Below are positions 1-64,000 of a stretch of DNA of 64,000 nt, piece by piece. Position 1 is the first letter of the stretch. Each line of letters starts with the position of its first letter. The stretch comes from Verrucomicrobia bacterium LW23 (GTDB lineage: Bacteria > Verrucomicrobiota > Verrucomicrobiia > Methylacidiphilales > UBA1321). The stretch is taken from contig QAZA01000011.1 of NCBI GenBank assembly GCA_003054695.1, positions 248,001 through 312,000 on the forward strand, given 5' to 3'. The notes beneath the pieces are model-generated. The model was not told the DNA's origin, searched no databases, and worked only from the letters and a program-made list of their open reading frames with translations. Both the position numbers and the translations under genes were made by a program.

Positions 1-50
1 TGCCGTCCGGCCCGTTGGCTCGCGCCCGCGGCGAGCCGGGCGATGGCTGT

Positions 51-1049
51 ATGGTCGCTGCCCCTATCTCCATGCGCCTGTCGGAAACCATCACTTTCGA
101 GAACGCCCGCGTACTTCAGGCCCTCATCGCCAACGATCCCCAGAATCTGCGGCTGATGGAGGAGCGTTTCGACGTCAAACTAACGGCCCGCGACGCATGG
201 ATTAAGGTGGAAGGTACGGACGCCGGCATCGCCCAGGCGCGCAACGTGTTTACGCAGCTCTCGGCCGTTAAGGATAAAGGCCACCATATTCGCAAGCACG
301 AGTTCCGCTTTGCGCTGGACTCCGTGGCAAAAGGCGACGACCTGCAGTTGCAGAATCTATTTGAGTCGCGCATCGCGTTCTCCCCGCGCAAGCCGCCTAT
401 CGTGCCCAAGAGCGAGAACCAGAAGGCCTATGTCGATGCCATCCGCAAGACTGACCTGGTGTTTGGCATCGGCCCGGCCGGCACAGGCAAAACGTACATC
501 GCCATGGCGATGGCGGTGGAAGCCCTTAAGCAGGATAAGGTTACGCGTATTATCCTCACGCGCCCTGCGGTGGAAGCCGGCGAGGCCCTCGGCTTTCTGC
601 CCGGCGACCTGAAGGAGAAAATCGCCCCGTACCTGCGCCCCCTGTACGACGCGCTTTACGAGATGCTCGACCCGGAAGAGATCGAACGCCTGATGGATAA
701 GGGTGTTATCGAGCTGGCCCCGCTGGCCTACATGCGCGGACGAACGCTCTCCCACAGCTTTGTTATCCTGGACGAAGCCCAAAACACGACGACGGAGCAG
801 ATGTTTATGTTCCTTACCCGCCTGGGCCCGGAGAGCAAGTGCGTGGTGACGGGCGACCCCACCCAGTGCGACCTCTCCAGCCACCGCAAAAGCGGCCTGA
901 TGGAAGCCATGCAGGCGCTGAAGGATACCGAGGGCATCGCCTTTATGCGTTTTGACGACCGGCACGTCATACGCCATGATATTGTGCAGCGAGTCATCCG
1001 CGCCTACCGCGCACATCGCGGTGATCGCGCAACCAGTGCATCCCTATGA
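51..1049 (+). CDS. phoH: PhoH-like P-loop ATPase
   Basis: PhoH family ATPase, a cytoplasmic P-loop NTPase usually linked to RNA metabolism and commonly encoded next to ybeY, as here. From the ATG at 51 the protein has an N-terminal KH-like region (about residues 8–80), Walker A GPAGTGKT at about residue 141, and a Walker B segment FVILDEAQ near residue 240 followed by the family-typical QNTT. The rest matches the PhoH core (LTRPAVEAGE, GDPTQCDL). The frame is open to the window edge and also contains TTG 15 and ATG 72; ATG 72 (MRLSETITF) would fit the usual family N-terminus equally well. No Shine-Dalgarno site decides between them. The family call is firm; only the start is uncertain. Confidence 0.93.
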   Translation: MVAAPISMRLSETITFENARVLQALIANDPQNLRLMEERFDVKLTARDAWIKVEGTDAGIAQARNVFTQLSAVKDKGHHIRKHEFRFALDSVAKGDDLQLQNLFESRIAFSPRKPPIVPKSENQKAYVDAIRKTDLVFGIGPAGTGKTYIAMAMAVEALKQDKVTRIILTRPAVEAGEALGFLPGDLKEKIAPYLRPLYDALYEMLDPEEIERLMDKGVIELAPLAYMRGRTLSHSFVILDEAQNTTTEQMFMFLTRLGPESKCVVTGDPTQCDLSSHRKSGLMEAMQALKDTEGIAFMRFDDRHVIRHDIVQRVIRAYRAHRGDRATSASL

Positions 1050-1098
1050 GCACCAAGGGCTTGCCACTTCCGTTAAGCGTCGCCGCACGGCGCCCCAT

Positions 1099-1128
1099 TT
1101 TACAAACCCGCCATTTGTGCTCTATATT
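1099..1128 (+). promoter_or_regulatory. candidate sigma70-type promoter upstream of the HD-domain gene
   Basis: TTTACA (1099–1104) and TATATT (1123–1128) are separated by 18 bases, within the 154-base space between phoH and the HD gene. Only the hexamer match supports this, so it is weak. Confidence 0.25.
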
Positions 1129-1203
1129 AGAGGTCTCTCTTTTATCGCCAACAGCCGACACAGCGCTTAGGGTTAGCGCGCGGCCCCGGGGCACCAGGCA
1201 CAT

Positions 1204-2919
1204 ATGATCGGTTTTGAATGGCTGCGACGGCAAAGGCTTGTCTCGAAAGGACTTGCGTGTCAAAAAATGCGTCGACAGCGCGACGAGGCAACGTGGCGGG
1301 AGTGCTTTGACTGCAACCGCACCGTCAAACTCAGCATCCTGGCTGTTTTCGCGTGCTGTCTGTACGCTCTGAGCTATTGGGGCTCCCTCAGCCTGGGCCT
1401 GCCGTACCCCAGCAATGAGTCTAATCTAATCATCTTTGTGGTCTTTTTGGTGGCCATGATGATGCTGGAGCTGGAGCACGGCGACGTATGGACGATCAAC
1501 AGCAGGCTGGCCCTTCTACTTGGCCTTGTCCTCGTTAACATCCTGCTAGTCAGGGGGATGTGTATTGCGCTTAAGACCGGCGGCTCGCAGCTTGGCGATC
1601 TCTACTTTCTGATGCCCACCGCCCTGGCGCCCATGTGCGTCAGCCTGCTGCTGGGCACGCGGCCCGCCCTTTACGCGGTGTTTGTTTCCAGCATTTTGCT
1701 CAGCCTCATTATGGGGCGCGATTTTAGCCTGATGGTCATCAGCATGATCTCCGGCTTTACCGCCGTTTACTTTACCAAACGGGTGCGCAAGAGGCACGAT
1801 CTCGTTAAATCGGGCGTCGCCGTCGGTATCGCCAGCATGGTCACTGCCCTGGCGTTCGGCCTGATTCAGGGACAGGACGCAGGTGCTCTGGCCACCGCCG
1901 GCGTGCGCGCCGTGCTGATGGGCATCGCCACCGCCCTGGTCGTCAGCGCCATTTTGCCCATCCTCGAGACTGTTTTCGACATCATTACCGATATGTCGTG
2001 GATCGAGCTGGCGGACCTGAACCATCCTCTGCTGCAACGCATGACGATAGAGGCCCCCGGCACCTACCACCATAGCCTGGTGGTTGCCAACCTGGTGGAG
2101 GCCGCCAGCAAATCGCTGGGCCTTAACCCTACGCAGGCGCGCGTGCTGGCCCTGTTTCACGACATCGGCAAAACCATTAAGCCCAGCTACTTTACGGAAA
2201 ATATTTCATCCGGACAAAAAAGCCCGCACGACAATATCTCCCCCACCATGAGCGCGCTGATCATTATCGCGCACGTGAAAGAAGGCGTTGATCTGGCCCT
2301 GCAATACCGCCTTAAAAAGCCCATTATCGACGCCATCCAGCAGCACCACGGCGACTCGCTCGTCTACTACTTTTACCGCCGCGCCAAGCAGCAGGAGGAC
2401 GACGCGCGCGAAGGCGGCAAGATCATGAACATGCGCCCGGACGACATCCCGACCGTGTCGCAGCAACAGTTCCGCTACCCCGGCCCGCGCCCGCAAACCC
2501 CTATGGTTGGACTGCTTTGCATGGCCGACGCCATCGAAGCCGCCTCGCGCTCGCTGGATAAACCGACGCCGCAAAAGATCGAAGCCCTGGTGGAGGAAAT
2601 CATCCAGCGCAAGATCAGCGAAGGCCAGCTGGACGAGTGCCACCTGACCCTCAACCAGATACGCACCGCAAGCGAAAGCTTTGTGTTTACGGTAAAAAGC
2701 GTTCTGCATCAACGCATTAGCTACCCGCCTAAGGAGACCCGTTCTGACGACAAAAGCGAAACGCGCAGCGACCGCGATACCCGCGTCGGCACCCAGGTCG
2801 GCATCCCCGCCCCCACCGGGGGCGCGGCAGCCGTCGGCCCCACCGGTACAGCTCTCTCTGTCCAACCGCCAAAGAAAACACCGTCTTCCACCCCTTCGCA
2901 AACTTCTGCGGCAGCTTGA
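1204..2919 (+). CDS. membrane HD-domain phosphohydrolase (7TMR-HD / YqfF-PgpH type)
   Basis: Polytopic membrane protein with a cytoplasmic HD hydrolase domain. Family members such as PgpH hydrolyse cyclic di-AMP. About six to seven hydrophobic segments cover residues 35–260. The HD domain follows with the TYHHS motif, the metal-binding LFHDIGK (H319-D320), SPHDNISP and QQHHGDS, so all catalytic-type histidines are present. The large extracellular HDED domain that precedes the membrane region in typical PgpH proteins is missing, making this a short version (571 residues). The last ~60 residues are a low-complexity Ser/Thr/Pro/Ala tail whose DNA also encodes the N-terminus of YbeY in another frame. 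ATG 1204 was taken; ATG 1267 is an alternative. The neighbours phoH and ybeY form a cluster common in bacteria. Confidence 0.9.
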   Translation: MIGFEWLRRQRLVSKGLACQKMRRQRDEATWRECFDCNRTVKLSILAVFACCLYALSYWGSLSLGLPYPSNESNLIIFVVFLVAMMMLELEHGDVWTINSRLALLLGLVLVNILLVRGMCIALKTGGSQLGDLYFLMPTALAPMCVSLLLGTRPALYAVFVSSILLSLIMGRDFSLMVISMISGFTAVYFTKRVRKRHDLVKSGVAVGIASMVTALAFGLIQGQDAGALATAGVRAVLMGIATALVVSAILPILETVFDIITDMSWIELADLNHPLLQRMTIEAPGTYHHSLVVANLVEAASKSLGLNPTQARVLALFHDIGKTIKPSYFTENISSGQKSPHDNISPTMSALIIIAHVKEGVDLALQYRLKKPIIDAIQQHHGDSLVYYFYRRAKQQEDDAREGGKIMNMRPDDIPTVSQQQFRYPGPRPQTPMVGLLCMADAIEAASRSLDKPTPQKIEALVEEIIQRKISEGQLDECHLTLNQIRTASESFVFTVKSVLHQRISYPPKETRSDDKSETRSDRDTRVGTQVGIPAPTGGAAAVGPTGTALSVQPPKKTPSSTPSQTSAAA

Positions 2920-3295
2920 GCTGGCAGCAGAAATTATTGGGGCAGAAGCGGTTGCAAACAGCAAGCTCAAGCCGTTGCCGGCGCAGATTGAGATTCACTA
3001 CATCGGCAACGCCGCAATGTGCCAGGTTCACGCGCAGTTTCTGGACGACCCCACACCTACCGACGTGATCACGTTTCCCTACGGCGAGATCCTCGTTTGC
3101 CCCGAGGTCGCTGCCCAACAGTGCGCCGACTTTGGCCGCCAGTTTGACGAGGAAGTCCTGCTCTACACGATTCACGGCCTCCTCCACCTCGCTGGCTACG
3201 ATGACGTCAAACCCGCCCTGGCAAAAGCGATGCACCGCCGCCAGGATGTGGTGCTCGCGCAAGTACTTGAACACGAGCCCTTTGCGAGGCCCTGA
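2858..3295 (+). CDS. ybeY: YbeY endoribonuclease / rRNA maturation factor, start codon unclear
   Basis: YbeY is a metal-dependent RNase needed for 16S rRNA 3' maturation and ribosome quality control. The conserved PTDVITFP block and the metal motif HGLLHLAGYDD are present; the third ligand position, usually His, is Asp, a variant also seen in other family members. The first standard start codon in frame is TTG 2975, but the homologous N-terminus (SNRQRKHRL followed by an LLRQLELA helix) is encoded upstream, from about 2855, inside the 3' end of the HD gene. This frame is open from 2696 and contains no ATG, GTG or TTG before 2975. The coordinate given uses CTG 2858. A +1 ribosomal frameshift from the HD gene, a rare start codon or a one-base sequence error are the alternatives. 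The function is firm; how it is started is open. Confidence 0.8.
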   Translation: MSNRQRKHRLPPLRKLLRQLELAAEIIGAEAVANSKLKPLPAQIEIHYIGNAAMCQVHAQFLDDPTPTDVITFPYGEILVCPEVAAQQCADFGRQFDEEVLLYTIHGLLHLAGYDDVKPALAKAMHRRQDVVLAQVLEHEPFARP

Positions 3296-3484
3296 TGCAG
3301 TTGGTCAGGGAAAGGCTTGAGCTATTGTCGGTGAAAGTGGTGCTCGGCTGCTTCTGATCCCCATTGACGGGATAATCGTTTCCGAAGCAAGATTGTGGCC
3401 GCAACGCACCTCGCTTAGTTCAACTCAAGGACCCGTCTGCTGAAAAGCCTGCGTCGTCTCAGCCCCGGATCCGCCAACGCCGTC

Positions 3485-4546
3485 ATGACACTTTCCCCTG
3501 CCCCTGGCTCTGCAGACGCTGCGGCCTCGAAAATCGCCGCGACGCCTGCGCCCCGCAAGCCGCCCTCCTGGTGGCAGGCCAACGGCTTCATCATCGGCCT
3601 CTTTGGCGCGGTGGCGCTGGCGTTCGTCTTCCCTGGCCCGGGCTCGCGGCATGGCATTTTACATGCCGATATCCTGAACAACGCGGGCATAGCGCTTATT
3701 CTCTTTCTCCAGGGCCTTTCCCTCGCGTTCGAGAAAGTGAAGGAAGGGGCTGGTAACTGGCGCTTACACCTTGTCATTCAATCCTTTACGTTCGTCATCT
3801 TCCCTCTTGTCGGCCTGGCGATGGACGCTGTCGTCCCCCTTGCCTGGCCCGGCGAGCCCCCGGCCATTCGCTACGGCTTCCTCTATTTGTGCGTCCTTCC
3901 CAGCACCGTCAGCACGTCCGTTGTTCTCACGGCGGTGGCCGGCGGCAACACGCCCGGCGCCCTCTTTAACGCCGCAGTCTCCAACATCGTCGGCGTGGTT
4001 GCGACACCCATTCTGGTTCAGTTGCTCATGTCCAAATCGGGCAGCGCAGGCGATTTCGGCCCGCTTCTGTTGAAAATCACGCTGCTCACCCTGGTACCCT
4101 TTGGCCTCGGTATGGCCCTGCGCCCGGCCTTTGCCGCCTGGGTGGATGCCCGCAAGCAGTGGGTGACGCGCATCAGTAACACCGTTATCCTCTTCATCGT
4201 CTACAGCGCGTTTTGCGAGAGCGTGGAGGAAAATATCTGGGCCAAATACGGCATTGTGTTGACGCTACAAGTACTTGTGCTCGTGCTTGTGCTCTTCGGC
4301 GGCATGTCGCTCCTCATCTTCGCCGCCTGCAAACTCCTGCGCCTGCCCTCGGGCGACGCCATCGCCGCCTACTTTTGCTCCATCAAAAAGACGCTCGCCA
4401 TGGGGGTCCCTCTCGCCATCCTCATCTTCGGCCAGCGCGATGACCTCACGCTGATCCTGCTGCCGATTATGTTCTACCACCCCGTTCAACTCTTTATTAA
4501 CGGCCTGCTTGCCAATCAGTGGGCCAGGCAGGCGGCGCACCATTAA
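3485..4546 (+). CDS. SBF-like (bile acid:sodium symporter family, YfeH type) transporter
   Basis: Integral membrane transporter of the SBF-like family, relatives of bile acid:sodium symporters; the substrate cannot be read from the sequence. The 353-residue protein begins with a ~30-residue Ala/Pro-rich cytoplasmic stretch and then WWQANGFIIGLFGAVALAF, followed by about ten hydrophobic helices. Family-typical stretches are the GIALILFLQGLSL helix, the PSTVSTSVVLT segment and NAAVSNIVGV. ATG 3485 is the first in-frame ATG and gives the usual family length. It is separated from ybeY by 189 bases and converges with nuoH, so it is probably its own transcription unit. High confidence in the family, none in a substrate. 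Confidence 0.88.
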   Translation: MTLSPAPGSADAAASKIAATPAPRKPPSWWQANGFIIGLFGAVALAFVFPGPGSRHGILHADILNNAGIALILFLQGLSLAFEKVKEGAGNWRLHLVIQSFTFVIFPLVGLAMDAVVPLAWPGEPPAIRYGFLYLCVLPSTVSTSVVLTAVAGGNTPGALFNAAVSNIVGVVATPILVQLLMSKSGSAGDFGPLLLKITLLTLVPFGLGMALRPAFAAWVDARKQWVTRISNTVILFIVYSAFCESVEENIWAKYGIVLTLQVLVLVLVLFGGMSLLIFAACKLLRLPSGDAIAAYFCSIKKTLAMGVPLAILIFGQRDDLTLILLPIMFYHPVQLFINGLLANQWARQAAHH

Positions 4547-4582
4547 GCCTGGCTCGGCGTTAAGCGCTTAATGGATAAGAAC

Positions 4583-5905
4583 TTAGCGGCTGACATCCGC
4601 CACAATCGCGGTCGCCTTTTCCTTCGCGGAGGCACCCGCCTTGAGGCCGCCGCCGAAGTGCTGGATGCCGGCGAGCATGGTGCCGCAAACGACAATGAGC
4701 GCAAGCGACGTGGGTAGAAACACCTTCCAGCCCAGGTCCATCAACGCGTCGTAGCGGAAGCGAGGCGTGCTCCAGCGCACCCAGATGAACAGCAGGATAA
4801 AGCCCGTCACCTTGGTGATAAACACCAGCGTCTGGAGGATAATGCCGAAGATGCCCCACGATTGAGCGAGATTGTTGTACGCCTCAAACGGCAACGTCCA
4901 GCCGCCGAAAAACAGCGTAACCAGCAGGGCGGACGACATAATCAGCGCCGCGTACTCGCCCAGGAAGAAGAGCGCAAAACGCATGCCACCGTACTCCGTG
5001 TTGTAACCGCCCACCAGTTCCTGTTCCGACTCTGGCAAATCGAACGGCATACGGTTTGTCTCCGCAAAGCTGGAGACCAGGAAGATAAAGAACGCCGGGA
5101 TAAGCACGAGCGCAAGCATCAGCGCAGGCAGCAGGGTCGCGAAATCCAGCGGGTTGGGTGAGATAAACGGAAGCGCCAGCCAGCCGTGCTGGTACTGGTA
5201 ATCCACAATCTTGCTCAGGTTCATGGTGCCTGTGACCATGAATACCGGGATGACCGAGAGGCCCATCGCCACCTCGTACGAAATCATCTGCGCGCTGGAG
5301 CGAATGCCGCCCAGGAACGGAAACTTGGAGTTGGACGCCCAGCCCGCGAGCACGATGCCGTACACCGTAAGTGACGAAATCGCAAAGATAAACACCGGGC
5401 CCACATTAATGTCCGCAATAACGCCGGGCTTGGGGATGACGTTGCCAAAGAAGGGAATCTCGAACGGAAGCGTCACGGTAGTCAGGCTTGCAAACGGGAT
5501 GACGCACACGGTGATGAGCGCCGGGGAGACGGCCAGCATCGGCGCCAGAATATAGAAGAAGCGGTTGGTATGATTCGGCGTAAACTGCTCTTTCAGAAGA
5601 CCTTTCAGCGCGTCCGCAATCGGCTGGCCCAGGCCCCACATGGGGATATTGGTGAGCGGAATGCCGGTGCGGTTCGGCCCCACGCGGTCCTGCATAAACG
5701 CGCACACTTTGCGCTCGGCCAGCACCGTGTAGGAGACGGTGCCGAGGATGACGCCGAGGCCAATGAGGATCTTCACCATCGCGTAAAACGCGACGTCGAG
5801 CAGGGGAACCTGCGCGGCGGTGTCCGCGGCGGGCGTCACCTCAACGGCCGTTTGCGCGACGAGATGGAGCGTGTGTTGAAGGGCATGCACCAGCGTTGGA
5901 TCCAT
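4583..5905 (-). CDS. nuoH: NADH-quinone oxidoreductase subunit H
   Basis: Membrane subunit of complex I that helps form the quinone-binding site and links the peripheral arm to the proton-pumping arm. The family signature AERKVCAFMQDRVGPNRTG and the later SSFAETNRMPFDLPESEQEL are intact, with eight or more hydrophobic helices. At 440 residues it is longer than the usual 320–350: the N-terminus carries ~30 extra residues before the first helix, and the C-terminus a Gly/Ala/Lys-rich tail. It is the last gene of the minus-strand nuo group, 48 bases after nuoG, and converges with the SBF-like gene. No nuoI follows, which is unusual. Confidence 0.96.
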   Translation of the reverse strand: MDPTLVHALQHTLHLVAQTAVEVTPAADTAAQVPLLDVAFYAMVKILIGLGVILGTVSYTVLAERKVCAFMQDRVGPNRTGIPLTNIPMWGLGQPIADALKGLLKEQFTPNHTNRFFYILAPMLAVSPALITVCVIPFASLTTVTLPFEIPFFGNVIPKPGVIADINVGPVFIFAISSLTVYGIVLAGWASNSKFPFLGGIRSSAQMISYEVAMGLSVIPVFMVTGTMNLSKIVDYQYQHGWLALPFISPNPLDFATLLPALMLALVLIPAFFIFLVSSFAETNRMPFDLPESEQELVGGYNTEYGGMRFALFFLGEYAALIMSSALLVTLFFGGWTLPFEAYNNLAQSWGIFGIILQTLVFITKVTGFILLFIWVRWSTPRFRYDALMDLGWKVFLPTSLALIVVCGTMLAGIQHFGGGLKAGASAKEKATAIVADVSR

Positions 5906-5953
5906 AAGTATGTGGCGGGAAAGGACTTAAGTGTTGTGCGAAAAACGGGGCGA

Positions 5954-7759
5954 TCAGGCGCTGATGCGCGGCGTGGTGGCGGGCAAACCTTCGGACTTTA
6001 CCGGCATCTCTCGAGGTGCGAACTCCTCGGCAAAGTCGGGCTCGGCCACTACGCTGCCTTTAACCACCTGGGGGCGCGGGAGTTTCGAGCGATCCAGCTG
6101 CACGCCGAGATCCGTAATGCGCGAGAACGTAAGTCCCTCGAAGATAGGATATTGCGATGCGGCAGCCTTGAAGACTTCCTCCACCTTGTGCAGGCTGTTT
6201 CCGCCGGTAAGGGCGGTGCGCAGGTTCAGCAGAATTTCCAGGTCCTCGCGAGCGGAGCCGGGGCAGGCGGTTGCCTTGTTGAGGCGCTGCAGGCGGCCGG
6301 CGGCGTTGATCATCGAGCCGCGCTTTTCCGTCCACGCCGCGCCGGCCAGCACAAAGTGAGCCAGAGCGCCAGTAGGGCCGGGTACAATGTGTTGCAGTAC
6401 AAGAAGATCCAGCTTCTGCAAGGTCTCGGCGGGGATGCCCGCCTCCACCGCATCCTCATGGAAGCAGAAGAGCGCTTTGATCTTGCCCGCGTCGATCGCC
6501 TCTTTGATCTTCGCAATATTTTGCCCCTTGTAATTCAGGCCAAAGATGCGCGTTCCCGCCGAGTTGGGGTTGCGGTCCGCATTCTGCAGCACGCCGTCGG
6601 ACTTGCCCGGGCGCGGGACGATGTCGGCCAGCACCGTGTCTCCGCCGAGGCTGCGGCGGACGTCGGCGATGACGAAAAGCTCCTCGTTGGTAGCGCGGGC
6701 AGAGGCCAGGATGGCTACCTGCTCGCCCTTCAGCCCCAACATCTTATGTTGAATTTGCGGGTAAATGTTGGACCACACAGCACCCACCTGGCTGCCGCCC
6801 ACGCGCACCAGCGGCTCGGTCAGGCGGTCGGGGCCCTGAAAGTAGCCGATGTTCAGGCGGCCCTGGTCGCACATCCACAGGGAGTTGACGTCCTCGTTTT
6901 CGCGCGGTGTCAACCGGTACACCGTTTGCTCGCGCGCGCCGACCGTTACGTTGCAACCCGTTGCGCAGCCGGTGCATACGCTGGGTGTTTCCCGCAGGAA
7001 CCACACGCGCATCTTGAAGCGGAAATCCTTGCTGGTAAGCGCGCCGACGGGGCAGATATCGACGGTATTGAGCGAGTAATTGTTGTCGAAACGTTTGTCG
7101 TGATGCACCGCAAGTGTCGTAAAGCCACCGCGTTGCGTAAAGCCAAGCACGTCGTCCTTGCAGAATTCCCGCGCAAAACGGATGCAGCGCGAGCACATAA
7201 TGCAGCGCTCGTCGTCCAGTACAATGCGCTCGCCGATGTCCACTTTCTTGGGCTTGTGCACTTTCTGTTCGACGAAGCGGCTCTCGCTCTGGCCGTACTC
7301 CACGCTGTATTCCTGCAACTTGCATTCGCCGGCCTGGTCGCAGATGGGGCAGTCGAGCGGGTGATTGATGAGCAGAAACTCCATCACGCCTTCGCGGCAG
7401 TCCTTGGCCAGCTTGGAGTCGGTGCGAATGCCCATTCCGTCTGCCAGCTGCGTGGCGCAGCCGATGGCGGGGCGGGGGATCCAGCCGATTTCGGGTTTGC
7501 CGTCCTCGCCGATGATCGGCTTGCGATCCGGCGACATCTTGGGCATCCCTATCTCCAGCAAGCACATACGGCAGTTTCCGACAATGCTGAGCTTGGGGTG
7601 ATAGCAGTAATGCGGCACAAACTTCCCTGCACGCGAGGCCGCTTCAATCGCGTTAAGGCCCTTGGGCACCTGGACCCACTCGCCGTCGATCTGCACGTTA
7701 ATAAGCGGCGTATCCGCCGGCAGGATGTCGTGCTGAAAAGCGTTTTTTACAAAAGCCAT
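5954..7759 (-). CDS. nuoG: NADH-quinone oxidoreductase subunit G
   Basis: Iron-sulfur subunit of the peripheral arm of complex I. The N-terminal [2Fe-2S] ferredoxin-like domain has C52, C63, C66 and C101. Next comes the His-Cys3 cluster motif (HPLDCPICDQAGEC), two [4Fe-4S] motifs (CIMCSRCIRFARE with DICPVGALTS), and the molybdopterin-oxidoreductase-like region beginning VCTGCATGCN. The molybdopterin-like part is short, giving 601 residues against 700–900 in many bacteria, so the protein is a compact form. ATG 7759 gives a good N-terminus. It lies between nuoF and nuoH on the same strand and is surely co-transcribed. Confidence 0.95.
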   Translation of the reverse strand: MAFVKNAFQHDILPADTPLINVQIDGEWVQVPKGLNAIEAASRAGKFVPHYCYHPKLSIVGNCRMCLLEIGMPKMSPDRKPIIGEDGKPEIGWIPRPAIGCATQLADGMGIRTDSKLAKDCREGVMEFLLINHPLDCPICDQAGECKLQEYSVEYGQSESRFVEQKVHKPKKVDIGERIVLDDERCIMCSRCIRFAREFCKDDVLGFTQRGGFTTLAVHHDKRFDNNYSLNTVDICPVGALTSKDFRFKMRVWFLRETPSVCTGCATGCNVTVGAREQTVYRLTPRENEDVNSLWMCDQGRLNIGYFQGPDRLTEPLVRVGGSQVGAVWSNIYPQIQHKMLGLKGEQVAILASARATNEELFVIADVRRSLGGDTVLADIVPRPGKSDGVLQNADRNPNSAGTRIFGLNYKGQNIAKIKEAIDAGKIKALFCFHEDAVEAGIPAETLQKLDLLVLQHIVPGPTGALAHFVLAGAAWTEKRGSMINAAGRLQRLNKATACPGSAREDLEILLNLRTALTGGNSLHKVEEVFKAAASQYPIFEGLTFSRITDLGVQLDRSKLPRPQVVKGSVVAEPDFAEEFAPREMPVKSEGLPATTPRISA

Positions 7760-7840
7760 GGCGTGAGGTAGTTGCTAAGTTTGTGTCTGAAGCTGAATGC
7801 GAAAAAAAGGAGATGCGCAGCGTTAAATTAAAGGTGTTGC

Positions 7841-9265
7841 TCAACCCGCAATCACCGGCTCCTTGGCCGCCTTGTACGCGGCGGAACCCTTGGGTGCGGA
7901 CATCGTCGGCTCGACGGGGCGCACGACCGGCCCTGTGCCGGCGGCCGCTTTGGCATCGAACTCGTCCTTGAATTTGGCCAGGAAACTTTGCACGGGCCAG
8001 GAGCATGCTTCGCCAAAGGCGCAGATGGTCTTGCCGGCGATATTGTCCGCAACACTCTTGAGCAGAGGCACATCCGCAGCGCGGCCTTCGCCGGTGGCGA
8101 TGCGGCGTGTGATCTTTTTCATCCACTGGGCGCCTTCGCGGCACGGGGTGCACTGGCCGCAGCTTTCGTGCGCGTAGAATTCGGAAAGGTTTGCCAGGCA
8201 ACGTGTTATGTCGCGCGTTTCGTCCATCACCATAACGCCGCCGGAGCCCGCCATGGTGCCGATCGCCGCGAGCGAGTCGAAGTCGAGGATCACGTCCTCC
8301 AGCTTGATTTCCTTGTCGGCCATGGAGCCGTCGGCCTGCTTTTCCTTCACTTTAAACACCTCGCCGGCGCGGATAATCTTGGCCGAGGAGCCGCCAGGGA
8401 TGATTGCTTTGAGCTTTTTGCCGCCTTTAATGCCGCCGCACACCTCATAAATGAGCTCACCCATGGTAATTTTGCCGGTCTCGAACTCGTAGTAGCCGGG
8501 CTTTTCCACGTCGCCGCTCACGCAAATAACGCGCGTGCCGGTGTTGTTGGGGCGGCCGAGTTTGCCGTATTCCGCGCCGCCCATTTTGATGATGTGCTTG
8601 ACGTCGCAGAGGGTCTCCACGTTGTTTACAATCGTGGGGCACATGTAGAGGCCGAGGACGGCCGGGAAGTAGGGGGGCTTGATGCGAGGGTAGGCACGCT
8701 TACCTTCCAGGGACTCGATGAGGCCTGTTTCCTCGCCGCAAATGTAGGCGCCGGCGCCGCGGTGCACGTAGATCTCGAGGTCGTAGCCGGTGCCTAAGAT
8801 GTTGGTGCCGATGAAGTTGTGCGCGCGGGCTTCTTCAATGGCTTCTTCCAGAATTTTCGCGCCGTAGGGGAACTCGCCGCGGATGTAAATGTAGGCGAGC
8901 TTGACGTTGTTGGCGAAGCAGCTGATGATCATGCCTTCGATCAGCTGGTGCGGCTCCTTGTGGATGATCTGGCGATCCTTGAAGGTACCGGGCTCCGATT
9001 CGTCCGCGTTGCAAATGAGATAGACGGGCTTGGTGTTCTTCTTGGGATCGATAAAGCCCCACTTGACGCCGCACGGAAAGCCGGCGCCGCCGCGGCCGCG
9101 CAGGCCGGAGGCTTTCACCTCGGCAATGATGTCCGCCGGGGCCATGGCGATGGCCTTTTTCAGCTCTTCGTAACCGCCGTGCTTGAGGTAGCAGTCGATG
9201 TCCCGGGTATAGCCGGGCTTATCGATGTTCTTCAGCACGATGCGCATTTCGGCAGGGGCGGGCAT
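7841..9265 (-). CDS. nuoF: NADH-quinone oxidoreductase subunit F
   Basis: NADH- and FMN-binding subunit of complex I, the entry point of electrons. The glycine-rich FMN/NADH site GLRGRGGAGFP is at about residues 55–65, the GAGAYICGEETGLIESLEG block follows, and the C-terminal [4Fe-4S] motif is ESCGQCTPCREG with a final Cys in the TICAFGEACSWP segment. The 474-residue length fits the family, with a ~35-residue Ala/Pro/Lys-rich tail added at the C-terminus. ATG 9265 was chosen; ATG 9247 is a possible alternative. Located between nuoE and nuoG. Confidence 0.96.
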   Translation of the reverse strand: MPAPAEMRIVLKNIDKPGYTRDIDCYLKHGGYEELKKAIAMAPADIIAEVKASGLRGRGGAGFPCGVKWGFIDPKKNTKPVYLICNADESEPGTFKDRQIIHKEPHQLIEGMIISCFANNVKLAYIYIRGEFPYGAKILEEAIEEARAHNFIGTNILGTGYDLEIYVHRGAGAYICGEETGLIESLEGKRAYPRIKPPYFPAVLGLYMCPTIVNNVETLCDVKHIIKMGGAEYGKLGRPNNTGTRVICVSGDVEKPGYYEFETGKITMGELIYEVCGGIKGGKKLKAIIPGGSSAKIIRAGEVFKVKEKQADGSMADKEIKLEDVILDFDSLAAIGTMAGSGGVMVMDETRDITRCLANLSEFYAHESCGQCTPCREGAQWMKKITRRIATGEGRAADVPLLKSVADNIAGKTICAFGEACSWPVQSFLAKFKDEFDAKAAAGTGPVVRPVEPTMSAPKGSAAYKAAKEPVIAG

Positions 9266-9328
9266 AGTGGGCGATGTTGCGGGTTAAACCGTTGGAGGGG
9301 AAAGGGTTGTGCGAAAGAAAGAGAAAGC

Positions 9329-9898
9329 TTAGCTTACCTTGTTCAGGAGTTCCTGGGCCTTGGATGTATCCACTTTCTCGTAAAGGTCGTCGTTGATCAT
9401 CACAACGGGGCCGGTGCCGCAGGAGGCGAGGCATTCGACAAATTCGACGCTGAATTTGCCGTCGTCGCTGACACCCAGGCCGTGCTCGTCTATCTCGGTG
9501 ATGCCGCACTTTTTGCGCAGGAATTCACACGTTTCGTAGCTGCCGGCCAGGGCGCACGAGAGGGTGCGGCACACTTTAAACTGGATTTTGCCGACCGGAT
9601 GCTGGCGGAACATCGGGTAGAACGTGAGCACTTCCATCACGTTAATCGGCTGAATCTCAATGCGTTGCGCAATCCAGCGGACGCCTTGCTGGGAGACGTA
9701 GCCGAAGTTGTCCTGCCACAGGTAGATGAGCGGCATGACGGCGCTGCGCTTGCTGACGGGGTACTTCGACACGATCTTGTCCGCCTGCGCCAGGAAGTCG
9801 GGGCTCAGTTCCACCTTCACTTCGTCGTGCAGATGGGGGTCGTGCACGTCGTGCGAAGCGCTGTGCGTCGTCTCGGAGGTGTCGGTGACGGAGCTCAT
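9329..9898 (-). CDS. nuoE: NADH-quinone oxidoreductase subunit E
   Basis: Thioredoxin-fold [2Fe-2S] subunit of complex I that partners NuoF. Cluster ligands are visible as KVCRTLSC (C-x4-C) and VECLASCGTGP (C-x3-C). The first ~25 residues are an Asp/His/Ser-rich extension; the family domain starts around SPDFLAQADKIVSKYP. ATG 9898 is the first available start. The BamE-like lipoprotein gene separates it from nuoD, an unusual insertion into a normally tight nuoC-D-E order. Confidence 0.95.
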   Translation of the reverse strand: MSSVTDTSETTHSASHDVHDPHLHDEVKVELSPDFLAQADKIVSKYPVSKRSAVMPLIYLWQDNFGYVSQQGVRWIAQRIEIQPINVMEVLTFYPMFRQHPVGKIQFKVCRTLSCALAGSYETCEFLRKKCGITEIDEHGLGVSDDGKFSVEFVECLASCGTGPVVMINDDLYEKVDTSKAQELLNKVS

Positions 9899-10006
9899 GG
9901 GGCGGTAAGGGGTTGCGTCGGTTGCGGCTTCGATGCTGCGGTGGCGGAGGGCCGGGTAAAAGTTGGAAAGACTGCCGAGGATCGCTGCTTCGTATCTTGC
10001 CTGGGA

Positions 10007-10354
10007 TCAGGGGGTTGCATCCTGGTTGGGCAGGTCTACCCGGTACACCTTGTCCTGCATGTAGAGGATGCCAAAGGTGACAGGGGGCGGGCCGGCGGAT
10101 GAGTCGGGCAGGGATGCGGCGCCGGTGGGGGCGCTGGTGTAGCGGTGGTATTCGGCGGTAAATTGGTGGGTGGAGGTGGTTTCGACGTCCTGCGGCTCGC
10201 CAACAATCGCTTTTACCTCCGCGGCGGTCATCCCCACTTTGACGGCTTGCATCTTCTTCCGGCTCAGCGTGTTAGGGTCGCCGCAGGCGTTCAGGAAGGG
10301 GAGGGTGATCAGGATGAGGATGTAAGTTGAGCGAGAGAGTTGGCGGTTTCGCAA
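10007..10354 (-). CDS. small BamE/SmpA-like lipoprotein inside the nuo operon
   Basis: A 115-residue predicted lipoprotein. The N-terminus is a short basic stretch, a hydrophobic segment (YILILITLPF) and a lipobox LNAC, so it is probably exported, lipidated and membrane-anchored. The mature part contains VKVGMTAAEVKAIVGEPQDVE, the typical SmpA/OmlA/BamE-like helix–turn pattern ending in GxP, followed by strands compatible with that fold. The start is TTG 10354; no ATG or GTG gives the signal peptide. It lies between nuoD (24 bases upstream) and nuoE in the same direction, so co-expression with complex I is likely, but no functional link to it is known to me. Fold assignment is moderate. Confidence 0.75.
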   Translation of the reverse strand: MRNRQLSRSTYILILITLPFLNACGDPNTLSRKKMQAVKVGMTAAEVKAIVGEPQDVETTSTHQFTAEYHRYTSAPTGAASLPDSSAGPPPVTFGILYMQDKVYRVDLPNQDATP

Positions 10355-10378
10355 GTCGTTTAGGTGCAGTGGTTTGGA

Positions 10379-11626
10379 TTAGCGGTCGCACTCGCCCATC
10401 ACGAAGTCGATGGAGCCGAGGATGGCGACGACGTCGGCCATCATGCAGCCGGGCAGGAGCTTGTCCAAAATGCTGAGGTTGACGAAGGAAGGGGCGCGGA
10501 TTTTGAGGCGGTACGGGACGCCGCCGCCGCGGGAGCGGATGTAGAAGCCGAGCTCGCCCTTGGGGTTTTCCGCGCCGAAATAGACTTCGCCGGGGGGTGC
10601 CTTGAGGCCTTCGGTGACGAGGATGAACTGGTGGATCAGCTCTTCCATCTTGGTCAGCACCTTCTGCTTTTTGGGCAGGTAATTCTTTGTATCTGCCACG
10701 TGGATAGGGCCTTCGGGGAACTTGGCCAGCACTTGCTCGATGATGCGGACGCTCTGGCGCAGTTCTTCCAGGCGCACCAGGTAGCGGTCGTAGCAGTCGC
10801 CGACGCTGCCTACGGGGATGTCGAAATCGTAGTTCTCGTAGCCGAGGTAGGGGCGGACTTTGCGCACGTCGTAATCGACGCCGGAGCCGCGCAGGTTGGG
10901 GCCGGTGATACCGTAGCTGATGGCGTCCGCGCGGGTGATGACGCCGACATCGCGGCTGCGCTCGATGAATATCTTGTTGCGGGTGAGGAGTTTATCGGTC
11001 TCCTCAATCTGCGGCTTGTACTGCTTGATAAACGCGGCGACTTCGTCGAGCCAGCCGGGGGGCAGGTCGCGCGTCATGCCGCCGATGCGGGTGTAGCTTG
11101 TGGTAAAGCGCGCGCCGGTAAGGCTTTCAAACAGATTGTACAGCTTTTCGCGCTCGGTAAACGTGTAGAGGAAGACCGACATCGCGCCGCAGTCCATGGC
11201 CATGGCGCCGAAACCGAGCAGGTGGGCGGAGATGCGGGCCAGTTCGCAGCACAGCACGCGGATGGCCTGGCCGCGCGGGGGGAGGTCCCACCCCATAAGC
11301 TTCTCTACCGCACAGGCATACGCTACGTTGTTGGCGAGCGGGGCCAGGTAGTCCAGCCGGTCCGTGTAGGGCACGAACTGGTTGTACGTCATGTTCTCGG
11401 CGATTTTTTCGTCGCCGCGGTGCAGGTAACCGATGTCGGGGATGGCCTTGGTGACGACCTCGCCGTCAAGCTCCAGCACAATGCGCAGCACGCCGTGGGT
11501 GCTGGGGTGGCTGGGCCCCATATTTAGCGTAAGTCGTTCTCCCGGAACGTCCGGCGCCGCGTCGAGCGCCTGCTGCGTGCGCAGCAGCGCGTCCGGTTGC
11601 TCAAAGGTGGTGGTGGTGTTAGCCAT
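10379..11626 (-). CDS. nuoD: NADH-quinone oxidoreductase subunit D
   Basis: 49-kDa subunit of complex I, which with NuoB forms the quinone-binding site. The signature LNMGPSHPSTHGVLR appears at about residues 34–48, then IGYLHRGDEKIAE and YLAPLANNVAYACAVEKL. Near the C-terminus are the EAPPGEVYFGAENP-like block (here KAPPGEVYFG) and IVAILGSIDFVMGECDR, the standard end. Length 415 residues is normal. ATG 11626 lies 20 bases after the nuoC stop. nuoC and nuoD are separate genes here, not fused. Confidence 0.97.
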   Translation of the reverse strand: MANTTTTFEQPDALLRTQQALDAAPDVPGERLTLNMGPSHPSTHGVLRIVLELDGEVVTKAIPDIGYLHRGDEKIAENMTYNQFVPYTDRLDYLAPLANNVAYACAVEKLMGWDLPPRGQAIRVLCCELARISAHLLGFGAMAMDCGAMSVFLYTFTEREKLYNLFESLTGARFTTSYTRIGGMTRDLPPGWLDEVAAFIKQYKPQIEETDKLLTRNKIFIERSRDVGVITRADAISYGITGPNLRGSGVDYDVRKVRPYLGYENYDFDIPVGSVGDCYDRYLVRLEELRQSVRIIEQVLAKFPEGPIHVADTKNYLPKKQKVLTKMEELIHQFILVTEGLKAPPGEVYFGAENPKGELGFYIRSRGGGVPYRLKIRAPSFVNLSILDKLLPGCMMADVVAILGSIDFVMGECDR

Positions 11627-11646
11627 GACGGGGAGGGTGGGGGAGG

Positions 11647-12225
11647 CTATACTGGCTCCGGCGGGCGGGCGCGGGGCTCGCGGTCGTGGTTATGCTCGGC
11701 AGGCGCGGTGACGAACGGGCCGCCTTCGAGGGGGGCGATGCGCGTGAAGGCCTCGCCGGGGGTGTCGGAGGGTTTGCCTTCCAGGGGGAAATCGCGCTGC
11801 AGGGGAAAGTAGGGGTAGCCCTCCCACATTAAAATGCGGCGCAGGTCGGGGTGATTGTCGAACTTGATGCCCATCATGTCCCATATTTCGCGCTCATGCC
11901 AGTTGGCGGTGGCGTAGACGTGGGAGATGGTGGGCAGGCTGCCTTCGTCCTCGCTCACCTTGGCGATGATCCGAAGGTGGTGCGGCGCAGACATTTGCGC
12001 AAACTCGTACACCACTTCGTAGCGGGGTTCGTCGCCCATGTTGTCGACGCTGCAGATGTCGGCCAGGTAGTCGAAGCCGAGTTTGTCGCGCAGGTGCAGG
12101 GCAACGTCAGCGATGATCTCGCGGTCGACGGGGAGGGTGTGCTCGCCGCGGAACTCCCTGGCGGCGCCGACTTTGCCGGCAAAGGCGCTTTGCAGGGACT
12201 GGATGGCTTCCGTAGTTGTGGCCAT
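11647..12225 (-). CDS. nuoC: NADH-quinone oxidoreductase subunit C
   Basis: 30-kDa subunit of the complex I peripheral arm, which binds NuoD. The conserved block HEREIWDMMGIKFDNHPDLR followed by RDFPLEGKPSDTPG is complete, and the N-terminal half has the usual LGFDYLADICSVDN segment. ATG 12225 (MATTTEAIQ) was preferred to the upstream TTG 12252 because it gives a normal N-terminus. The C-terminal ~20 residues are His/Arg/Pro-rich and family-unspecific. Overlap with neighbours is absent; spacing to nuoD is 20 bases and to nuoB 54 bases. Confidence 0.95.
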   Translation of the reverse strand: MATTTEAIQSLQSAFAGKVGAAREFRGEHTLPVDREIIADVALHLRDKLGFDYLADICSVDNMGDEPRYEVVYEFAQMSAPHHLRIIAKVSEDEGSLPTISHVYATANWHEREIWDMMGIKFDNHPDLRRILMWEGYPYFPLQRDFPLEGKPSDTPGEAFTRIAPLEGGPFVTAPAEHNHDREPRARPPEPV

Positions 12226-12279
12226 GATAGGTAAGTCGTTCGGCTTTCGCAAGTTGCGTTGCTGCGTGCCTGGCTGCGG

Positions 12280-12801
12280 CTACACCAGCGCGGGCTCGGG
12301 CACAAGCTGGCGCGTGGTGCTCTTTTCGGTCATGATTTTCTGCTGCAGGCGCATCAGGCCTTCCAGCAGGGCCTCCGGGCGCGGGGGGCAGCCGGAGATG
12401 TAGACGTCGACGGGCAGGATGCGGTCGATGCCCTGGAGCACGGCGTAGCTGCGGTACATACCGCCGGAGCTGGCGCAGGCGCCCATGGCGATAACCCATT
12501 TGGGATCAGGCATCTGCTCGTAAATGCGCTTGGTGGCCAGGGCCATTTTGTAGGTGACTGTGCCGGCGACGATGAGGACGTCGGACTGGCGGGGCGAAAA
12601 GCGCATGACCTCCGCGCCAAACCGCGCGATGTCGAATCGCGCGCCACCCGAGGCCATCAGCTCAATGGCGCAGCACGCCAGACCCATGGGCATAGGCCAC
12701 ATGGAGTGGGTGCGCATCCAGTTGATGCTGGCGTCGAGGTTGGCCAGAATGATGTTGCCTTCGACCTTGGAATTATAGGCAATTTCGCGACCGTGAACCA
12801 T
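12280..12801 (-). CDS. nuoB: NADH-quinone oxidoreductase subunit B
   Basis: Subunit carrying the last iron-sulfur cluster (N2) of complex I. The ligands are visible: the double Cys in [11 protein letters not shown], the Cys in [11 protein letters not shown] and the one in [12 protein letters not shown]. The C-terminus after the last helix is a short charged tail. ATG 12801 ([10 protein letters not shown]) was chosen over TTG 12837. It is the first gene of the minus-strand nuo group; nuoA, which normally precedes it, is absent, and the next gene is divergent. The 280-base space between nuoB and the TPR gene should hold both promoters; no convincing hexamers were found. Confidence 0.96.
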
Positions 12802-13081
12802 GGAGTTAACGCTAGCGGTCCGTTGCGCTGGATACAAGCCAGAATGTGAAAAATTTCACAAAGTCGGGCGGGTGCGGGTTAAGGCGGGTAACGCACTGTG
12901 GAGGAAGGGGTTGCGCCCTGTTGTCGCCATTTTGCAATGCAATTGCTACTGGCGATCGATTGATCGCAATTGCTTGGCATGGGTGTGCAGGATTCATGGG
13001 CCATCCCTCCCCGCCGATGGGAAAGGGAATTGCGTGGTGACGCAGGCCGATCTACAGTCCAGCAACTCTTTCCGCCGCCTG

Positions 13082-13930
13082 ATGAAACTGACGCGTCTGC
13101 TTCTCATTACATGTATCGCCGCCCTTGCTGTGGCGGCTCCGTTGCGCGCGCAAACCTCCGGTGATACAATCGACCTCCCTCCGCTGCCGCCGCCGATGGA
13201 GCTGGCGCCGGGACCTGACTCGGGCGACCCCGCGACTGCGCCGCCTGTGCCTACTGTTCCGTCCGCGCCGGATTCCCCGACGGCCGCCCCCGCACCGCAG
13301 GCGCCGGATTCTCCCTTCATGGGTGCGCTGCGCAAGGCGTTCTTCGCGTTTGAGAGCGGCGATTACGCGGAGTCGCTGAAGCTGCTGGACGAGGCGGACA
13401 AGCTGAGTCCGCGCGATCTGAACGTCTACACCGTCCGGGCCACATGCTACCTTAAGCAGAAGGATTACGCCAAGGCTGAGGACTGGTATCGCAAGGCGAT
13501 TGAGATCGATCCCTCGGCCGCGGCGCCCCGCTTTAACCTGGCGGAGACGTTGTTTCTGCGCAAAAACTACGCCGCCGCGCGCGTGCGCTTTGATTCGCTG
13601 CTGGCGCCCGATCCCTCCAGCGAGGTGCTGCGCTTTAAAGTGTATATGTGCGTGCTGGCGGCCCGGCAGTTGCACGAGGCGAAGGCGATGCTCCGCAAGT
13701 TCGACATTATGGGCACCACGCCCGCCTACCACTACGCCCAGGCGGCCTGGCACTTTGCGCATGGCGAGGAAATCCCCGCGCGCGACTGGATTACCCGTGC
13801 GCAGCAAGTCTATCAGCCGCGCGATTTCATTATATTTGAGGAGGCGCTTATCCATATGGGCTGGCTTCCGGATCCCTTTGCGCGCAAACCAGTTCGGGCT
13901 TCCGCGGACGCAAAGGGGGAGGGCAGGTAG
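13082..13930 (+). CDS. exported TPR-repeat protein
   Basis: A 282-residue protein with a signal peptide (hydrophobic run ending AAPLRAQ, likely cut near residue 23), a Pro-rich spacer to about residue 75 and then at least three tetratricopeptide repeats. The repeats read FAFESGDYAESLKLLDEA, ATCYLKQKDYAKAEDWYRKA and LAETLFLRKNYAAARVRFD, so it is probably a periplasmic or envelope scaffold for protein contacts. The frame is open further upstream, to 12800, but the signal peptide fixes ATG 13082 as the start. Divergent from nuoB. TPR architecture gives no specific function. Confidence 0.8.
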   Translation: MKLTRLLLITCIAALAVAAPLRAQTSGDTIDLPPLPPPMELAPGPDSGDPATAPPVPTVPSAPDSPTAAPAPQAPDSPFMGALRKAFFAFESGDYAESLKLLDEADKLSPRDLNVYTVRATCYLKQKDYAKAEDWYRKAIEIDPSAAAPRFNLAETLFLRKNYAAARVRFDSLLAPDPSSEVLRFKVYMCVLAARQLHEAKAMLRKFDIMGTTPAYHYAQAAWHFAHGEEIPARDWITRAQQVYQPRDFIIFEEALIHMGWLPDPFARKPVRASADAKGEGR

Positions 13931-14224
13931 AATAGCGATAGGGAGAGCTTAATTTAACCATGAAGCACACGAAATTTACGGAGGCGAAGGGGACGAAAAG
14001 TGGAAACGGAGGGGGATGTAATAAGGACGAGTGATCGTGCGTGTTTCTCCGGTAAGCACTTGCGGCGGTATCAATTCACATGACGCTGCGCCGCGCGTGC
14101 AAATTTCACGCGACCTTGCGTTTCTTACGCGCTACAATAATGTGCTGAATCCTTGCCGCGTTTTCTACGCATCGTGCGGCATCGCAATCTCTCTCTCCTA
14201 CCCGCATCCTCCTTTTTGGCATTT

Positions 14225-15388
14225 ATGGACAACAGCTTACGCATGGTGACCACCCCCGCGACGGGCGGGCGCTGCGCCGTGGCCACTCTTACCCTGGCGA
14301 TGGCTGTACTGGCCCTCGCCGCCGCCGTTCTCCTTGCCGCGCCTGCCGCCGTGCGCGCCGCGGATAAGCCCGAGACGACGACCAGGGAAGTGAAGAAGGC
14401 CAAGGCCGTGAAGGAGGAAGTGAAAAAAGCCAAGCCCATGGGCAAGCTTACGGAGGACGAGAAGCGAGCCCTTATCCCCGTTACCGATGCGCGCGCCCCC
14501 GCCAGCACCGTTGCGCCCCCCACCCGCGCGCTGCCCGTCGCCAGGGAGGACGTGGAGATCAAGCCCAAGAAGGGGAAGAAGCGGCCGAGCCTGCCGACCA
14601 TCTCGCGCATTAAATGGTATGGGCACGCCTTCATGTACCTCACGTCATCCACCGGCGTGCGTGTGGCCATTGACCCGTTTGGCGCCAACGTGGTGACTTA
14701 TCCGTTCCCTATCCGCCTGCCGGCGGACATTGTGCTGGTAAGCTCTCTGGCGGACGACCGCGAGGGCGGCGAGCAGCTCTTTGGCAATCCGCCCGTATAC
14801 CGCGCCAACGTCAGCATCGGCCGCATCCGCGCCAACGGGCTGGATCTGAAGGGTGTGCAGTCGTTTTGCGATGTTACCCGCAAAGTCACCAACACTATTT
14901 ATGTGCTGCGCATGGATGGCATGACGTTTGTCCACCTGGGCAACCTGGGCCAGGTGCTGGACGCCCGGCAACGCGAGGAGATCGGCACGGCGGACGTGCT
15001 TTTCCTCAACGCCGGCACGCTGCAGCTTACCGTGGAGCAGTTGAACCGCATAGCGCTGGATCTGGGCGCCCGCATCATCATCCCCATTGCCTGCAAAACG
15101 TCTAAAAGCGGGCCGCTGCTGCTGCGCCCGGTGGATGAGTTTCTCCACGCCAAGGTCTTTCCCGTGCAAAACATTGGGGTCAGCGAGCTTACGCTCTCCC
15201 CTGCCAGCCTGCCCACCACGCCCACCATTTACCTGCTCAAGGAGCACAACCCGGACGCGGCCGATCCCAACGCCGCGCCCGCCCCCGCCCCTGCCGGCGG
15301 CGAAGCCACGGATGGAACCCTGCCCGCGCCGGGGCCCGCTGGTGGCGAGAACAAACCCGCCGCGCCGCCGCCCGCGCCCGGCACTTAG
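14225..15388 (+). CDS. exported metallo-beta-lactamase-fold (UlaG-like) protein without the metal motif
   Basis: An exported protein with a signal-like hydrophobic segment (about residues 17–45, ending AAVRAAD), a Lys/Glu-rich spacer, and a domain that follows the UlaG-like metallo-beta-lactamase pattern: IKWYGHAFMYLTS, then VRVAIDPFG, then ADIVLVSSLADD. In active relatives the last segment reads like VLxSHxHxDH; here the histidines are replaced (SSLADD). Later family features remain, such as FVHLGNLGQVL, TADVLFLNAG and ARIIIPI. It therefore looks like a pseudoenzyme. The C-terminal ~50 residues are Ala/Pro/Gly-rich. ATG 14225 is used; ATG 14243 is possible. Fold by pattern, moderately sure. 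Confidence 0.7.
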   Translation: MDNSLRMVTTPATGGRCAVATLTLAMAVLALAAAVLLAAPAAVRAADKPETTTREVKKAKAVKEEVKKAKPMGKLTEDEKRALIPVTDARAPASTVAPPTRALPVAREDVEIKPKKGKKRPSLPTISRIKWYGHAFMYLTSSTGVRVAIDPFGANVVTYPFPIRLPADIVLVSSLADDREGGEQLFGNPPVYRANVSIGRIRANGLDLKGVQSFCDVTRKVTNTIYVLRMDGMTFVHLGNLGQVLDARQREEIGTADVLFLNAGTLQLTVEQLNRIALDLGARIIIPIACKTSKSGPLLLRPVDEFLHAKVFPVQNIGVSELTLSPASLPTTPTIYLLKEHNPDAADPNAAPAPAPAGGEATDGTLPAPGPAGGENKPAAPPPAPGT

Positions 15389-15511
15389 CCCGGCACACCG
15401 GCCGCCGGGTAAGAGAAAATCCCGCGACGGCCGAAATAAAACTTCCCATCCGCCCCACTACAACGCATTGTGACGCTTGTCACCCCCCAACACAACGCGT
15501 AGTAGTAAAGT

Positions 15512-15964
15512 ATGAAGTGCCCCAAGTGCACTCACCAGGAAGACAAGGTCATCGACTCCCGCCCGTGTAAGGACGGCGCGGTCATTCGTCGCCGGCGCGA
15601 GTGCCTGAAATGCACGCACCGGTTTACAACGTACGAGGAGATCGAGACCGAGAACCTGCGCGTGACCAAGCGCGACGGCCGGTACGAGACGTTTGACCGC
15701 CGCAAGATCCACGCCGGCGTGGCCAAAGCATGCGAAAAGCGGCCCATGTCGCTCAGCGTCATCGACAAACTCGTGGACGAAGTCGTCGACGAGCTGACCA
15801 AAGTGCACGAGCGGGAAATCCCCACCACCGCCATCGGGGAGAAAATCATGGCCAAACTTCGACGGCTCGACGAAGTGGCCTACGTCCGATTCGCCTCCGT
15901 CTACCGAAAGTTTCGAGACATCAAGGAGTTTGTGAGCGAAGTGCAAAGCTTCTCACTCCAGTAA
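15512..15964 (+). CDS. nrdR: NrdR transcriptional repressor of ribonucleotide reductase genes
   Basis: NrdR represses ribonucleotide reductase operons and senses ATP/dATP. The zinc ribbon is complete: C3, C6, C31 and C34, with the DNA-contacting basic run [10 protein letters not shown]. The ATP-cone follows at residues ~48–138 ([16 protein letters not shown], then [13 protein letters not shown]). Length 150 is standard. ATG 15512 is unambiguous. No nrd gene is adjacent in this window; the next gene, at 16313, may be a diverged ATP-cone protein. Confidence 0.97.
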
Positions 15965-16312
15965 CCCCGCCGCCCCCCCACCAACCCGGAGGAGCCCACC
16001 CAAACCCAGATAACACCCACCGACAGCAAGCTCCCCCGACCAACCGGTTGGCCGCCAACCCGCTCCCCCCGCACACGCCCCCCGCACCCACCCATGTGCG
16101 AGGCGAACGCAAAGCGCAGAGCGCGACAGAGCCGAGCGGACGCGAGAGCAGCAGCCACTTCCGGCCAATCCCCCCTTGCTTCCCGGTCCCCAAGGGCGGC
16201 GCGCCGTCGCAGGACGCATCAGCACAGCAACAGTCCGCAGCGCTGCGCACAGCAGTGCCTCACCTAACACCGCCACGCCAGGCAAACCCCTACCCTTCAC
16301 CCACTTACGCGC
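15965..16312 (+). other. intergenic, C-rich, no gene seen
   Basis: The space between nrdR and the next gene is strongly pyrimidine-biased on the plus strand, especially 15965–16100. Reading frames cross it but give only Pro/His/Thr/Arg-rich strings with no start context, so they look like composition artefacts. No RNA or clear hairpin was recognised. Confidence 0.5.
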
Positions 16313-16864
16313 ATGATCGCATTCCCTCAGCGTCTGCCCCACATCGTCTGGACCAGCGGCCGACTCGTACCGCTCTCCGAAGGATGGCTGGCCGAAACCC
16401 TGACCGAAACCGCGCACCGCGCCGGCCAGCCCGACTGGCCCCTGGCCGACCACGTAGCGATCGCCATCGCCGCCCACCTGGAAGAAGAGCCCGAAATGCC
16501 CACCATGCAGGTGGCCGAGCTCGAACTCCTTCTCCAGCAAGCCCTTATGGGCATAGGCTGGGGCGAGCTGGCCCCCCACTGCCGCATGCAGCCCCCCCGC
16601 GTCTGCATCCGCCTCCCCGACATCGCCGCCACCAGCCAGTACGAGATGCTCTTCTACCCCCTGCTCAAAGAGCGCCTGGAAGAAGCCATCTCCTTCAACG
16701 TCAAAGGCATCCGCCTGGACGGCCTGCGCCAGTGCAGCAAAATGCTGGACTGCGCCCAACGCTGGCGCCCCAGCTGCGGCCGCATCAGCGACGACATCAT
16801 CACCTACACCCGAGACGTCTTCTCCCGCGCCGCCGGCGACAAGATTGAGCTGGTCATCTGCTAA
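16313..16864 (+). CDS. unknown protein with possible degenerate ATP-cone
   Basis: A 183-residue soluble protein directly downstream of nrdR in the same direction (348 bases away). Not recognised with certainty. Residues ~10–80 follow the ATP-cone pattern: VWTSGRLVPLSEGWLAETL resembles the [KR]-DG-x-x-x-[FL]-x-x-x-x-[IL] opening, followed by an acidic helix (HVAIAIAAHLEEE) and AELELLLQQALMGIG. The DG is replaced by SG and the basic residues are mostly lost. Residues ~95–180 (PDIAATSQYEMLFYPLLKE, then KCxQR-like CSKMLDCAQRWRP) match nothing I recognise. A nucleotide-sensing partner of NrdR is an inference only. The codon use is that of its neighbours, so it is a real gene. Confidence 0.65.
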   Translation: MIAFPQRLPHIVWTSGRLVPLSEGWLAETLTETAHRAGQPDWPLADHVAIAIAAHLEEEPEMPTMQVAELELLLQQALMGIGWGELAPHCRMQPPRVCIRLPDIAATSQYEMLFYPLLKERLEEAISFNVKGIRLDGLRQCSKMLDCAQRWRPSCGRISDDIITYTRDVFSRAAGDKIELVIC

Positions 16865-17606
16865 GCCGCAACGATTCCACCCCGGGCAGCTGCCATCTGA
16901 ATGGTTGCGGCCAAGGCAGCCGTGGGGCGTGGCTAAACCCACCATCCTGGTGAGGGTAGCCCGCCTTGGGCAATAAGAGCATTCGGTGCCGCTATGCCGA
17001 CTTCGTTGCCGACGGGCGACGCACGGCACGAGCGGAGGTGCACAAGCACAGGCAAATGCATGAGGGCAAGCATACACATGAGCTCCAGGCAACCGTCCAC
17101 CGCCTCTCCATCGCGGGAATCAGAGGCTCCCGCCTCCCCAGCTCGCCTGCCCCCTTTCCGTCGCGGAAACATCGCTGTCCCTTGCCCTCGTTCTAGTCGC
17201 GTATCCCCTCAGCCTGGATCCCCTCAGTCTCAGCTACCAGGTCCTCATCATCCCCAACGGAGTCACCCAGCACCGCATCGCCGCCTCCTCCCTGGTCATT
17301 GATACAGGCGTTGAGCGCCTGATATGGGCCTACCCCAGCCAAAGCGCCGTCGAGTATTTCTACTTACCCCTGATGTGGATTTGCGCCCGCAACAAGACCG
17401 CCATGTGGATGATCACCTCCTACCTCCACATCTACGGCAGGGAGCTCAGCGAATCCTTCAGTGACATCCCCGCCCCACCATCTTCCCTCGCAACCAGGAA
17501 TAACGCCTGTCACCGTCCTTCACAGAAATCCCCCCAAAAATTCCCCTTGCATTCCCTGTTCCCATCCTCCATACTGCCCCCTCGTCTCCATATTTCCGCA
17601 GTTTCC
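16865..17606 (+). other. long spacer before tRNA-Thr with a start-less open frame
   Basis: No confident gene in these 742 bases. On the plus strand a frame from about 17130 to 17470 encodes a protein-like string (for example YQVLIIPNGVTQHRIAASS and VEYFYLPLMWICARN), but it has no ATG, GTG or TTG upstream of ATG 17373. It could be the remnant of a membrane protein or chance. The rest shows nothing recognisable. Confidence 0.35.
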
Positions 17607-17681
<75 letters not shown>

Positions 17682-17697
17682 GCGGACTCAGCACGAA

Positions 17698-19032
17698 GTG
17701 CTGGATCTGCACACGTTTTGCACACATATTAGCTGTGTGCCACCCAAATCCGCCGCCACCGCCGCCAGGCCAGGCTCGGGCCCCATCGTCATCAAAGAGG
17801 GCTCTTCGTCCGTCAAAATCCACACGATCAACCGCGGTACGCGCGTCGTCTATTCCGTCGACTACAGCCTCGCTGGCAAGCGCGTGCTCAAGCAGTTCTC
17901 CGATCTCGCCAAAGCCAAGGTGTACGCCCGCGAAGCCGCCCGCAAGCTTGCGGGTGGTCACCAGCTTGCCCTGCAGCTCAGCAATGCCGACAGCGCAATC
18001 TACGGCCTCGCCATGAAGGCGCTGGAGGGCACGGGGCGGCGCCTCGACTCCGCGTGCGAGGAATACGCCGCGGCTTTGCGCGAGCTTAAGGGCACGGGCA
18101 GCCTGATCGAAGCCGCCCGGCACTACTACCAAAGTCGGGGCAATCTGGTACCGATGTTGGTTCCCACGCTCGTCGAGAATCTTAAGGCACGGAATGCCGG
18201 CAAATCCGAGAAGTACAAACTTGAGCTTCGTCTGCGCCTTCGCAAGTTTGCGGATGCCTTTGGTGGCTATGTTCACACGATAACTGCAAAGGAGATTGCA
18301 ATGTGGCTCGACAATCTAATCGGAGCCTCTCGAACTCGCAATAATTTTCGATCTCTCATTATAACCTTATTCAAGTACGCTCAGAAGGAAGGACACTTGC
18401 CGCCCGGCATTACAGAAGCAGAAAAAGTAGACGAGCGAGATACAACACAAGATGAAGGAGATATCGAAATCTTTAAACCGGATGAGTTCCGGAGACTTGT
18501 AGAGGCTGCACGTTCCTATAAAGCGAAAGGCAATATTCTGGCATACCTGCTCATTGGAGGATTTGCAGGCGTACGGACAGAAGAAATCAAGCGCCTTCAC
18601 TGGAGCGAGATTAATCTCAACACGGGTTACATTGAGATCAAGAAGTCAAAAGCTAAAACCAAAAGCCGCCGCCTCATCAAAATGCAGCCTAATCTGGTAG
18701 CCTGGCTCAAGACAATCCGTAAAGCCGGCGAATCTGGTCCTGTCGTCGATATGGTGCGACCGGAGAAGGCTGCTGCCGAGCAGATCTGCGCCCTGACCAA
18801 GAACAAGGAGTTGAACAGTGCCCCTGTAACGTGGAAACGCAACGCCCTGCGCCACAGCTTCTGTACGTATCGCTATGCAATCTGCAAAAATGAACACGAA
18901 GTCAGCGCAGAAATGGGGAATAGCCCGCAGATGATTTTCCAGAACTACCGGCAGCTTGCGACAGAAGAAGATGCGAAGGATTGGTTCAACATTTATCCTT
19001 CGGCGGATACGGATGGGAAGGAACAGGGCTGA
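17698..19032 (+). CDS. int: tyrosine-type site-specific integrase
   Basis: Integrase of the phage/island type that recombines attP with the tRNA-Thr attB. Residues ~1–160 are an N-terminal arm-binding region, ~160–250 a core-binding SAM-like domain and ~270–435 the catalytic domain. Visible catalytic elements are GVRTEEIKRL (R293), LRHSFCTYR and the C-terminal MGNSPQMIFQNYRQL with the nucleophilic Tyr. The HxxR box reads NALR and the LGH box reads MGN. These changes recur in PVC-type integrases as I know them, so they are probably not inactivating. Start is GTG 17698; GTG 17737 is possible. The second half is richer in A+T than the first. Confidence 0.9.
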   Translation: MLDLHTFCTHISCVPPKSAATAARPGSGPIVIKEGSSSVKIHTINRGTRVVYSVDYSLAGKRVLKQFSDLAKAKVYAREAARKLAGGHQLALQLSNADSAIYGLAMKALEGTGRRLDSACEEYAAALRELKGTGSLIEAARHYYQSRGNLVPMLVPTLVENLKARNAGKSEKYKLELRLRLRKFADAFGGYVHTITAKEIAMWLDNLIGASRTRNNFRSLIITLFKYAQKEGHLPPGITEAEKVDERDTTQDEGDIEIFKPDEFRRLVEAARSYKAKGNILAYLLIGGFAGVRTEEIKRLHWSEINLNTGYIEIKKSKAKTKSRRLIKMQPNLVAWLKTIRKAGESGPVVDMVRPEKAAAEQICALTKNKELNSAPVTWKRNALRHSFCTYRYAICKNEHEVSAEMGNSPQMIFQNYRQLATEEDAKDWFNIYPSADTDGKEQG

Positions 19033-19216
19033 TGCTGGTAAGGAATCTTTTTGGGCGCCCGTTGAGGGGGAGGGTGAAGCGACCTGGCCTGATTTCGCGT
19101 GCGGGATTGGATTTTGGACTTCCCACTTTTTTAACGCGGTTTGATCTGGTCTTGTCTCTGAAATCCCCGGTTTGGAGGTTGGAAAACGGATGGGAAATTT
19201 CTCATCCGTTTTCGCT

Positions 19217-20023
19217 TTACGCTTCTGTGGCCGTAGCCGCTAAGTGTAGGCAGTAAAGTTTGTCGTAGAAGCGGGCGATGGGCTCCAGCTTCTCCAGCCA
19301 GGCGTCCTGAGTCCGCGGAGGAAAGTCTTCGACTCGCTCCTTCTTTAGCAGCATTGTAAGCACATCTATTTCGCGCATAATTTGCGAGCGCCTTCGCGTC
19401 TCCTCGTGGAAAGCTCTGTCGTTGCCATCGTAGTCCAGAGGCGCGGTGCTGTTGGCAATGCGGATGGCGGCGCGTAACTGGCTTATACTCCAACGTTCGC
19501 GTTCAGCCTCTTCCAGCCACTCGTCCTGCTCGGCCACGTCAGGAATACCGTGCACCGCCTCGTGGTGGCCGAAGGAGAGGTTGGGGCGCCGGCGGGGCAA
19601 GGGGATAGCTTCGCACACGGCTTTGTAGTTGCGCAGCGTCTGGTAGCTCAGGTGCGACAGCTCACCGGCGTACTGGTAGAGCCGGGGCCCCTCTCGCATA
19701 ACAAGGGTGTTTAAGTTGTTGCGGGAGCGGGATTTGTGTGCGGATTGCGAAGCATGGGCCAGCCAGTCTCCCCAATACCACTGTATGGACCTCTGGACCT
19801 TCGCAAGGATCGATCCTATTTGGCGGAACTGGGATTCGGAGATATCCTCGGGGATTGTCATACCCAATGCAAACACCTCCACATAATGAAGTTGTAGAGG
19901 ATTTGAGGGTGATGATCTTGTATCTATTAGTGCATCTGTAGATTGTAGCGTATCGGGGTGCTCCTTCGATACTTCGCTGAAGCTGTCGGTCTCTTTGTTT
20001 GCAATGAGGCAAGTCAATGACAT
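19217..20023 (-). CDS. island regulator or partition-like protein, unknown
   Basis: A 268-residue soluble protein divergent from the xis-like gene. Not assigned firmly. Two stretches are familiar from ParB-like and other DNA-binding proteins of phages and plasmids: ELSHLSYQTLRNYKAVCEAI (a helix-turn-helix-like segment), then RRRPNLSFGHHEAVHGIP, and later ERWSISQLRAAIR. The first ~75 residues and the C-terminal coiled-coil-like part (EETRRRSQIMREIDVLTMLL) are unrecognised. Its divergent position resembles the master repressor of satellites, so repression of xis/rep is a reasonable inference. ATG 20023 is preferred to TTG 20047. Confidence 0.65.
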   Translation of the reverse strand: MSLTCLIANKETDSFSEVSKEHPDTLQSTDALIDTRSSPSNPLQLHYVEVFALGMTIPEDISESQFRQIGSILAKVQRSIQWYWGDWLAHASQSAHKSRSRNNLNTLVMREGPRLYQYAGELSHLSYQTLRNYKAVCEAIPLPRRRPNLSFGHHEAVHGIPDVAEQDEWLEEAERERWSISQLRAAIRIANSTAPLDYDGNDRAFHEETRRRSQIMREIDVLTMLLKKERVEDFPPRTQDAWLEKLEPIARFYDKLYCLHLAATATEA

Positions 20024-20076
20024 GTCGGAGTAAGCTTCGTAGAACAAGGCAATCTGTCAATAGGTATTACTTTTGC

Positions 20077-20110
20077 ATCGGCGCGAATCAGAACGAATCG
20101 GCGCGATTCG
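20077..20110. promoter_or_regulatory. operator-like repeats between divergent island genes
   Basis: The perfect inverted repeat CGAATC-GGCGC-GATTCG occupies 20094–20110, and a partial copy of its core, ATCGGCGCGAAT, lies at 20077–20088. Both sit in the 194 bases between the divergent regulator and the xis-like gene, where a repressor site is expected. Confidence 0.5.
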
Positions 20111-20217
20111 GATTACTCTGCTAATGGAGGTTTGTACCGACGTCGGGACAAACATTGCCTGGATCAGTGGAAAGAGTTGAGGGGAAGAGCTGTCCAGGTT
20201 GACTCCATACTTAGTGC

Positions 20218-20427
20218 ATGATGACGACACTTGCAGATGTATCGGATAAGCTGATGACGGATCGCGAACTAGCTGCTGAGATTGGCGTTTGCGTACGTAC
20301 GTTGGTGCGATGGCGGAATGATGGAAGATTGCCCTATGTCCGGATGGGCGGGAAGCTGGTGCGCTACAAGCGTAGCGATGTTGAGGTGTGGCTGGAGCAG
20401 CAGAAGATCCAGGGGGTGGTGCGATGA
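20218..20427 (+). CDS. AlpA/excisionase-like helix-turn-helix protein
   Basis: A 69-residue MerR/AlpA-like DNA-binding protein, the size and pattern of excisionases and satellite activators. It reads LMTDRELAAEIGVCVRTLVR (helix-turn-helix), WRNDGRLPYVRMGGKLVRYK (wing) and DVEVWLEQQ, the standard order for the HTH_17 type. ATG 20218 is preceded by GTGC and no clear Shine-Dalgarno. Its stop overlaps the start of the next gene (ATGA), so the two are translationally coupled. Expected roles are directing excision together with the integrase, or activating the island's genes. Confidence 0.85.
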   Translation: MMTTLADVSDKLMTDRELAAEIGVCVRTLVRWRNDGRLPYVRMGGKLVRYKRSDVEVWLEQQKIQGVVR

Positions 20428-21467
20428 GCGCGACGTTTACGAAGCTGTTTTCGTCGATAACGGAGAGCACGATTTGGTGCGAGTCGTCGGACATCCGGAT
20501 TGTGTGGATTACGATGCTGGCGATGGCGGATCAGTACGGGCGGGTGTGGGGCTCAGTGCCGGGGCTGGCGAATCGGGCGCGGGTTCCGGTGGACGTTGCG
20601 CGTAAGGCACTTACGATGTTTTTGGCGCCGGATGCGGACTCGCGGACGACGGCTTTCGAGGGGCGTCGGATTGAGCCGATGGATGGCGGTTGGCGCCTGC
20701 TCAATCACGCCAGGTATCGCTCCATGCGGGATGAGGATGCGCGCCGCGCTTACAAAGCGGAGAAGGAACGGGGGTACCGTGCGGCCCGCGTGGACAAAAA
20801 ACGTGGACAAAATGGACAATCGTGGACCGCTGTGGATCCGCATGGACATAATGCAGAAGCAGAGTCATATGCAGATGCATATACAGAAAGAATTAATGAA
20901 GACGCGGGGAAAGGAAGTCAGGGGAGTCAGTCAAGTTGGGGGATCCCGCCGCAGGCGGCGGCGGATGGGTCGCCGTTGGCTCCTTCTTTTACTTTGGCTC
21001 AGCCTGATTTTGACGAGGTGAAGGTGCTTCCGGGCGAAGCCCCGTGCGAATCATCGATCCATGTTTCTGCGGGGCAGAAATTTGCTGGCGAATCGGGCTC
21101 AAACGTGGATGGACAGGCTCAGAAGTCAGCGCGAGCGAAGCCGCAACCCGCCGAGCTTCCGACCGAGCTGGACACCGATGCGTTTCGAGCGACCTGGGCA
21201 AAGTGGAGTCTGCACCGGAAGGAGAAGCGCAAGCCGCTCACTCCTACATCCGTGCAACAGCAACTACTTACGCTTGCGGAATGGGGCGAAGCGCGCGCAA
21301 TCGCAGCCATCAACCACTCCATCCTTGGTGGATACCAGGGGATTTTCGAGCCGAACGGATGCACTTCCGTCACCGGAGGGTCGCGGAGGGCATCGGGTGG
21401 TAAATCACACCGCATGTACCCGGAGTCGGCGCCTGTGCTGATAGTCGAACCTGGCGAAACTTACTAA
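20424..21467 (+). CDS. phage-type replication initiation protein
   Basis: A 347-residue protein resembling replisome-organiser proteins of phages and satellites. The N-terminal ~95 residues (TKLFSSITESTIWCES, WITMLAMADQYGRVWGSVPG, LLNHARYRSMRDEDARRAYK) are a winged-helix-type domain of the kind found in such proteins. A long Gln/Ser/Gly-rich linker follows, then a C-terminal helical domain (WAKWSLHRKEKRKPLTPTS, AIAAINHSILGGYQGIFEP) seen in phage replication proteins. The ATGA overlap with the xis-like gene and the helicase loader 26 bases downstream make a replication module. Family-level call is good; the origin it would bind is not proven. Confidence 0.75.
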   Translation: MSATFTKLFSSITESTIWCESSDIRIVWITMLAMADQYGRVWGSVPGLANRARVPVDVARKALTMFLAPDADSRTTAFEGRRIEPMDGGWRLLNHARYRSMRDEDARRAYKAEKERGYRAARVDKKRGQNGQSWTAVDPHGHNAEAESYADAYTERINEDAGKGSQGSQSSWGIPPQAAADGSPLAPSFTLAQPDFDEVKVLPGEAPCESSIHVSAGQKFAGESGSNVDGQAQKSARAKPQPAELPTELDTDAFRATWAKWSLHRKEKRKPLTPTSVQQQLLTLAEWGEARAIAAINHSILGGYQGIFEPNGCTSVTGGSRRASGGKSHRMYPESAPVLIVEPGETY

Positions 21468-21493
21468 CCACCACAACGATAGCAACTACCTGC

Positions 21494-22228
21494 ATGTTTT
21501 ACGGTATACCTGACCGATACAAGACCGCCCTGAGCCAGCATAGAATTTCCTGGCCCACCCGCCCGCTGGCCCTCGTTTACGGGCCCGCCGGCACCGGCAA
21601 GACGCACACGGTTTGCGACCTCGTATCCCGCCGCCTCAGAGGCCGGCACTCGGAAACAGCCCTGATGACAACCGTCGCCCGGGAAGTCGAAGCTGGCTGC
21701 GGTCGGTCTGCCGTTGTGGAAGCCTTATGCAATGCGGAAATCCTTGTCATTGACGAGTTTTGCGGCACCGAACATGACTTGCGCGACGCCTCCATGGCGA
21801 CCATCCGCGAGGTCGTCTTCGACCGCTTAGATCGCCACAATCGCACCACATTCCTCATCACCAACCGCTCCCCCAACTGGCTCTCCCGCCACCTCGACGA
21901 GCCCTTCGTCGACCGCCTCAACGCCCACCGCGAACTCGCGGTACTGCTGCCCATGGGCCCGCTCCCCGAGGCCCGACGAGGCCTCGCCGAAGCCCACCAC
22001 CATCAGCCTGATCCCGAAGGATTCCCCGAACTCCACTTCCTCCTGCACAGCGCCACCTGCCCCGCCACCAGCCTGCCCAAAACCCTCGCTCGCTTCGGAA
22101 AAGGCGAAGCCTGCTGCCTCTCCGATCTTCTCAACCGCCTGCCCAACGCCGCCTGGGAATGGCTAAGGCAGCGAGACGATCCACGACTTGGGATTTTGGA
22201 GGAGCTGAAAAACTTACAACCTCAGTAA
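21494..22228 (+). CDS. DnaC/IstB-like ATPase, putative helicase loader
   Basis: A 244-residue AAA+-type ATPase. Walker A GPAGTGKT starts at residue 30, Walker B is AEILVIDEFCG at about residue 82, and a sensor-1-like TTFLITNRSP follows near 118. These match helicase loaders of the DnaC type that phages and plasmids carry to recruit DnaB. The C-terminal ~90 residues (PEARRGLAEAHHHQPDPEG on) are unfamiliar. It follows the initiator by 26 bases in the same direction. Together they suggest the island can replicate autonomously after excision. Confidence 0.75.
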   Translation: MFYGIPDRYKTALSQHRISWPTRPLALVYGPAGTGKTHTVCDLVSRRLRGRHSETALMTTVAREVEAGCGRSAVVEALCNAEILVIDEFCGTEHDLRDASMATIREVVFDRLDRHNRTTFLITNRSPNWLSRHLDEPFVDRLNAHRELAVLLPMGPLPEARRGLAEAHHHQPDPEGFPELHFLLHSATCPATSLPKTLARFGKGEACCLSDLLNRLPNAAWEWLRQRDDPRLGILEELKNLQPQ

Positions 22229-22406
22229 CCATGGCCCAAGCATAAATTCGGGACCTATCGCTTTGAGCGCCAACGTGGTAGGGGTAGGGAACTATGGTAA
22301 TGGTAAGGAATCTTTTGTTCCGAAACGGTTCCGCTCGGTGGTAAACTCTGCCCCGCGAGAACGTTTACCGCGCTGTCCCAGATATGTTCCGCCCGAGGGT
22401 AGGTAG

Positions 22407-22426
22407 ATCGGAAGCTTGCTTCCGAT
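22407..22426. repeat. 20-bp inverted repeat
   Basis: Perfect 9-base arms with a two-base centre: ATCGGAAGC TT GCTTCCGAT. It lies just after the island's replication genes. Confidence 0.6.
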
Positions 22427-22453
22427 TCCTGCTGCCATTTACTTCTTTCCGTA

Positions 22454-22485
22454 CCGGAACCTGAGCAAGTACGCTAAGGTTCCGG
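22454..22485. repeat. inverted repeat CCGGAACCT…AGGTTCCGG
   Basis: Two perfect 9-base arms separated by 14 bases; in a transcript they would form a hairpin. Same region as the 22407 repeat. Confidence 0.55.
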
Positions 22486-22512
22486 TTCCGCGGATCAATT
22501 ATGCAAATATAC

Positions 22513-23060
22513 CTACGCACGGAACACTTGCGCTCGATGCCACATCAGGTAAGGATAGTGCGACGGGCTGATCCATCGCAGTTTGAGGGATGCTTGCGGA
22601 CGGAGCCCAATGCTTTCGAGCTGCTCATGGGTAATGTGTTGCGAAAAGATTGTCAGGCTGGCGTCCGAAAAAGTAAGGAAGCCTTTGTCAAAGAGCGCGT
22701 CCAGGTGCACGGTGAGGAGGAAGCCGTTGAAGACGTCGAGGCGCTCCTGGCTTGTCGTACACTGGCCCAGGGCTTGGCGTGACTGGCGCGGAGCAACTCG
22801 GGGTTGTCGAAGCCGGTGACAGAGCAGGCGCCACCCCAGAATTCCAGGAGAGCGGCGCGAAAGAGTCCCTGACCGATACGCTCTCGGACATGGCGTAGCG
22901 CGCCTTCTGTTACCTGGGGATCGGCGTCCAGTTCCGCAAGCTTTTCCGCGTAGCGGTCGGCGGCATAATTGGGCAGGGACATTGCGAGCTCGGCCGCCCG
23001 ACGCAGCAGGCGACCAAGCGCGGCCGTTCCTTCGGCCCGGTGGCGCGCCGAGAACATCAT
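22513..23060 (-). pseudogene. frameshifted HNH endonuclease
   Basis: The N-terminal half reads in one frame from ATG 23060: RIGQGLFRAALLEFWGGACS, then VTGFDNPELLRASHAKPWA, the usual start of HNH restriction-type endonucleases (the H of RASH is the first HNH residue). The continuation ERLDVFNGFLLTVHLDALFD, including the N and H positions, and the typical end MWHRAQVF are in a different frame. Restoring one base near 22760–22763 would join the two halves into a normal protein. The gene is therefore inactivated or contains a one-base error. It lies between the replication module and the RHS gene on the opposite strand. Confidence 0.8.
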
Positions 23061-23257
23061 GACTCAATGGTATCGCGGGATGCAATATTTGGAATGTGAT
23101 GTGGAGCAAAATGCTTGATAGTCGCCAAATTCCTGCTGTAGTTCATGGTCGGCGAGCCGGGAATCCACCTGATGACTGGATGGTGAGCACGCGGGCGCAT
23201 ACTGGAGTCATTACGCCTGATTCGCAGAATAATTTTGCAATTTCTCTCCGCTCTACA

Positions 23258-23298
23258 CTGTAATTACAGCTAACGACTAACCCAACTTAGGCTATAAT
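23258..23298 (+). promoter_or_regulatory. candidate promoter and palindrome upstream of the RHS gene
   Basis: A perfect TATAAT lies at 23293–23298, 13 bases before the RHS start codon. A perfect 12-base palindrome CTGTAATTACAG lies at 23258–23269, just upstream of where the −35 would be (the −35 itself is poor, CTAACG). The layout suggests a regulated promoter. Confidence 0.4.
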
Positions 23299-23311
23299 TG
23301 CTAAACACAGT

Positions 23312-26300
23312 ATGGTACGTTGTATTATGAATTTCTCGTTTCTGAAGTCCGTCCGTTGGTTTCGTTGCTATTTCGCTAGTCTCGCTTTTCTCCTGACTCA
23401 GGCAATACTACTTGCAAATCCGCCATTACGTTTTGAAGATAGTGCGGGGGTTGGAAATCCAGGTTCTTTCGTATTTGATGCGGCATCGGGTGTGCTCACA
23501 GTAAAGGCTGAAGGTGATTATCTGGGGGTTCCATTCCCTGATGCGTACTGGGCTTATTTGCGAGTTACGGGTGATGTTGCTATTGTCACTCGATTGACTA
23601 GCTTTAGTGGAAATAACAGCTCGGCTAAAGCAGGCATTATGATTCAAAAGGATGATAGCCATAGGGCGCTTCTTAGCATTTCTCCCGATGGCAGTCTGAT
23701 GCTGGAATCTCAGGGTTTAACGCAATCCTACAATTCACAATCAGGCGGTACCACCACGCTGCCTGTATGGATGAAGCTTGAGTGCGTGGGACCGTTAGTT
23801 CGAGCATCAAAATCTAATGACGGTGTTACATGGGACATTTTTGCTTCGGTGACCTGGGATATGGCGCCTTCGGATACATACCGGGCAGGTTTGCTTGCTA
23901 ACAGTGGCGAGATGTATACGGTCGTAACAGCTACGTTTGATAATATATCGATTAGCGCTACAGGCTTGAACTCACTTCCGAGTCCATGGATTTCGCAGAA
24001 ACTTCCTTCCAACGAACCAGGAGCAGTTACGTACAGTAACAACACTATTACAATCCAGGGATCTGGAAGTGGCGCGGGGCCTGAAGATTCCGGGCATTTT
24101 GTATTTCAGGAGTTCATGGTCCCGACGATTAGGGAGGTTGTTGCGAAAATTACAGGTTTTCAGTCATCTAATGATTCTGCAACAGCAGGAATCGCGTTCC
24201 GATCGCCGAATAGAAATAATGCGGAGCTGTTTCTTGGTGTTACCGGTAATAATCGCATTGTGTTTCGATATCGGAATGCTTCAGGTGGTGTTAGTGAAAA
24301 GTATAATGAAATCGGCACAACCCCTATGTATCTCAAGCTCCAGCTGGAAAACATGATAGCGACAGCCTGGATCTCCTCAAACGGTACTGACTGGAGTTGT
24401 GTTGGATTTGTATTTGATCCTTATGAGATAGGTACGTTTTCTCAGGGGGGATTGACGGTGGCGAGTCACGTCTCTGGGCAAACCGCTGAAGCAGTATTTG
24501 AACATGTATCTGTCAACGCAATCAATTGGTGGAGACCTTTGAGCATCTGGCTACCTAACATCTCAGCCCAAGACTCAGGCTATTGCCTTTTTGAAGAGGT
24601 TAATGATGCTGTAACTCTGTACGGTAAAGGAATAGTGGATGATTCGTCTTCATTTTCATACTCGAATCTCTCCCGAATTGATGACGCCATAAGTGCTAAA
24701 GTGGATATCGCTGAAACTGGCGGGCCTGGAACGAGTGCTGGTTTAATATTCAGGCCATATGATTCAGTAGATTATCCGTGCGTTGCATTATTGCTGGTTC
24801 CTGGTCAGGGCCTCGTTCTAAAGGAGAGAAAAGATTTTTCCGGTGATTTAACTTCACGAGTCATCAATGCAAACGTCTCCGGCCCCATATGGATGAAGCT
24901 AGAGACTAGGAGTACAGGCGCAATAGTACTTCATACCTCCTTGGATGGAAATGTGTGGACCCAGGTGGCGGGTACTTTCAGTGAAAATTTCCGAAGAGAC
25001 TTCTATGATACGACGTGCCTTGGGCTTACTGTAGGATCTGGTAACTCCAGTCAATATGCACGGGCCCGATTTTCAGACTTTAGGTACTATCTGGGCCAAA
25101 CATATGTGGTAGACGCGAACTATGACGGCATTAGTGATGGATGGGCCATGCAGAATTTTGGGACAATCAGCATTGATCCAAACTCGCAAACTCCTTCAGG
25201 TGATGGCCATACATTGCTGGAGGCATATCAGCTGGGTTTAAATCCTTTCGATTACTATCAGGGCGTGGCCCCTGCACTTAGTATCGTCAGCGGCAACAGT
25301 CAAAGTGCCGAGGCGGGAACGTTCTTGCCCTCGCCGCTAAGAGTGCTCGTTACTGATGCCCAGGGCTCACCTTTGGTCAACGCTCCCGTAACGTTTTCTG
25401 TGCAAAGCGGTGGCGGCACCCTTGCTGAAACTTCAGGGGGTACGGGCGATCTAACTTTTCAGACCCGCACTGACTCCAACGGAATGGCGCAAGCCTACTT
25501 CAAACTCCCAGAATCCGGCAACCCGGGAGTTATTGCAGTGACGGCCGGGACGGCCGCGCCCATTACATTCACCGCAACTCTAATGATTGAGGGAATCGAC
25601 GGGTTGGCCGGCTGGTGGAAGCTGGACGAGACATCCGGCACTGCGGTCGCCGATTCGTCGGGATTGAATAATGGCGGTACTACCGTTTCCGCCCCCTCGT
25701 GGGTACAGGGCGCATCCGGCAATGCCCTGCATCTCAGCGGCGTGGGCCAGCATGTCACGGTCCCCAACGGCCCCTACCTGCAACTGGGGGCCATGAATCT
25801 CACCTTCTCGGCGTGGTTCAAGGCCCAGCATCAGAATCTTGCCCAGCCCATTCTCTCCAAATGCGCCACCGACGCCAATGGCTTTCACGGTTTCTATCTG
25901 GGCCTTACCCCAACCGGTGCCATTGAATTTCGCCTCGGCGCCAATGTCACCACGCGGGACGAACTGGCCTTCACCTCAGAAAGCGTCTTTGCGGACAACC
26001 AGTGGCATCAGGTCATCCTCGTGCTGGATCGCACCGCCCAGCAAGCAACGCTCTACGTCGATGGCATCGCCCGCACCGTCCAACTCGCCTCCCAATCCCT
26101 CGGCACCGCCTCCGGCACCACCGTATCTCTCACCGGTACGTCAAACCTGAACGCCGCGACGCCCGCCACCCTTCTCCTCGGCGCCACCCTGCCCACCGGC
26201 AACGAGCGCTATTTTGCGGGCAGCCTCGACGACCTGCGCATTTACACCAAGGCGCTCAACACCGAGGAACGCGGTAATCTGGTCGATAGCGACAACGACA

Positions 26301-29300
26301 GCCTCCCCGACGCCTGGGAGATTCAACACCTCAGCACCCTCGCTGGCACCGCCGCCACCCCCACTCCCAGCGGCGACGGCTTGACCTTGCAACAGGCATT
26401 CCAGCAGGGAATAGACCCGAACGATTACTATCACGGCGTGCACCCCACGCTACAGCTTGCAGGCGGTGACAAACAGGCTGGCCCTTCCGGCGAGTGTATG
26501 GAATCACCTCTTCGGGTGCGGGCGCTGGGCCTGGCCGGTCAGGTACTCGCCAATGCTCCTCTCCGTTTCGAGATTGTACAAGGGTCGGGTGGTCTTGCCG
26601 TTACACCCAGCACGACTGGCGCAACTTCAATTTCGGTACGAACCGATTCGGGAGGCATCGCGGAAGTTTACCTTATCCCGCAAGGGAATGTTGGTGCGAA
26701 AATTGCCGTCCGAGCGACGGCTCCCCCCTCCAACGCTGCATCAGTTACTTTTAATGCTGAAGTTGGAGCAGCATCCGAAAATCCAGCACCAACCCCGGGC
26801 GGTGGAGGCAGTGGCCCGGTGGTTGACTCTGATGTCTCTCCAGGAAGTGTTGTCGCACCTTCGGGTCCCGTTAATTTGCGGATTGTCCTGAACAGTCCTG
26901 GTTACGATCTGACCTCGGAAGATCCTGATGTTTGGCAGCAATTTGTTCCTGGCAACCCTCGGATTATCACCATTGAATGGGACGAAGGAAATCCTGTTAT
27001 TGATCCTCTCAATCCAACAGCAATTACTACTTATGTAATACAGAGGAAAGTGGATAATGGTGAATGGGAAACTTTGGCGACAGGAGGTGCAGGTATCACA
27101 AGTTGCTTACAAACAAATCTGTTTTCTCTGAGAACGTATCATTACAGAGTGCTTGCGGAAAGGAGTGGCGCCTACTCTTCCGCTGCATATATTTCATACA
27201 GAGTCCCACTAGTAAATGCGATTGCCTTGCATCATCCATTCTCAGGGTGGGTGACCTGCCACCAAGATGTATCCATTGGGTTTTTTCATTCAAGAATTTA
27301 TGAACTAACCAACGGTAATTTGAATGGCAATCATACGTTTCAGTATAAGTACCTGATAAATCCGACAGACAAGCCGGCTATCATTAGTTGGACCGATCTA
27401 ACATTTCTTGAGGTCGGGACCGAAAGTCCGCTCTTTAGTGTAGAGACTAGGTATGCATACGTGGGAGCTTCTGAAGCGGGACCGTTCAGTTTTAGTGCCT
27501 TCCCTGACGGGCCGGCCTATCGATTGGGCGGCTATACACCGGGACTGATTGAGCCTAAGTTCATACCGTCCGGTGATCGTGCTACCCATACCGCACCTGA
27601 AATAGGGGAGCAGGCCGTAGCTGCCTGGCTCAATCCAATGAGTTATATCAAAGCGTACGGGAAGCAAGTGGATATTGGTCCCAATGGTGACTACCTGTTC
27701 CTTGAGGGATTCCATAATTTTACAGATGAAAACGGTAACAGTAAGGTAACAATCGCCATTTCAAAGTCGGGGAATACCAGCTCGTTTGATGTGACAGACA
27801 CCAGCGGAGCAAGCATACCTTCAACCTATTCGGGGAATCAGTTTATAAACCCTATGATTGTAACCCCCACGAGTAGCGCCGTGGAAGGGGATTCTATCAA
27901 TATCTCATTTACAATTACAGACAGTTATCAAGATAAAGTGTTTACAGATAGTATAAGCTACACCTATAGAGGATCTGTTGAAGCGGCCAAAAACTACTCG
28001 CTTCCTATAGATGAGTCGTCCGGTCCCAAGTACCGCAAAATCGCGCTCAATGGCCTTCCGTTGGCAGATGAAAAGCCTCAAAGGACGGAGGAAAGCGACC
28101 AGGAGCGCGAAGAAACCTACGTAGACGCCCTTACCATCGGGCTCCGCCATAGTACTACCGACGCGTATATCCCCTTGCCAGGCAGCGACTTCAATATATC
28201 GGTGCGTCGCGACTTCCGGACGGAGCTTTGGTCAATGCGCACCGGCTTGAGGCCACACGAAATGCCAGATCGTCCGTTCGGCGTTTGCTGGAGCAGCAAT
28301 CTGGCTCCTTGTGTTCACTACGTCGATTCGACAGATCCCAATCCGGAAAACTGGGAGCCTGCCAAAGTTTATGTAACGGACGAGGCGGGAGCCGTACATA
28401 TCTTCATGGCGTGGACTAAGGATGGGCAAAAATTATTCTTTCCTATGCCGACAGCGCAATGCGAACAGCAAACTCCTAACCTGGAGTCGCTGACGCTGGA
28501 TACAACCTCAACGCCTGCTCGCTTTACATTCAAACGCAAGTATGGAGCTACCCTTACCTATGAGCTGACACCCCTAAATCTCTCTGTTCAGAACGATCGC
28601 CTCAAGGGTAGTGACTATCGTACAGTTCATAAGTATGCTCGCCTGATACAAGCTACAGATCGTATTGGGAATGTCCTGCAATACGAATTTGATAACACAA
28701 CAAATCTTGTTCCTAAGACCATCCGCATGCTAGGACAAGAGGATGCAGTCATTTCTATCCAGCAAAACAATGAAGGGTTAATTACTGCTATATGGGATGC
28801 AAAAGGCAACAAGACTTCATTTGGATACACAACCAACACATATTCACTGAATAATTCCGCAAATATGCTCGCCAGCGTCACAGCGCCGGATGGAGCCATA
28901 ACTCAGTACACCTATGATGTTGTCCTTGAGCCGGATAGAACTCCTCGTACAGCCGAGGATCCCGGTTCTCCTACCTGGCACGCCGATCTTGCGTCGATCA
29001 GAGATCCATTGTTGCGCACCTACACATTTTGCTATGATAAGCTCGATGGAACGGGGCCCGCGTTTGACTATTCGCGTAAGAATTTCATGCATTCCGATAT
29101 CTACTCCGGCTACTATCCGCAGTCGGGAATGCCTCGCAATGTCACCAAAATTACCATGCCTGATGGGAGTTTCTCGTCGTTCTCCAATGAATCGGATGTT
29201 CGAATTGTCTTCGGCCCACAGGGTGTTCAGTTGGGAGGTCAGAAGCGTGCTGTCGTAACCGATGCCTCGGGCTTCCAGCGCCAGTATAGGTTCGAGGACG

Positions 29301-32300
29301 TCGCCATCATTGATCTCCCCAAATTCAAAAACCTCGCCGCATTTACCCATCGCAACGACGCCAGGCTTATTTGCTACAAAACGATGGTGGTGGATCACGG
29401 AATACCAAATACGGCCTCCTACAAGGGTAGCGAGACGTTTAAGTTCAACATTGGCGCGGCGATGGCGTTGAAGGAGATTACGGACTTTAGTGGCAATACA
29501 ACTACCTTTGCGCATGCGGATGCCTGGGCGGCGGATGTGGATTATCGGGCGGTAATGACGAACGTGGCGGTGAATGGTTACTATGGCGATCCCACCAGCC
29601 AGACGAACGCGCTGGGGGATACGAAGACGTTTACCTACTTTGGCGAGTCGCGGATTATGAGCAGCGTGACGGATGAGGAGGGGCGGCGGACGGAGTATGT
29701 GGTGGATGCGCTGGGGCGGCGAACGAAGGAATCGGTGTTTGCGGCGGGGGCTTCCGCGCCGATGCAGGTGACGGAGATGGAGTATGGGAGCGGGGCGTTC
29801 CCGGGGGTGGTGACGAAGTCGACGCGCAAGGCGTTGGCGGGGGCGGGGGATCCTGCGTGGGTGGGGGATCTGGTGACGCAGTTTGTGCTGGACGCCAACG
29901 GGCGGGTGGCGCAGGAGATTGTGGACCCGGCGGGGCTGGCGCTGACGACGTCGCATACGTATGATGCGAATGGCGCGACGCTTTCGACGACTGATCCGCG
30001 GGGCAACACGACGTGGTTCCGGTACGATGCGCGCAACCGGCTGGTGGAGGTGACGTTTGCGGATGGGGCGACGAAGTCGCAGGTGTATGATGCTCGCGGC
30101 AATAAGGTTACGGAGATTAATGAGAACGGGATTGCGACGCTGTTTGAGTATGATCAGCTGAATCGGCCCACGCGGCAGGTGCGCGATATGAATCGCGATG
30201 GTATTGCCAATGCGGGCGATATTTCGACGTCGACGACCTATAATGCTGTGGGCGCGAAGACTTCTGTTACGGGGCCTCGCGGGGATGTGACGACGATGGA
30301 ATATGATGAGCTGCAACGGCTTACCAAAACCATTGATCCACTGCTTAACGAGACGACCTTTGAGTATGGCGCCAATAGCGGCGGAACGGTTTTTGACACA
30401 TCGGGCTTTAAACCGACGAAAACCACCGATCCGCGCGGGTTTGTGACGCAGGCCACGTATGACGCGCTGTATCGGCCCACGCAAACCTCTGCCGAGTATG
30501 AGTTGGGCGGCGGATCTGGCGCAAGTGCTGTTACATCAACGGTATACGACAAGGTTGGTAACGCCGTGCAGGTAACCGATCCGCTCAACCGGGTATCGAG
30601 CGTTGCCTACGACGCGCTGAACCGGCCGCTTGTAAGCACAAATCCCGATACCACAACGACTTCCATCGCCTATACCAGCACGGGGCTGAAGTGGCGGGCC
30701 ACCAACGAGCGCGGCTTTGCCTCCGAGACGCAGTTTGACGCGGCGGGGCGGCCCGTGGCGGTGCTGGCGCCTAGCGTGGCGGATGGGTACGGCGGCACCG
30801 CACGTCCCACAGTCACAAGCATTTACGACGCGGCGGGGAATGTCATCGCCACGGTCAATCCGCTGGGCCAGCGGTGGGATTTCACCTTCGACGCGCGCAA
30901 CCGCAAAACGCAGGAGCTCCTGCCCGCCGCATACGACACGGAGCGCGGGCAGACGCGGCGCGCCGGCACCCTCACACAGTACGACGTGGGCGGGCGTGCC
31001 ATCTCCGTAACCGACGCGCGCGGCCATACAACCACAACGATTTACGACGACGCCGACCGCGCCACCGACGTGTTTGCCCCGGCCGTTCCGCTGCCTGGCG
31101 GCGGCATGAGCCAGCCGCATACGCAAAATGTGTACGATGCGGCCGGTAATGTAACTGCAGTTACGGATCCGTTAAGCCGTACAACGCATAATGTGTATGA
31201 TCTGCTCAATCGGCTTATTAGCACTACGGACGCATCTAACATTACTGTTACGAATGAGTATGATGCTGTAGGTAATCGCACCAAGGTTATTGATGGAAGA
31301 AACCACGCTACCACCTTTACGTATGATGGTCTCAAGCGCAATCTCACCACGACCAATCCGCTGAATCAGACCGTCACGTTTACCTACAACGCCGTTAACA
31401 AGACGCGCCGTACCGACGCGATGGGGCGCGTGACCGACTACACGTACGACCTGCGCAATCGCCCCGCCACGGTTGTGTACGATTCCCTGTCGCCTGTCGA
31501 CAGTGATCGCACGTTCGGATACGACGAGGCCGGCAATCTGCTGAGCGTTACGGAGGCGGGGAAACCTTCAGCCAACGTAAGTTACACGTACGACGCGCTG
31601 AATCGTGTGCTGACGGAGAGTTCGGGCGCTTTAGGTGGAACGACGCATGCGTATACGTATGATCTATCAGGGAACCGCCTTATCACCGTCTACGGCACTA
31701 CGGGGCGCACCATCGTTTCCACCTACGACGAGCTCAATCGCCTGGCCACGATGACCGAGAGCGGCACGCGGCAGACGCAGTATTGGTACAACGCGGCGGG
31801 CGGTATCACCCACAAAATCCTGCCCAACGGCGATACCGAAACGAGCGGGTTTGACGCGCTGGGCCGCGCCACGTATCAGCACAACCGCACGGCGGATGGC
31901 CGGGCGCTGGCGCTGCTGAGTTACGCGCACGATAAGATTGGCAACGTCATTCGCATGGAGGAGCTGTACCCGGCGCACCTGGCCAATCGCACGGTTACCA
32001 ACGGGTACGATACGAGCAATCGCCTCGTTACCGAGACGTTGACGTATGATGGGGCCAACCTCATCGCCCCGGCGCCCGCCAACGTTGCTACCACATATAC
32101 TTACGATAACGGCAACAACCGCGTCAGCAAAGTGGTGACGGGCGGCGCCACCCCCGGTAGCACGGAGTACACGTACAACGCGTACAACCAGATGCTGAGC
32201 TACGCCTCCGGCCCGCGCACCGTCACCCTCACCTACGACGCCGCCGGCAACCGCGCCACCCGCACCGTCTCAGGCATCGGCGTGGCGGATGCGGGCGCCG

Positions 32301-33733
32301 ACACCTACACGTACGACTTCGAGAACCGCCTGGTGGCCCTCACCCGCACCCCCGCCACCGCCCCGGGCACCCCGCAAACCTACGCCTATACCTACGATTA
32401 CCGCACCCGCCGCGTGCTGCGCGACGAATCCCAGGCCGGCGGCCAGGCCACCACCGTCGTCTTCAGCGGCGGCACCAGCGCCTTCGAAGTCGAGCCCACC
32501 CCCGGCAACCCCACCGTCCCCGCCATCACCGTCGAAAATATTCGCGGCAGTGACTATGGCGGCGGCGTCGGCGGCGTGCTATATTCCCTGCGCCAGGGCG
32601 CACCCAGCTACGCCCACGCCAACCGCCGCGGCGACATCATCGCCCGCACGGACAGCACCGGCTCTTTGACATTCCTCAGCCAATACGAAGCCTACGGCAC
32701 AAGACCGCAGGAATACGGCGCGTCCGCGGACAGGCAGCGGGGAAATTCCAAGGACGAGGATCCGACGGGGCTGCTGAACGAGGGCTTTAGGTATAGGGAT
32801 CTGGAGGCGGGCTGCTTTATTACGGCGGACCCGCTGGGCTTTGTGGACGGACCGAATGTGTATGCCTATGTGGTGTGTAATCCGTGGAGTAAGTTTGATC
32901 CGGAGGGGTTAGCCACTATCGGCCAACTTAGCGATCGAAATAAGAAGATCCGAGATCAGCGCGATGATGAGATAGAGCTTACTAGGAGGATGTTACCCCC
33001 TGGCCCTGAGCGGGATCAGGCAATCCTTAATACTGAGGAGGAATATAATAAACTGCTTACAGATAATAATAAGAGAATCTGTAAAATTGAGGCTACGTCG
33101 AGAGATCTTCAACAACCTGATGATGTTAAAGCAAAGCTGGATGATGAGGCGCATTATTGGAACGGATTACAAGAAATTCGTAGTAAAACTAATGTCCTTC
33201 AAAACCTACTATTAGCAGCAGAATTTATCGGCCCTTCGAAGCTGGGATCCATCGGAAAGGGATTGCTTAAGTCTGGTATTGGTCTTACTGGGAAAATAGG
33301 TGAATTCTTCGCTAAAATACTTACTAAATGGAGGACCCCTTCCTTCAAGCTTAACATCGGAGGTGCTGGCGAGGCCCGCGGTTTTATAGATGTCGTTAGT
33401 CCGTCGATTCTTGAAGCATGGGTGCACGGAAGAAAATTTACATCTAGCTTTGCATCTGGAAGTGCCTCTGACATATTCTTAAGAAATGCTCCTATGACAC
33501 CAGAGATCGCTTCGGAGATTGTAAGGCTATCCCGTCCAGGAACTAGAATCACGACACTTGGTCCCGTTGACCCCAGCTATATTCTGCCATTAACTAATGC
33601 ACTAGGACACAAGGGTTCCGTTGTGATGGATAAACAATTCATCGCAAAATATCTTAAAGGGGGAGATGTTGGCTTTCAGTGGAGTATGGCTGGAGAAACT
33701 TTTCAGATAATCAAGATTGAGGTGAAAAAATAG
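23312..33733 (+). CDS. giant RHS/YD-repeat polymorphic toxin
   Basis: A 3,473-residue exported protein. After a signal peptide (hydrophobic run near residues 20–36; ATG 23327 is a possible start) there are three lectin-like modules (about 37–210, 215–400, 405–605), a calcium-site/Big_1 module (~600–755), a LamG-like module (GLAGWWKLDETSG, ~760–987), a second calcium-site/Big_1 module (~990–1140), an FN3-like segment near 1230–1300, and many YD repeats of the YDALNR/YDAAGN type (~1770–3150). The RHS core ends with the DPLGFVDGPNVYAYV block and DPEGL at residue 3200. The last 273 residues differ sharply in base composition and are the toxin tip: a helical linker, a hydrophobic stretch, then a Rossmann methyltransferase-like pattern (LNIGGAGEARGFIDVV, VRLSRPGTRITTLGP). 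RHS shells encapsulate and release such tips. The tip's activity is unproven. Confidence 0.88.
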   Translation: MVRCIMNFSFLKSVRWFRCYFASLAFLLTQAILLANPPLRFEDSAGVGNPGSFVFDAASGVLTVKAEGDYLGVPFPDAYWAYLRVTGDVAIVTRLTSFSGNNSSAKAGIMIQKDDSHRALLSISPDGSLMLESQGLTQSYNSQSGGTTTLPVWMKLECVGPLVRASKSNDGVTWDIFASVTWDMAPSDTYRAGLLANSGEMYTVVTATFDNISISATGLNSLPSPWISQKLPSNEPGAVTYSNNTITIQGSGSGAGPEDSGHFVFQEFMVPTIREVVAKITGFQSSNDSATAGIAFRSPNRNNAELFLGVTGNNRIVFRYRNASGGVSEKYNEIGTTPMYLKLQLENMIATAWISSNGTDWSCVGFVFDPYEIGTFSQGGLTVASHVSGQTAEAVFEHVSVNAINWWRPLSIWLPNISAQDSGYCLFEEVNDAVTLYGKGIVDDSSSFSYSNLSRIDDAISAKVDIAETGGPGTSAGLIFRPYDSVDYPCVALLLVPGQGLVLKERKDFSGDLTSRVINANVSGPIWMKLETRSTGAIVLHTSLDGNVWTQVAGTFSENFRRDFYDTTCLGLTVGSGNSSQYARARFSDFRYYLGQTYVVDANYDGISDGWAMQNFGTISIDPNSQTPSGDGHTLLEAYQLGLNPFDYYQGVAPALSIVSGNSQSAEAGTFLPSPLRVLVTDAQGSPLVNAPVTFSVQSGGGTLAETSGGTGDLTFQTRTDSNGMAQAYFKLPESGNPGVIAVTAGTAAPITFTATLMIEGIDGLAGWWKLDETSGTAVADSSGLNNGGTTVSAPSWVQGASGNALHLSGVGQHVTVPNGPYLQLGAMNLTFSAWFKAQHQNLAQPILSKCATDANGFHGFYLGLTPTGAIEFRLGANVTTRDELAFTSESVFADNQWHQVILVLDRTAQQATLYVDGIARTVQLASQSLGTASGTTVSLTGTSNLNAATPATLLLGATLPTGNERYFAGSLDDLRIYTKALNTEERGNLVDSDNDSLPDAWEIQHLSTLAGTAATPTPSGDGLTLQQAFQQGIDPNDYYHGVHPTLQLAGGDKQAGPSGECMESPLRVRALGLAGQVLANAPLRFEIVQGSGGLAVTPSTTGATSISVRTDSGGIAEVYLIPQGNVGAKIAVRATAPPSNAASVTFNAEVGAASENPAPTPGGGGSGPVVDSDVSPGSVVAPSGPVNLRIVLNSPGYDLTSEDPDVWQQFVPGNPRIITIEWDEGNPVIDPLNPTAITTYVIQRKVDNGEWETLATGGAGITSCLQTNLFSLRTYHYRVLAERSGAYSSAAYISYRVPLVNAIALHHPFSGWVTCHQDVSIGFFHSRIYELTNGNLNGNHTFQYKYLINPTDKPAIISWTDLTFLEVGTESPLFSVETRYAYVGASEAGPFSFSAFPDGPAYRLGGYTPGLIEPKFIPSGDRATHTAPEIGEQAVAAWLNPMSYIKAYGKQVDIGPNGDYLFLEGFHNFTDENGNSKVTIAISKSGNTSSFDVTDTSGASIPSTYSGNQFINPMIVTPTSSAVEGDSINISFTITDSYQDKVFTDSISYTYRGSVEAAKNYSLPIDESSGPKYRKIALNGLPLADEKPQRTEESDQEREETYVDALTIGLRHSTTDAYIPLPGSDFNISVRRDFRTELWSMRTGLRPHEMPDRPFGVCWSSNLAPCVHYVDSTDPNPENWEPAKVYVTDEAGAVHIFMAWTKDGQKLFFPMPTAQCEQQTPNLESLTLDTTSTPARFTFKRKYGATLTYELTPLNLSVQNDRLKGSDYRTVHKYARLIQATDRIGNVLQYEFDNTTNLVPKTIRMLGQEDAVISIQQNNEGLITAIWDAKGNKTSFGYTTNTYSLNNSANMLASVTAPDGAITQYTYDVVLEPDRTPRTAEDPGSPTWHADLASIRDPLLRTYTFCYDKLDGTGPAFDYSRKNFMHSDIYSGYYPQSGMPRNVTKITMPDGSFSSFSNESDVRIVFGPQGVQLGGQKRAVVTDASGFQRQYRFEDVAIIDLPKFKNLAAFTHRNDARLICYKTMVVDHGIPNTASYKGSETFKFNIGAAMALKEITDFSGNTTTFAHADAWAADVDYRAVMTNVAVNGYYGDPTSQTNALGDTKTFTYFGESRIMSSVTDEEGRRTEYVVDALGRRTKESVFAAGASAPMQVTEMEYGSGAFPGVVTKSTRKALAGAGDPAWVGDLVTQFVLDANGRVAQEIVDPAGLALTTSHTYDANGATLSTTDPRGNTTWFRYDARNRLVEVTFADGATKSQVYDARGNKVTEINENGIATLFEYDQLNRPTRQVRDMNRDGIANAGDISTSTTYNAVGAKTSVTGPRGDVTTMEYDELQRLTKTIDPLLNETTFEYGANSGGTVFDTSGFKPTKTTDPRGFVTQATYDALYRPTQTSAEYELGGGSGASAVTSTVYDKVGNAVQVTDPLNRVSSVAYDALNRPLVSTNPDTTTTSIAYTSTGLKWRATNERGFASETQFDAAGRPVAVLAPSVADGYGGTARPTVTSIYDAAGNVIATVNPLGQRWDFTFDARNRKTQELLPAAYDTERGQTRRAGTLTQYDVGGRAISVTDARGHTTTTIYDDADRATDVFAPAVPLPGGGMSQPHTQNVYDAAGNVTAVTDPLSRTTHNVYDLLNRLISTTDASNITVTNEYDAVGNRTKVIDGRNHATTFTYDGLKRNLTTTNPLNQTVTFTYNAVNKTRRTDAMGRVTDYTYDLRNRPATVVYDSLSPVDSDRTFGYDEAGNLLSVTEAGKPSANVSYTYDALNRVLTESSGALGGTTHAYTYDLSGNRLITVYGTTGRTIVSTYDELNRLATMTESGTRQTQYWYNAAGGITHKILPNGDTETSGFDALGRATYQHNRTADGRALALLSYAHDKIGNVIRMEELYPAHLANRTVTNGYDTSNRLVTETLTYDGANLIAPAPANVATTYTYDNGNNRVSKVVTGGATPGSTEYTYNAYNQMLSYASGPRTVTLTYDAAGNRATRTVSGIGVADAGADTYTYDFENRLVALTRTPATAPGTPQTYAYTYDYRTRRVLRDESQAGGQATTVVFSGGTSAFEVEPTPGNPTVPAITVENIRGSDYGGGVGGVLYSLRQGAPSYAHANRRGDIIARTDSTGSLTFLSQYEAYGTRPQEYGASADRQRGNSKDEDPTGLLNEGFRYRDLEAGCFITADPLGFVDGPNVYAYVVCNPWSKFDPEGLATIGQLSDRNKKIRDQRDDEIELTRRMLPPGPERDQAILNTEEEYNKLLTDNNKRICKIEATSRDLQQPDDVKAKLDDEAHYWNGLQEIRSKTNVLQNLLLAAEFIGPSKLGSIGKGLLKSGIGLTGKIGEFFAKILTKWRTPSFKLNIGGAGEARGFIDVVSPSILEAWVHGRKFTSSFASGSASDIFLRNAPMTPEIASEIVRLSRPGTRITTLGPVDPSYILPLTNALGHKGSVVMDKQFIAKYLKGGDVGFQWSMAGETFQIIKIEVKK

Positions 33734-33737
33734 TGGT

Positions 33738-34118
33738 ATGGAATTTCTTGAGAGAGTTAGAAGCGTATTGGGCACATATTATCGAGATCTTTGTGTCATT
33801 GATGAAGCTGATCCACTAGACTTCAGTAAGTTACAAAGGGCGATTGTTATATTTCATGCCACATGGAGCGCGCCATCCGTAATGGTCTTGCGATCATACG
33901 TGGAGGTCTGTTGTAGGTTAAAAGATATGGGTGACTTGGAGTTTAAAGTATATGTTCTCAATCTGGATCGCATTTCGATGGATTACTTTTTCAAACTACC
34001 AGGTACATTTGGAGGGACGGGAGAAACATATTTTGTGTGTAACGGAAGGATAGTTTGCTTTCTTTCGTACTATTCAAGCGAGTTCGAATCTAAGGTGCAA
34101 TCCACATTTAATGAGTAA
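33738..34118 (+). CDS. thioredoxin-fold protein without redox cysteines, candidate immunity protein
   Basis: A 126-residue protein starting 4 bases after the RHS stop, the position where immunity genes for RHS toxins are expected. The sequence follows the thioredoxin fold: a strand (AIVIFHATW), the active-site position as WSAPS where thioredoxin has WCGPC, a helix (VMVLRSYVEVCCRL), a strand with Asp (FKVYVLNLDR), then GTFGGTGETYFVCNGRIV for the region of the cis-Pro loop and last strands. Both redox cysteines are replaced by Ser and no cis-Pro is visible, so it should not act as an oxidoreductase. Protecting the cell by binding the toxin tip is an inference from position. Confidence 0.7.
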   Translation: MEFLERVRSVLGTYYRDLCVIDEADPLDFSKLQRAIVIFHATWSAPSVMVLRSYVEVCCRLKDMGDLEFKVYVLNLDRISMDYFFKLPGTFGGTGETYFVCNGRIVCFLSYYSSEFESKVQSTFNE

Positions 34119-34185
34119 ACGCTCCGCGTAATATAGAAGCTAACTCCGCAGGCCAACGAGTGAACGTGGCTCGCCAACCATAGCA

Positions 34186-34580
34186 GTGCGCCGTGAAACG
34201 GCCCAGAAAGCTCGTGAGGGGAAGTGGCTTCATCCGCAGACGGAGCAGGCGAGAGGGGCAACCTTCTGGTCTGAAGCCTTCGCTGCCAAAGGGTCGTGGA
34301 AACACGTTTCAGCGAGCCGGCAGTCCATAACAAAGTGAACGCCGAGGAAGTCCCGAGACCGGCCCATGCGGATGCCGAGCCTGGTGCTACAAGGGGAAGG
34401 CTGCCATTTTCCGCGAGGCGAGCGAGGGAAGGCGCAACGGAGAAATCCGCTGGGGCAGTGGTGATGGCATGTTGGCAATGGAATCCTGGCCGACTACCTC
34501 TACTTCCACGATTTCGCCAGCCTGTTAACACGTACCTTGAGCTCACCGGCCAACTCACCAACGCCGATTGCACAACGTCA
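34186..34580 (+). ncRNA. structured sequence resembling a group II intron 5' part (truncated)
   Basis: The segment opens with GTGCG, the conserved 5' end of group II introns. It contains several compact hairpins: GCCGT-GAA-ACGGC (34190–34202), CGTG-GAAA-CACG (34295–34306) and CGGA-GAAA-TCCG (34438–34449). The last two have GAAA tetraloops, as used in intron domain I tertiary contacts. Purine-rich junctions separate the stems, and no long conserved coding frame is present. Domain V and a reverse transcriptase are not seen before attR, so it would be a remnant. The identification is by pattern only; another structured RNA is possible. Confidence 0.4.
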
Positions 34581-34738
34581 TCGAAAGTATCTGCCAGCGC
34601 GGGGACGCACACAAATGCACACAAAATTTTGTCGCTACGTGTCAGGAAGTGTAGCTGCGCTTAAATAACGAAAAGGGTGCAACGTGTTGTAGAGAGGAGA
34701 CATATAGACATCTCGTGACAACGCCAGACAGCCCAATC

Positions 34739-34764
34739 CGGGTTCGAATCCCGCATCCGGCTCC
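34739..34764 (+). repeat. attR, 26-bp direct repeat of the tRNA-Thr 3' end
   Basis: Identical to 17655–17680 and without the rest of the tRNA, so it is the partial copy left by integration. The next bases, CTTTTTAAG, may be the original tRNA-distal sequence. It marks the right edge of the island, 78 bases before the stop of the beta-helix gene. Confidence 0.88.
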
Positions 34765-34842
34765 CTTTTTAAGTTGGCGCCTCGGAGTACATCGCCCTGT
34801 GTACACCTGTGCTTTATCCGCCGTGCGCCCGCAGCTTCTCCG

Positions 34843-37152
34843 CTATTCCTCAATCCGCAGGCTGCTGAAGTACGGCTTCTCGATATTGCCGGCGCCGTTG
34901 TTAAGGATATCGCATTGACGCAGGGCGCCGCCGGCACCCCAGTCGGCCTTAACGCCAATGCCCAAATTTTCGCGAATGGGGCAGCGCTCCGCCTGCAGGG
35001 TGGTGCGGCCGGCCAGGTAAATGCCGCAGCCTGCATTGCCCGTAATCTCCACAATGCTGAGCGTGAGGCTGGCCGCGCGACCGGCAACGCCGTGCCGGGT
35101 GTGGCCGGAGATGCGGCAACTGACGCCGGTGAGCCAGCCTTCATCGTCCACAAAAATGCCTTCGCCTTCGCCCTCCGTAAAGCGGCAGCGCTCCGCGGCG
35201 GCTTTGCTGCGGCTGCTGACGAGAAGGCCTGTGCCGACGTTGCGGATGACAGCGCTGTCGCGCATGGCCATGGTGCTCTCGTTTGTCAGCACAATGCCGC
35301 CGCCCTTGTTCTCCTGCACCACGGTATCCTGCAGCTCCAGGCGCGAGGTACCATTGACGCCGATGCCGGCGCCCGTGTTGTGAGAGATCATGCACGCCAC
35401 CAGCTCCAGCACGGAGGCCTCGGTAACGTACATGCCGTACAGCACCTGCCGTTGCACCTGGCACTTGACCAGGCCGATAGTGCTGCGGCCCACGGCCACG
35501 ATGCCCTCCTCCTTGTTATCCAGCACCTGCGTGCTTGTAGCGTCCAGCCGTGCGCCGCTGTTGAGCGAGATGCCGGCCTGTTTGCACTCGCTGACAATGC
35601 AGTTATCCAGCGAAACAGCCGCGCCGGAGACGTGTACGCCAAACGCCTGGCCGCCGCCAATCTGGCACGCGTCAAAGTCGGCCGAGCCGGTGCTTTTAAG
35701 GAAAACGCAGGCGCGGTTGTGCCCCGTAATTTCGCACTCGTTGGCCACCACAATCGCATCCGCCTCGGCCTGAATGCCGCTGTGGCCGCACTTCTCCAGC
35801 ACACTGCGGTTGATCGTGATGCGGCCGCGCGGCTCCACCATCACGGCGCTTTCGCTGGTGCGTTGAATACGGCAGCCCTCCACCTGCGCGGCGCCGTCTG
35901 GGCGCAGCAGCAGGCCGCAACCGCTCGACTTGAAAATGGTGCACGTATCGAGAGTGGCGGAAGCCCCGCCGAAAACCTCCACCGCCGCGCTGCACGGCCC
36001 GCCCATACTGCAGCCCAGCAACATGGCGCGCCCGCGCTGTACGCGCACCAGCGAGGCGGGCGTCGCCACGGCGTCCGTGTAGGCCTGCATGGTAAAGCCG
36101 GTAATCGAGACATCGGCCTGCACGTCCAGGCACGAGCCATCGCTGTTGAGGATAACCTGGCCGGAGCTCAGATCCGCCAGCAGCGTCACGTTGCGGCGAA
36201 TCAGCAGCGACTCGTTATACACTCCGGCCTGCACCATAATGATGTTGCCCGGCAGCGCCGCGTTTACCGCCGCCTCGATCGTGTCGAAATCGCCCAGGCC
36301 GCTCTTGGAGACGATCAGGTCATAGTCTCCCGCCGGCCGCATATTGACGACCTGCGGCGCGCCGCCCTGCGCAATACCAATCCCGCCCACGCCCCCCAAG
36401 GCAGCGGGAGGCATCGGCAGCGGCCCCGTCTGGCGCAAAATCGTTCCGCCCGGGCCCATTACACCGCCGGCGGGGGGGGAGGGCGGCATCTGCTGCGCGC
36501 GCGGAGAGGGCGGCACCACGGCGGGGATTGCGCCCCCGGGCAGCACAAGCGGGCCGCTGGCTCCGCGGTATGGCGATGCCGCCACGCGCCCCGGCGCCAT
36601 GGCACCAGCGCCGGCCGCCACGTTGGGGATGCGACCCGTCGCCAGCCGCTGCTGCGCGGCCGCCGCCACATTGGGGATAAACCCGGGTTCCGGAGCGGCC
36701 GCGGGCGGACGCTGCATCATCGCGGGCGGACGCGGCGGTCCCGTCAGCGGCGGCCTGGGCGGGTTGGCGGGATTGGCAATCAACCCCGCGGCCACGGCGG
36801 GCGCGGAATCATCCCACACCACACCGCCCGGCTGCACCAGCTCCAGAGCTTCGGCCCAGCTCTCCAGCGCCCAGCGGGCAGCCGGGGTAGCCACCATCAG
36901 GTTGGTCTCCAGCCGCTTGGCCAGGCGATTAAGCAGGGCGGTAAGATCCGCCAGCTCCTTGCCCTCGCGGGGAAAAGCGGCCAGCTCCATCGCCAGCCTC
37001 TCCCGCACCACACTTACCAGCAAATAATTCTGCCCGCGATGCTCGCCACAATAATCGGTCAGCAACGCCTGACACAGCCGCGCATCCTCACACACCTGCC
37101 TGCCATGGCGGTTCAGAATTTCGCGCAGCTTCTCTCGCGGGATATCATTCAT
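34843..37152 (-). CDS. right-handed beta-helix repeat protein with N-terminal helical signalling-type domain
   Basis: A 769-residue protein without a signal peptide from ATG 37152. Residues 1–~110 are a helical domain (REKLREILNRHGRQVCED, ALLTDYCGEHRG, then AARWALESWAEAL). I know similar N-terminal domains from proteins carrying kinase, sulfatase-modifying or WD40-type partners. A Pro/Ala/Gly-rich linker follows to about residue 280. The remainder is a parallel beta-helix of ~20–24-residue turns (GDFDTIEAAVNAALPGN, VQAGVYNESLLIRRNVTL, then repeats of the GxGIxxxxxSxxxLxxCxI kind), similar to pectin-lyase-like and NosD/CASH domains. The beta-helix call is strong, a substrate is not. It lies just outside the island and is transcribed towards it. 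Confidence 0.8.
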   Translation of the reverse strand: MNDIPREKLREILNRHGRQVCEDARLCQALLTDYCGEHRGQNYLLVSVVRERLAMELAAFPREGKELADLTALLNRLAKRLETNLMVATPAARWALESWAEALELVQPGGVVWDDSAPAVAAGLIANPANPPRPPLTGPPRPPAMMQRPPAAAPEPGFIPNVAAAAQQRLATGRIPNVAAGAGAMAPGRVAASPYRGASGPLVLPGGAIPAVVPPSPRAQQMPPSPPAGGVMGPGGTILRQTGPLPMPPAALGGVGGIGIAQGGAPQVVNMRPAGDYDLIVSKSGLGDFDTIEAAVNAALPGNIIMVQAGVYNESLLIRRNVTLLADLSSGQVILNSDGSCLDVQADVSITGFTMQAYTDAVATPASLVRVQRGRAMLLGCSMGGPCSAAVEVFGGASATLDTCTIFKSSGCGLLLRPDGAAQVEGCRIQRTSESAVMVEPRGRITINRSVLEKCGHSGIQAEADAIVVANECEITGHNRACVFLKSTGSADFDACQIGGGQAFGVHVSGAAVSLDNCIVSECKQAGISLNSGARLDATSTQVLDNKEEGIVAVGRSTIGLVKCQVQRQVLYGMYVTEASVLELVACMISHNTGAGIGVNGTSRLELQDTVVQENKGGGIVLTNESTMAMRDSAVIRNVGTGLLVSSRSKAAAERCRFTEGEGEGIFVDDEGWLTGVSCRISGHTRHGVAGRAASLTLSIVEITGNAGCGIYLAGRTTLQAERCPIRENLGIGVKADWGAGGALRQCDILNNGAGNIEKPYFSSLRIEE

Positions 37153-37389
37153 AGTCAGAAGTTCAAGCACCAGCCACCGCCGGCCCCAACAAGCGCCACG
37201 GCACAGCCCATCCTCGCCCCCAGGCCATGCGCGGGGGCGCCACAAGGGCGATCAGATCCATCCGTCCCTTAAGTTATACGAAGGACAAAAGCATTTTTCC
37301 AGCCAAAGCAGTAATTGTCTAGAAAACTGACACATTTCTCAAGCAATACCCACGCAAAGACCGAAGCACCAAAGGAAAGCCGTGCTTTT

Positions 37390-39192
37390 CTACGAAGAAT
37401 CACTGATGCAGGACGCTCGGATTTCCGCCGCTTTCTTCTCCATGGAGCGAAGCCAGTCCTGGCAGCCGAGCAGGTGCAGGGCGCCCAGCAGGGTAGTGGC
37501 GATGGAGATGGCGATGAGCCAGTTCATATCCGGCGGATGATTGCTGAGGAGCCAGCTGAAGGCGCCTGCCGGGGGATAGATCTGGATCCAGTCCGGCAAC
37601 TGCGGCCTTGAGACATGCGGCCCCTCCAAGGCAAAGCAGATGAATGCAATAGCCACCGTTAACACAGCAAAAAAGGCGTGCACCCGGCCGCAGACGGCCG
37701 CTGTAAAGGCGTGGTTCGGCAACATCAGGCGCATCAGGGCCAGGGGAAAAAGCAGGGTGTTCCATGCCAGCAGCAGGGCAATGATCACGTCGACGCCCTG
37801 CAGCGCGTACATGCCTCCGGCAAGCCACAACGTGAGATTGCCCGGACCGGCTCTCTGAGTGTTGATGGCATCGCCGGCCAGGCCCAGCGCCGCAAACAGC
37901 ACAAAGCTGAGCAGCGCGTAGCTGACGCTGCTCTCCCACCCGCAGTTGGCCAGCCGCCCCAGCCCCATCCACAGGCTGCCGTTGCCCTGAAACGGCACAA
38001 AATGCACGGGCGGGCAAATATCGCTCTCCAGCGGCGGCGGCGTGTTGAAGTACTGCCTGATGGCGAGCGCCGCGCCCGGTGCCATGCCTACCCAGGCCGG
38101 CCACCCGCACAACACGCAGGCCAGCGCCCCGCCCGCCACAGCGCCCCATATCAGCAGGCGCTGGGGCAGCACAAAGTTCTCCGTGGGGTTGCGCCACGGC
38201 TCGGCCGCACCCAGCAGGCGCAGCATGACGATCCACGGCATCAGCAGTAGCAATAGCGAGATAGTCAGCGGCAGAATGTGATATTGCTCCACGAAGCTGT
38301 TCAGATTGCCGGCGAACATCGTCAAGCTGTTATTGAAAAAGAGTATGGCATAAATGAGAGGCGCGACGGGGAACTGCGTGGACTTGCTCTTGTTATGGGT
38401 TGCGCCGTCCTGAGGTGGAGCGGCGTCCGCGGGGCCCTTCTCCTCCGAGCTGCCCTGGCGCAGGTTGATGACCGGAGAGCCGCAGGTAAACATCACCAGG
38501 GCTACTGCAAGAACGTAAACCGTCAGCTCCATCGTCACCTCCGTTTTCCACGCCATGTAGCGGAGGATGAGGAAGGGGGGCACCATGGCCAGCATGGGCA
38601 GCACGTTGGCCATGGCATACACCCAGTATCCGTACACTAATGTAAGCGGACGCATGTGGGTGAGCGCCACCAGGTCGCGCGAGTGCTCGTGCATAGGCGA
38701 CGCGGCTGTCAACGCGTGAATGACCAGATACACGCCCGCAAACATCATCGGCCCGTTCCGGTACATGGAGATGAGCAGGCTGTCTTGCGCGACCAAGAGG
38801 TAAAAAGGCGACGACTCGCTGAGGAGTCCCCGTGCGGCTGCCACCACGATGTCGAGCGCAAACGGCGCTGCCAACATGGCCAGCAGCAGCAGGTGGCCCC
38901 ACTTCAGCGCGCTCAAATCTCCCTTGCGCAGGCGCGCGGCAAACATGGTGCCCGGGCTCAGCAGGTCCGTCACGTCGTCGGACTCCCGACGGGCTCGTGT
39001 CCACTCGCGTTGCCAGCGCGGCCACCCGTAGCTGCGCAGCACCTCCATCATGCCGCGCAGCAACATTGTTACCAGGGGGACGCCTGCCTCGGTTACCGGG
39101 CCGGCCGGGAGTGTGCGCGCAGGAGTCGGCCCCGCCACTTCGTCCGGGAGAGCAGGGTGTGCCGCCGCCAGGGGCTCAGGGTTGTGATCCAT
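37390..39192 (-). CDS. polytopic membrane protein of unknown function
   Basis: A 600-residue protein with roughly ten to twelve hydrophobic segments, the first near residue 105 (LLLLAMLAAPFALDIVVAA). Residues ~40–95 are a charged cytoplasmic stretch (RREWTRARRE-like). The pattern HSRDLVALTHMRPLTLVYG in the first half recalls ABC-2-type permease proteins, in which a similar loop precedes membrane helices, but no ATPase gene is adjacent, so this is only a hint. A hydrophilic Lys/Ser/Gln-rich loop lies near residue 270. It is in the same direction as the DUF3352-like gene and the beta-helix gene; spacing (133 and 237 bases) allows but does not prove an operon. Confidence 0.65.
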   Translation of the reverse strand: MDHNPEPLAAAHPALPDEVAGPTPARTLPAGPVTEAGVPLVTMLLRGMMEVLRSYGWPRWQREWTRARRESDDVTDLLSPGTMFAARLRKGDLSALKWGHLLLLAMLAAPFALDIVVAAARGLLSESSPFYLLVAQDSLLISMYRNGPMMFAGVYLVIHALTAASPMHEHSRDLVALTHMRPLTLVYGYWVYAMANVLPMLAMVPPFLILRYMAWKTEVTMELTVYVLAVALVMFTCGSPVINLRQGSSEEKGPADAAPPQDGATHNKSKSTQFPVAPLIYAILFFNNSLTMFAGNLNSFVEQYHILPLTISLLLLLMPWIVMLRLLGAAEPWRNPTENFVLPQRLLIWGAVAGGALACVLCGWPAWVGMAPGAALAIRQYFNTPPPLESDICPPVHFVPFQGNGSLWMGLGRLANCGWESSVSYALLSFVLFAALGLAGDAINTQRAGPGNLTLWLAGGMYALQGVDVIIALLLAWNTLLFPLALMRLMLPNHAFTAAVCGRVHAFFAVLTVAIAFICFALEGPHVSRPQLPDWIQIYPPAGAFSWLLSNHPPDMNWLIAISIATTLLGALHLLGCQDWLRSMEKKAAEIRASCISDSS

Positions 39193-39325
39193 CGCGCGAT
39201 GATTGACTCACAACCGCCGCGCAAATGCAATCCCGCGGCGGCCCGATCCTCCCGGTGGATGTGAAGAAGCTCCAACCGCCAGGTCACCCACTCAACACGA
39301 TATCAGGCGGAGGGGAAGGCACTTC

Positions 39326-42241
39326 TCATCGCGCGGGTGCCGGGGACGGCGCGGCCGGCACTCCAGCTGCAGGCGTTGCGCGCCGCGTTTTGGGTTTCTC
39401 GCCGGGTGCGGGCGACGAGGCGGCTGACTCGGCCGGGGCGGCAGCGCTGGAGGAGGAGGAGGACGAGGACGACGACGAGGAGGTCTTCTCGCGCGCGGCG
39501 GATCGGGATTTCTCCCGATCGCGGGATTTGGCGGAGGCGGACGCTTTGGTTTTGCTCTTCTCCTTGTCCTTCGCTTTCTCTCTATCCCGGCTGGCCGGCG
39601 GGGGCTCGGGTGGCGGCGCAGGGGCAAAGCGGTCGATCGACGGTGCCGAAGCAGGCGACTCCGCCTCAGTTGGCGCGTCCGGCATGCCAAGCGACGCGCC
39701 CGTGCCATGCGGCGGCCCGGCAGCAGGCTTCGCCGTCTCCGGGATGGTGGATGCGGGCGCGCCTTCCTCCCCCGCAGTTGGCGGGGCGGGCGCGGGTGAT
39801 GACGCGTGCGCGGGGCGCTCCGTCACCGCCGGTGCCGTCGTGTTTGCGGAAGCCGGTGCGTCGCCGCTCGATGCGGGCCGCTCCTCGCCCTCACGAGCCG
39901 TCTCCGGCACGTGCACAGGCCCTGCTGACGATGCCTGCGCGTGAACGCCTGCATTCTCAGCGGGAAACGAGGGCGCCTGGGCGGCGGAGGCCTCCGACTC
40001 AGCAGCAGGAGGCGAGGCAGGAGTCGCTGGAGCGGTCGCCGCGCTATCGCCCGACGCGCCGGCGCCCGGACCCGCCTCCTCGCTCGGCGGCGCAATCTCC
40101 GACACAGCGACTACTTCCGTCTGCGCATCCGCGTCCCTCCCCGCCCCGGGGGCGGGCGCTCCTGGCGGCTCCGTTGCGGGTGCGGGCTCGGCAGGGCCGG
40201 GGGACGCGGCGGGTTCCCCGGTGGCCGCCGCATAAAGCTCGCGCACAAGCGCAATGCTTAACTCATTAATATGCAACGGCATAAACTGATGCCCGAGGCT
40301 CGACATGCTGTGATAGCGAAAGCCGCGCTCCGAGCCCTGGCCCACCACCACCCACGCTGTCATCGTCTCCAGAAAGCTCAGGCGCTCCGGCAGCGATCGC
40401 GCCGAGCCGCCGCCGTGAATGCTGTCATGGATCGGCTTGTAGTTGCGATGAATCAGCGGCCACGCGCACTCCACCACGAACGGCGTGTTGAAGTAGAGCA
40501 GCGAGTTTGCCGCCACCCCGCCGCGCTTGCCCGGGCCGCCGCCCCCCTGCGCCTCCGCCATCCCCTCGGCCGGCACCGCATCCCCGCGCAGCAGCGGACG
40601 GCGGTGTACCTCCAGAAACGAAGGCTGATCCAGCACCGTGCCTGCCGACGTTGCGCCAGAAGGCGGTGCCAGCATCGTCTCCGCCAGCGCCTTGCTGGAG
40701 AATACCGCGATAAAGCCCGCGTCGGCCGTAAGCGTGTAAGTGGGCGAGTAGGGGAGCTCCGGCACCGTGGCGGTCCCCACGGGGATCTCCCCGATGGTGG
40801 CCACAGCCAGGGGGCTTTGCCCGGCGTTGGCGGTCGGCGGCAGCGCGTTTTCCACAAGATCCCGCAGCTTTGCCATGGCCAGCTTCATGTCCTCCGGCGC
40901 ATGGATTTTAAGGAAGATGGCCGCCTCCGGCACCGGCAGATTGGCCGAGAAGGGCAGGGCGTCCCAGTTCACAATAACGGCGTACTCAAACCCCAGTGAG
41001 GCCAGCACCTTCTCGCCGTCCAGCTCCAGCCCCTCCAGAAACACGCGCAGCCACGAGCGGAATCCGCCCGCGCCGACCGGGTTGGGAAGCTTCAGCGTCT
41101 CCGCCGCCAGTAGCATCGCGTTCACGTCGATCGACCCGCCGCTGTAAAACACGGTTTGGGGCGAGGTATAGCGGAGCAGATCGAACCGGCATGGCTGCGC
41201 CGACCGGCCCATCGGCATCGGCAACGCCTCCGGGTAGGAGTAGTCGACGCGATCCTCGATCATCTGCGAGCGAAACGACACGCCGCCCGTCACCGCCGGC
41301 AGCGGAATATGGCTCAGGAACCACGCCGCATCCTGGCGCGGCTGCATCTTCAGCCCGGCGCGCAAAATCGCCTCAATCTGCGCATAGTAGACAGCGTGCG
41401 CGCCCTGGCCCGCGTACTGCCGCGCCGCGGCAAAGGCCGGGTTTTGATCCAGCGTGGCTGGGGCGGCGGTGGTGGAGCCGGGGGCGGCGGAGGAAGAGTC
41501 CATACGCTCAAGCACCTCGCCCAGCGCGCCCTCGCCCCAGGCAAACAGCATCCAGCCGCGGTGCCGCGCCATGCAAAAGCGCCGCGCCGGCTCGGCCGCT
41601 GCCTCCGGCGTGGTAATGTACGTGTAGGCCACCCCGCGCACCGTACCGGAGCCCGTGGCGACGGAGCCCGGGCCGGCTTCCGCCGCCTCGCGCACGCGCC
41701 GCATTTGCGCCTCCAGGGCGTCCGCACCGCCGGGGGGCGGGCGCAGGCCGGCGGCCAGGCAGTTGTCGAAGACGGGGAGGCCGTGCTGGTCGTCGGCCAC
41801 CTTTAGCAGCGCAATAAAGCATTCGCCCTCAAAGACTTGCCGCACTTTGGCAAGCTCCATGCCCGCCAGGGCCAGCAGCAGATCGGGGTCCGCGCCCGCG
41901 GCGGGCGAGCTGCCGGAGGTAAGGCGCCACGCCTTGATAATATCGCCGAGAATCACCCGCATCTCCAGGCTCTCCGCCATGCGACGCAAGTTACTGTCCG
42001 CAAACGCCTTCATCGCCGCCGCGCCATCCGGCACATGAAAAAACGCCAGCGTGGAAGCCGGCACGAGGGCGGCCGCGCCGTGCGTGTAGGGCGTTGCGGG
42101 CGCTTCGGCGGTAGGCGGGCCTGCTTCCTGGGCCGCAGCCGGGCCGGGGTGCAGCGACCAGGCGCAGAGACAGGTCAGCAGTGCAAGGAGGGTGAGCAAC
42201 TCCTTGATAGCGAGGAGTTTCGGAATGCGGACATTCATCAT
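39326..42241 (-). CDS. exported DUF3352-like protein with long low-complexity tail
   Basis: A 971-residue protein. It starts with a signal peptide (LLTLLALLTCLCAWS, cleavage near PAAAQ). Residues ~50–640 form a large domain similar to DUF3352-type proteins (VPASTLAFFHVPDGAAAM near the start, later LPFSANLPVPEAAIFLKI and VPELPYSPTYTLTADAGFI); no enzymatic motif is visible. The last ~300 residues are Ala/Pro/Glu/Ser-rich, then Lys/Glu/Ser-rich with a run of about a dozen serines, and end in a basic Pro/Ala tail. Such a tail suggests an envelope or extracellular anchor or an unstructured spacer. Start ATG 42241 (42238 is also possible). Function unknown. Confidence 0.7.
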   Translation of the reverse strand: MMNVRIPKLLAIKELLTLLALLTCLCAWSLHPGPAAAQEAGPPTAEAPATPYTHGAAALVPASTLAFFHVPDGAAAMKAFADSNLRRMAESLEMRVILGDIIKAWRLTSGSSPAAGADPDLLLALAGMELAKVRQVFEGECFIALLKVADDQHGLPVFDNCLAAGLRPPPGGADALEAQMRRVREAAEAGPGSVATGSGTVRGVAYTYITTPEAAAEPARRFCMARHRGWMLFAWGEGALGEVLERMDSSSAAPGSTTAAPATLDQNPAFAAARQYAGQGAHAVYYAQIEAILRAGLKMQPRQDAAWFLSHIPLPAVTGGVSFRSQMIEDRVDYSYPEALPMPMGRSAQPCRFDLLRYTSPQTVFYSGGSIDVNAMLLAAETLKLPNPVGAGGFRSWLRVFLEGLELDGEKVLASLGFEYAVIVNWDALPFSANLPVPEAAIFLKIHAPEDMKLAMAKLRDLVENALPPTANAGQSPLAVATIGEIPVGTATVPELPYSPTYTLTADAGFIAVFSSKALAETMLAPPSGATSAGTVLDQPSFLEVHRRPLLRGDAVPAEGMAEAQGGGGPGKRGGVAANSLLYFNTPFVVECAWPLIHRNYKPIHDSIHGGGSARSLPERLSFLETMTAWVVVGQGSERGFRYHSMSSLGHQFMPLHINELSIALVRELYAAATGEPAASPGPAEPAPATEPPGAPAPGAGRDADAQTEVVAVSEIAPPSEEAGPGAGASGDSAATAPATPASPPAAESEASAAQAPSFPAENAGVHAQASSAGPVHVPETAREGEERPASSGDAPASANTTAPAVTERPAHASSPAPAPPTAGEEGAPASTIPETAKPAAGPPHGTGASLGMPDAPTEAESPASAPSIDRFAPAPPPEPPPASRDREKAKDKEKSKTKASASAKSRDREKSRSAAREKTSSSSSSSSSSSSAAAPAESAASSPAPGEKPKTRRATPAAGVPAAPSPAPAR

Positions 42242-42416
42242 GGCAAGGCGATTCGGCGAGGCTCCGGCCCTGGCACAGGCAACGCGGCGGTGACTGTGGC
42301 AAGGGCGTCGCCTACAGGATGCAACGGCGCCTTGCCCCTCTGCAAGGAATGATTGAATACATTTGCATTATCCCCAGCACGGAAAGCTTCGCCTCCCGTG
42401 CCGCCGCCCCGGCCGG

Positions 42417-43184
42417 CTACGCTGGAGCGCTGCCATCCCCGTCCGGAAACAGCCAGCCGGTCTCCTCCAGCAGGCCGCCCAGAAAGCTGCGGCGGTGCAG
42501 GGGGCAGGGGCCGTGGCGGCGGATGGCGTCGCGGTGGGCGGCGGTGGCGTAGCCTTTGTGGCGGGGAAAATCGTAGTGCGGGTGAAGGGCGTGGGCGTCG
42601 CACATGTGTGCGTCCCGCCATTCCTTAGCGATAATGGATGCCGCCGCAATGGAGAGAGAACGCGCATCTCCCTCCACCAGAGCAATTTGCGGCAATCCTC
42701 CGCCCGGAAGCTGGTTGCCGTCAATCAGCAGCGCGGCCGGCGAAGGCCCCAGCGCCTGCACGGCGCGGCGCATGGCCAGAAAAGTCGCGCGCAGGATGTT
42801 GATGGCGTCGATTTCCTCCACCGTCGCCACCCCCAGGCCGATTTCCACGCCCGGCGTTGTGCGCAGCACGTGCGCCAGCTCGGCCCTTACGGCCGGCTTA
42901 ACCTGCTTGCTGTCATGCAGTTGCGGATGCGCGAAGCCTTCGGGAAGGATCACCGCCGCCGCCACCACTGGCCCGGCCAGCGGTCCACGGCCCGCCTCGT
43001 CCACCCCTGCCACGGGAAAGAGGCCGTGCGCCCATGCCTGGTACTCAAAGCGCCAGTCCGGCCGCGGGCCCGCCGCGGCGCTGGTGCCGCCGATGCCTCC
43101 CTGGCTTTTTGCAACACGTTGCCGCCCAAAGGTTTCTGCGGTGGCTGATGCCGCGGGGCGGCGAGTGGAGCGAGGGGCGGGCAT
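42417..43184 (-). CDS. rnhB: ribonuclease HII
   Basis: RNase HII removes ribonucleotides and RNA from RNA–DNA hybrids. The catalytic motifs are present: AGVDEAGRGPLAGPVVAA (first Asp-Glu pair), then the Asp in LLIDGNQLPG and the ASIIAKEWRD block with its Lys, and the HxGYxTxAHRDAI segment. The first ~60 residues are an Ala/Arg-rich extension before the family domain. ATG 43184 was preferred to TTG 43253. Length 255 is a little above usual because of the extension. It ends 175 bases before the start of the next minus-strand gene, so it may be co-transcribed. Confidence 0.93.
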   Translation of the reverse strand: MPAPRSTRRPAASATAETFGRQRVAKSQGGIGGTSAAAGPRPDWRFEYQAWAHGLFPVAGVDEAGRGPLAGPVVAAAVILPEGFAHPQLHDSKQVKPAVRAELAHVLRTTPGVEIGLGVATVEEIDAINILRATFLAMRRAVQALGPSPAALLIDGNQLPGGGLPQIALVEGDARSLSIAAASIIAKEWRDAHMCDAHALHPHYDFPRHKGYATAAHRDAIRRHGPCPLHRRSFLGGLLEETGWLFPDGDGSAPA

Positions 43185-43579
43185 GGCGGGCAGTATGGCG
43201 CGGGCCGGTAGCGCACGCAAGCCGTTGTACGTTTGTTTCCCCCCTTGCAACAAGGGAAGGAAAGAAAGTTGACTCCGGTTAAAAAGCTTTTGGATTCTTC
43301 GTTTAACTTTTGTGAGACATCGGCCGATAGTGGCCTCTACGTCAGAAGGTGCGAGGTCAAACTGGGCGCCACGTCGTTTTCTCTCTTTGTTAGAGAATCC
43401 GCGCGACGTTGCAGCGATTTCAGGTTATTGTAAAGCTTCACACACAGCACCTGCCGGCGCCGCCGCCCGTTGCGCATTGCCCCAGGCACGCAATCGACTG
43501 CACGCCAACAGCTTCCGCCACCGCCCCAACCTTGTGGCAGGAGATAACGAACACGTACCTTCTTTGCAACGCGCCTCTT
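43185..43579. other. divergent intergenic region, no gene seen
   Basis: 395 bases between rnhB (minus) and the response regulator (plus). It must hold promoters for both directions; no convincing hexamer pair or palindrome was found. Frames crossing it lack protein character. Confidence 0.4.
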
Positions 43580-44257
43580 ATGATTGTGTTATGCCTTGAC
43601 GATGATGTTGTTACGTTGAAGCTTCTCGGAGCCACCATCACCAAACTCGGCCACGAGCCCGTACTCACCTCCGACCCGCAGGAAGCCCTGCGCCGGCTGG
43701 CCCGTACGCCCCGGGTGGAGGCGATCGTCTCCGACTGGATGATGCCCGACATGGACGGCATCACCTTCTGCAAAACCGTCCGCTCGCGCGAGGAGGCCGG
43801 CTACGTCTATTTCATCATGCTTACCGCCAAGCAGTCGCCCGAGGATTTTGCCAAAGCGATGTCGTGCGGTGTCGATGACTTTCTCTCCAAGCCCCTGCGC
43901 ATCAACGATCTCGGGCATCGTCTGGCAGTCGCCGGCCGCATTCAGGGGTTCATCCACGAGATGCGCCGCCTGGAGGAATTTTTGGCCGTGTGCATGTACT
44001 GCAAGTGCATCTCCGACGGCGACCGCGGCTGGGTGCAGTGGGAGGAGTACATTTCCCGCCGCCTCGGCACCCGGTTCAGCCACGGCATTTGCCCCAGCTG
44101 CTTTACGCAAGTGTTTGAGCCCGAAGTAGAAAAGATGGTGGCCGACGAGCAGATCGCACGCACCGCCCCCTATGTGGCGGCCGACTCCGTTCAGCACCCC
44201 CTCATCGAAGCCCCCGATGCCGACGCTCTGCGAAGCTCGCTGGAAAAGGAACAGTAG
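43580..44257 (+). CDS. response regulator with C-terminal cysteine motif
   Basis: Two-component receiver protein of 225 residues. The receiver domain spans residues 1–~125 with the acidic pair in LCLDDDVVTLKLLG, the phosphorylated D52 in VSDWMMPDMDG, the Thr in FIMLTAK and the Lys in FLSKPLR. The second part carries CMYCKCISDGDRGWVQWEEY followed by RFSHGICPSCF, a Cys-rich module that follows receiver or PAS domains in other bacteria and could bind a metal. There is no DNA-binding domain. ATG 43580 (MIVLCLDDD) is clear; the open frame upstream has no protein character. No histidine kinase is adjacent. Confidence 0.88.
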   Translation: MIVLCLDDDVVTLKLLGATITKLGHEPVLTSDPQEALRRLARTPRVEAIVSDWMMPDMDGITFCKTVRSREEAGYVYFIMLTAKQSPEDFAKAMSCGVDDFLSKPLRINDLGHRLAVAGRIQGFIHEMRRLEEFLAVCMYCKCISDGDRGWVQWEEYISRRLGTRFSHGICPSCFTQVFEPEVEKMVADEQIARTAPYVAADSVQHPLIEAPDADALRSSLEKEQ

Positions 44258-44330
44258 CCCCTCCAGCCCCGAAAGATGCGACGCGCAGCAGTGAAAAAGT
44301 GACTCGATAATGCGTTCCTGGCGCAAATCA

Positions 44331-44361
44331 TTGACCGATGATTCGTCGCAACGCATAGTAT
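44331..44361 (+). promoter_or_regulatory. weak candidate promoter of the CNNM-type gene
   Basis: TTGACC at 44331–44336 and TAGTAT at 44356–44361 are 19 bases apart, 57 bases before the start at 44418. Spacing is not ideal and nothing else supports it. Confidence 0.25.
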
Positions 44362-44417
44362 AGAGGCAAGGCGCGGTTGGTTCGTGCCTTGCGGCTATCT
44401 ACCGCGGATCTATTTTT

Positions 44418-45989
44418 ATGGGCTCAGAAGTTGCCATATTTGTTGGAATTATCCTCCTGCTCACTCTCCTGAATGGACTTTTTTCCATGTCGGAGATTGC
44501 AGTTGTATCTGCACGCAAAGCTTTGCTGCAGAAGAGGATGGAGGATGGCGACAAAGGCGCCCAGGCGGCGTTTGAGCTCTCGTCTTCGCCCAGCAATTTT
44601 CTCTCCACCATCCAGGTCTTCATCACGCTGATTGGCGTGCTGCAGGGCATGCTTGCAGGCAAGGCCCTTACCGACCCGATGGCGGAAATTGTTCGGCTCA
44701 TCCCTATCGGGTTTATTACCACGCAGGCGGAGAACATCAGCCTGTTTATCGTAACGGCGATGGTCACGTACGTCTCGCTCGTCCTGGGCGAACTGGTGCC
44801 GAAGGCGATTGCCCTAAGCAACCCGGAGGGCATCTCCTCCACTGTGGCGCGCTTTATGCAAACGCTCGCCAGCATCGGCGCGCCCGCCGTAAACCTGTTG
44901 AGCGCAAGCACTAACGTCATTCTGCGCCCCCTCGGAATCTCCCCCGGCACGGAGTCCGCCATGTCGGAGGACGAGGTGCGCAGCGTCATCGATCAATCGC
45001 ACCAGGCCGGTATTTTGCACCAGTTCGAGGCGGAAATGGTCGACCGCGTGCTGGAGTTCGACAAGCTAACCGTTGGCGACCTGATGACGCCGCAGCCGCA
45101 AATTGTCTACCTTAACCTGGATGAGCCGGACGAGGCCAACTGGGCCAAAATAGCCGGCAGCGGCCACTCGGCCTTCCCCGTATTTAAGGGGCAGAAGGAC
45201 AACGTGTTAGGCATGGTGTCGGTCAAATCCCTCTTCGCCAACCTGTCGCTTACCGGCAAGGTGGAGATCCGGCCGCTGATTACCCAGCCGCTCTACGTGC
45301 CGGAGAACATGCCGTCGCTGAAGCTGGTGGAGACTTTTAAAAAGAGCGGCACCTACGTGGCGCTTGTTACCAACGAGTTTGGCAGTATCGAAGGACTGGT
45401 GGCCCTGCACGACGTGCTGGTGGCCATTGTGGGCGAACTGCCCGAGCGCGTGGTGCGCCGCCGCCCGCAGGCCCGCCTCCGCGACGATGGATCGTGGCTG
45501 GTGGACGCCATGCTGGATACCGACCAGCTGAAGGGCAGCCTGGACATCGACGACCTGCTGCCCGGCGAGGAGGATGGCGAGTTCCAGACGCTGGGCGGCT
45601 TTGTCCTGCACCAGCTCGGCCACATCCCCGAGGAGGGCGAGGCGTTTGAGTGGGGCGGCTACATGTTCGAGATCATCGACATGGACCGCCAACGCATCGA
45701 CAAAGTGCAAATACGCCGCGTGCGCCGCGAGGACGAGCACGCGGAGGACGACGCCGTCCCCGCCTCGGGCGAGGTAGGAGGCGTGCCCGTTGAGGCAGTC
45801 ACCCCGCACTCGGCCATCGGCGCCGGCGTTACCAACACCACCGACGCGCCCGCCGCCGTGCACGCCAAAACCGTCGCCTCCGCCGCCGCGTCCAAAACCG
45901 GCAAGATTATGGCATCCACCTCCGGCCCGATCACCAAAGGCCCCGGCGCCAAGTCGAAGAGCGGCGGCGCCTCCGGCAAGAAAGGGTAG
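44418..45989 (+). CDS. CNNM/CorC-type membrane protein (hemolysin family, DUF21-CBS-CorC)
   Basis: A 523-residue integral membrane protein of the CNNM/TlyC family, linked to Mg2+/Co2+ transport. The DUF21 domain with four hydrophobic segments covers residues ~1–190 (FSMSEIAVVSARKALLQ and VLGELVPKAIAL are signature stretches). A CBS pair follows (~205–330, VGDLMTPQPQIVYL and FGSIEGLVALHDVLVAIVGEL), and then the CorC/HlyC domain (DGSWLVDAM, LGGFVLHQLGHIPEEGE, FEIIDMDRQRIDKVQIRRV). A ~95-residue Ala/Thr/Lys/Pro-rich tail is added at the C-terminus. ATG 44418 is unambiguous. Strong family call. Confidence 0.93.
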   Translation: MGSEVAIFVGIILLLTLLNGLFSMSEIAVVSARKALLQKRMEDGDKGAQAAFELSSSPSNFLSTIQVFITLIGVLQGMLAGKALTDPMAEIVRLIPIGFITTQAENISLFIVTAMVTYVSLVLGELVPKAIALSNPEGISSTVARFMQTLASIGAPAVNLLSASTNVILRPLGISPGTESAMSEDEVRSVIDQSHQAGILHQFEAEMVDRVLEFDKLTVGDLMTPQPQIVYLNLDEPDEANWAKIAGSGHSAFPVFKGQKDNVLGMVSVKSLFANLSLTGKVEIRPLITQPLYVPENMPSLKLVETFKKSGTYVALVTNEFGSIEGLVALHDVLVAIVGELPERVVRRRPQARLRDDGSWLVDAMLDTDQLKGSLDIDDLLPGEEDGEFQTLGGFVLHQLGHIPEEGEAFEWGGYMFEIIDMDRQRIDKVQIRRVRREDEHAEDDAVPASGEVGGVPVEAVTPHSAIGAGVTNTTDAPAAVHAKTVASAAASKTGKIMASTSGPITKGPGAKSKSGGASGKKG

Positions 45990-46145
45990 GCGCTCTCGCT
46001 ATTCGGCCGCTTAGCGGAGGGGATATCTCGCTCTAAAGGGGGTAGAAGCCGCTAAGGTGGGAGGGGAAAGGGAGGATGAGGATCGTGGAAGCGTAGCCCT
46101 TGGCGAAACTTGCCGTCATTGGCTTGTCCCGCAGGGCGGGCCCCG

Positions 46146-47882
46146 TCAACGGAAAGCCGCCGTATCCGCCGCCGCGGGAGCCTTCGCCGGCGTTGGGAAA
46201 CGCCGCGCGAAGTCTGCCGCAAAGCGCATCGCAAAGGTGCTGGGCACCTTCGACTTGCGTGCTGAACGCACGTCGCGCGGCAGGGCCCCCACCGTCGGCA
46301 GCGCGGAAACGGACGCCGCGCCCGAGAATTGCCCGGATGCGCCGGCCGCGCCGAAGCCGGGGAAAGCGGCCGTCGCGTCCGCCTCGCCAGTGGCGCCAGG
46401 CTTGTCCGGCCCTGCGGCAGCGGCGCCTGCGGCTGAGGAGGTGCTATCGGGCGGCGAGTCCTCGCCATTGGCAGGCTTGCCCTGGCGGGCGCGCATCCGT
46501 TCCATCATCTGCACAAAAACGGGGTCGCTGGGGGCGACAAGCATGGCGCCGGCCACCAGCATTGGCAGGCCGATCATCGTGGGCACAACCATTATGGTGG
46601 CGCCCAGGCCCATCAGCGCCCAGCCAAACGCCAGCTTGATGGACCCCTTGCGCGGGCTGCCCAGCACCTCAAACACCAGCTCGTCCTGCTCGCTCTCCGG
46701 CGTCGCGGTTTTGGCCTGGGCAGTGGCGGTCGGCTCCTCCGTCGGCGCGGTTTTGGGGAGCGGTGGAGGCGTTGCTGTTTCTGGCTCCCGGGTGGGCGTA
46801 AACGCCTCTGCCGCAACCGGTTCCGGGCCAGGTGCGGGAGCGGGCTCCGCCTCTGCCGCTGGGGCCGCCGTCGTGGCGGTAGCCGCGTCGGTCGATGGCT
46901 CGCCCGCGTCCGTAGAGGCGCTGGCGGACGTCCCACCGAAGGCTGCCTTTAGCCAGTATTGGTTCGTCTCGGCAATTCTCTGGAACAGCGTTTTCTCTTC
47001 GGTAAGCGGGGGCGCCACGTTCAGCTTTGCGGTGGATGCCGCCTCTTCCGCTTCCAGACGCGCCGTAACAGCCTCGGCCAGTTCCTCGGCCTCAGTAGGC
47101 GGGGTTGTGTCGCCTGTTTCGGAGACAAGGGGCTCCGGCACAACAACCTCCGCAACGGGTGCTTCCGCAAGGTCGGCGGCCGGCGTCTCGGACGGTTCCT
47201 CTTCCAGGGGCGGCACCACGTTCAGGCTGCGGGTGGACTCTGCTTCCTCTGCCTCCAGTTTGGCCTCCACGGCCTCTACAAGTTCCTGTGTTGCAAGGGA
47301 TTCCGTTGTCGAGTCATCCCCGGCGGCTTCTTCCATCTGGTTGGCGACAGCCACCAGCACTTCCTCCGCGGCAGGTGTATCCGTGGCGGCTGTCGGCGCA
47401 GGCGTAAAGCTTTCTTCCTCAACATCATCCAGCGCAAGATCATCCTCTGCGGATGTGTAATCTGCGGATGCGTTCAGCTCCGCCGTCTCCTCCACTACAA
47501 TCTCCTCGGGGGGCAGCACTGCGTCCGACGGCGCAACATGCTGCGGCGCGGAGGTAAGTTCTTCCGATGCAACGCCTTCCTTTAGCTCCTGCTCCGGCGC
47601 GGATTTGTCCTTGCCTTTGATCTTCTCCCCGCGGCTTCGCGAGGGCGCCGGCTTCGGGGCAGCCCCCTTGGACTGCGGAGGCACCGGCTTGGACTTCGTC
47701 GACGAGGTGCCGTCCCCCGCCTTGCCTTTGCCCGCGCCGGCCGTGCCCGATGCCGCCGGCCGGGGCCGTGCCTTGCTTTTCGCGGATTCAGGCACGTTGC
47801 CGGGCGTTGCCTTGGATTTAGGTGAGCCGCCCTCGGGGGCGTTGGGTGCGGGAGATGAGGATCCTCGTTTGCGGTCGGCCAT
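46146..47882 (-). CDS. Lys/Ala/Pro/Glu-rich protein with membrane hairpin, unknown
   Basis: A 578-residue protein. Residues 1–~110 are Lys/Ser/Pro-rich and basic. The middle ~110–400 is acidic, with two imperfect copies of one ~35-residue unit (ELVEAVEAKLEAEEAEST and ELAEAVTARLEAEEAAST, each followed by LNVxPPL). A hydrophobic hairpin follows (LAFGWALMGLGATIMVVP, then IGLPMLVAGAMLVAP), and the tail is Ala/Gly-rich. It is probably membrane-attached with a long disordered cytoplasmic arm. ATG 47882 is chosen because the frame upstream has no protein-like content. No homologous family recognised. Confidence 0.6.
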   Translation of the reverse strand: MADRKRGSSSPAPNAPEGGSPKSKATPGNVPESAKSKARPRPAASGTAGAGKGKAGDGTSSTKSKPVPPQSKGAAPKPAPSRSRGEKIKGKDKSAPEQELKEGVASEELTSAPQHVAPSDAVLPPEEIVVEETAELNASADYTSAEDDLALDDVEEESFTPAPTAATDTPAAEEVLVAVANQMEEAAGDDSTTESLATQELVEAVEAKLEAEEAESTRSLNVVPPLEEEPSETPAADLAEAPVAEVVVPEPLVSETGDTTPPTEAEELAEAVTARLEAEEAASTAKLNVAPPLTEEKTLFQRIAETNQYWLKAAFGGTSASASTDAGEPSTDAATATTAAPAAEAEPAPAPGPEPVAAEAFTPTREPETATPPPLPKTAPTEEPTATAQAKTATPESEQDELVFEVLGSPRKGSIKLAFGWALMGLGATIMVVPTMIGLPMLVAGAMLVAPSDPVFVQMMERMRARQGKPANGEDSPPDSTSSAAGAAAAGPDKPGATGEADATAAFPGFGAAGASGQFSGAASVSALPTVGALPRDVRSARKSKVPSTFAMRFAADFARRFPTPAKAPAAADTAAFR

Positions 47883-48028
47883 AGCAGATATACGTAAAGG
47901 GTGACAAAGGCTCCGGGGGACGCCCTTGGTCATAGCCCGGTAATGCGTCTGTGTAAAGCCCTTGCGTGCGATTAAGACGCACATTTGCCGCGCCAATCCG
48001 CCCATTTCGCGCTACAGTTGGTGTCGAC

Positions 48029-48778
48029 ATGGCTGCCAAAACCAAAATCCTTGTCGTGGAGGATGACCCCAACATCCGCTTCGGCCTTGTGGAAATACTT
48101 GAAGGCGAAGACTTTGAGGTGCAAGTGCGCGAGCGTGGCGACGAGGCTCTCGCCGCGCTGCGGTCCTTTCAGCCCGACCTGCTTATCCTCGATGTCATGC
48201 TGCCCGGAATGAGCGGATTTGAAGTCTGCAAAGCCATCCGCGCCAAAAAAAATGCGGTCCCCATCCTCATGCTCACCGCCAAAGGCCAGGAGATTGACAA
48301 GGTAATCGGCCTCGAAACAGGTGCCGATGACTACGTTACTAAACCCTTTGGCCTGAGGGAGTTACTGGCACGCATTCATGCTCTTCTCCGCCGCTCCCGC
48401 ACGCACGTGGCCGCAACGGCAGCCTCCCCGGCTGGACGCAACGGCTCTGCTCATCATGCGCAACACGTTGGAGCGGAGGCTTTTAAGATGGGCTCCGTGA
48501 CCGTGGATCCCAAACGCCTCGAAGTCCGTCGCACAGGGGCTCCCTCCGCCGAAAGTCTGACGGCGCGCGAGCTTAAGTTGTTGCAAATCTTTCACTTACA
48601 CTCGGGCGAAGTGCTCAGTCGCGACCGTCTCCTCAACGAAGTGTGGGGCATCGAGTTCTACGGCACCACCCGCACGCTCGATCAAACCATAGCCCAGCTG
48701 CGCAAAAAGCTGGGCGAATGCCCCGAGCCGCACCACCTCCTCACCGTCCACGGCGTCGGCTACCGGTGGGAGCCTTGA
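48029..48778 (+). CDS. OmpR/PhoB-type response regulator
   Basis: A 249-residue DNA-binding response regulator. The receiver domain at residues 1–~120 has ILVVEDD, D55 in LLILDVMLPG, the Thr in ILMLTAKGQ and the Lys in DYVTKPFGLREL. After an Ala/Gly/His-rich linker, the winged-helix domain reads LTARELKLLQIFHLHSGEVLSR…LLNEVWG and TRTLDQTIAQLRKKLGE, the PhoB/OmpR pattern. ATG 48029 gives the standard MAAKTKILVVEDD start. No kinase is adjacent, so it is an orphan in this window. Divergent from the 46146–47882 gene. Confidence 0.93.
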   Translation: MAAKTKILVVEDDPNIRFGLVEILEGEDFEVQVRERGDEALAALRSFQPDLLILDVMLPGMSGFEVCKAIRAKKNAVPILMLTAKGQEIDKVIGLETGADDYVTKPFGLRELLARIHALLRRSRTHVAATAASPAGRNGSAHHAQHVGAEAFKMGSVTVDPKRLEVRRTGAPSAESLTARELKLLQIFHLHSGEVLSRDRLLNEVWGIEFYGTTRTLDQTIAQLRKKLGECPEPHHLLTVHGVGYRWEP

Positions 48779-48803
48779 GCGGAAATTCCCAAAACCGCGA
48801 GGT

Positions 48804-49745
48804 ATGACGCAAAGCGAAGAAGGCGAAGAGTTTACAAGAGAGAAGGACACGCCGTGTCCCTCCAGCGCCACTGCCGGCGACGTGCCCCACACCTGGATGC
48901 GCGGCCCCGCGCCGCCCGTTGGCGATTGCCGCATTGTGGAGGAGTGCGAAGACTTTGCCGTCATCGCCAAGCCGCCCCACGTTCTCGTGCACCCCACCAA
49001 GCCCACCGGCGAGCCCACGCTGCTGAGCTGGCTGCGCGACGTCCGCCCCGGTGCTGCCTGGTCGCTCATCCAGCGGCTGGACCGCGAAACGAGCGGCCTG
49101 CTCATCGCCGCCCGCACGCCCGAGGTCGCATCCACCTTTGGCAAGATGTTGATGGCGCGTGTGATACGCAAGGAGTATCTGGTTCTGACGCACGGCGTCG
49201 CCTCCTGGCAAACCGCAGTGTTCGATGGCCCCATCGGCCGCCTCGGTATCTCGGAAAGCAACCCGATCTGGCTGCGCCGCGGCATTGTGCCCGAGAACGA
49301 GGGCGGCCAGCCCTCCCTGACGCGTTGCGAGCGCCTGGCAACGTCCGATCCAGCGATGATCGGCCGCCAGGGACATGCTATGTCCCACTCTGGCGTGCCG
49401 CCCGGCTATTCCCTCATCCGCGGCATGCCGGAGACGGGGCGCCCGCACCAGATCCGCGTTCACCTTGCCGCAGCGGGGCTTCCCCTGGTGGGCGACAAGA
49501 TTTACGGCCCTGATCCCCAGCTTTACCTGGCGCACATCGACCATGGCTGGACCCCCGAAATGCACCGCGCTCTCCTTCTGCGCCGGCACGCCCTCCACGC
49601 GTACCGCCTGCGCTTTGCATGGAAGGGCGTCGAACATTCCCCCACGGCGCCGCTGGCAGACGACATGGCGCTGTTGGCCTACCGCCTGGGCCTGCACTGG
49701 GCGGACCCCGCTTGCTCAGCTACGGCGCCGGCTGCTGCTGAGTGA
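48804..49745 (+). CDS. RluA-family pseudouridine synthase
   Basis: Converts uridine to pseudouridine in rRNA or tRNA. The catalytic Asp lies in LIQRLDRETSGLL; the KPPHVLVHPT motif precedes it and TGRPHQIRVHLAAAGLPLVGD follows, all standard for the family. It is 313 residues. The N-terminal ~30 residues and a short middle insert (RQGHAMSHS) are encoded by copies of the 17-base palindrome described separately. The start ATG 48804 lies 25 bases after the regulator stop, so they may be co-transcribed. The 3' end overlaps the convergent agmatine deiminase gene by 26 bases. Confidence 0.92.
   Translation: MTQSEEGEEFTREKDTPCPSSATAGDVPHTWMRGPAPPVGDCRIVEECEDFAVIAKPPHVLVHPTKPTGEPTLLSWLRDVRPGAAWSLIQRLDRETSGLLIAARTPEVASTFGKMLMARVIRKEYLVLTHGVASWQTAVFDGPIGRLGISESNPIWLRRGIVPENEGGQPSLTRCERLATSDPAMIGRQGHAMSHSGVPPGYSLIRGMPETGRPHQIRVHLAAAGLPLVGDKIYGPDPQLYLAHIDHGWTPEMHRALLLRRHALHAYRLRFAWKGVEHSPTAPLADDMALLAYRLGLHWADPACSATAPAAAE
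48844..48860. repeat. 17-bp palindrome, GGGACA-N5-TGTCCC family (copy 1, one mismatch)
   Basis: AGGACA-CGCCG-TGTCCC, inside the 5' part of the pseudouridine synthase gene. The outer base of the left arm is A, not G. Confidence 0.6.
49370..49386. repeat. 17-bp palindrome, GGGACA-N5-TGTCCC family (copy 2)
   Basis: GGGACA-TGCTA-TGTCCC, perfect arms. It is read through in the pseudouridine synthase gene as an apparent insert. Confidence 0.75.
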
Positions 49746-50823
49746 CGCAGTGGAACGAGCCCAGGCCCCAGATCAGATCCGTGCCGTCCACCGCCGCGAT
49801 GCGACGACCAGGGAAGAGGCCGGCCAGAATCTCCGTGGCCTTCGCGTCGTTTTTGGCGTCGCGATACACGGGCAGCAGCACCACCTCGTTGCCAATATAA
49901 AAGTTGGCGTAGCTGGCCGGGAGACGCTGGCCGTCGCGCTCGATTCGGGCGGGCATGGGCAACTCAATCACGCGCAAGGGCGTGCCGTCGGCCGTCGTCA
50001 TTGTGCGCAGGCGACGGAGATTCTCCTGCAAAAGCTGGTAGTTCTCATCCTGCGGATCTTCTTCAACCACAGTTACTACCGTCGATTCATCGACAAAGCG
50101 CGTCAGGTCGTCGATGTGGCCGTCCGTGTCGTCGCCCACAATGCCGTCGCCCAGCCACAGCACCTTGCGGATGCCGAGGTAATCGCACAAAAACTGCTCA
50201 ATCTGCGCCTTGTTAAGGGAGGGGTTACGGTTGGGATTGAGCAGACAGGCCTCGGTCGTCAGCAGCGTTCCTGCGCCATTGGGCTCAATGCTTCCACCCT
50301 CCATAATGATGCCGGGCGAGAAAAGCGGCAGTCCCAGAAGCCTGGCAACATGTTGCGGCACAGCATCATCCAGATCGTGCGGCGGGTACTTGCCGCCCCA
50401 CGCGTTATAATCCCAGTCCACCACCGCCAGCTGGGAGGGACTCTCCTTGTCCTTGCCGGGGCGCTTCACAAAAATCGGCCCGTGATCGCGGCACCACGGC
50501 TCGTGCGCGGGGAACGGGTGCAGGTGCACGCGCTTGCCAATCACGATGCCCGCGGCTTCCAGCGCCGTGCGGATATCCGGCTCATGCTCGGGCGAGAACA
50601 CATTGATGTGGACCTCTTCGCCCACGCTTAACTCCTTGGCCATCAACGCCCACATGGCGGGGATCGGCTCAAACGCGTCCGGAAAGCTGATTCCCTCCGG
50701 CCGCGGCCAGGTCAGCCAGGTGGCCGTGTGTGGCTCCCACTCGGCGGGCATGCGCCAGCCCTGCGCGGCGGGACTGCCGGGCGTGGGCGTAAGGATCTGG
50801 CTGGGGACGAAAGCGTTGCTCAT
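49720..50823 (-). CDS. aguA: agmatine deiminase
   Basis: Hydrolyses agmatine to N-carbamoylputrescine and ammonia, in the cytoplasm. Family features: the WEPHTATWLTWP start, EPWCRDHGPIFV, MEGGSIEPNGAGTLLTTEACLL, DDTDGHIDDLTRFVD and the C-terminal FHCVTQQQP with the nucleophilic Cys. Length 366 is normal. ATG 50823 is taken; a frame extends upstream without family content. It is followed by nothing on the same strand and converges with the pseudouridine synthase gene. The aguB gene lies immediately upstream, giving a two-step agmatine-to-putrescine route. Confidence 0.95.
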   Translation of the reverse strand: MSNAFVPSQILTPTPGSPAAQGWRMPAEWEPHTATWLTWPRPEGISFPDAFEPIPAMWALMAKELSVGEEVHINVFSPEHEPDIRTALEAAGIVIGKRVHLHPFPAHEPWCRDHGPIFVKRPGKDKESPSQLAVVDWDYNAWGGKYPPHDLDDAVPQHVARLLGLPLFSPGIIMEGGSIEPNGAGTLLTTEACLLNPNRNPSLNKAQIEQFLCDYLGIRKVLWLGDGIVGDDTDGHIDDLTRFVDESTVVTVVEEDPQDENYQLLQENLRRLRTMTTADGTPLRVIELPMPARIERDGQRLPASYANFYIGNEVVLLPVYRDAKNDAKATEILAGLFPGRRIAAVDGTDLIWGLGSFHCVTQQQPAP

Positions 50824-50881
50824 GTATGTGCGGGATAAGAAAGGGAGCGGGGAAAGCATGAAGCCAGGCAGTGCTCATGCA

Positions 50882-50898
50882 GGGACATCGCTTGTCCC
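50882..50898. repeat. 17-bp palindrome, GGGACA-N5-TGTCCC family (copy 3)
   Basis: GGGACA-TCGCT-TGTCCC, between aguB and aguA, one base before copy 4. Confidence 0.75.
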
Positions 50899-50899
50899 A

Positions 50900-50916
50900 G
50901 GGACATGCGATGTCCC
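50900..50916. repeat. 17-bp palindrome, GGGACA-N5-TGTCCC family (copy 4)
   Basis: GGGACA-TGCGA-TGTCCC, in tandem with copy 3 (one base between them). Confidence 0.75.
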
Positions 50917-50934
50917 CGGGGTGCCGCGACGCAA

Positions 50935-51825
50935 CTAGTCGATCAGGCGGCGCGTGATGTCGCCATAGGCGTCGATGCGGCGATCGCGCAGGAACGGCCA
51001 GTGGGTGCGGGTTGTGTCGACATTATCCAGATCTGCCTTAACGATAAGGATTTCCTCTTTATCCACGCTGGCTTTCGCCACAATCATGCCAGAGGTATCG
51101 GCCACAAAGCTCTGCCCCCAGAACTCGATACCGTCGCCGCCAATCGGCTTCTCATGGCCAATGCGGTTGGTTACCGCCACGTAACAGCCGTTGGCGATGC
51201 CGTGCGCGCGCTGGATCGTCTCCCAGCTGCTGTGCTGGCGCTCGCCGTACTGCGCCTTTTCGGTGGGGTGCCAGCCAATGGCGGTGGGGTAAAAGAGAAT
51301 CTGCGCGCCACGGAGCGCCGTGAGGCGGGCACCCTCGGGGTACCACTGGTCCCAGCATACCAGCACGCCAATTTTGGCGAATTTGGTCTCCCAGGCCTGA
51401 AAGCCCAGGTCGCCAGGCGTAAAGTAAAACTTCTCGTAAAACAGCGGGTCGTCGGGGATGTGCATCTTGCGATAGCGCCCGAGGAAGGTGCCATCCGCGT
51501 CGATAATCACCGCCGTGTTGTGGTACAGGCCGGCCGTGCGGCGCTCAAAAAGCGAGCCCACAATCACAACGCCAAGCTCCCTGGCCAGCGCCATAAACGC
51601 CTGCGTGCTGGGGCCGTTGGGGATCTCCTCGGCCAGCGCAAAATGGGCGTGGTCTTCGCTTTGGCAAAAATACTCGGAGCGAAAAAGTTCCTGCGTGGAA
51701 ATGATTTGCGCGCCTTGGGCCGCTGCCTTGCGGATCAGCTCCAGCTGGCGGGCGAGGTTTTCGTCCGGGTGAGGGGAGGCGCTTGTCTGGATGAGGCCAA
51801 GCACAACAGTCTTCGGGGTGCTCAT
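50935..51825 (-). CDS. aguB: N-carbamoylputrescine amidase
   Basis: Nitrilase-superfamily amidase that turns N-carbamoylputrescine into putrescine, CO2 and ammonia. The Glu-Lys-Cys triad is visible: the Glu in STQELFRSEYF, the Lys in RYRKMHIPDDP and the Cys in GVLVCWDQWYPEGAR. The ERQHSSWETIQRAHGIANG block is also typical. Length 296 is normal. ATG 51825 (MSTPKTVVLG) was chosen over an upstream start at 51903. It precedes aguA by 112 bases that contain two palindrome copies. Confidence 0.95.
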   Translation of the reverse strand: MSTPKTVVLGLIQTSASPHPDENLARQLELIRKAAAQGAQIISTQELFRSEYFCQSEDHAHFALAEEIPNGPSTQAFMALARELGVVIVGSLFERRTAGLYHNTAVIIDADGTFLGRYRKMHIPDDPLFYEKFYFTPGDLGFQAWETKFAKIGVLVCWDQWYPEGARLTALRGAQILFYPTAIGWHPTEKAQYGERQHSSWETIQRAHGIANGCYVAVTNRIGHEKPIGGDGIEFWGQSFVADTSGMIVAKASVDKEEILIVKADLDNVDTTRTHWPFLRDRRIDAYGDITRRLID

Positions 51826-52240
51826 GGTGGGAGTGATAGAGTACTCCCATTTCGAGCGTTTCCCAGCAATACTTTGTGAGAATTGTGTGGCAATAGCTCG
51901 CATTGTTCAGAAGCCCCGCAATTGCCGAAGGCGAAGGGGCCTATCAGCGCAGCGACTGCAAACGTTCTGCGCTGCACTAATGCTGAGCGTCACAAGCGGT
52001 TCGACGAGCGAGAATGCACCGCGGCTAAGGCAAAGGCGGGAGGGATAGCGAGTGCGAGGATCGCTGCGCTGGAAGATCGGCGTGGCAGTGGTTCTCCCGC
52101 GTAAGGAGTTGAAGGCAAGAAGATTGCGCGCGTGCGCGATACAGGCGGGGACACGTAATGTCCCTGCGGGAGCTCCTGGGCGATGGGCGTTGGAGGGAAT
52201 TGGCATCCGGGCTAACTGCCGCGCCCCCTTCCATCCTGCG
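51826..52240. other. spacer before aguB containing one palindrome copy
   Basis: 415 bases between the GntR/LacI-type regulator gene and aguB, both on the minus strand. It should hold the aguBA promoter; no clear hexamers were identified. The only structure seen is the palindrome at 52148. Frames crossing it look non-coding. Confidence 0.4.
52148..52164. repeat. 17-bp palindrome, GGGACA-N5-TGTCCC family (copy 5)
   Basis: GGGACA-CGTAA-TGTCCC in the spacer upstream of aguB, on the downstream side of the regulator gene. Confidence 0.75.
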
Positions 52241-53368
52241 CTATCGCCGGGGTGCGGATGTGCTTTCCCTCACCACAAGTTGCGGTGGCAGGAAGACTTG
52301 CTTCGGCTTGACGCTGCGCTCGGCGAAAAGAATGCCGATGGCGGTGCGTGCCATTTCTTCAAAGGGTTGCTCCACCGTCGACAGGGCCGGGTGGACAAGC
52401 GTGCCCAGGTTGCCGCCATCAAAGCCCAGGACGGAGATGTCGCCGGGAACATCCACACCGCGCCCCTGCAGCCAGCGGGTGGCGCCGAGAGCTCCGATAT
52501 CGGACATGGCAAAGATCGCCGTGGGCCGTTCGGGCGAGTTCCACAGCTGCTCCATCACACTTTCCACGGCGCCTGCGCTCTCCCATAAGTGGATGCCGCC
52601 GTGCCAGATAGAGGGTTGAATCTCGGGGTGCGCGGCTGCGTATGCTTCAAACGCGCGGATGCGCTGGCGGACGTTTTCCTGTTCCTCAGGCTCATTAACC
52701 AGCAGCGCGATGCGGCGGTGGCCGAGGGCGCGTAAGTGGTTAAGGCCGAGCTCGTTACCAATGCTTATATCTACGCCGACAAAATGTTGGGGAAGATCGG
52801 GCAACTGCGTGTCGATCGTCACGCAGTCGTAGGACTTATCCTGCAGCGCGGCAACGAGTTCCGTTGTGGCCGCAGGGCTGTTGGAGAGCAGGATAACGGC
52901 CCCTTCCTGCGGGCGGAAGCGGAGCTGCTCGTAAGCGCGCGAGAGTTGCTCGCCGCGGTGCGTGTAGAGCGGTTGCAGGGCAATGCCGCGCTCCAGGCAC
53001 TCCTTGTTCAGCCCGGTAAGGACGCGGGCGACGTTGGGCGAAGAGTAGTCGGGAAGAAACACCGCAAGATTCTTGAGCTTAACGTTTTGCGACGCCTTGC
53101 GAACCAGTGTGCCGCGGGCGGGGCGCTTCTCCAGCAGGCCGGCGGTAGCAAGGTCGGCCAGGGCCCGACGTACGGTGCCCTGGGAGACGCCCAGATGCTG
53201 GACCAGCTGTGTCTCCGAGTAGAAACGGTTGTCGTCCTCAAAGCTCTCCAGGATAAGGCGTTGCAGCGAGCCGCGCAATTGGGCGTGCAGCGGAAGGTCG
53301 CGGGAGTCGTCCAGCACGATGCCGCGCAAAAGTTCGCTGGAGGGGAGAGCGGAGGCGGCCGGGTTCAT
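52241..53368 (-). CDS. GntR-type HTH / LacI-type sensor hybrid transcriptional regulator
   Basis: A 375-residue repressor- or activator-type regulator. Residues ~25–90 form a GntR-type winged helix (LPLHAQLRGSLQRLI, YSETQLVQHLGVSQGTVRRA, LATAGLLEKRPARGTLV). Residues ~95–370 are a LacI/PBP1-like ligand domain (LAVFLPDYSSPNVARVL, LRALGHRRIALLVNEPE, AIFAMSDIGALGATRWL, DISVLGFDGG). This AraR/XylR-like architecture usually senses a sugar. The target is unknown; the neighbouring agmatine genes are not obvious partners. ATG 53368 starts the protein just before the HTH. Confidence 0.9.
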   Translation of the reverse strand: MNPAASALPSSELLRGIVLDDSRDLPLHAQLRGSLQRLILESFEDDNRFYSETQLVQHLGVSQGTVRRALADLATAGLLEKRPARGTLVRKASQNVKLKNLAVFLPDYSSPNVARVLTGLNKECLERGIALQPLYTHRGEQLSRAYEQLRFRPQEGAVILLSNSPAATTELVAALQDKSYDCVTIDTQLPDLPQHFVGVDISIGNELGLNHLRALGHRRIALLVNEPEEQENVRQRIRAFEAYAAAHPEIQPSIWHGGIHLWESAGAVESVMEQLWNSPERPTAIFAMSDIGALGATRWLQGRGVDVPGDISVLGFDGGNLGTLVHPALSTVEQPFEEMARTAIGILFAERSVKPKQVFLPPQLVVRESTSAPRR

Positions 53369-53627
53369 GGTGCGGTGCGGCGTGTGGATGCCGGCTGGGC
53401 AGCCTAGCGCTTTGTAGGGAGGCAGGGAAGGGGAATCGGAGGAGGAATGATTCGCGGTTTTGAAATCGGCTTGGTTACTTATTTAAAGAAGTACCTGTTC
53501 TGCGGGCCGAAGTCAAAGAAAAAAGCTCAATCAGACGCGATATCTCGCAGGTTGATCTGGGCTGCGGCAGTGGCAACCTGTTGCAAACAAAATGGTTGCA
53601 GCGCACTTCCGACATCCGCCCTCCGCC

Positions 53628-56036
53628 CTACCGCGCTCCGTGCCGCCGAAACAGCGGGCGCGCAGCCTGGGCCCGAGGCCGCAACGCCGTGCGCCATGCC
53701 AGCAAGCCCGTCTCCAGTGCAAGGAACGCAAAGGCCGCAAGCAGCAGCCACCACCACACACTCTGCGCCAAGATGGCCGGCAGCGACGTCTCCGCAGCCA
53801 CAGGCACGGCCGCGGCGCCGCTGGCCGGACGCGAAGCGTTCGCGCTGTCGCCGCCGGGAACGCCGTGCGCGACGACCCAGCTCTGGATCACCTGCGGCGA
53901 CTCGGTATAGCGCAGGTCAGACTCGCGTGGATCGGGGTTAACGTCGATAACCATGCGGTACTCGGTGGCGTTGCGTGTGCCCGGCGCAAAGGCCGCGGGG
54001 CCGGCGCTGTTGGTGGGGGATCCCGCGCCGGGGCCGTCAGAGGCGGAGGCTGGGACTGGCGCGCCTTCCAGCTCCACGGCATACTGGCCGGGCAGGTCGG
54101 GCGCGCGCACGCTCGCCTTGCCAGCCTCCAGGGGGTAGCGGGCGATGACTTCTCCCAGTGCGTGGCTCGGGCCGGTGCGAGGGGTTGGCGGAGGGGCAGG
54201 GACATCATTTGTCCCTGGCGTGCCCAGCGGAGCCCGGGGAAAGGGAGCCAGGGGCGCGGCCGCGGAGGGAAGCACGGCGGGGGCGGGGATAGCTCCGCCT
54301 GTATCGATGCGGCGCACGACTGCGGCTACCGCGTTATCGCGCTCGGCCGCAACTACTTGCACTTCTCCGGGTGTCAGGGAAAACTGCCGGCTTCCGACGG
54401 CGCGAATGTGTTGCAGGCACAAGTCGATGAACGGCAGAAAGCTCGGCTGCGTCATCCAGTCCGTAAAGCCCTTTTCAAAGCCAAACGCGGTAACCAGCAG
54501 GCGGCCTTTGGTGCGCGTGCCCTCAAACATAAGGGGCGCGCCGTTGTAGCTAAAGAGCAGGGGCACCGCCGTGGCCGATCCCAGGCCAAAATAGCGTTGC
54601 AGCGCAACACCTTGCAGATTCGCGAAGTCCGGCATGAGGAACGGCTGGAAGATGGGGTGATTCGTCGCAAAGTAGCGGAAAGCGCGCGTGTTGGTGGCGG
54701 CGGGGGCGATGGGCGCGCCCGGCCTGGGGGCCAGGGGACTCATCGGCGCCAGTTGCTCGGGCGTTAGCTCACGCGCTTCAAAGTCCAGCCCGCGCAGAAA
54801 CGCGATGGCGGCGGGGGTGAGCTGATTGGTCAGCAGCAGCACACCGCGGCCGTTGTTAAGTTGTTGCTGCACAAGGTCTCGCACCAGCAGGGAGGCCAGA
54901 TAGCCGGAGTCGACGACCAGCACGTCGCAGTCCTCAATGTGGCGCGCTTCGTCCTCAGGGTTGGCCAGATCCACCAGGCGCGTTTGCCAGCGACCCTTCA
55001 TTATCTCCGGCGAAAGCGCAACGCGCAGGAACGGCGACTGGCTGAGGAGGGAGGCGCGGCCCTCGCGCACGGGCGGCAGGCTAAAGCGCACGGAGTTGTC
55101 GGCCGCCAGCGCGTCGCCCTCGGCGTCCAGGCGCACTTCTCCCAGCGTCCACGTGTCGCGCGGGGTGGGGATGCGCAGGTGCAGCACGGCGGCGTCGGTG
55201 GGGGAGAGGAGCACGGGGCGGCTCTCCAGCATCACGCCGTTTACGCGCACCTGCAGCACTGCGCCTGGGCCAACCATGCCCTGGCGTTGCACGCGCACCA
55301 GCAGGTCCGCCTCGGGGCGGTCGCCACGGAAGATGCGGTTGAGGCCTTCGTGCGCAAGGGAGAGGTTGGGGCGCTCCGTTACGCCGGGGAAGCCGCGCAC
55401 CTGCAGGGTAACGCCGTCGAGAAAAGGCGCCGTGTTGAGCGTCTGCTCCCACTGATTGCTCTGTAAGTCGCTCAAGACAATGATGTTGCGATTCTCCCCC
55501 AGCGATTGCTGCAGCAACCCGTTTGCGGCGCGCACCGCCTCCAGAATGGGCCCGCGCGCCGCCGTTGGCTGCAGCGCGCGCACCTTGTCGACCAGCGCAG
55601 CAGGGTCGTCCGAGAACTGATGCAACACGCGCGCCCGGGAGCCCAGTTCCACCAGCGCAATCTGCACCTTGGATCCCGCACTCTGTATCTCACTCAACAG
55701 CAACTCCTTGCACTTGCCGAAATTACCACCCGCCTGCTGGCTCAGCGTGGAATCCATCACGTACACGCGGCTTTCGGAGACCTCCCGCGTCTCCGGCGTC
55801 TGCACAAACGGCCACGTAAACCCTGCAACCAGAAGTATTACCGCAAGAAGCCGAAGGAGAAGCAGCGGAATATCCTGCACCCGACGCGGCGCTACACTAG
55901 GCGTCGGCTGGTCGTCCAAAAACTTCAGCGCGGAAAAGCGAATCACCCCTGGATCCGCCCGCCGCCGCAAATGCAACCACAACGGCGCCGCCACGGCCAG
56001 CAGTCCAAGCCAAAGCCAGGGGTTAAGGAAGCTCAT
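53628..56036 (-). CDS. BatA-like membrane protein with VWA domain
   Basis: An 802-residue protein of the aerotolerance/BatA type. The N-terminus has two membrane segments around the family-typical LHLRRRADPGVIRFSALKFL (TM1 residues ~5–20, TM2 ~57–75). A von Willebrand A-like domain follows, residues ~90–230, beginning VYVMDSTLSQQ; the metal-ion site is DSTLS rather than a clean DxSxS. The central part is a large extracytoplasmic region (GxxxRALLLTNQ-like blocks) and a final membrane helix lies near residue 765 (WWWLLLAAFAFLALETGLL). ATG 56036 is the first start. Such proteins usually partner MoxR ATPases; here moxR is 5.2 kb upstream on the same strand, separated by recD2 and a Lon-like gene. 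Confidence 0.82.
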   Translation of the reverse strand: MSFLNPWLWLGLLAVAAPLWLHLRRRADPGVIRFSALKFLDDQPTPSVAPRRVQDIPLLLLRLLAVILLVAGFTWPFVQTPETREVSESRVYVMDSTLSQQAGGNFGKCKELLLSEIQSAGSKVQIALVELGSRARVLHQFSDDPAALVDKVRALQPTAARGPILEAVRAANGLLQQSLGENRNIIVLSDLQSNQWEQTLNTAPFLDGVTLQVRGFPGVTERPNLSLAHEGLNRIFRGDRPEADLLVRVQRQGMVGPGAVLQVRVNGVMLESRPVLLSPTDAAVLHLRIPTPRDTWTLGEVRLDAEGDALAADNSVRFSLPPVREGRASLLSQSPFLRVALSPEIMKGRWQTRLVDLANPEDEARHIEDCDVLVVDSGYLASLLVRDLVQQQLNNGRGVLLLTNQLTPAAIAFLRGLDFEARELTPEQLAPMSPLAPRPGAPIAPAATNTRAFRYFATNHPIFQPFLMPDFANLQGVALQRYFGLGSATAVPLLFSYNGAPLMFEGTRTKGRLLVTAFGFEKGFTDWMTQPSFLPFIDLCLQHIRAVGSRQFSLTPGEVQVVAAERDNAVAAVVRRIDTGGAIPAPAVLPSAAAPLAPFPRAPLGTPGTNDVPAPPPTPRTGPSHALGEVIARYPLEAGKASVRAPDLPGQYAVELEGAPVPASASDGPGAGSPTNSAGPAAFAPGTRNATEYRMVIDVNPDPRESDLRYTESPQVIQSWVVAHGVPGGDSANASRPASGAAAVPVAAETSLPAILAQSVWWWLLLAAFAFLALETGLLAWRTALRPRAQAARPLFRRHGAR
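54197..54217. repeat. GGGACA-N5-TGTCCC palindrome (copy 6), arms extended to 8 bases
   Basis: CAGGGACA-TCATT-TGTCCCTG inside the BatA-like gene. It is translated as part of the Pro-rich segment (TPGTNDVPA), not in a conserved domain. Confidence 0.75.
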
Positions 56037-56566
56037 GGGGTGGGATGGGGGAGGGGAGCCGCGCGGGTAAGGAGCAGCAGCGAGCGGCCCTCACTGTACA
56101 GAAGACGAGAAACGTTTGGAAGCATATCCCTAATCCCCTCGCTACCAAGACATTCCCGCTCTTGGACATCGAGAAGTTTGATGTTGACGCGCCCGCCCAA
56201 TCTACCTCAGGAGATGTACGGCATTCTGCGGATCGTGTTTTGGTCTTTAAGAACGGATCGAGAGAGATGGTTAGAACGTTTAGTGAACCTGGTTGTGACA
56301 GTACGCGAGTAAGGCCAATTCGCAAAGTTATTTGCTCTTTTTGCGGGCCGCTTTTGCGGCTATCGCCGCACTGAAACTCCGGTCGAGCATTACCCTAATG
56401 CACTCCCTCTTTTTCAGCGCACCCATAGCCCAAAATCAGCTCCGCATAAAGAGCAAATAACTTTGCAAATTGGTCTAAGAGATCTTGCCGCATGGCTGAG
56501 TGCACAATAGGAGAAGCGAAAATGCTGACCAGAAAGTCGGACGTTGGCGTTGCGAATGAGGAGCGA
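56037..56566. other. spacer holding a fold-back element
   Basis: 530 bases between recD2 and the BatA-like gene (both minus strand). About 56312–56476 is a long imperfect palindrome listed separately. The rest (56037–56311) shows no gene, although it is crossed by unrelated frames. Confidence 0.5.
56312..56476. repeat. ~165-bp imperfect fold-back (MITE-like) element
   Basis: Arms 56315–56340 (starting CCAATTCGCAAAGTTATTTG) and 56448–56473 are reverse complements at 25 of 26 positions. The centre is an inner hairpin GCATTA-CCC-TAATGC (56387–56401), whose midpoint 56394 is exactly that of the outer arms. Between them pairing continues in scattered blocks (for example 56358–56363 with 56425–56430, and 56371–56376 with 56412–56417). 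No coding frame or obvious target-site duplication was seen. Confidence 0.7.
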
Positions 56567-58999
56567 CTATCGCTCGCCGACGTTGGTTCGCACCGCAACC
56601 TCCCCGCGCAGACGGTGGAGGAGGAGGCCGTAGCGGCGGTGGGCTTCGGCGGTGCGGATGGCTTGCGCGAATGCTTTGCGCTGGCCGATGACAACGACCA
56701 TTTTTTTGCCGCGGGTGATGCCGGTGTAGAGGAGGTCGCGCTTGAGCATCATGTAGTGCTGCATGGCGATGGGCATGACGACGGCGGGGAACTCGGAGCC
56801 CTGGGCTTTGTGGACGGTGATGGCGTAGGCGTGGGAGAGTTCGTCGAGCTCGGCAAACTCGTAGTCGACCACGCGGCCGTCGAAGCTTACACTGAGTAAC
56901 TCGTTCTCGCCGTCGATGTTATGCACGTGGCCGATGTCGCCGTTAAAGACGTCTTTGTCGTAGTTGTTTTGCGTTTGGATGACTTTGTCGCGCGTGCGGA
57001 ACTCGCTGCCAAAGCGGGTGATGGTGTACTCGCCGGGGCGGGGCGGGTTAAGGGCGCCCTGCAGCTCCGCGTTGAGGGCCTGCGCGCCGAGGGGGCCGCG
57101 GTGCATGGGGGTGAGCACCTGGATGTCCGTAAGCGCGGTGATGCCGAGTTTGGCGGGGAGGCGGCGGGCGACGACCTCCAGCAGGGTGGCGACTGCCTTT
57201 GCAGGTTCTTCGCGCTCAATGAGATGGAAATCGGACTCCTGGCCGGGCCCGGCAAGCTCCGGCATGCGGCCCTGGTTGATGGCGTGGGCGCTGGCGATGA
57301 TGCGGCTGCCGGCGGCCTGGCGGAAAACCTCGCTAAGGCGAGCTACCGGAACCTGCTTACTCTCAATGAGATCCGCAAGCACTCGGCCGGGGCCGACGCT
57401 GGGCAGCTGGTCGACGTCGCCGACGAGGATGAGCGAGGCCTCGCCGGGCAGGGCGCGCAGGAGGGCGAGCATGAGGGGGAGGTCGACCATGCTGGACTCG
57501 TCGGCGATGAGTAAGTCGCACGGCAGCAGCTTGTTATCGGTGCCGAAGCTGAAGCCTTCGCCCGGCTTGTACTCCAGCATGCGGTGGATGGTGCGCGCTT
57601 CCATGCCGGAGGTCTCCGCCAGGCGGCGGGCGGCGCGGCCGGTGGGGGCGCACAGGAGGATGCGCATCTTCTTGACGCGCAACAACGTAAGGATGGTTTG
57701 GACGAGCGTGGTTTTGCCGACGCCGGGGCCGCCGGTGATGATGAGCACGCGGTTGCGCAGCGCCTGGGCGACGGCCTCCTTTTGCTGAGGGGCCAGGGAT
57801 TTGCCGCTGCGTTCCTCGCACCAGGCCAGCGCACGGGGGAGATCGATGGCCGGGTAGGGGGGCGGGCCGAGCCGCAGTCGGCGCGTAAGATTTTCCGCCA
57901 CAGCCACTTCTGTGCGGAGCATTAGGGGCGTGTAGAGGAGCTCTTCGTCGTCGGGGAGGGCCGTTTTCTCCAGCACCAGGGTGCGGGTGGCGAGCATGCG
58001 CTCGAGCGCCTTTTCGAGGATCGCAGGCTCGACGCCGAGCAGTGCAAGGCCTTGATCCAGAAGGAGATGGCGAGGCAGGGCGCAGTGGCCTTCGGTGCCG
58101 GCCTCCCACATAATGTGGGTCAGGCCGGCTTCGGCGCGGAGCAGGGAGTCTTCGGGGACGCCGAGTTTGCGGGCGACGGCGTCGGCGGATTTGAAGCCGA
58201 TGCCGTGGACGTCGCGGGCGAGGATGTAGGGGTTGTTGCGCACTTTGGCGATCGCTTCGTCGCCGTAGAGCTTGTAGATACGTGTGGCGCGATTCGCGCT
58301 AAGTCCGTGCGAGTGAAGGAATACCATGATCTCGCGAATCGCCTTTTGCTTGATCCACGCATCTTTGATGGTTTTGCGCCGGCCGGTGCCGATTCCTGCC
58401 ACTTCCTCAAGTCGCACACTGCTGTGCTCGATGATATCCAACACGTTGGCGCCAAAGTGTTTGACGAGCTTTTTGGCGTAGACGGGGCCGATGCCTTTGA
58501 TCAGCCCGCTGCCCAGGTAGCGCTCGATGCCGTCCAGCGAGACGGGCGGGGTGCTGCGAATGACGTCGGCCTTGAGCTGGCGGCCATGCTCGGCGTCGGC
58601 CACCCACTGGCCTTCGGCGATGATCCACTCGCCCTCGTGGACGCTGGGTACGGTGCCGACGACGGTGACGAGGTCGCGCCGGCCCTCCACTTTAAGGCGC
58701 AGGACGGCAAAGCCGGTTTCGTCGTTGTGGAAGGTGACGCGCTCGACAAGGCCGGCCATGCTCTCGTCGGGGCGGCGTGGGCCGGCGTCCAGTCGGAGGG
58801 CCTCAGCGGCTGCCTGGCGAGGCGGCGGCGGCGAAGCAGGGGTTGGTGATACGGGCCCGGGGCTGCGGGAGACACCGTCGCGCTCGTCGCCCTCGTTGCG
58901 GTGGTCGGGCTGGTCATCGCGTGCGTCGCGCGCAAACGGCGAGACTTCCTCATCCTCAGGATGCGGCGATGCGGGGCGGTTGTGGGGAGGGGGTGGCAC
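56567..58999 (-). CDS. recD2: RecD2-type ATP-dependent DNA helicase
   Basis: An SF1B 5'-3' helicase of the RecD2 (RecD-like) type, with roles in DNA repair. Residues 1–~75 are a Pro/Glu/Arg-rich extension. The OB-like start (LVERVTFHNDETGFAVL) and two HhH-like segments (LIKGIGPVYAKKLVKHFG, VHGIGFKSADAVARKLG) follow. The helicase core has Walker A ITGGPGVGKTTL, DLLIADESSMVDL, LVGDVDQLPSVGPG and the C-terminal ITVHKAQGSEFPAVV and LLYTGITRGKK. It is 810 residues with a GTG start at 58999. It lies 27 bases downstream of the Lon-like gene, likely one operon. Confidence 0.95.
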   Translation of the reverse strand: MPPPPHNRPASPHPEDEEVSPFARDARDDQPDHRNEGDERDGVSRSPGPVSPTPASPPPPRQAAAEALRLDAGPRRPDESMAGLVERVTFHNDETGFAVLRLKVEGRRDLVTVVGTVPSVHEGEWIIAEGQWVADAEHGRQLKADVIRSTPPVSLDGIERYLGSGLIKGIGPVYAKKLVKHFGANVLDIIEHSSVRLEEVAGIGTGRRKTIKDAWIKQKAIREIMVFLHSHGLSANRATRIYKLYGDEAIAKVRNNPYILARDVHGIGFKSADAVARKLGVPEDSLLRAEAGLTHIMWEAGTEGHCALPRHLLLDQGLALLGVEPAILEKALERMLATRTLVLEKTALPDDEELLYTPLMLRTEVAVAENLTRRLRLGPPPYPAIDLPRALAWCEERSGKSLAPQQKEAVAQALRNRVLIITGGPGVGKTTLVQTILTLLRVKKMRILLCAPTGRAARRLAETSGMEARTIHRMLEYKPGEGFSFGTDNKLLPCDLLIADESSMVDLPLMLALLRALPGEASLILVGDVDQLPSVGPGRVLADLIESKQVPVARLSEVFRQAAGSRIIASAHAINQGRMPELAGPGQESDFHLIEREEPAKAVATLLEVVARRLPAKLGITALTDIQVLTPMHRGPLGAQALNAELQGALNPPRPGEYTITRFGSEFRTRDKVIQTQNNYDKDVFNGDIGHVHNIDGENELLSVSFDGRVVDYEFAELDELSHAYAITVHKAQGSEFPAVVMPIAMQHYMMLKRDLLYTGITRGKKMVVVIGQRKAFAQAIRTAEAHRRYGLLLHRLRGEVAVRTNVGER

Positions 59000-59026
59000 C
59001 GCGGCAAGTATAGGCGGCGGTTGCCG

Positions 59027-61051
59027 CTAGCGCCACAGCTTCTTCACCAAGTCGGTGTCGGTAATCAGCTTTTCGGTGGCTTTGGAGAGGTTCATGAACT
59101 GCTTGACGAGGTTCTCCAGGCGGCTGAGGCGGCCGGCGTCGCTGTGGTAGCGTTGCACGTAGGCGGTAAGGGTGTTGGAGTCGGCGATGCTGGGCACGTT
59201 TTCGTAGAAGGTGTCGAAATCCTCCACGGCACCGACAAGGGCCAGAGTGGTGAAGTAGACGCCTTCCGCCTCGCGCGGCAGCATCCGCTCCAGACGCTTG
59301 AGGTTGCTGATAACGCGGCGGTATGTTTGAGAGGAGAAGTGGTAGACCTGGCGCTCGTTGCTGCGGATGATCAGGATGGGGCGGGCGGCGCTAAAAATGC
59401 GCTCTACGGCGGTAAGGAGGGAGAGGCGGGTGGGGAATCTGTTGTCCGCAAGCTGCAGCAAGTACTTGGCGGAGAGGTGGTTGGGCGCCAGCTTTAACAC
59501 GTTCTCCAGCTTGGCGCGGGAGCGGTTGACCATGAGCGGCGTGACGGCAGGCCCGATCTCGATGGCGGCTTTATTGAACTCCGCCATGGCCTCGGCGAGC
59601 TCCTTGGGGCGGTCGGTGCGGGCCAGGGCAAGTGCGCTGTCAAAGGTGGGGATGGAGAAGATCTGGATTTGGGTGAGGGAGTTGGGGCTGGTGAGCAGCA
59701 CCATATCGGTCACGTCTTCGGAGTTCTCCTCCGGCACGGCCACCACTTTGCATTTGTCGATAACGGCGCCTTCGATCTTGGCGGCCACACCGCCGATTTT
59801 GCGCACTTTGCCGTCGACGGTGATGTCGCCGGTCATGGCAAACGCCTGGTCGATGGTGATGCCTTCCAGCAGGGCGGTAAGGGCCACGGCGAAGGCGGTG
59901 CCGGCGGATCCCCCCGCCTTTTTGCTGTATTTGTTATCAAAGCTTACAGTAACCGCGCCTTTGGCCTGGCCGGCCAGGGGGCGGGAGAGGACCAGTCGCT
60001 TGGCTTCTTCCAGCGAGGTTGACATGTCGTCGGCCACGGGGCCGTTGACTTTGACGGTGAGGTCGGCGGCGACGGTGCGGTTGGCGATGATTTCCATCAC
60101 CTTGCCGGAGAGCTCGCCTTCCAGCAGCTCGCTCACCACCAGGCCCTTGATCTTCACCATCTCCGACATACCGGTGGGCAGGGGAGGAGGCGGCGCGGTG
60201 GAGGCGGCGGTGGGTGCGGTGGATGTGGAGGCGGGGGTAACGGCAGGCGCTGTCGCGGCGGTGGCGCTGCCGGAGGCGGGGAGGGTCAGTTTGGCCCAGT
60301 CGGGCTTATCGCCGGGTTTCTGTGTCTCCAGGGCAAACAGGATGTCGTCGCTGCCGGGGTCGAGAGTAGAGGCCAGATCCAGCAGGCAGCCGGCCAGCTT
60401 TGCGTCGTCCGTGTTGGCGGGCAGCAGCTTTTTGTGGATGCCCATCAGCTGTTGCGCAAACGCTTTGGCGGCAGGGGTTTCCGGCGTTGCCGGCAGGGGC
60501 AGGCCGCGCTTCAGGCGGCCGCTGGTGAGCACGGCGCCGCGATTGGAGGGGTCCAGCCGCAGGGCGATGGACAGCAGGCGGGCGGCGGTGACGGCATCCT
60601 TGCCGTTGGGCTCGGCCAGCACGCGCACCTGGTCGGAGAGTCCTGTGGCCAGGGCCACGCGTTCGGCCGCGGGCAGGCTCAGTTTGTCGGCCGCAAAGTA
60701 GGCGAAGGAGACGTCCGGCGCCACAAACTTGCCGGTGCCGGAGTCGGCAGGGGGCGCGGTGGCCTGGGCCAGTTTGGCTTCGGCGGCTTGGGCAGCATGG
60801 GCGGGGGCGCTGGTTTGCGCCACCTTTGCAGCGGCGGCTTTAGCCGGCGCTGCGCTGCCGGCGGCGGGCACGGATACCGTGGAGTTGACGACATTTTCCG
60901 AGGCCTCCGGCAGGGCCAGGTAGACAAGGCTGGTTACCGGAACCGACCGGGCGCCGGGTGCGGAGACAAGTTCGGGCTCGGCATGGCGCTGGCTATAGTA
61001 AAAGCCAAGCACGCCGAGGATGAGCGTGACGATAAGTACCGGCTGTTTCAC
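59027..61051 (-). CDS. membrane-anchored Lon-like (S16) protease without AAA domain
   Basis: A 674-residue protein. The N-terminus is a membrane anchor (LIVTLILGVLGFYY). Residues ~55–290 are Ala/Pro/Ser-rich with helical patches. Residues ~300–475 are a Lon-type (S16) protease domain: the Ser lies in KKAGGSAGTAFAVALTALLE and the Lys in GGVAAKIEGAV, with the ITGxITVxGKVRKIGGV block between (here MTGDITVDGKVRKIGGV). No ATPase domain precedes it, so it is a stand-alone type. The C-terminal ~200 residues are helical and unrecognised. ATG 61051 is clear. It lies directly upstream of recD2. Confidence 0.82.
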   Translation of the reverse strand: MKQPVLIVTLILGVLGFYYSQRHAEPELVSAPGARSVPVTSLVYLALPEASENVVNSTVSVPAAGSAAPAKAAAAKVAQTSAPAHAAQAAEAKLAQATAPPADSGTGKFVAPDVSFAYFAADKLSLPAAERVALATGLSDQVRVLAEPNGKDAVTAARLLSIALRLDPSNRGAVLTSGRLKRGLPLPATPETPAAKAFAQQLMGIHKKLLPANTDDAKLAGCLLDLASTLDPGSDDILFALETQKPGDKPDWAKLTLPASGSATAATAPAVTPASTSTAPTAASTAPPPPLPTGMSEMVKIKGLVVSELLEGELSGKVMEIIANRTVAADLTVKVNGPVADDMSTSLEEAKRLVLSRPLAGQAKGAVTVSFDNKYSKKAGGSAGTAFAVALTALLEGITIDQAFAMTGDITVDGKVRKIGGVAAKIEGAVIDKCKVVAVPEENSEDVTDMVLLTSPNSLTQIQIFSIPTFDSALALARTDRPKELAEAMAEFNKAAIEIGPAVTPLMVNRSRAKLENVLKLAPNHLSAKYLLQLADNRFPTRLSLLTAVERIFSAARPILIIRSNERQVYHFSSQTYRRVISNLKRLERMLPREAEGVYFTTLALVGAVEDFDTFYENVPSIADSNTLTAYVQRYHSDAGRLSRLENLVKQFMNLSKATEKLITDTDLVKKLWR

Positions 61052-61274
61052 TAGTCAAAGCGTGCCGCGGTGAAGGCGAGAATTCAAGCAATAATTGCAA
61101 CTGCAGCACAGATTGTGTGTGTACTATAGAATTGCTGATGCAAGGGGAGTCACGAGCTGTGCAATCTGTCATCACATCGCTCAATATTTCATAACATTCA
61201 TATCTGGCGAGGCAGAATCGGAGACGCTGTGTCGCGATTGACGACACTGCGGCCCGCCGGTCGGCGCCGCCCCT

Positions 61275-62234
61275 CTACACCGGCACCGGCACAATGCGCA
61301 GCAGCTCCTCGGCCGCGCCGAGGTTGTTGCCGGAGCCTGCGGCCCAGGGGCTGAGGCGGTGCGCCATGACGTACGGCGCCACGGCCTGGATGTCCTCCGG
61401 CAGCACCATGCGGCGCCCGTGCATCAGCGCCCACGCCTGGGCGGAGCGCTGGAGGGCAATGCCGGCGCGCGGGGAGAGGCCGGCGCCGCTCTGCTTGTTG
61501 GCGCGGCTGTGGGCCAGGATGTCGAGCAGGTAGTCCAGCATTGGCTCGGAGACGTGCACCTGGCTCGCCTCGTCCTGCAGGCGGATCAGGTCTTCGGCGG
61601 TTACCACAGCGTCCAGCAGTGGCACCTGCTTGCGGCGGTCCATGCTCAACAACATGCGGCGTTCGGCCTCGCGGTCGGGAAAGCCCAGCTCCAGCCGCAT
61701 GCGGAAGCGATCGAGCTGGCTCTCCGGCAGCGGGTAGGTGCCGATCTGGTGCCGCGGGTTTTGGGTGGCGATAACAAAGAACGGCGTAGGCAACGGGTGG
61801 CTGACGCCGTCGATGGTAACCTGCCCTTCCTCCATGGCCTCCAGCAGGGCGCTTTGTGTCTTGGGGGTGGCGCGGTTCACCTCGTCGGCCAGCACCACCT
61901 GGCTGAAGATGGGGCCGGGGTGAAAGACGAACTTTTGCAGGCGCTGGTCGAAAATGGAGTTGCCGAGAATATCGGCCGGCAGCAGATCGTTGGTAAACTG
62001 AATGCGCTTGAGCGAGAGCCCAAGGGAGCGCGTAAGTGCCTGGGCCAGAGTGGTTTTGCCCACCCCGGGCATGTCCTCAATCAGCAAATGCCCGCGGGCC
62101 AGCAGGCATGCCAGGGCCACGCGCACGGCGTACTCCTTGCCCAGGATGACCGTGTTAAGCTGCTGCAGGACGCGGTCGATAATCGCCCCGGTTGCCGGGG
62201 AGGGAGCGTGGCTGGATGAGGGTAGGGACGTCAT
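61275..62234 (-). CDS. MoxR-family AAA ATPase
   Basis: A MoxR-type AAA+ ATPase, a chaperone-like ATPase that usually works with VWA-domain proteins. Walker A EDMPGVGKTTLAQ, Walker B VVLADEVNRATPKTQS and the family's DRFRMRLELGFPD are present; the lid domain ends RIVPVPV. The start ATG 62234 (MTSLPSSSH) is used; ATG 62258 and a longer frame to 62381 are alternatives. The BatA-like protein encoded at 53628–56036 is a plausible partner. The 223 bases between this gene and the Lon-like gene make co-transcription uncertain. Confidence 0.93.
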   Translation of the reverse strand: MTSLPSSSHAPSPATGAIIDRVLQQLNTVILGKEYAVRVALACLLARGHLLIEDMPGVGKTTLAQALTRSLGLSLKRIQFTNDLLPADILGNSIFDQRLQKFVFHPGPIFSQVVLADEVNRATPKTQSALLEAMEEGQVTIDGVSHPLPTPFFVIATQNPRHQIGTYPLPESQLDRFRMRLELGFPDREAERRMLLSMDRRKQVPLLDAVVTAEDLIRLQDEASQVHVSEPMLDYLLDILAHSRANKQSGAGLSPRAGIALQRSAQAWALMHGRRMVLPEDIQAVAPYVMAHRLSPWAAGSGNNLGAAEELLRIVPVPV

Positions 62235-62692
62235 GGGTGGGGGAAAGTCGGCCCTCATATCATCGGTCAAACCGGGCGCAAAGGCAAATACGTTACGAGG
62301 GGCACACTGTCTTTCTGTGACTTTTTGTGTGCGAACCTTGTTGGGACGGCTATAGAGGATGTGGTTACCGCGCATGTTCATTTGCTATAAGCAAAAAGAT
62401 GTTGTATATTCATTAACGTGATTGCTTTCGTATAGGGAGGTATCTGTTTGTATGGATAGACTGCTTTAAATCAGGTTAGCTTATGGATTGAACGAAAAGG
62501 AATAAAAGTGGCCTTTCCAAACTGTACTGGCACGGGAGCTGCATAATTCAGAAAGGACCAGACTTATCACCAGCAGAAACGGAGATCTGTATTGTAAACG
62601 GCCCCCTGCGTTTTGCATTTTGCAACGGTTAAGCTAATTTTCGTTTGGACCTCGGCGAAATCTGTGTATAAGTAAAGCGTACTTGATGAAAC
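62235..62692. other. divergent intergenic region between moxR and the next gene
   Basis: 458 bases, noticeably A+T-richer than the flanks, which must hold promoters for both directions. A good plus-strand promoter candidate at 62645 is listed separately. For moxR no convincing hexamers were seen. No gene was found in the region. Confidence 0.45.
62645..62672 (+). promoter_or_regulatory. candidate sigma70-type promoter
   Basis: TTGGAC (62645–62650), 16 bases, TATAAG (62667–62672), then the start codon of the next gene 20 bases further on. This is the best sigma70-like match in the window. Confidence 0.45.
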
Positions 62693-63142
62693 ATGCCTGC
62701 GGCGGTGAGCGCCGACGCGGCAGCAAGTATCCTGACTGACACCGGCCCCAACACCATTTTCACGAGCGACACGCTTATGGATTTCCGCGACGTACCCTCC
62801 CTCTACAAGTTCCAGCAGTACGCGCGAAAGCATACCGATAGCGAGATCACGATGGACGCCTATCGGCGCGTTCGCGACATCATTGCTGCGGCACCCAAGG
62901 CCAACCCGATGTTCGACCCCACCAACGTCGGCGGCGTCGACACGCTCAAGGCCAGCTGCGCCGCCATCGAGAAGTCCACCCGCATCATCTGGGCCTGCGC
63001 CGTCGCCACGGACAACGTCACCCCGCCAATGTGGGACTACACGCCGGACTACGAGGACTCCATCAATTACTTCATCGACATGGATGACCTGGAACTGATG
63101 GCCGTGACCAAGCCCCACAAGATTGTGTGGGAGCACCCGTAA
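62693..63142 (+). CDS. small soluble protein of unknown function
   Basis: A 149-residue protein with no signal or membrane segment. Composition is balanced and protein-like (TLMDFRDVPSLYKFQQYARK, MDAYRRVRDIIAAAPKAN, SINYFIDMDDLELMAVTKPH), with acidic and aromatic residues in the second half. Not recognised as any family. A promoter candidate lies just upstream and codon use is GC-rich as in its neighbours, so it is probably a real gene. Divergent from moxR and followed, in the opposite direction, by two other small unknown genes. Confidence 0.6.
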   Translation: MPAAVSADAAASILTDTGPNTIFTSDTLMDFRDVPSLYKFQQYARKHTDSEITMDAYRRVRDIIAAAPKANPMFDPTNVGGVDTLKASCAAIEKSTRIIWACAVATDNVTPPMWDYTPDYEDSINYFIDMDDLELMAVTKPHKIVWEHP

Positions 63143-63333
63143 GATTCTGGCGCAGAGAGCCGTATTGCGTTGGCTGGCCGGATCCCGATTCAGGCCCGCG
63201 GAGGTAGCTTTGGGTTCTGCTCAGCACGTTTTTGCCGACGGAAATCCTTCATCCTCGTTGCTCGCACGTAGTCGATGAGCGTTTGCGGCGTAAGGTAGCC
63301 GCACATGGACGCTGCGACCGCCGTCAAGTGCTC

Positions 63334-63420
63334 CTACGCTGCAGCCTTCTTGTTCGGAGGTGCTTGCTCCAAGTCGTAAATCGCCTGCTTAAGCTTCTCC
63401 AGATCCTGGAAGTCAGGCAT
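63334..63420 (-). CDS. very small ORF overlapping the upstream gene
   Basis: A 28-residue frame (MPDFQDLEKLKQAIYDLEQ onward) whose ATG overlaps the stop of the 63413–63706 gene in the sequence ATGCCTGA, the typical form of translational coupling. It is mostly an amphipathic helix with a Lys/Ala end. The reading is tentative because of the short length; no function is suggested. Confidence 0.35.
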   Translation of the reverse strand: MPDFQDLEKLKQAIYDLEQAPPNKKAAA

Positions 63421-63706
63421 CGAACAGCTCCTTAAGATGCTTCTCGGCAATCGCCTTATCGACAAAGTACCAGCTGTTGTACCGCGAGCGAAGATCGATC
63501 TGCGCTGCCAGAACATTGGCCTGGCCTGGCAAATCTCGCACCAGCGTTTCCCCAACCGCCAGGGTCGACGTTGGGGTTGCACGAATTTCGGGATCTTCGA
63601 CGTCGATTTCGCCGTCGTCAATGCCTTCCTGGAGGAGGTTGATCGATTGAAGGACAACAGTCCAGGCGTGCAGACGATCTTCCAGGTCAGAGTTGGGATC
63701 GGTCAT
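63413..63706 (-). CDS. small protein of unknown function
   Basis: A 97-residue protein starting at ATG 63706. It is acidic and helical in the first half (LEDRLHAWTVVLQSINLLQE, GIDDGEIDVEDPEIR) and ends RSRYNSWYFVDKAIAEKHL. No family recognised. The frame upstream to 63820 has a different character, so the ATG was chosen. A 28-residue ORF overlaps its stop, forming a possible two-gene cassette. The A+T content and lack of neighbours of known role leave the function open. Confidence 0.55.
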   Translation of the reverse strand: MTDPNSDLEDRLHAWTVVLQSINLLQEGIDDGEIDVEDPEIRATPTSTLAVGETLVRDLPGQANVLAAQIDLRSRYNSWYFVDKAIAEKHLKELFDA

Positions 63707-63818
63707 CGTGCGGTGCACTGCACGACCTGCACTTAGCTCAAGGATGATGACCATAGAATAAGCTAAACCCAGTAGTTCTCCAGTGTCCAGACGGAACTCC
63801 CCGAGACCCGTGCTCCAC

Positions 63819-63858
63819 AAAAAAGATAGGATCTTCCCGCGGTGGGAAGATCCTATCT
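63819..63858 (-). terminator. strong rho-independent terminator of the oxidoreductase gene
   Basis: On the minus strand a perfect 14-base-pair stem (GATAGGATCTTCCC / GGGAAGATCCTATC, positions 63825–63838 and 63844–63857; 15 pairs with the closing A-T) has a 5-base loop, and is followed by TTTTTT (complement of 63819–63824). It lies 35 bases after the stop codon at 63893. Confidence 0.9.
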
Positions 63859-63892
63859 GAATCCTGCGTAAAACCCAACTTTCCGCCGTGCC

Positions 63893-64000
63893 TTACAGCG
63901 ACAGCGTCACTTCACGGCCTTCCACGCTGCTCTGCATCAGGCCTTCGAGGATGCCGATGACGCTGAGCGTCTGCGAGACGGGCACGGGGGAGGAGAGGCC
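63893..64000 (-). CDS. Gfo/Idh/MocA-type oxidoreductase, C-terminal end (partial)
   Basis: The last 35 residues and stop of a gene that continues beyond the window. The sequence GLSSPVPVSQTLSVIGILEG followed by LMQSSVEGREVTL matches the C-terminus of Gfo/Idh/MocA sugar-type dehydrogenases, where a helix with the pattern S…IIEGIYxSxxxGxxVxL is typical. The reading frame uses GC-rich codons and is followed by a strong terminator. Family assigned from a short tail, so moderate. Confidence 0.6.
   Translation of the reverse strand, partial: GLSSPVPVSQTLSVIGILEGLMQSSVEGREVTLSL

Follow-up and report, generated by a model that had tools for sequence, protein, structure and literature searches.

The target duplication of Correia/NEMIS and Nezha-type MITEs is TA. 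The IS1031 group of IS5 and the Tourist/PIF-Harbinger MITEs have 3-bp TNA or TWA duplications and small palindromic derivatives, and 3-bp TNA duplications are classically linked with this IS5/IS1031-type (PIF/Harbinger-like) group. For the IS630/Tc1-mariner group, the classical target duplication is TA (PMC7386202, PMC2229807). The best-known bacterial precedent for an IS630-driven MITE is RUP (repeat unit of pneumococcus), which is about 107 bp long and is thought to be mobilised by IS630-Spn1 (PMC2229807). A superfamily precedent for a 3-bp (TAA) duplication is found in pogo/Fot of the IS630-Tc1-mariner group (PMC7386202).

The element studied here lies in a stretch of 64,000 nucleotides from Verrucomicrobia bacterium LW23 (hereafter, the window). 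Like RUP, it is a non-autonomous intergenic repeat with IS630-family-like ends and a T..A-type target (PMC2229807), but RUP targets TA, whereas the present element duplicates TNA, where each of the four bases has been observed in the middle, and the two differ in sequence, host phylum and copy structure. It resembles Correia/NEMIS, Nezha and other palindromic bacterial MITEs in being short, TIR-bounded, gene-less, multi-copy and hairpin-capable; no sequence relation to Correia/NEMIS or Nezha was found in Rfam, plasmid and genome searches. Unlike it, pogo/Fot are eukaryotic and duplicate TA, TAA or TAAA, not TNA. With IS1031 and Tourist/PIF-Harbinger it has in common the TNA/TWA-type duplications and small palindromic derivatives, but the transposase with matching ends in this genome is of IS630 type (DDE_3), not DDE_Tnp_1 or DDE_Tnp_4. 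A non-autonomous MITE, moved in trans by an IS630-family transposase and inserted at TNA, is very probably the best explanation. Its kind of mobile element is an ordinary one; it is described here for the first time in this genome, together with a probable IS630-type partner, and is unusual only in its 3-bp TNA (not TA) duplication and in the paired evolution of its two arms. In this explanation, a large and striking intergenic palindrome is the residue of a mobile element and not a gene control element. The features of the locus are as follows (window positions).

56313 to 56475, plus strand: 163-bp palindromic MITE of family A (GGCCAATTCGCAAAG...AATTGGTC), defined by the hairpin, 17 near-full-length genome copies and copy alignment
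56310 to 56312, no strand: left target-site duplication TAA, the same as the right TAA
56476 to 56478, no strand: right target-site duplication TAA, the same as the left TAA
56313 to 56340, plus strand: left terminal inverted repeat (TIR), pairing with 56448-56475
56448 to 56475, minus strand: right TIR, pairing with 56313-56340
56381 to 56409, plus strand: asymmetric central core GGTCGAGCATTACCCTAATGCACTCCCTC, common to all arm families, from the core search of the own genome
56567 to 58999, minus strand: recD2 helicase gene (TIGR01448, 843.8 bits), its stop 88 bp from the right duplication
53628 to 56036, minus strand: BatA N-terminal/VWA-domain gene (PF07584 and PF13519), its start 273 bp from the left duplication

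The sequence-only reading had described, between recD2 and a BatA-like gene, a 165-bp fold-back at 56312-56476 with a 26-base arm of 25 matches and a central GCATTA-CCC-TAATGC centred at 56394. The arm and the centre (GCATTA at 56387-56392, TAATGC at 56396-56401) are seen in the sequence, the position agrees with the TIGR01448 and PF07584 matches, and the fold-back is borne out by RNA folding and inverted-repeat search. RNA folding, which had been proposed as a check, gave one continuous imperfect hairpin with an MFE of -80.3 kcal/mol, and none of 200 shuffles of the same segment was as stable (mean -36.9, sd 3.9; z = -11.0). Inverted-repeat search gave arms of 81 nt, 74% complementary and 3 nt apart (CCC loop at 56393-56395). 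A fold of this stability is far outside what chance gives, and the fold-back is real. Its borders shift slightly when other copies are compared: the element itself spans 56313-56475, and the A at 56312 and the T at 56476 are parts of the TAA target duplications outside it. When copies are aligned with their flanks, the element is GACCAATT...AATTGGTC of 160-163 bp, with TIRs of 26-30 bp that are near-perfect in most copies. The window copy is gene-less, being overlapped by chance ORFs only.

A search for further copies, suggested together with the folding, was made by sequence searches of the own assembly (G000, 6.61 Mb, 56 contigs), and all copy counts derive from these. Spread over many contigs are 17 near-full-length copies with identities of 90-100%, besides more copies at 69-79% identity and short end pieces. 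Core-bearing elements number about 60 in total; the core GGTCRWGCAT-N7-ATGCACTCCCTC was found at 60 places with up to 3 mismatches and at none in the reversed control. The earlier term “aged MITE” holds as to the MITE, and the age is moderate only, the window copy having 7 differences from the family consensus in 162 positions and other copies 1-11. Outside the host, 60 family and order relatives gave no convincing copy and short chance matches only (best E 0.0165 over 26 bp), and a 22-bp end searched in 387 genomes of the phylum gave only three isolated 2-mismatch matches. No copies were found in the plasmid search, and no match to the exact TIR pattern in the genome-contig collection. Of 16 exact family-A copies, 3 fall within a predicted ORF, compared with about 85% of positions drawn at random from the same flanks, where ORFs were predicted by a crude longest-first choice; this avoidance of ORFs is the usual MITE pattern.

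By flank inspection, 15 of the 17 family-A copies have the same trinucleotide (TAA, TTA or TCA) on both sides, a count that includes L016, whose first G is missing and for which a mechanical boundary script gives 14 of 17; the remaining two read TAA/TGA. In a scripted survey of the retrieved elements of all sizes, identical flanking TNA trinucleotides were found for 32 of 40 (TAA, 13; TTA, 12; TCA, 5; TGA, 2). Because flanks match as inverted copies in only 2 of these 40 elements against the 32 direct matches, the 3-bp flanks represent a duplication rather than a longer palindrome. The duplication is TNA, including TCA and TGA, and not the classical TA of IS630/Tc1-mariner. In relatives, the neighbours of recD2 differ, and paralogous empty sites were compared in place of a syntenic one. 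The flanks of copy L002, joined without the element, have 89-90% identity to unoccupied repeats (L111 and L250) carrying a single TAA, and those of copy L013 have 78% to a paralogous empty site (L113). These target duplications and empty sites, together with an IS having related ends (described below) and the multi-copy family, support the mobile reading proposed earlier.

Copy L002 sits within one member of a dispersed repeat (..CTTGGCGAAACTTTCCGCCC..) that is unrelated to it and about 100 bp long; this repeat is also present at L111:2123-2221 and L250:20-111 and, diverged to 71%, at window positions 46030-46121.

Concerning the transposase, the search for related ends proposed by the sequence-only reading yielded an IS630-type IS with a GACCAATT TIR and a TNA duplication, detected from two inverted TTA|GACCAATT ends at a distance of 1158 bp.

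L142:910-2073 (C19:29909-31072): IS630-type IS of 1158 bp, apparently intact, with an open 361-aa transposase frame and target duplication TTA

Its TIR is GACCAATTCCATGCGTTAATCGGTA, with a 24/26 match between the two ends, and its frame matches IS630 transposase NF033545 (177 bits; cut-off 100) and DDE_3 (1e-19); PDB sequences gave no match to the transposase at E <= 0.01. The genome contains this IS once, inserted in another transposase-like region, and the joined flanks of the IS have 80% identity to an unoccupied paralogue. The TIRs of the MITE and this IS have in common GACCAATT and, in register, GTTA (positions 15-18) in family A or CGGTA in family C. Since the family-A TIR matches fully over the first 8-9 bp only and by short in-register blocks beyond, this IS itself may not be the mobiliser; this IS or a lost close relative probably moved the element. 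In addition, a 352-bp stretch at L150:155-506 has IS630-like ends GACCAATGACCAAAAGTAATCGGTA and is apparently an internally deleted relative of the IS.

Relatives of the transposase were taken from the host's class and the genome-contig collection as an independent test of the duplication. The nearest in that collection are mostly from Verrucomicrobiota (Akkermansiaceae, Spartobacteria). Relatives with readable ends begin with xACCA, and nine have identical TTA, TGA, TAA or TCA on both sides, although L180 and L160, whose ends are identical, could be one and the same element; in others the two flanks differ, and some lack readable ends.

L168, L169, L172, L177, L180, L185, L186, L160, L161: the nine relatives with identical TNA flanks

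These ends and flanks support a putative TNA-duplicating IS630 subgroup with xACCA ends in Verrucomicrobiota. For IS630 elements with TNA duplication, nothing relevant was found in the open-access literature searched, and the subgroup is marked out by its departure from the textbook TA rule.

The TNA duplications would also fit a MITE moved by an IS5/IS1031-type (PIF/Harbinger-like) transposase instead of IS630, and the genome has seven DDE_Tnp_1 matches. We regard such a partner as unlikely: the four IS5-type elements with readable ends have GTGTCGTCACGAG, CTAGAACCTATCTC, CTAGGGCGTGTCGTCA or CTAGAGGCTGTCGACATT, not GACCAATT, which sits on the IS630-type element, and TNA duplications occur in the IS630 subgroup too. 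It was rejected after a PF01609 and PF13586 search of the genome, in which no readable ends match the MITE. As a separate observation, the IS5-type end CTAGAGGCTGTCGACATT, whole or in part, lies directly beside several MITE copies (L126, L009, L119, L071), as if a favoured neighbour.

A very stable hairpin between two co-oriented genes could also be a regulatory or RNA palindrome conserved in the recD2-bat region, for instance a terminator, attenuator or mRNA stabiliser, and an effect on transcription had been suggested before. This has become very improbable in view of about 60 dispersed copies with target duplications and empty sites. No sigma-70-type promoter was found, two terminator-like matches are near the chance range, and the Rfam covariance search assigned no family, giving only a nadA chance match of 17.6 bits outside the element; a regulatory RNA or terminator was rejected on these grounds. 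The earlier reading had held that a single copy conserved in all relatives would favour regulation, and the opposite was found, with many copies at home and none in the 60 relatives. Single-copy conservation at the recD2/bat locus in relatives was not observed. recD2 was matched over its full length in two relatives, where its neighbour is a Mur-ligase-like gene and no such element is present. A REP/REPIN-type palindrome moved by a RAYT (Y1 HUH) transposase, though likewise multi-copy, intergenic and palindromic, can practically be dismissed, since direct 3-bp target duplications, empty sites and TIRs in common with a DDE IS contradict it, and the elements are 162 bp long with GACC ends, not the GTAG/CGTC tags of REP/REPIN.

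For the IS630-driven MITE, the following course can be proposed. An IS630-family transposase supplied in trans would recognise the GACCAATT... terminal repeats and excise or copy the element; insertion at TNA would then duplicate those 3 bp. The window copy would have been inserted in this way into the 530 bp that separate recD2 from the BatA-like gene, and it is most likely without host function at the locus.

Internally deleted elements of 58, 41, 32, 25 and 20 bp retain both ends, and the identical trinucleotide flanks are kept in 10 of 12 tested short derivatives.

58 bp: L076, L078, L081
41 bp: L079, L083, L084
32 bp: L102, L104, L105, L113
25 bp: L108
20 bp: L106

For each of the 12, a single internal deletion in family A is a sufficient explanation, with a junction microhomology of 1-4 bp and 0-4 mismatches. 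At different loci, copies that differ in their internal variants have the same 58- or 32-bp junction, and this recurrence suggests repeated in-place deletion promoted by the hairpin; the short forms may also have spread by their own transposition. In their stepwise range of lengths, the shrunken copies form a natural record of deletions associated with the hairpin.

By a paired GACCAA-end search followed by a core search, sister families have been recovered. The about 60 core-bearing elements comprise at least three arm families, all of about 162 bp, with arm signatures GACCAATTCGCAMAGTTATTTGCTC (A), ...GTTATTTGGCC (B) and GACCAATTATCGGAATAAACCGGTA (C). Recovered elements of exactly 162 bp number 31 (12, 3, 15 and 1 for A, B, C and another type, respectively).

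L143-L145, L147-L149, L208-L255: sister palindromic families B and C and a few copies of another arm type, with the same core and 162-bp length and different paired arms

Consensus hairpins were folded separately, and the following counts are conditional on pairing in both. Between A and C, 46 pairs are common, with 31 unchanged and 15 changed on both sides; the unchanged and two-sided numbers are 46 and 6 for A and B, and 41 and 14 for B and C, and one-sided changes are zero in each comparison. Within family A, two-sided changes occur at 6 pairs (shuffled mean 2.1; 6 reached in 2 of 500 shuffles), and some are confined to a single copy, for example TTC to TGA with their partners in L010. From these counts, the two arms change together. 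Template-switch correction between the arms would explain this, as would a need for the ends to match, and we infer that the hairpin is kept either by correction of the arms against each other or by a requirement that they match for transposition. As a tentative proposal, the IS630 subgroup with xACCA ends might both duplicate TNA and drive long-hairpin MITEs with paired arms and a conserved asymmetric core, hairpin extrusion or arm-templated repair taking part in their spread or shrinkage (162 to 58, 41, 32 and 20 bp, with 1-4 bp microhomologies).

Two tandem arrangements have also been noted. At L008 (C1:124748-125080), a C-type and an A-type MITE lie in tandem with one TNA common to both, and at L010 (C12:68384-68720) an A-type MITE and an element of another arm type are arranged in the same manner, again with one common TNA.
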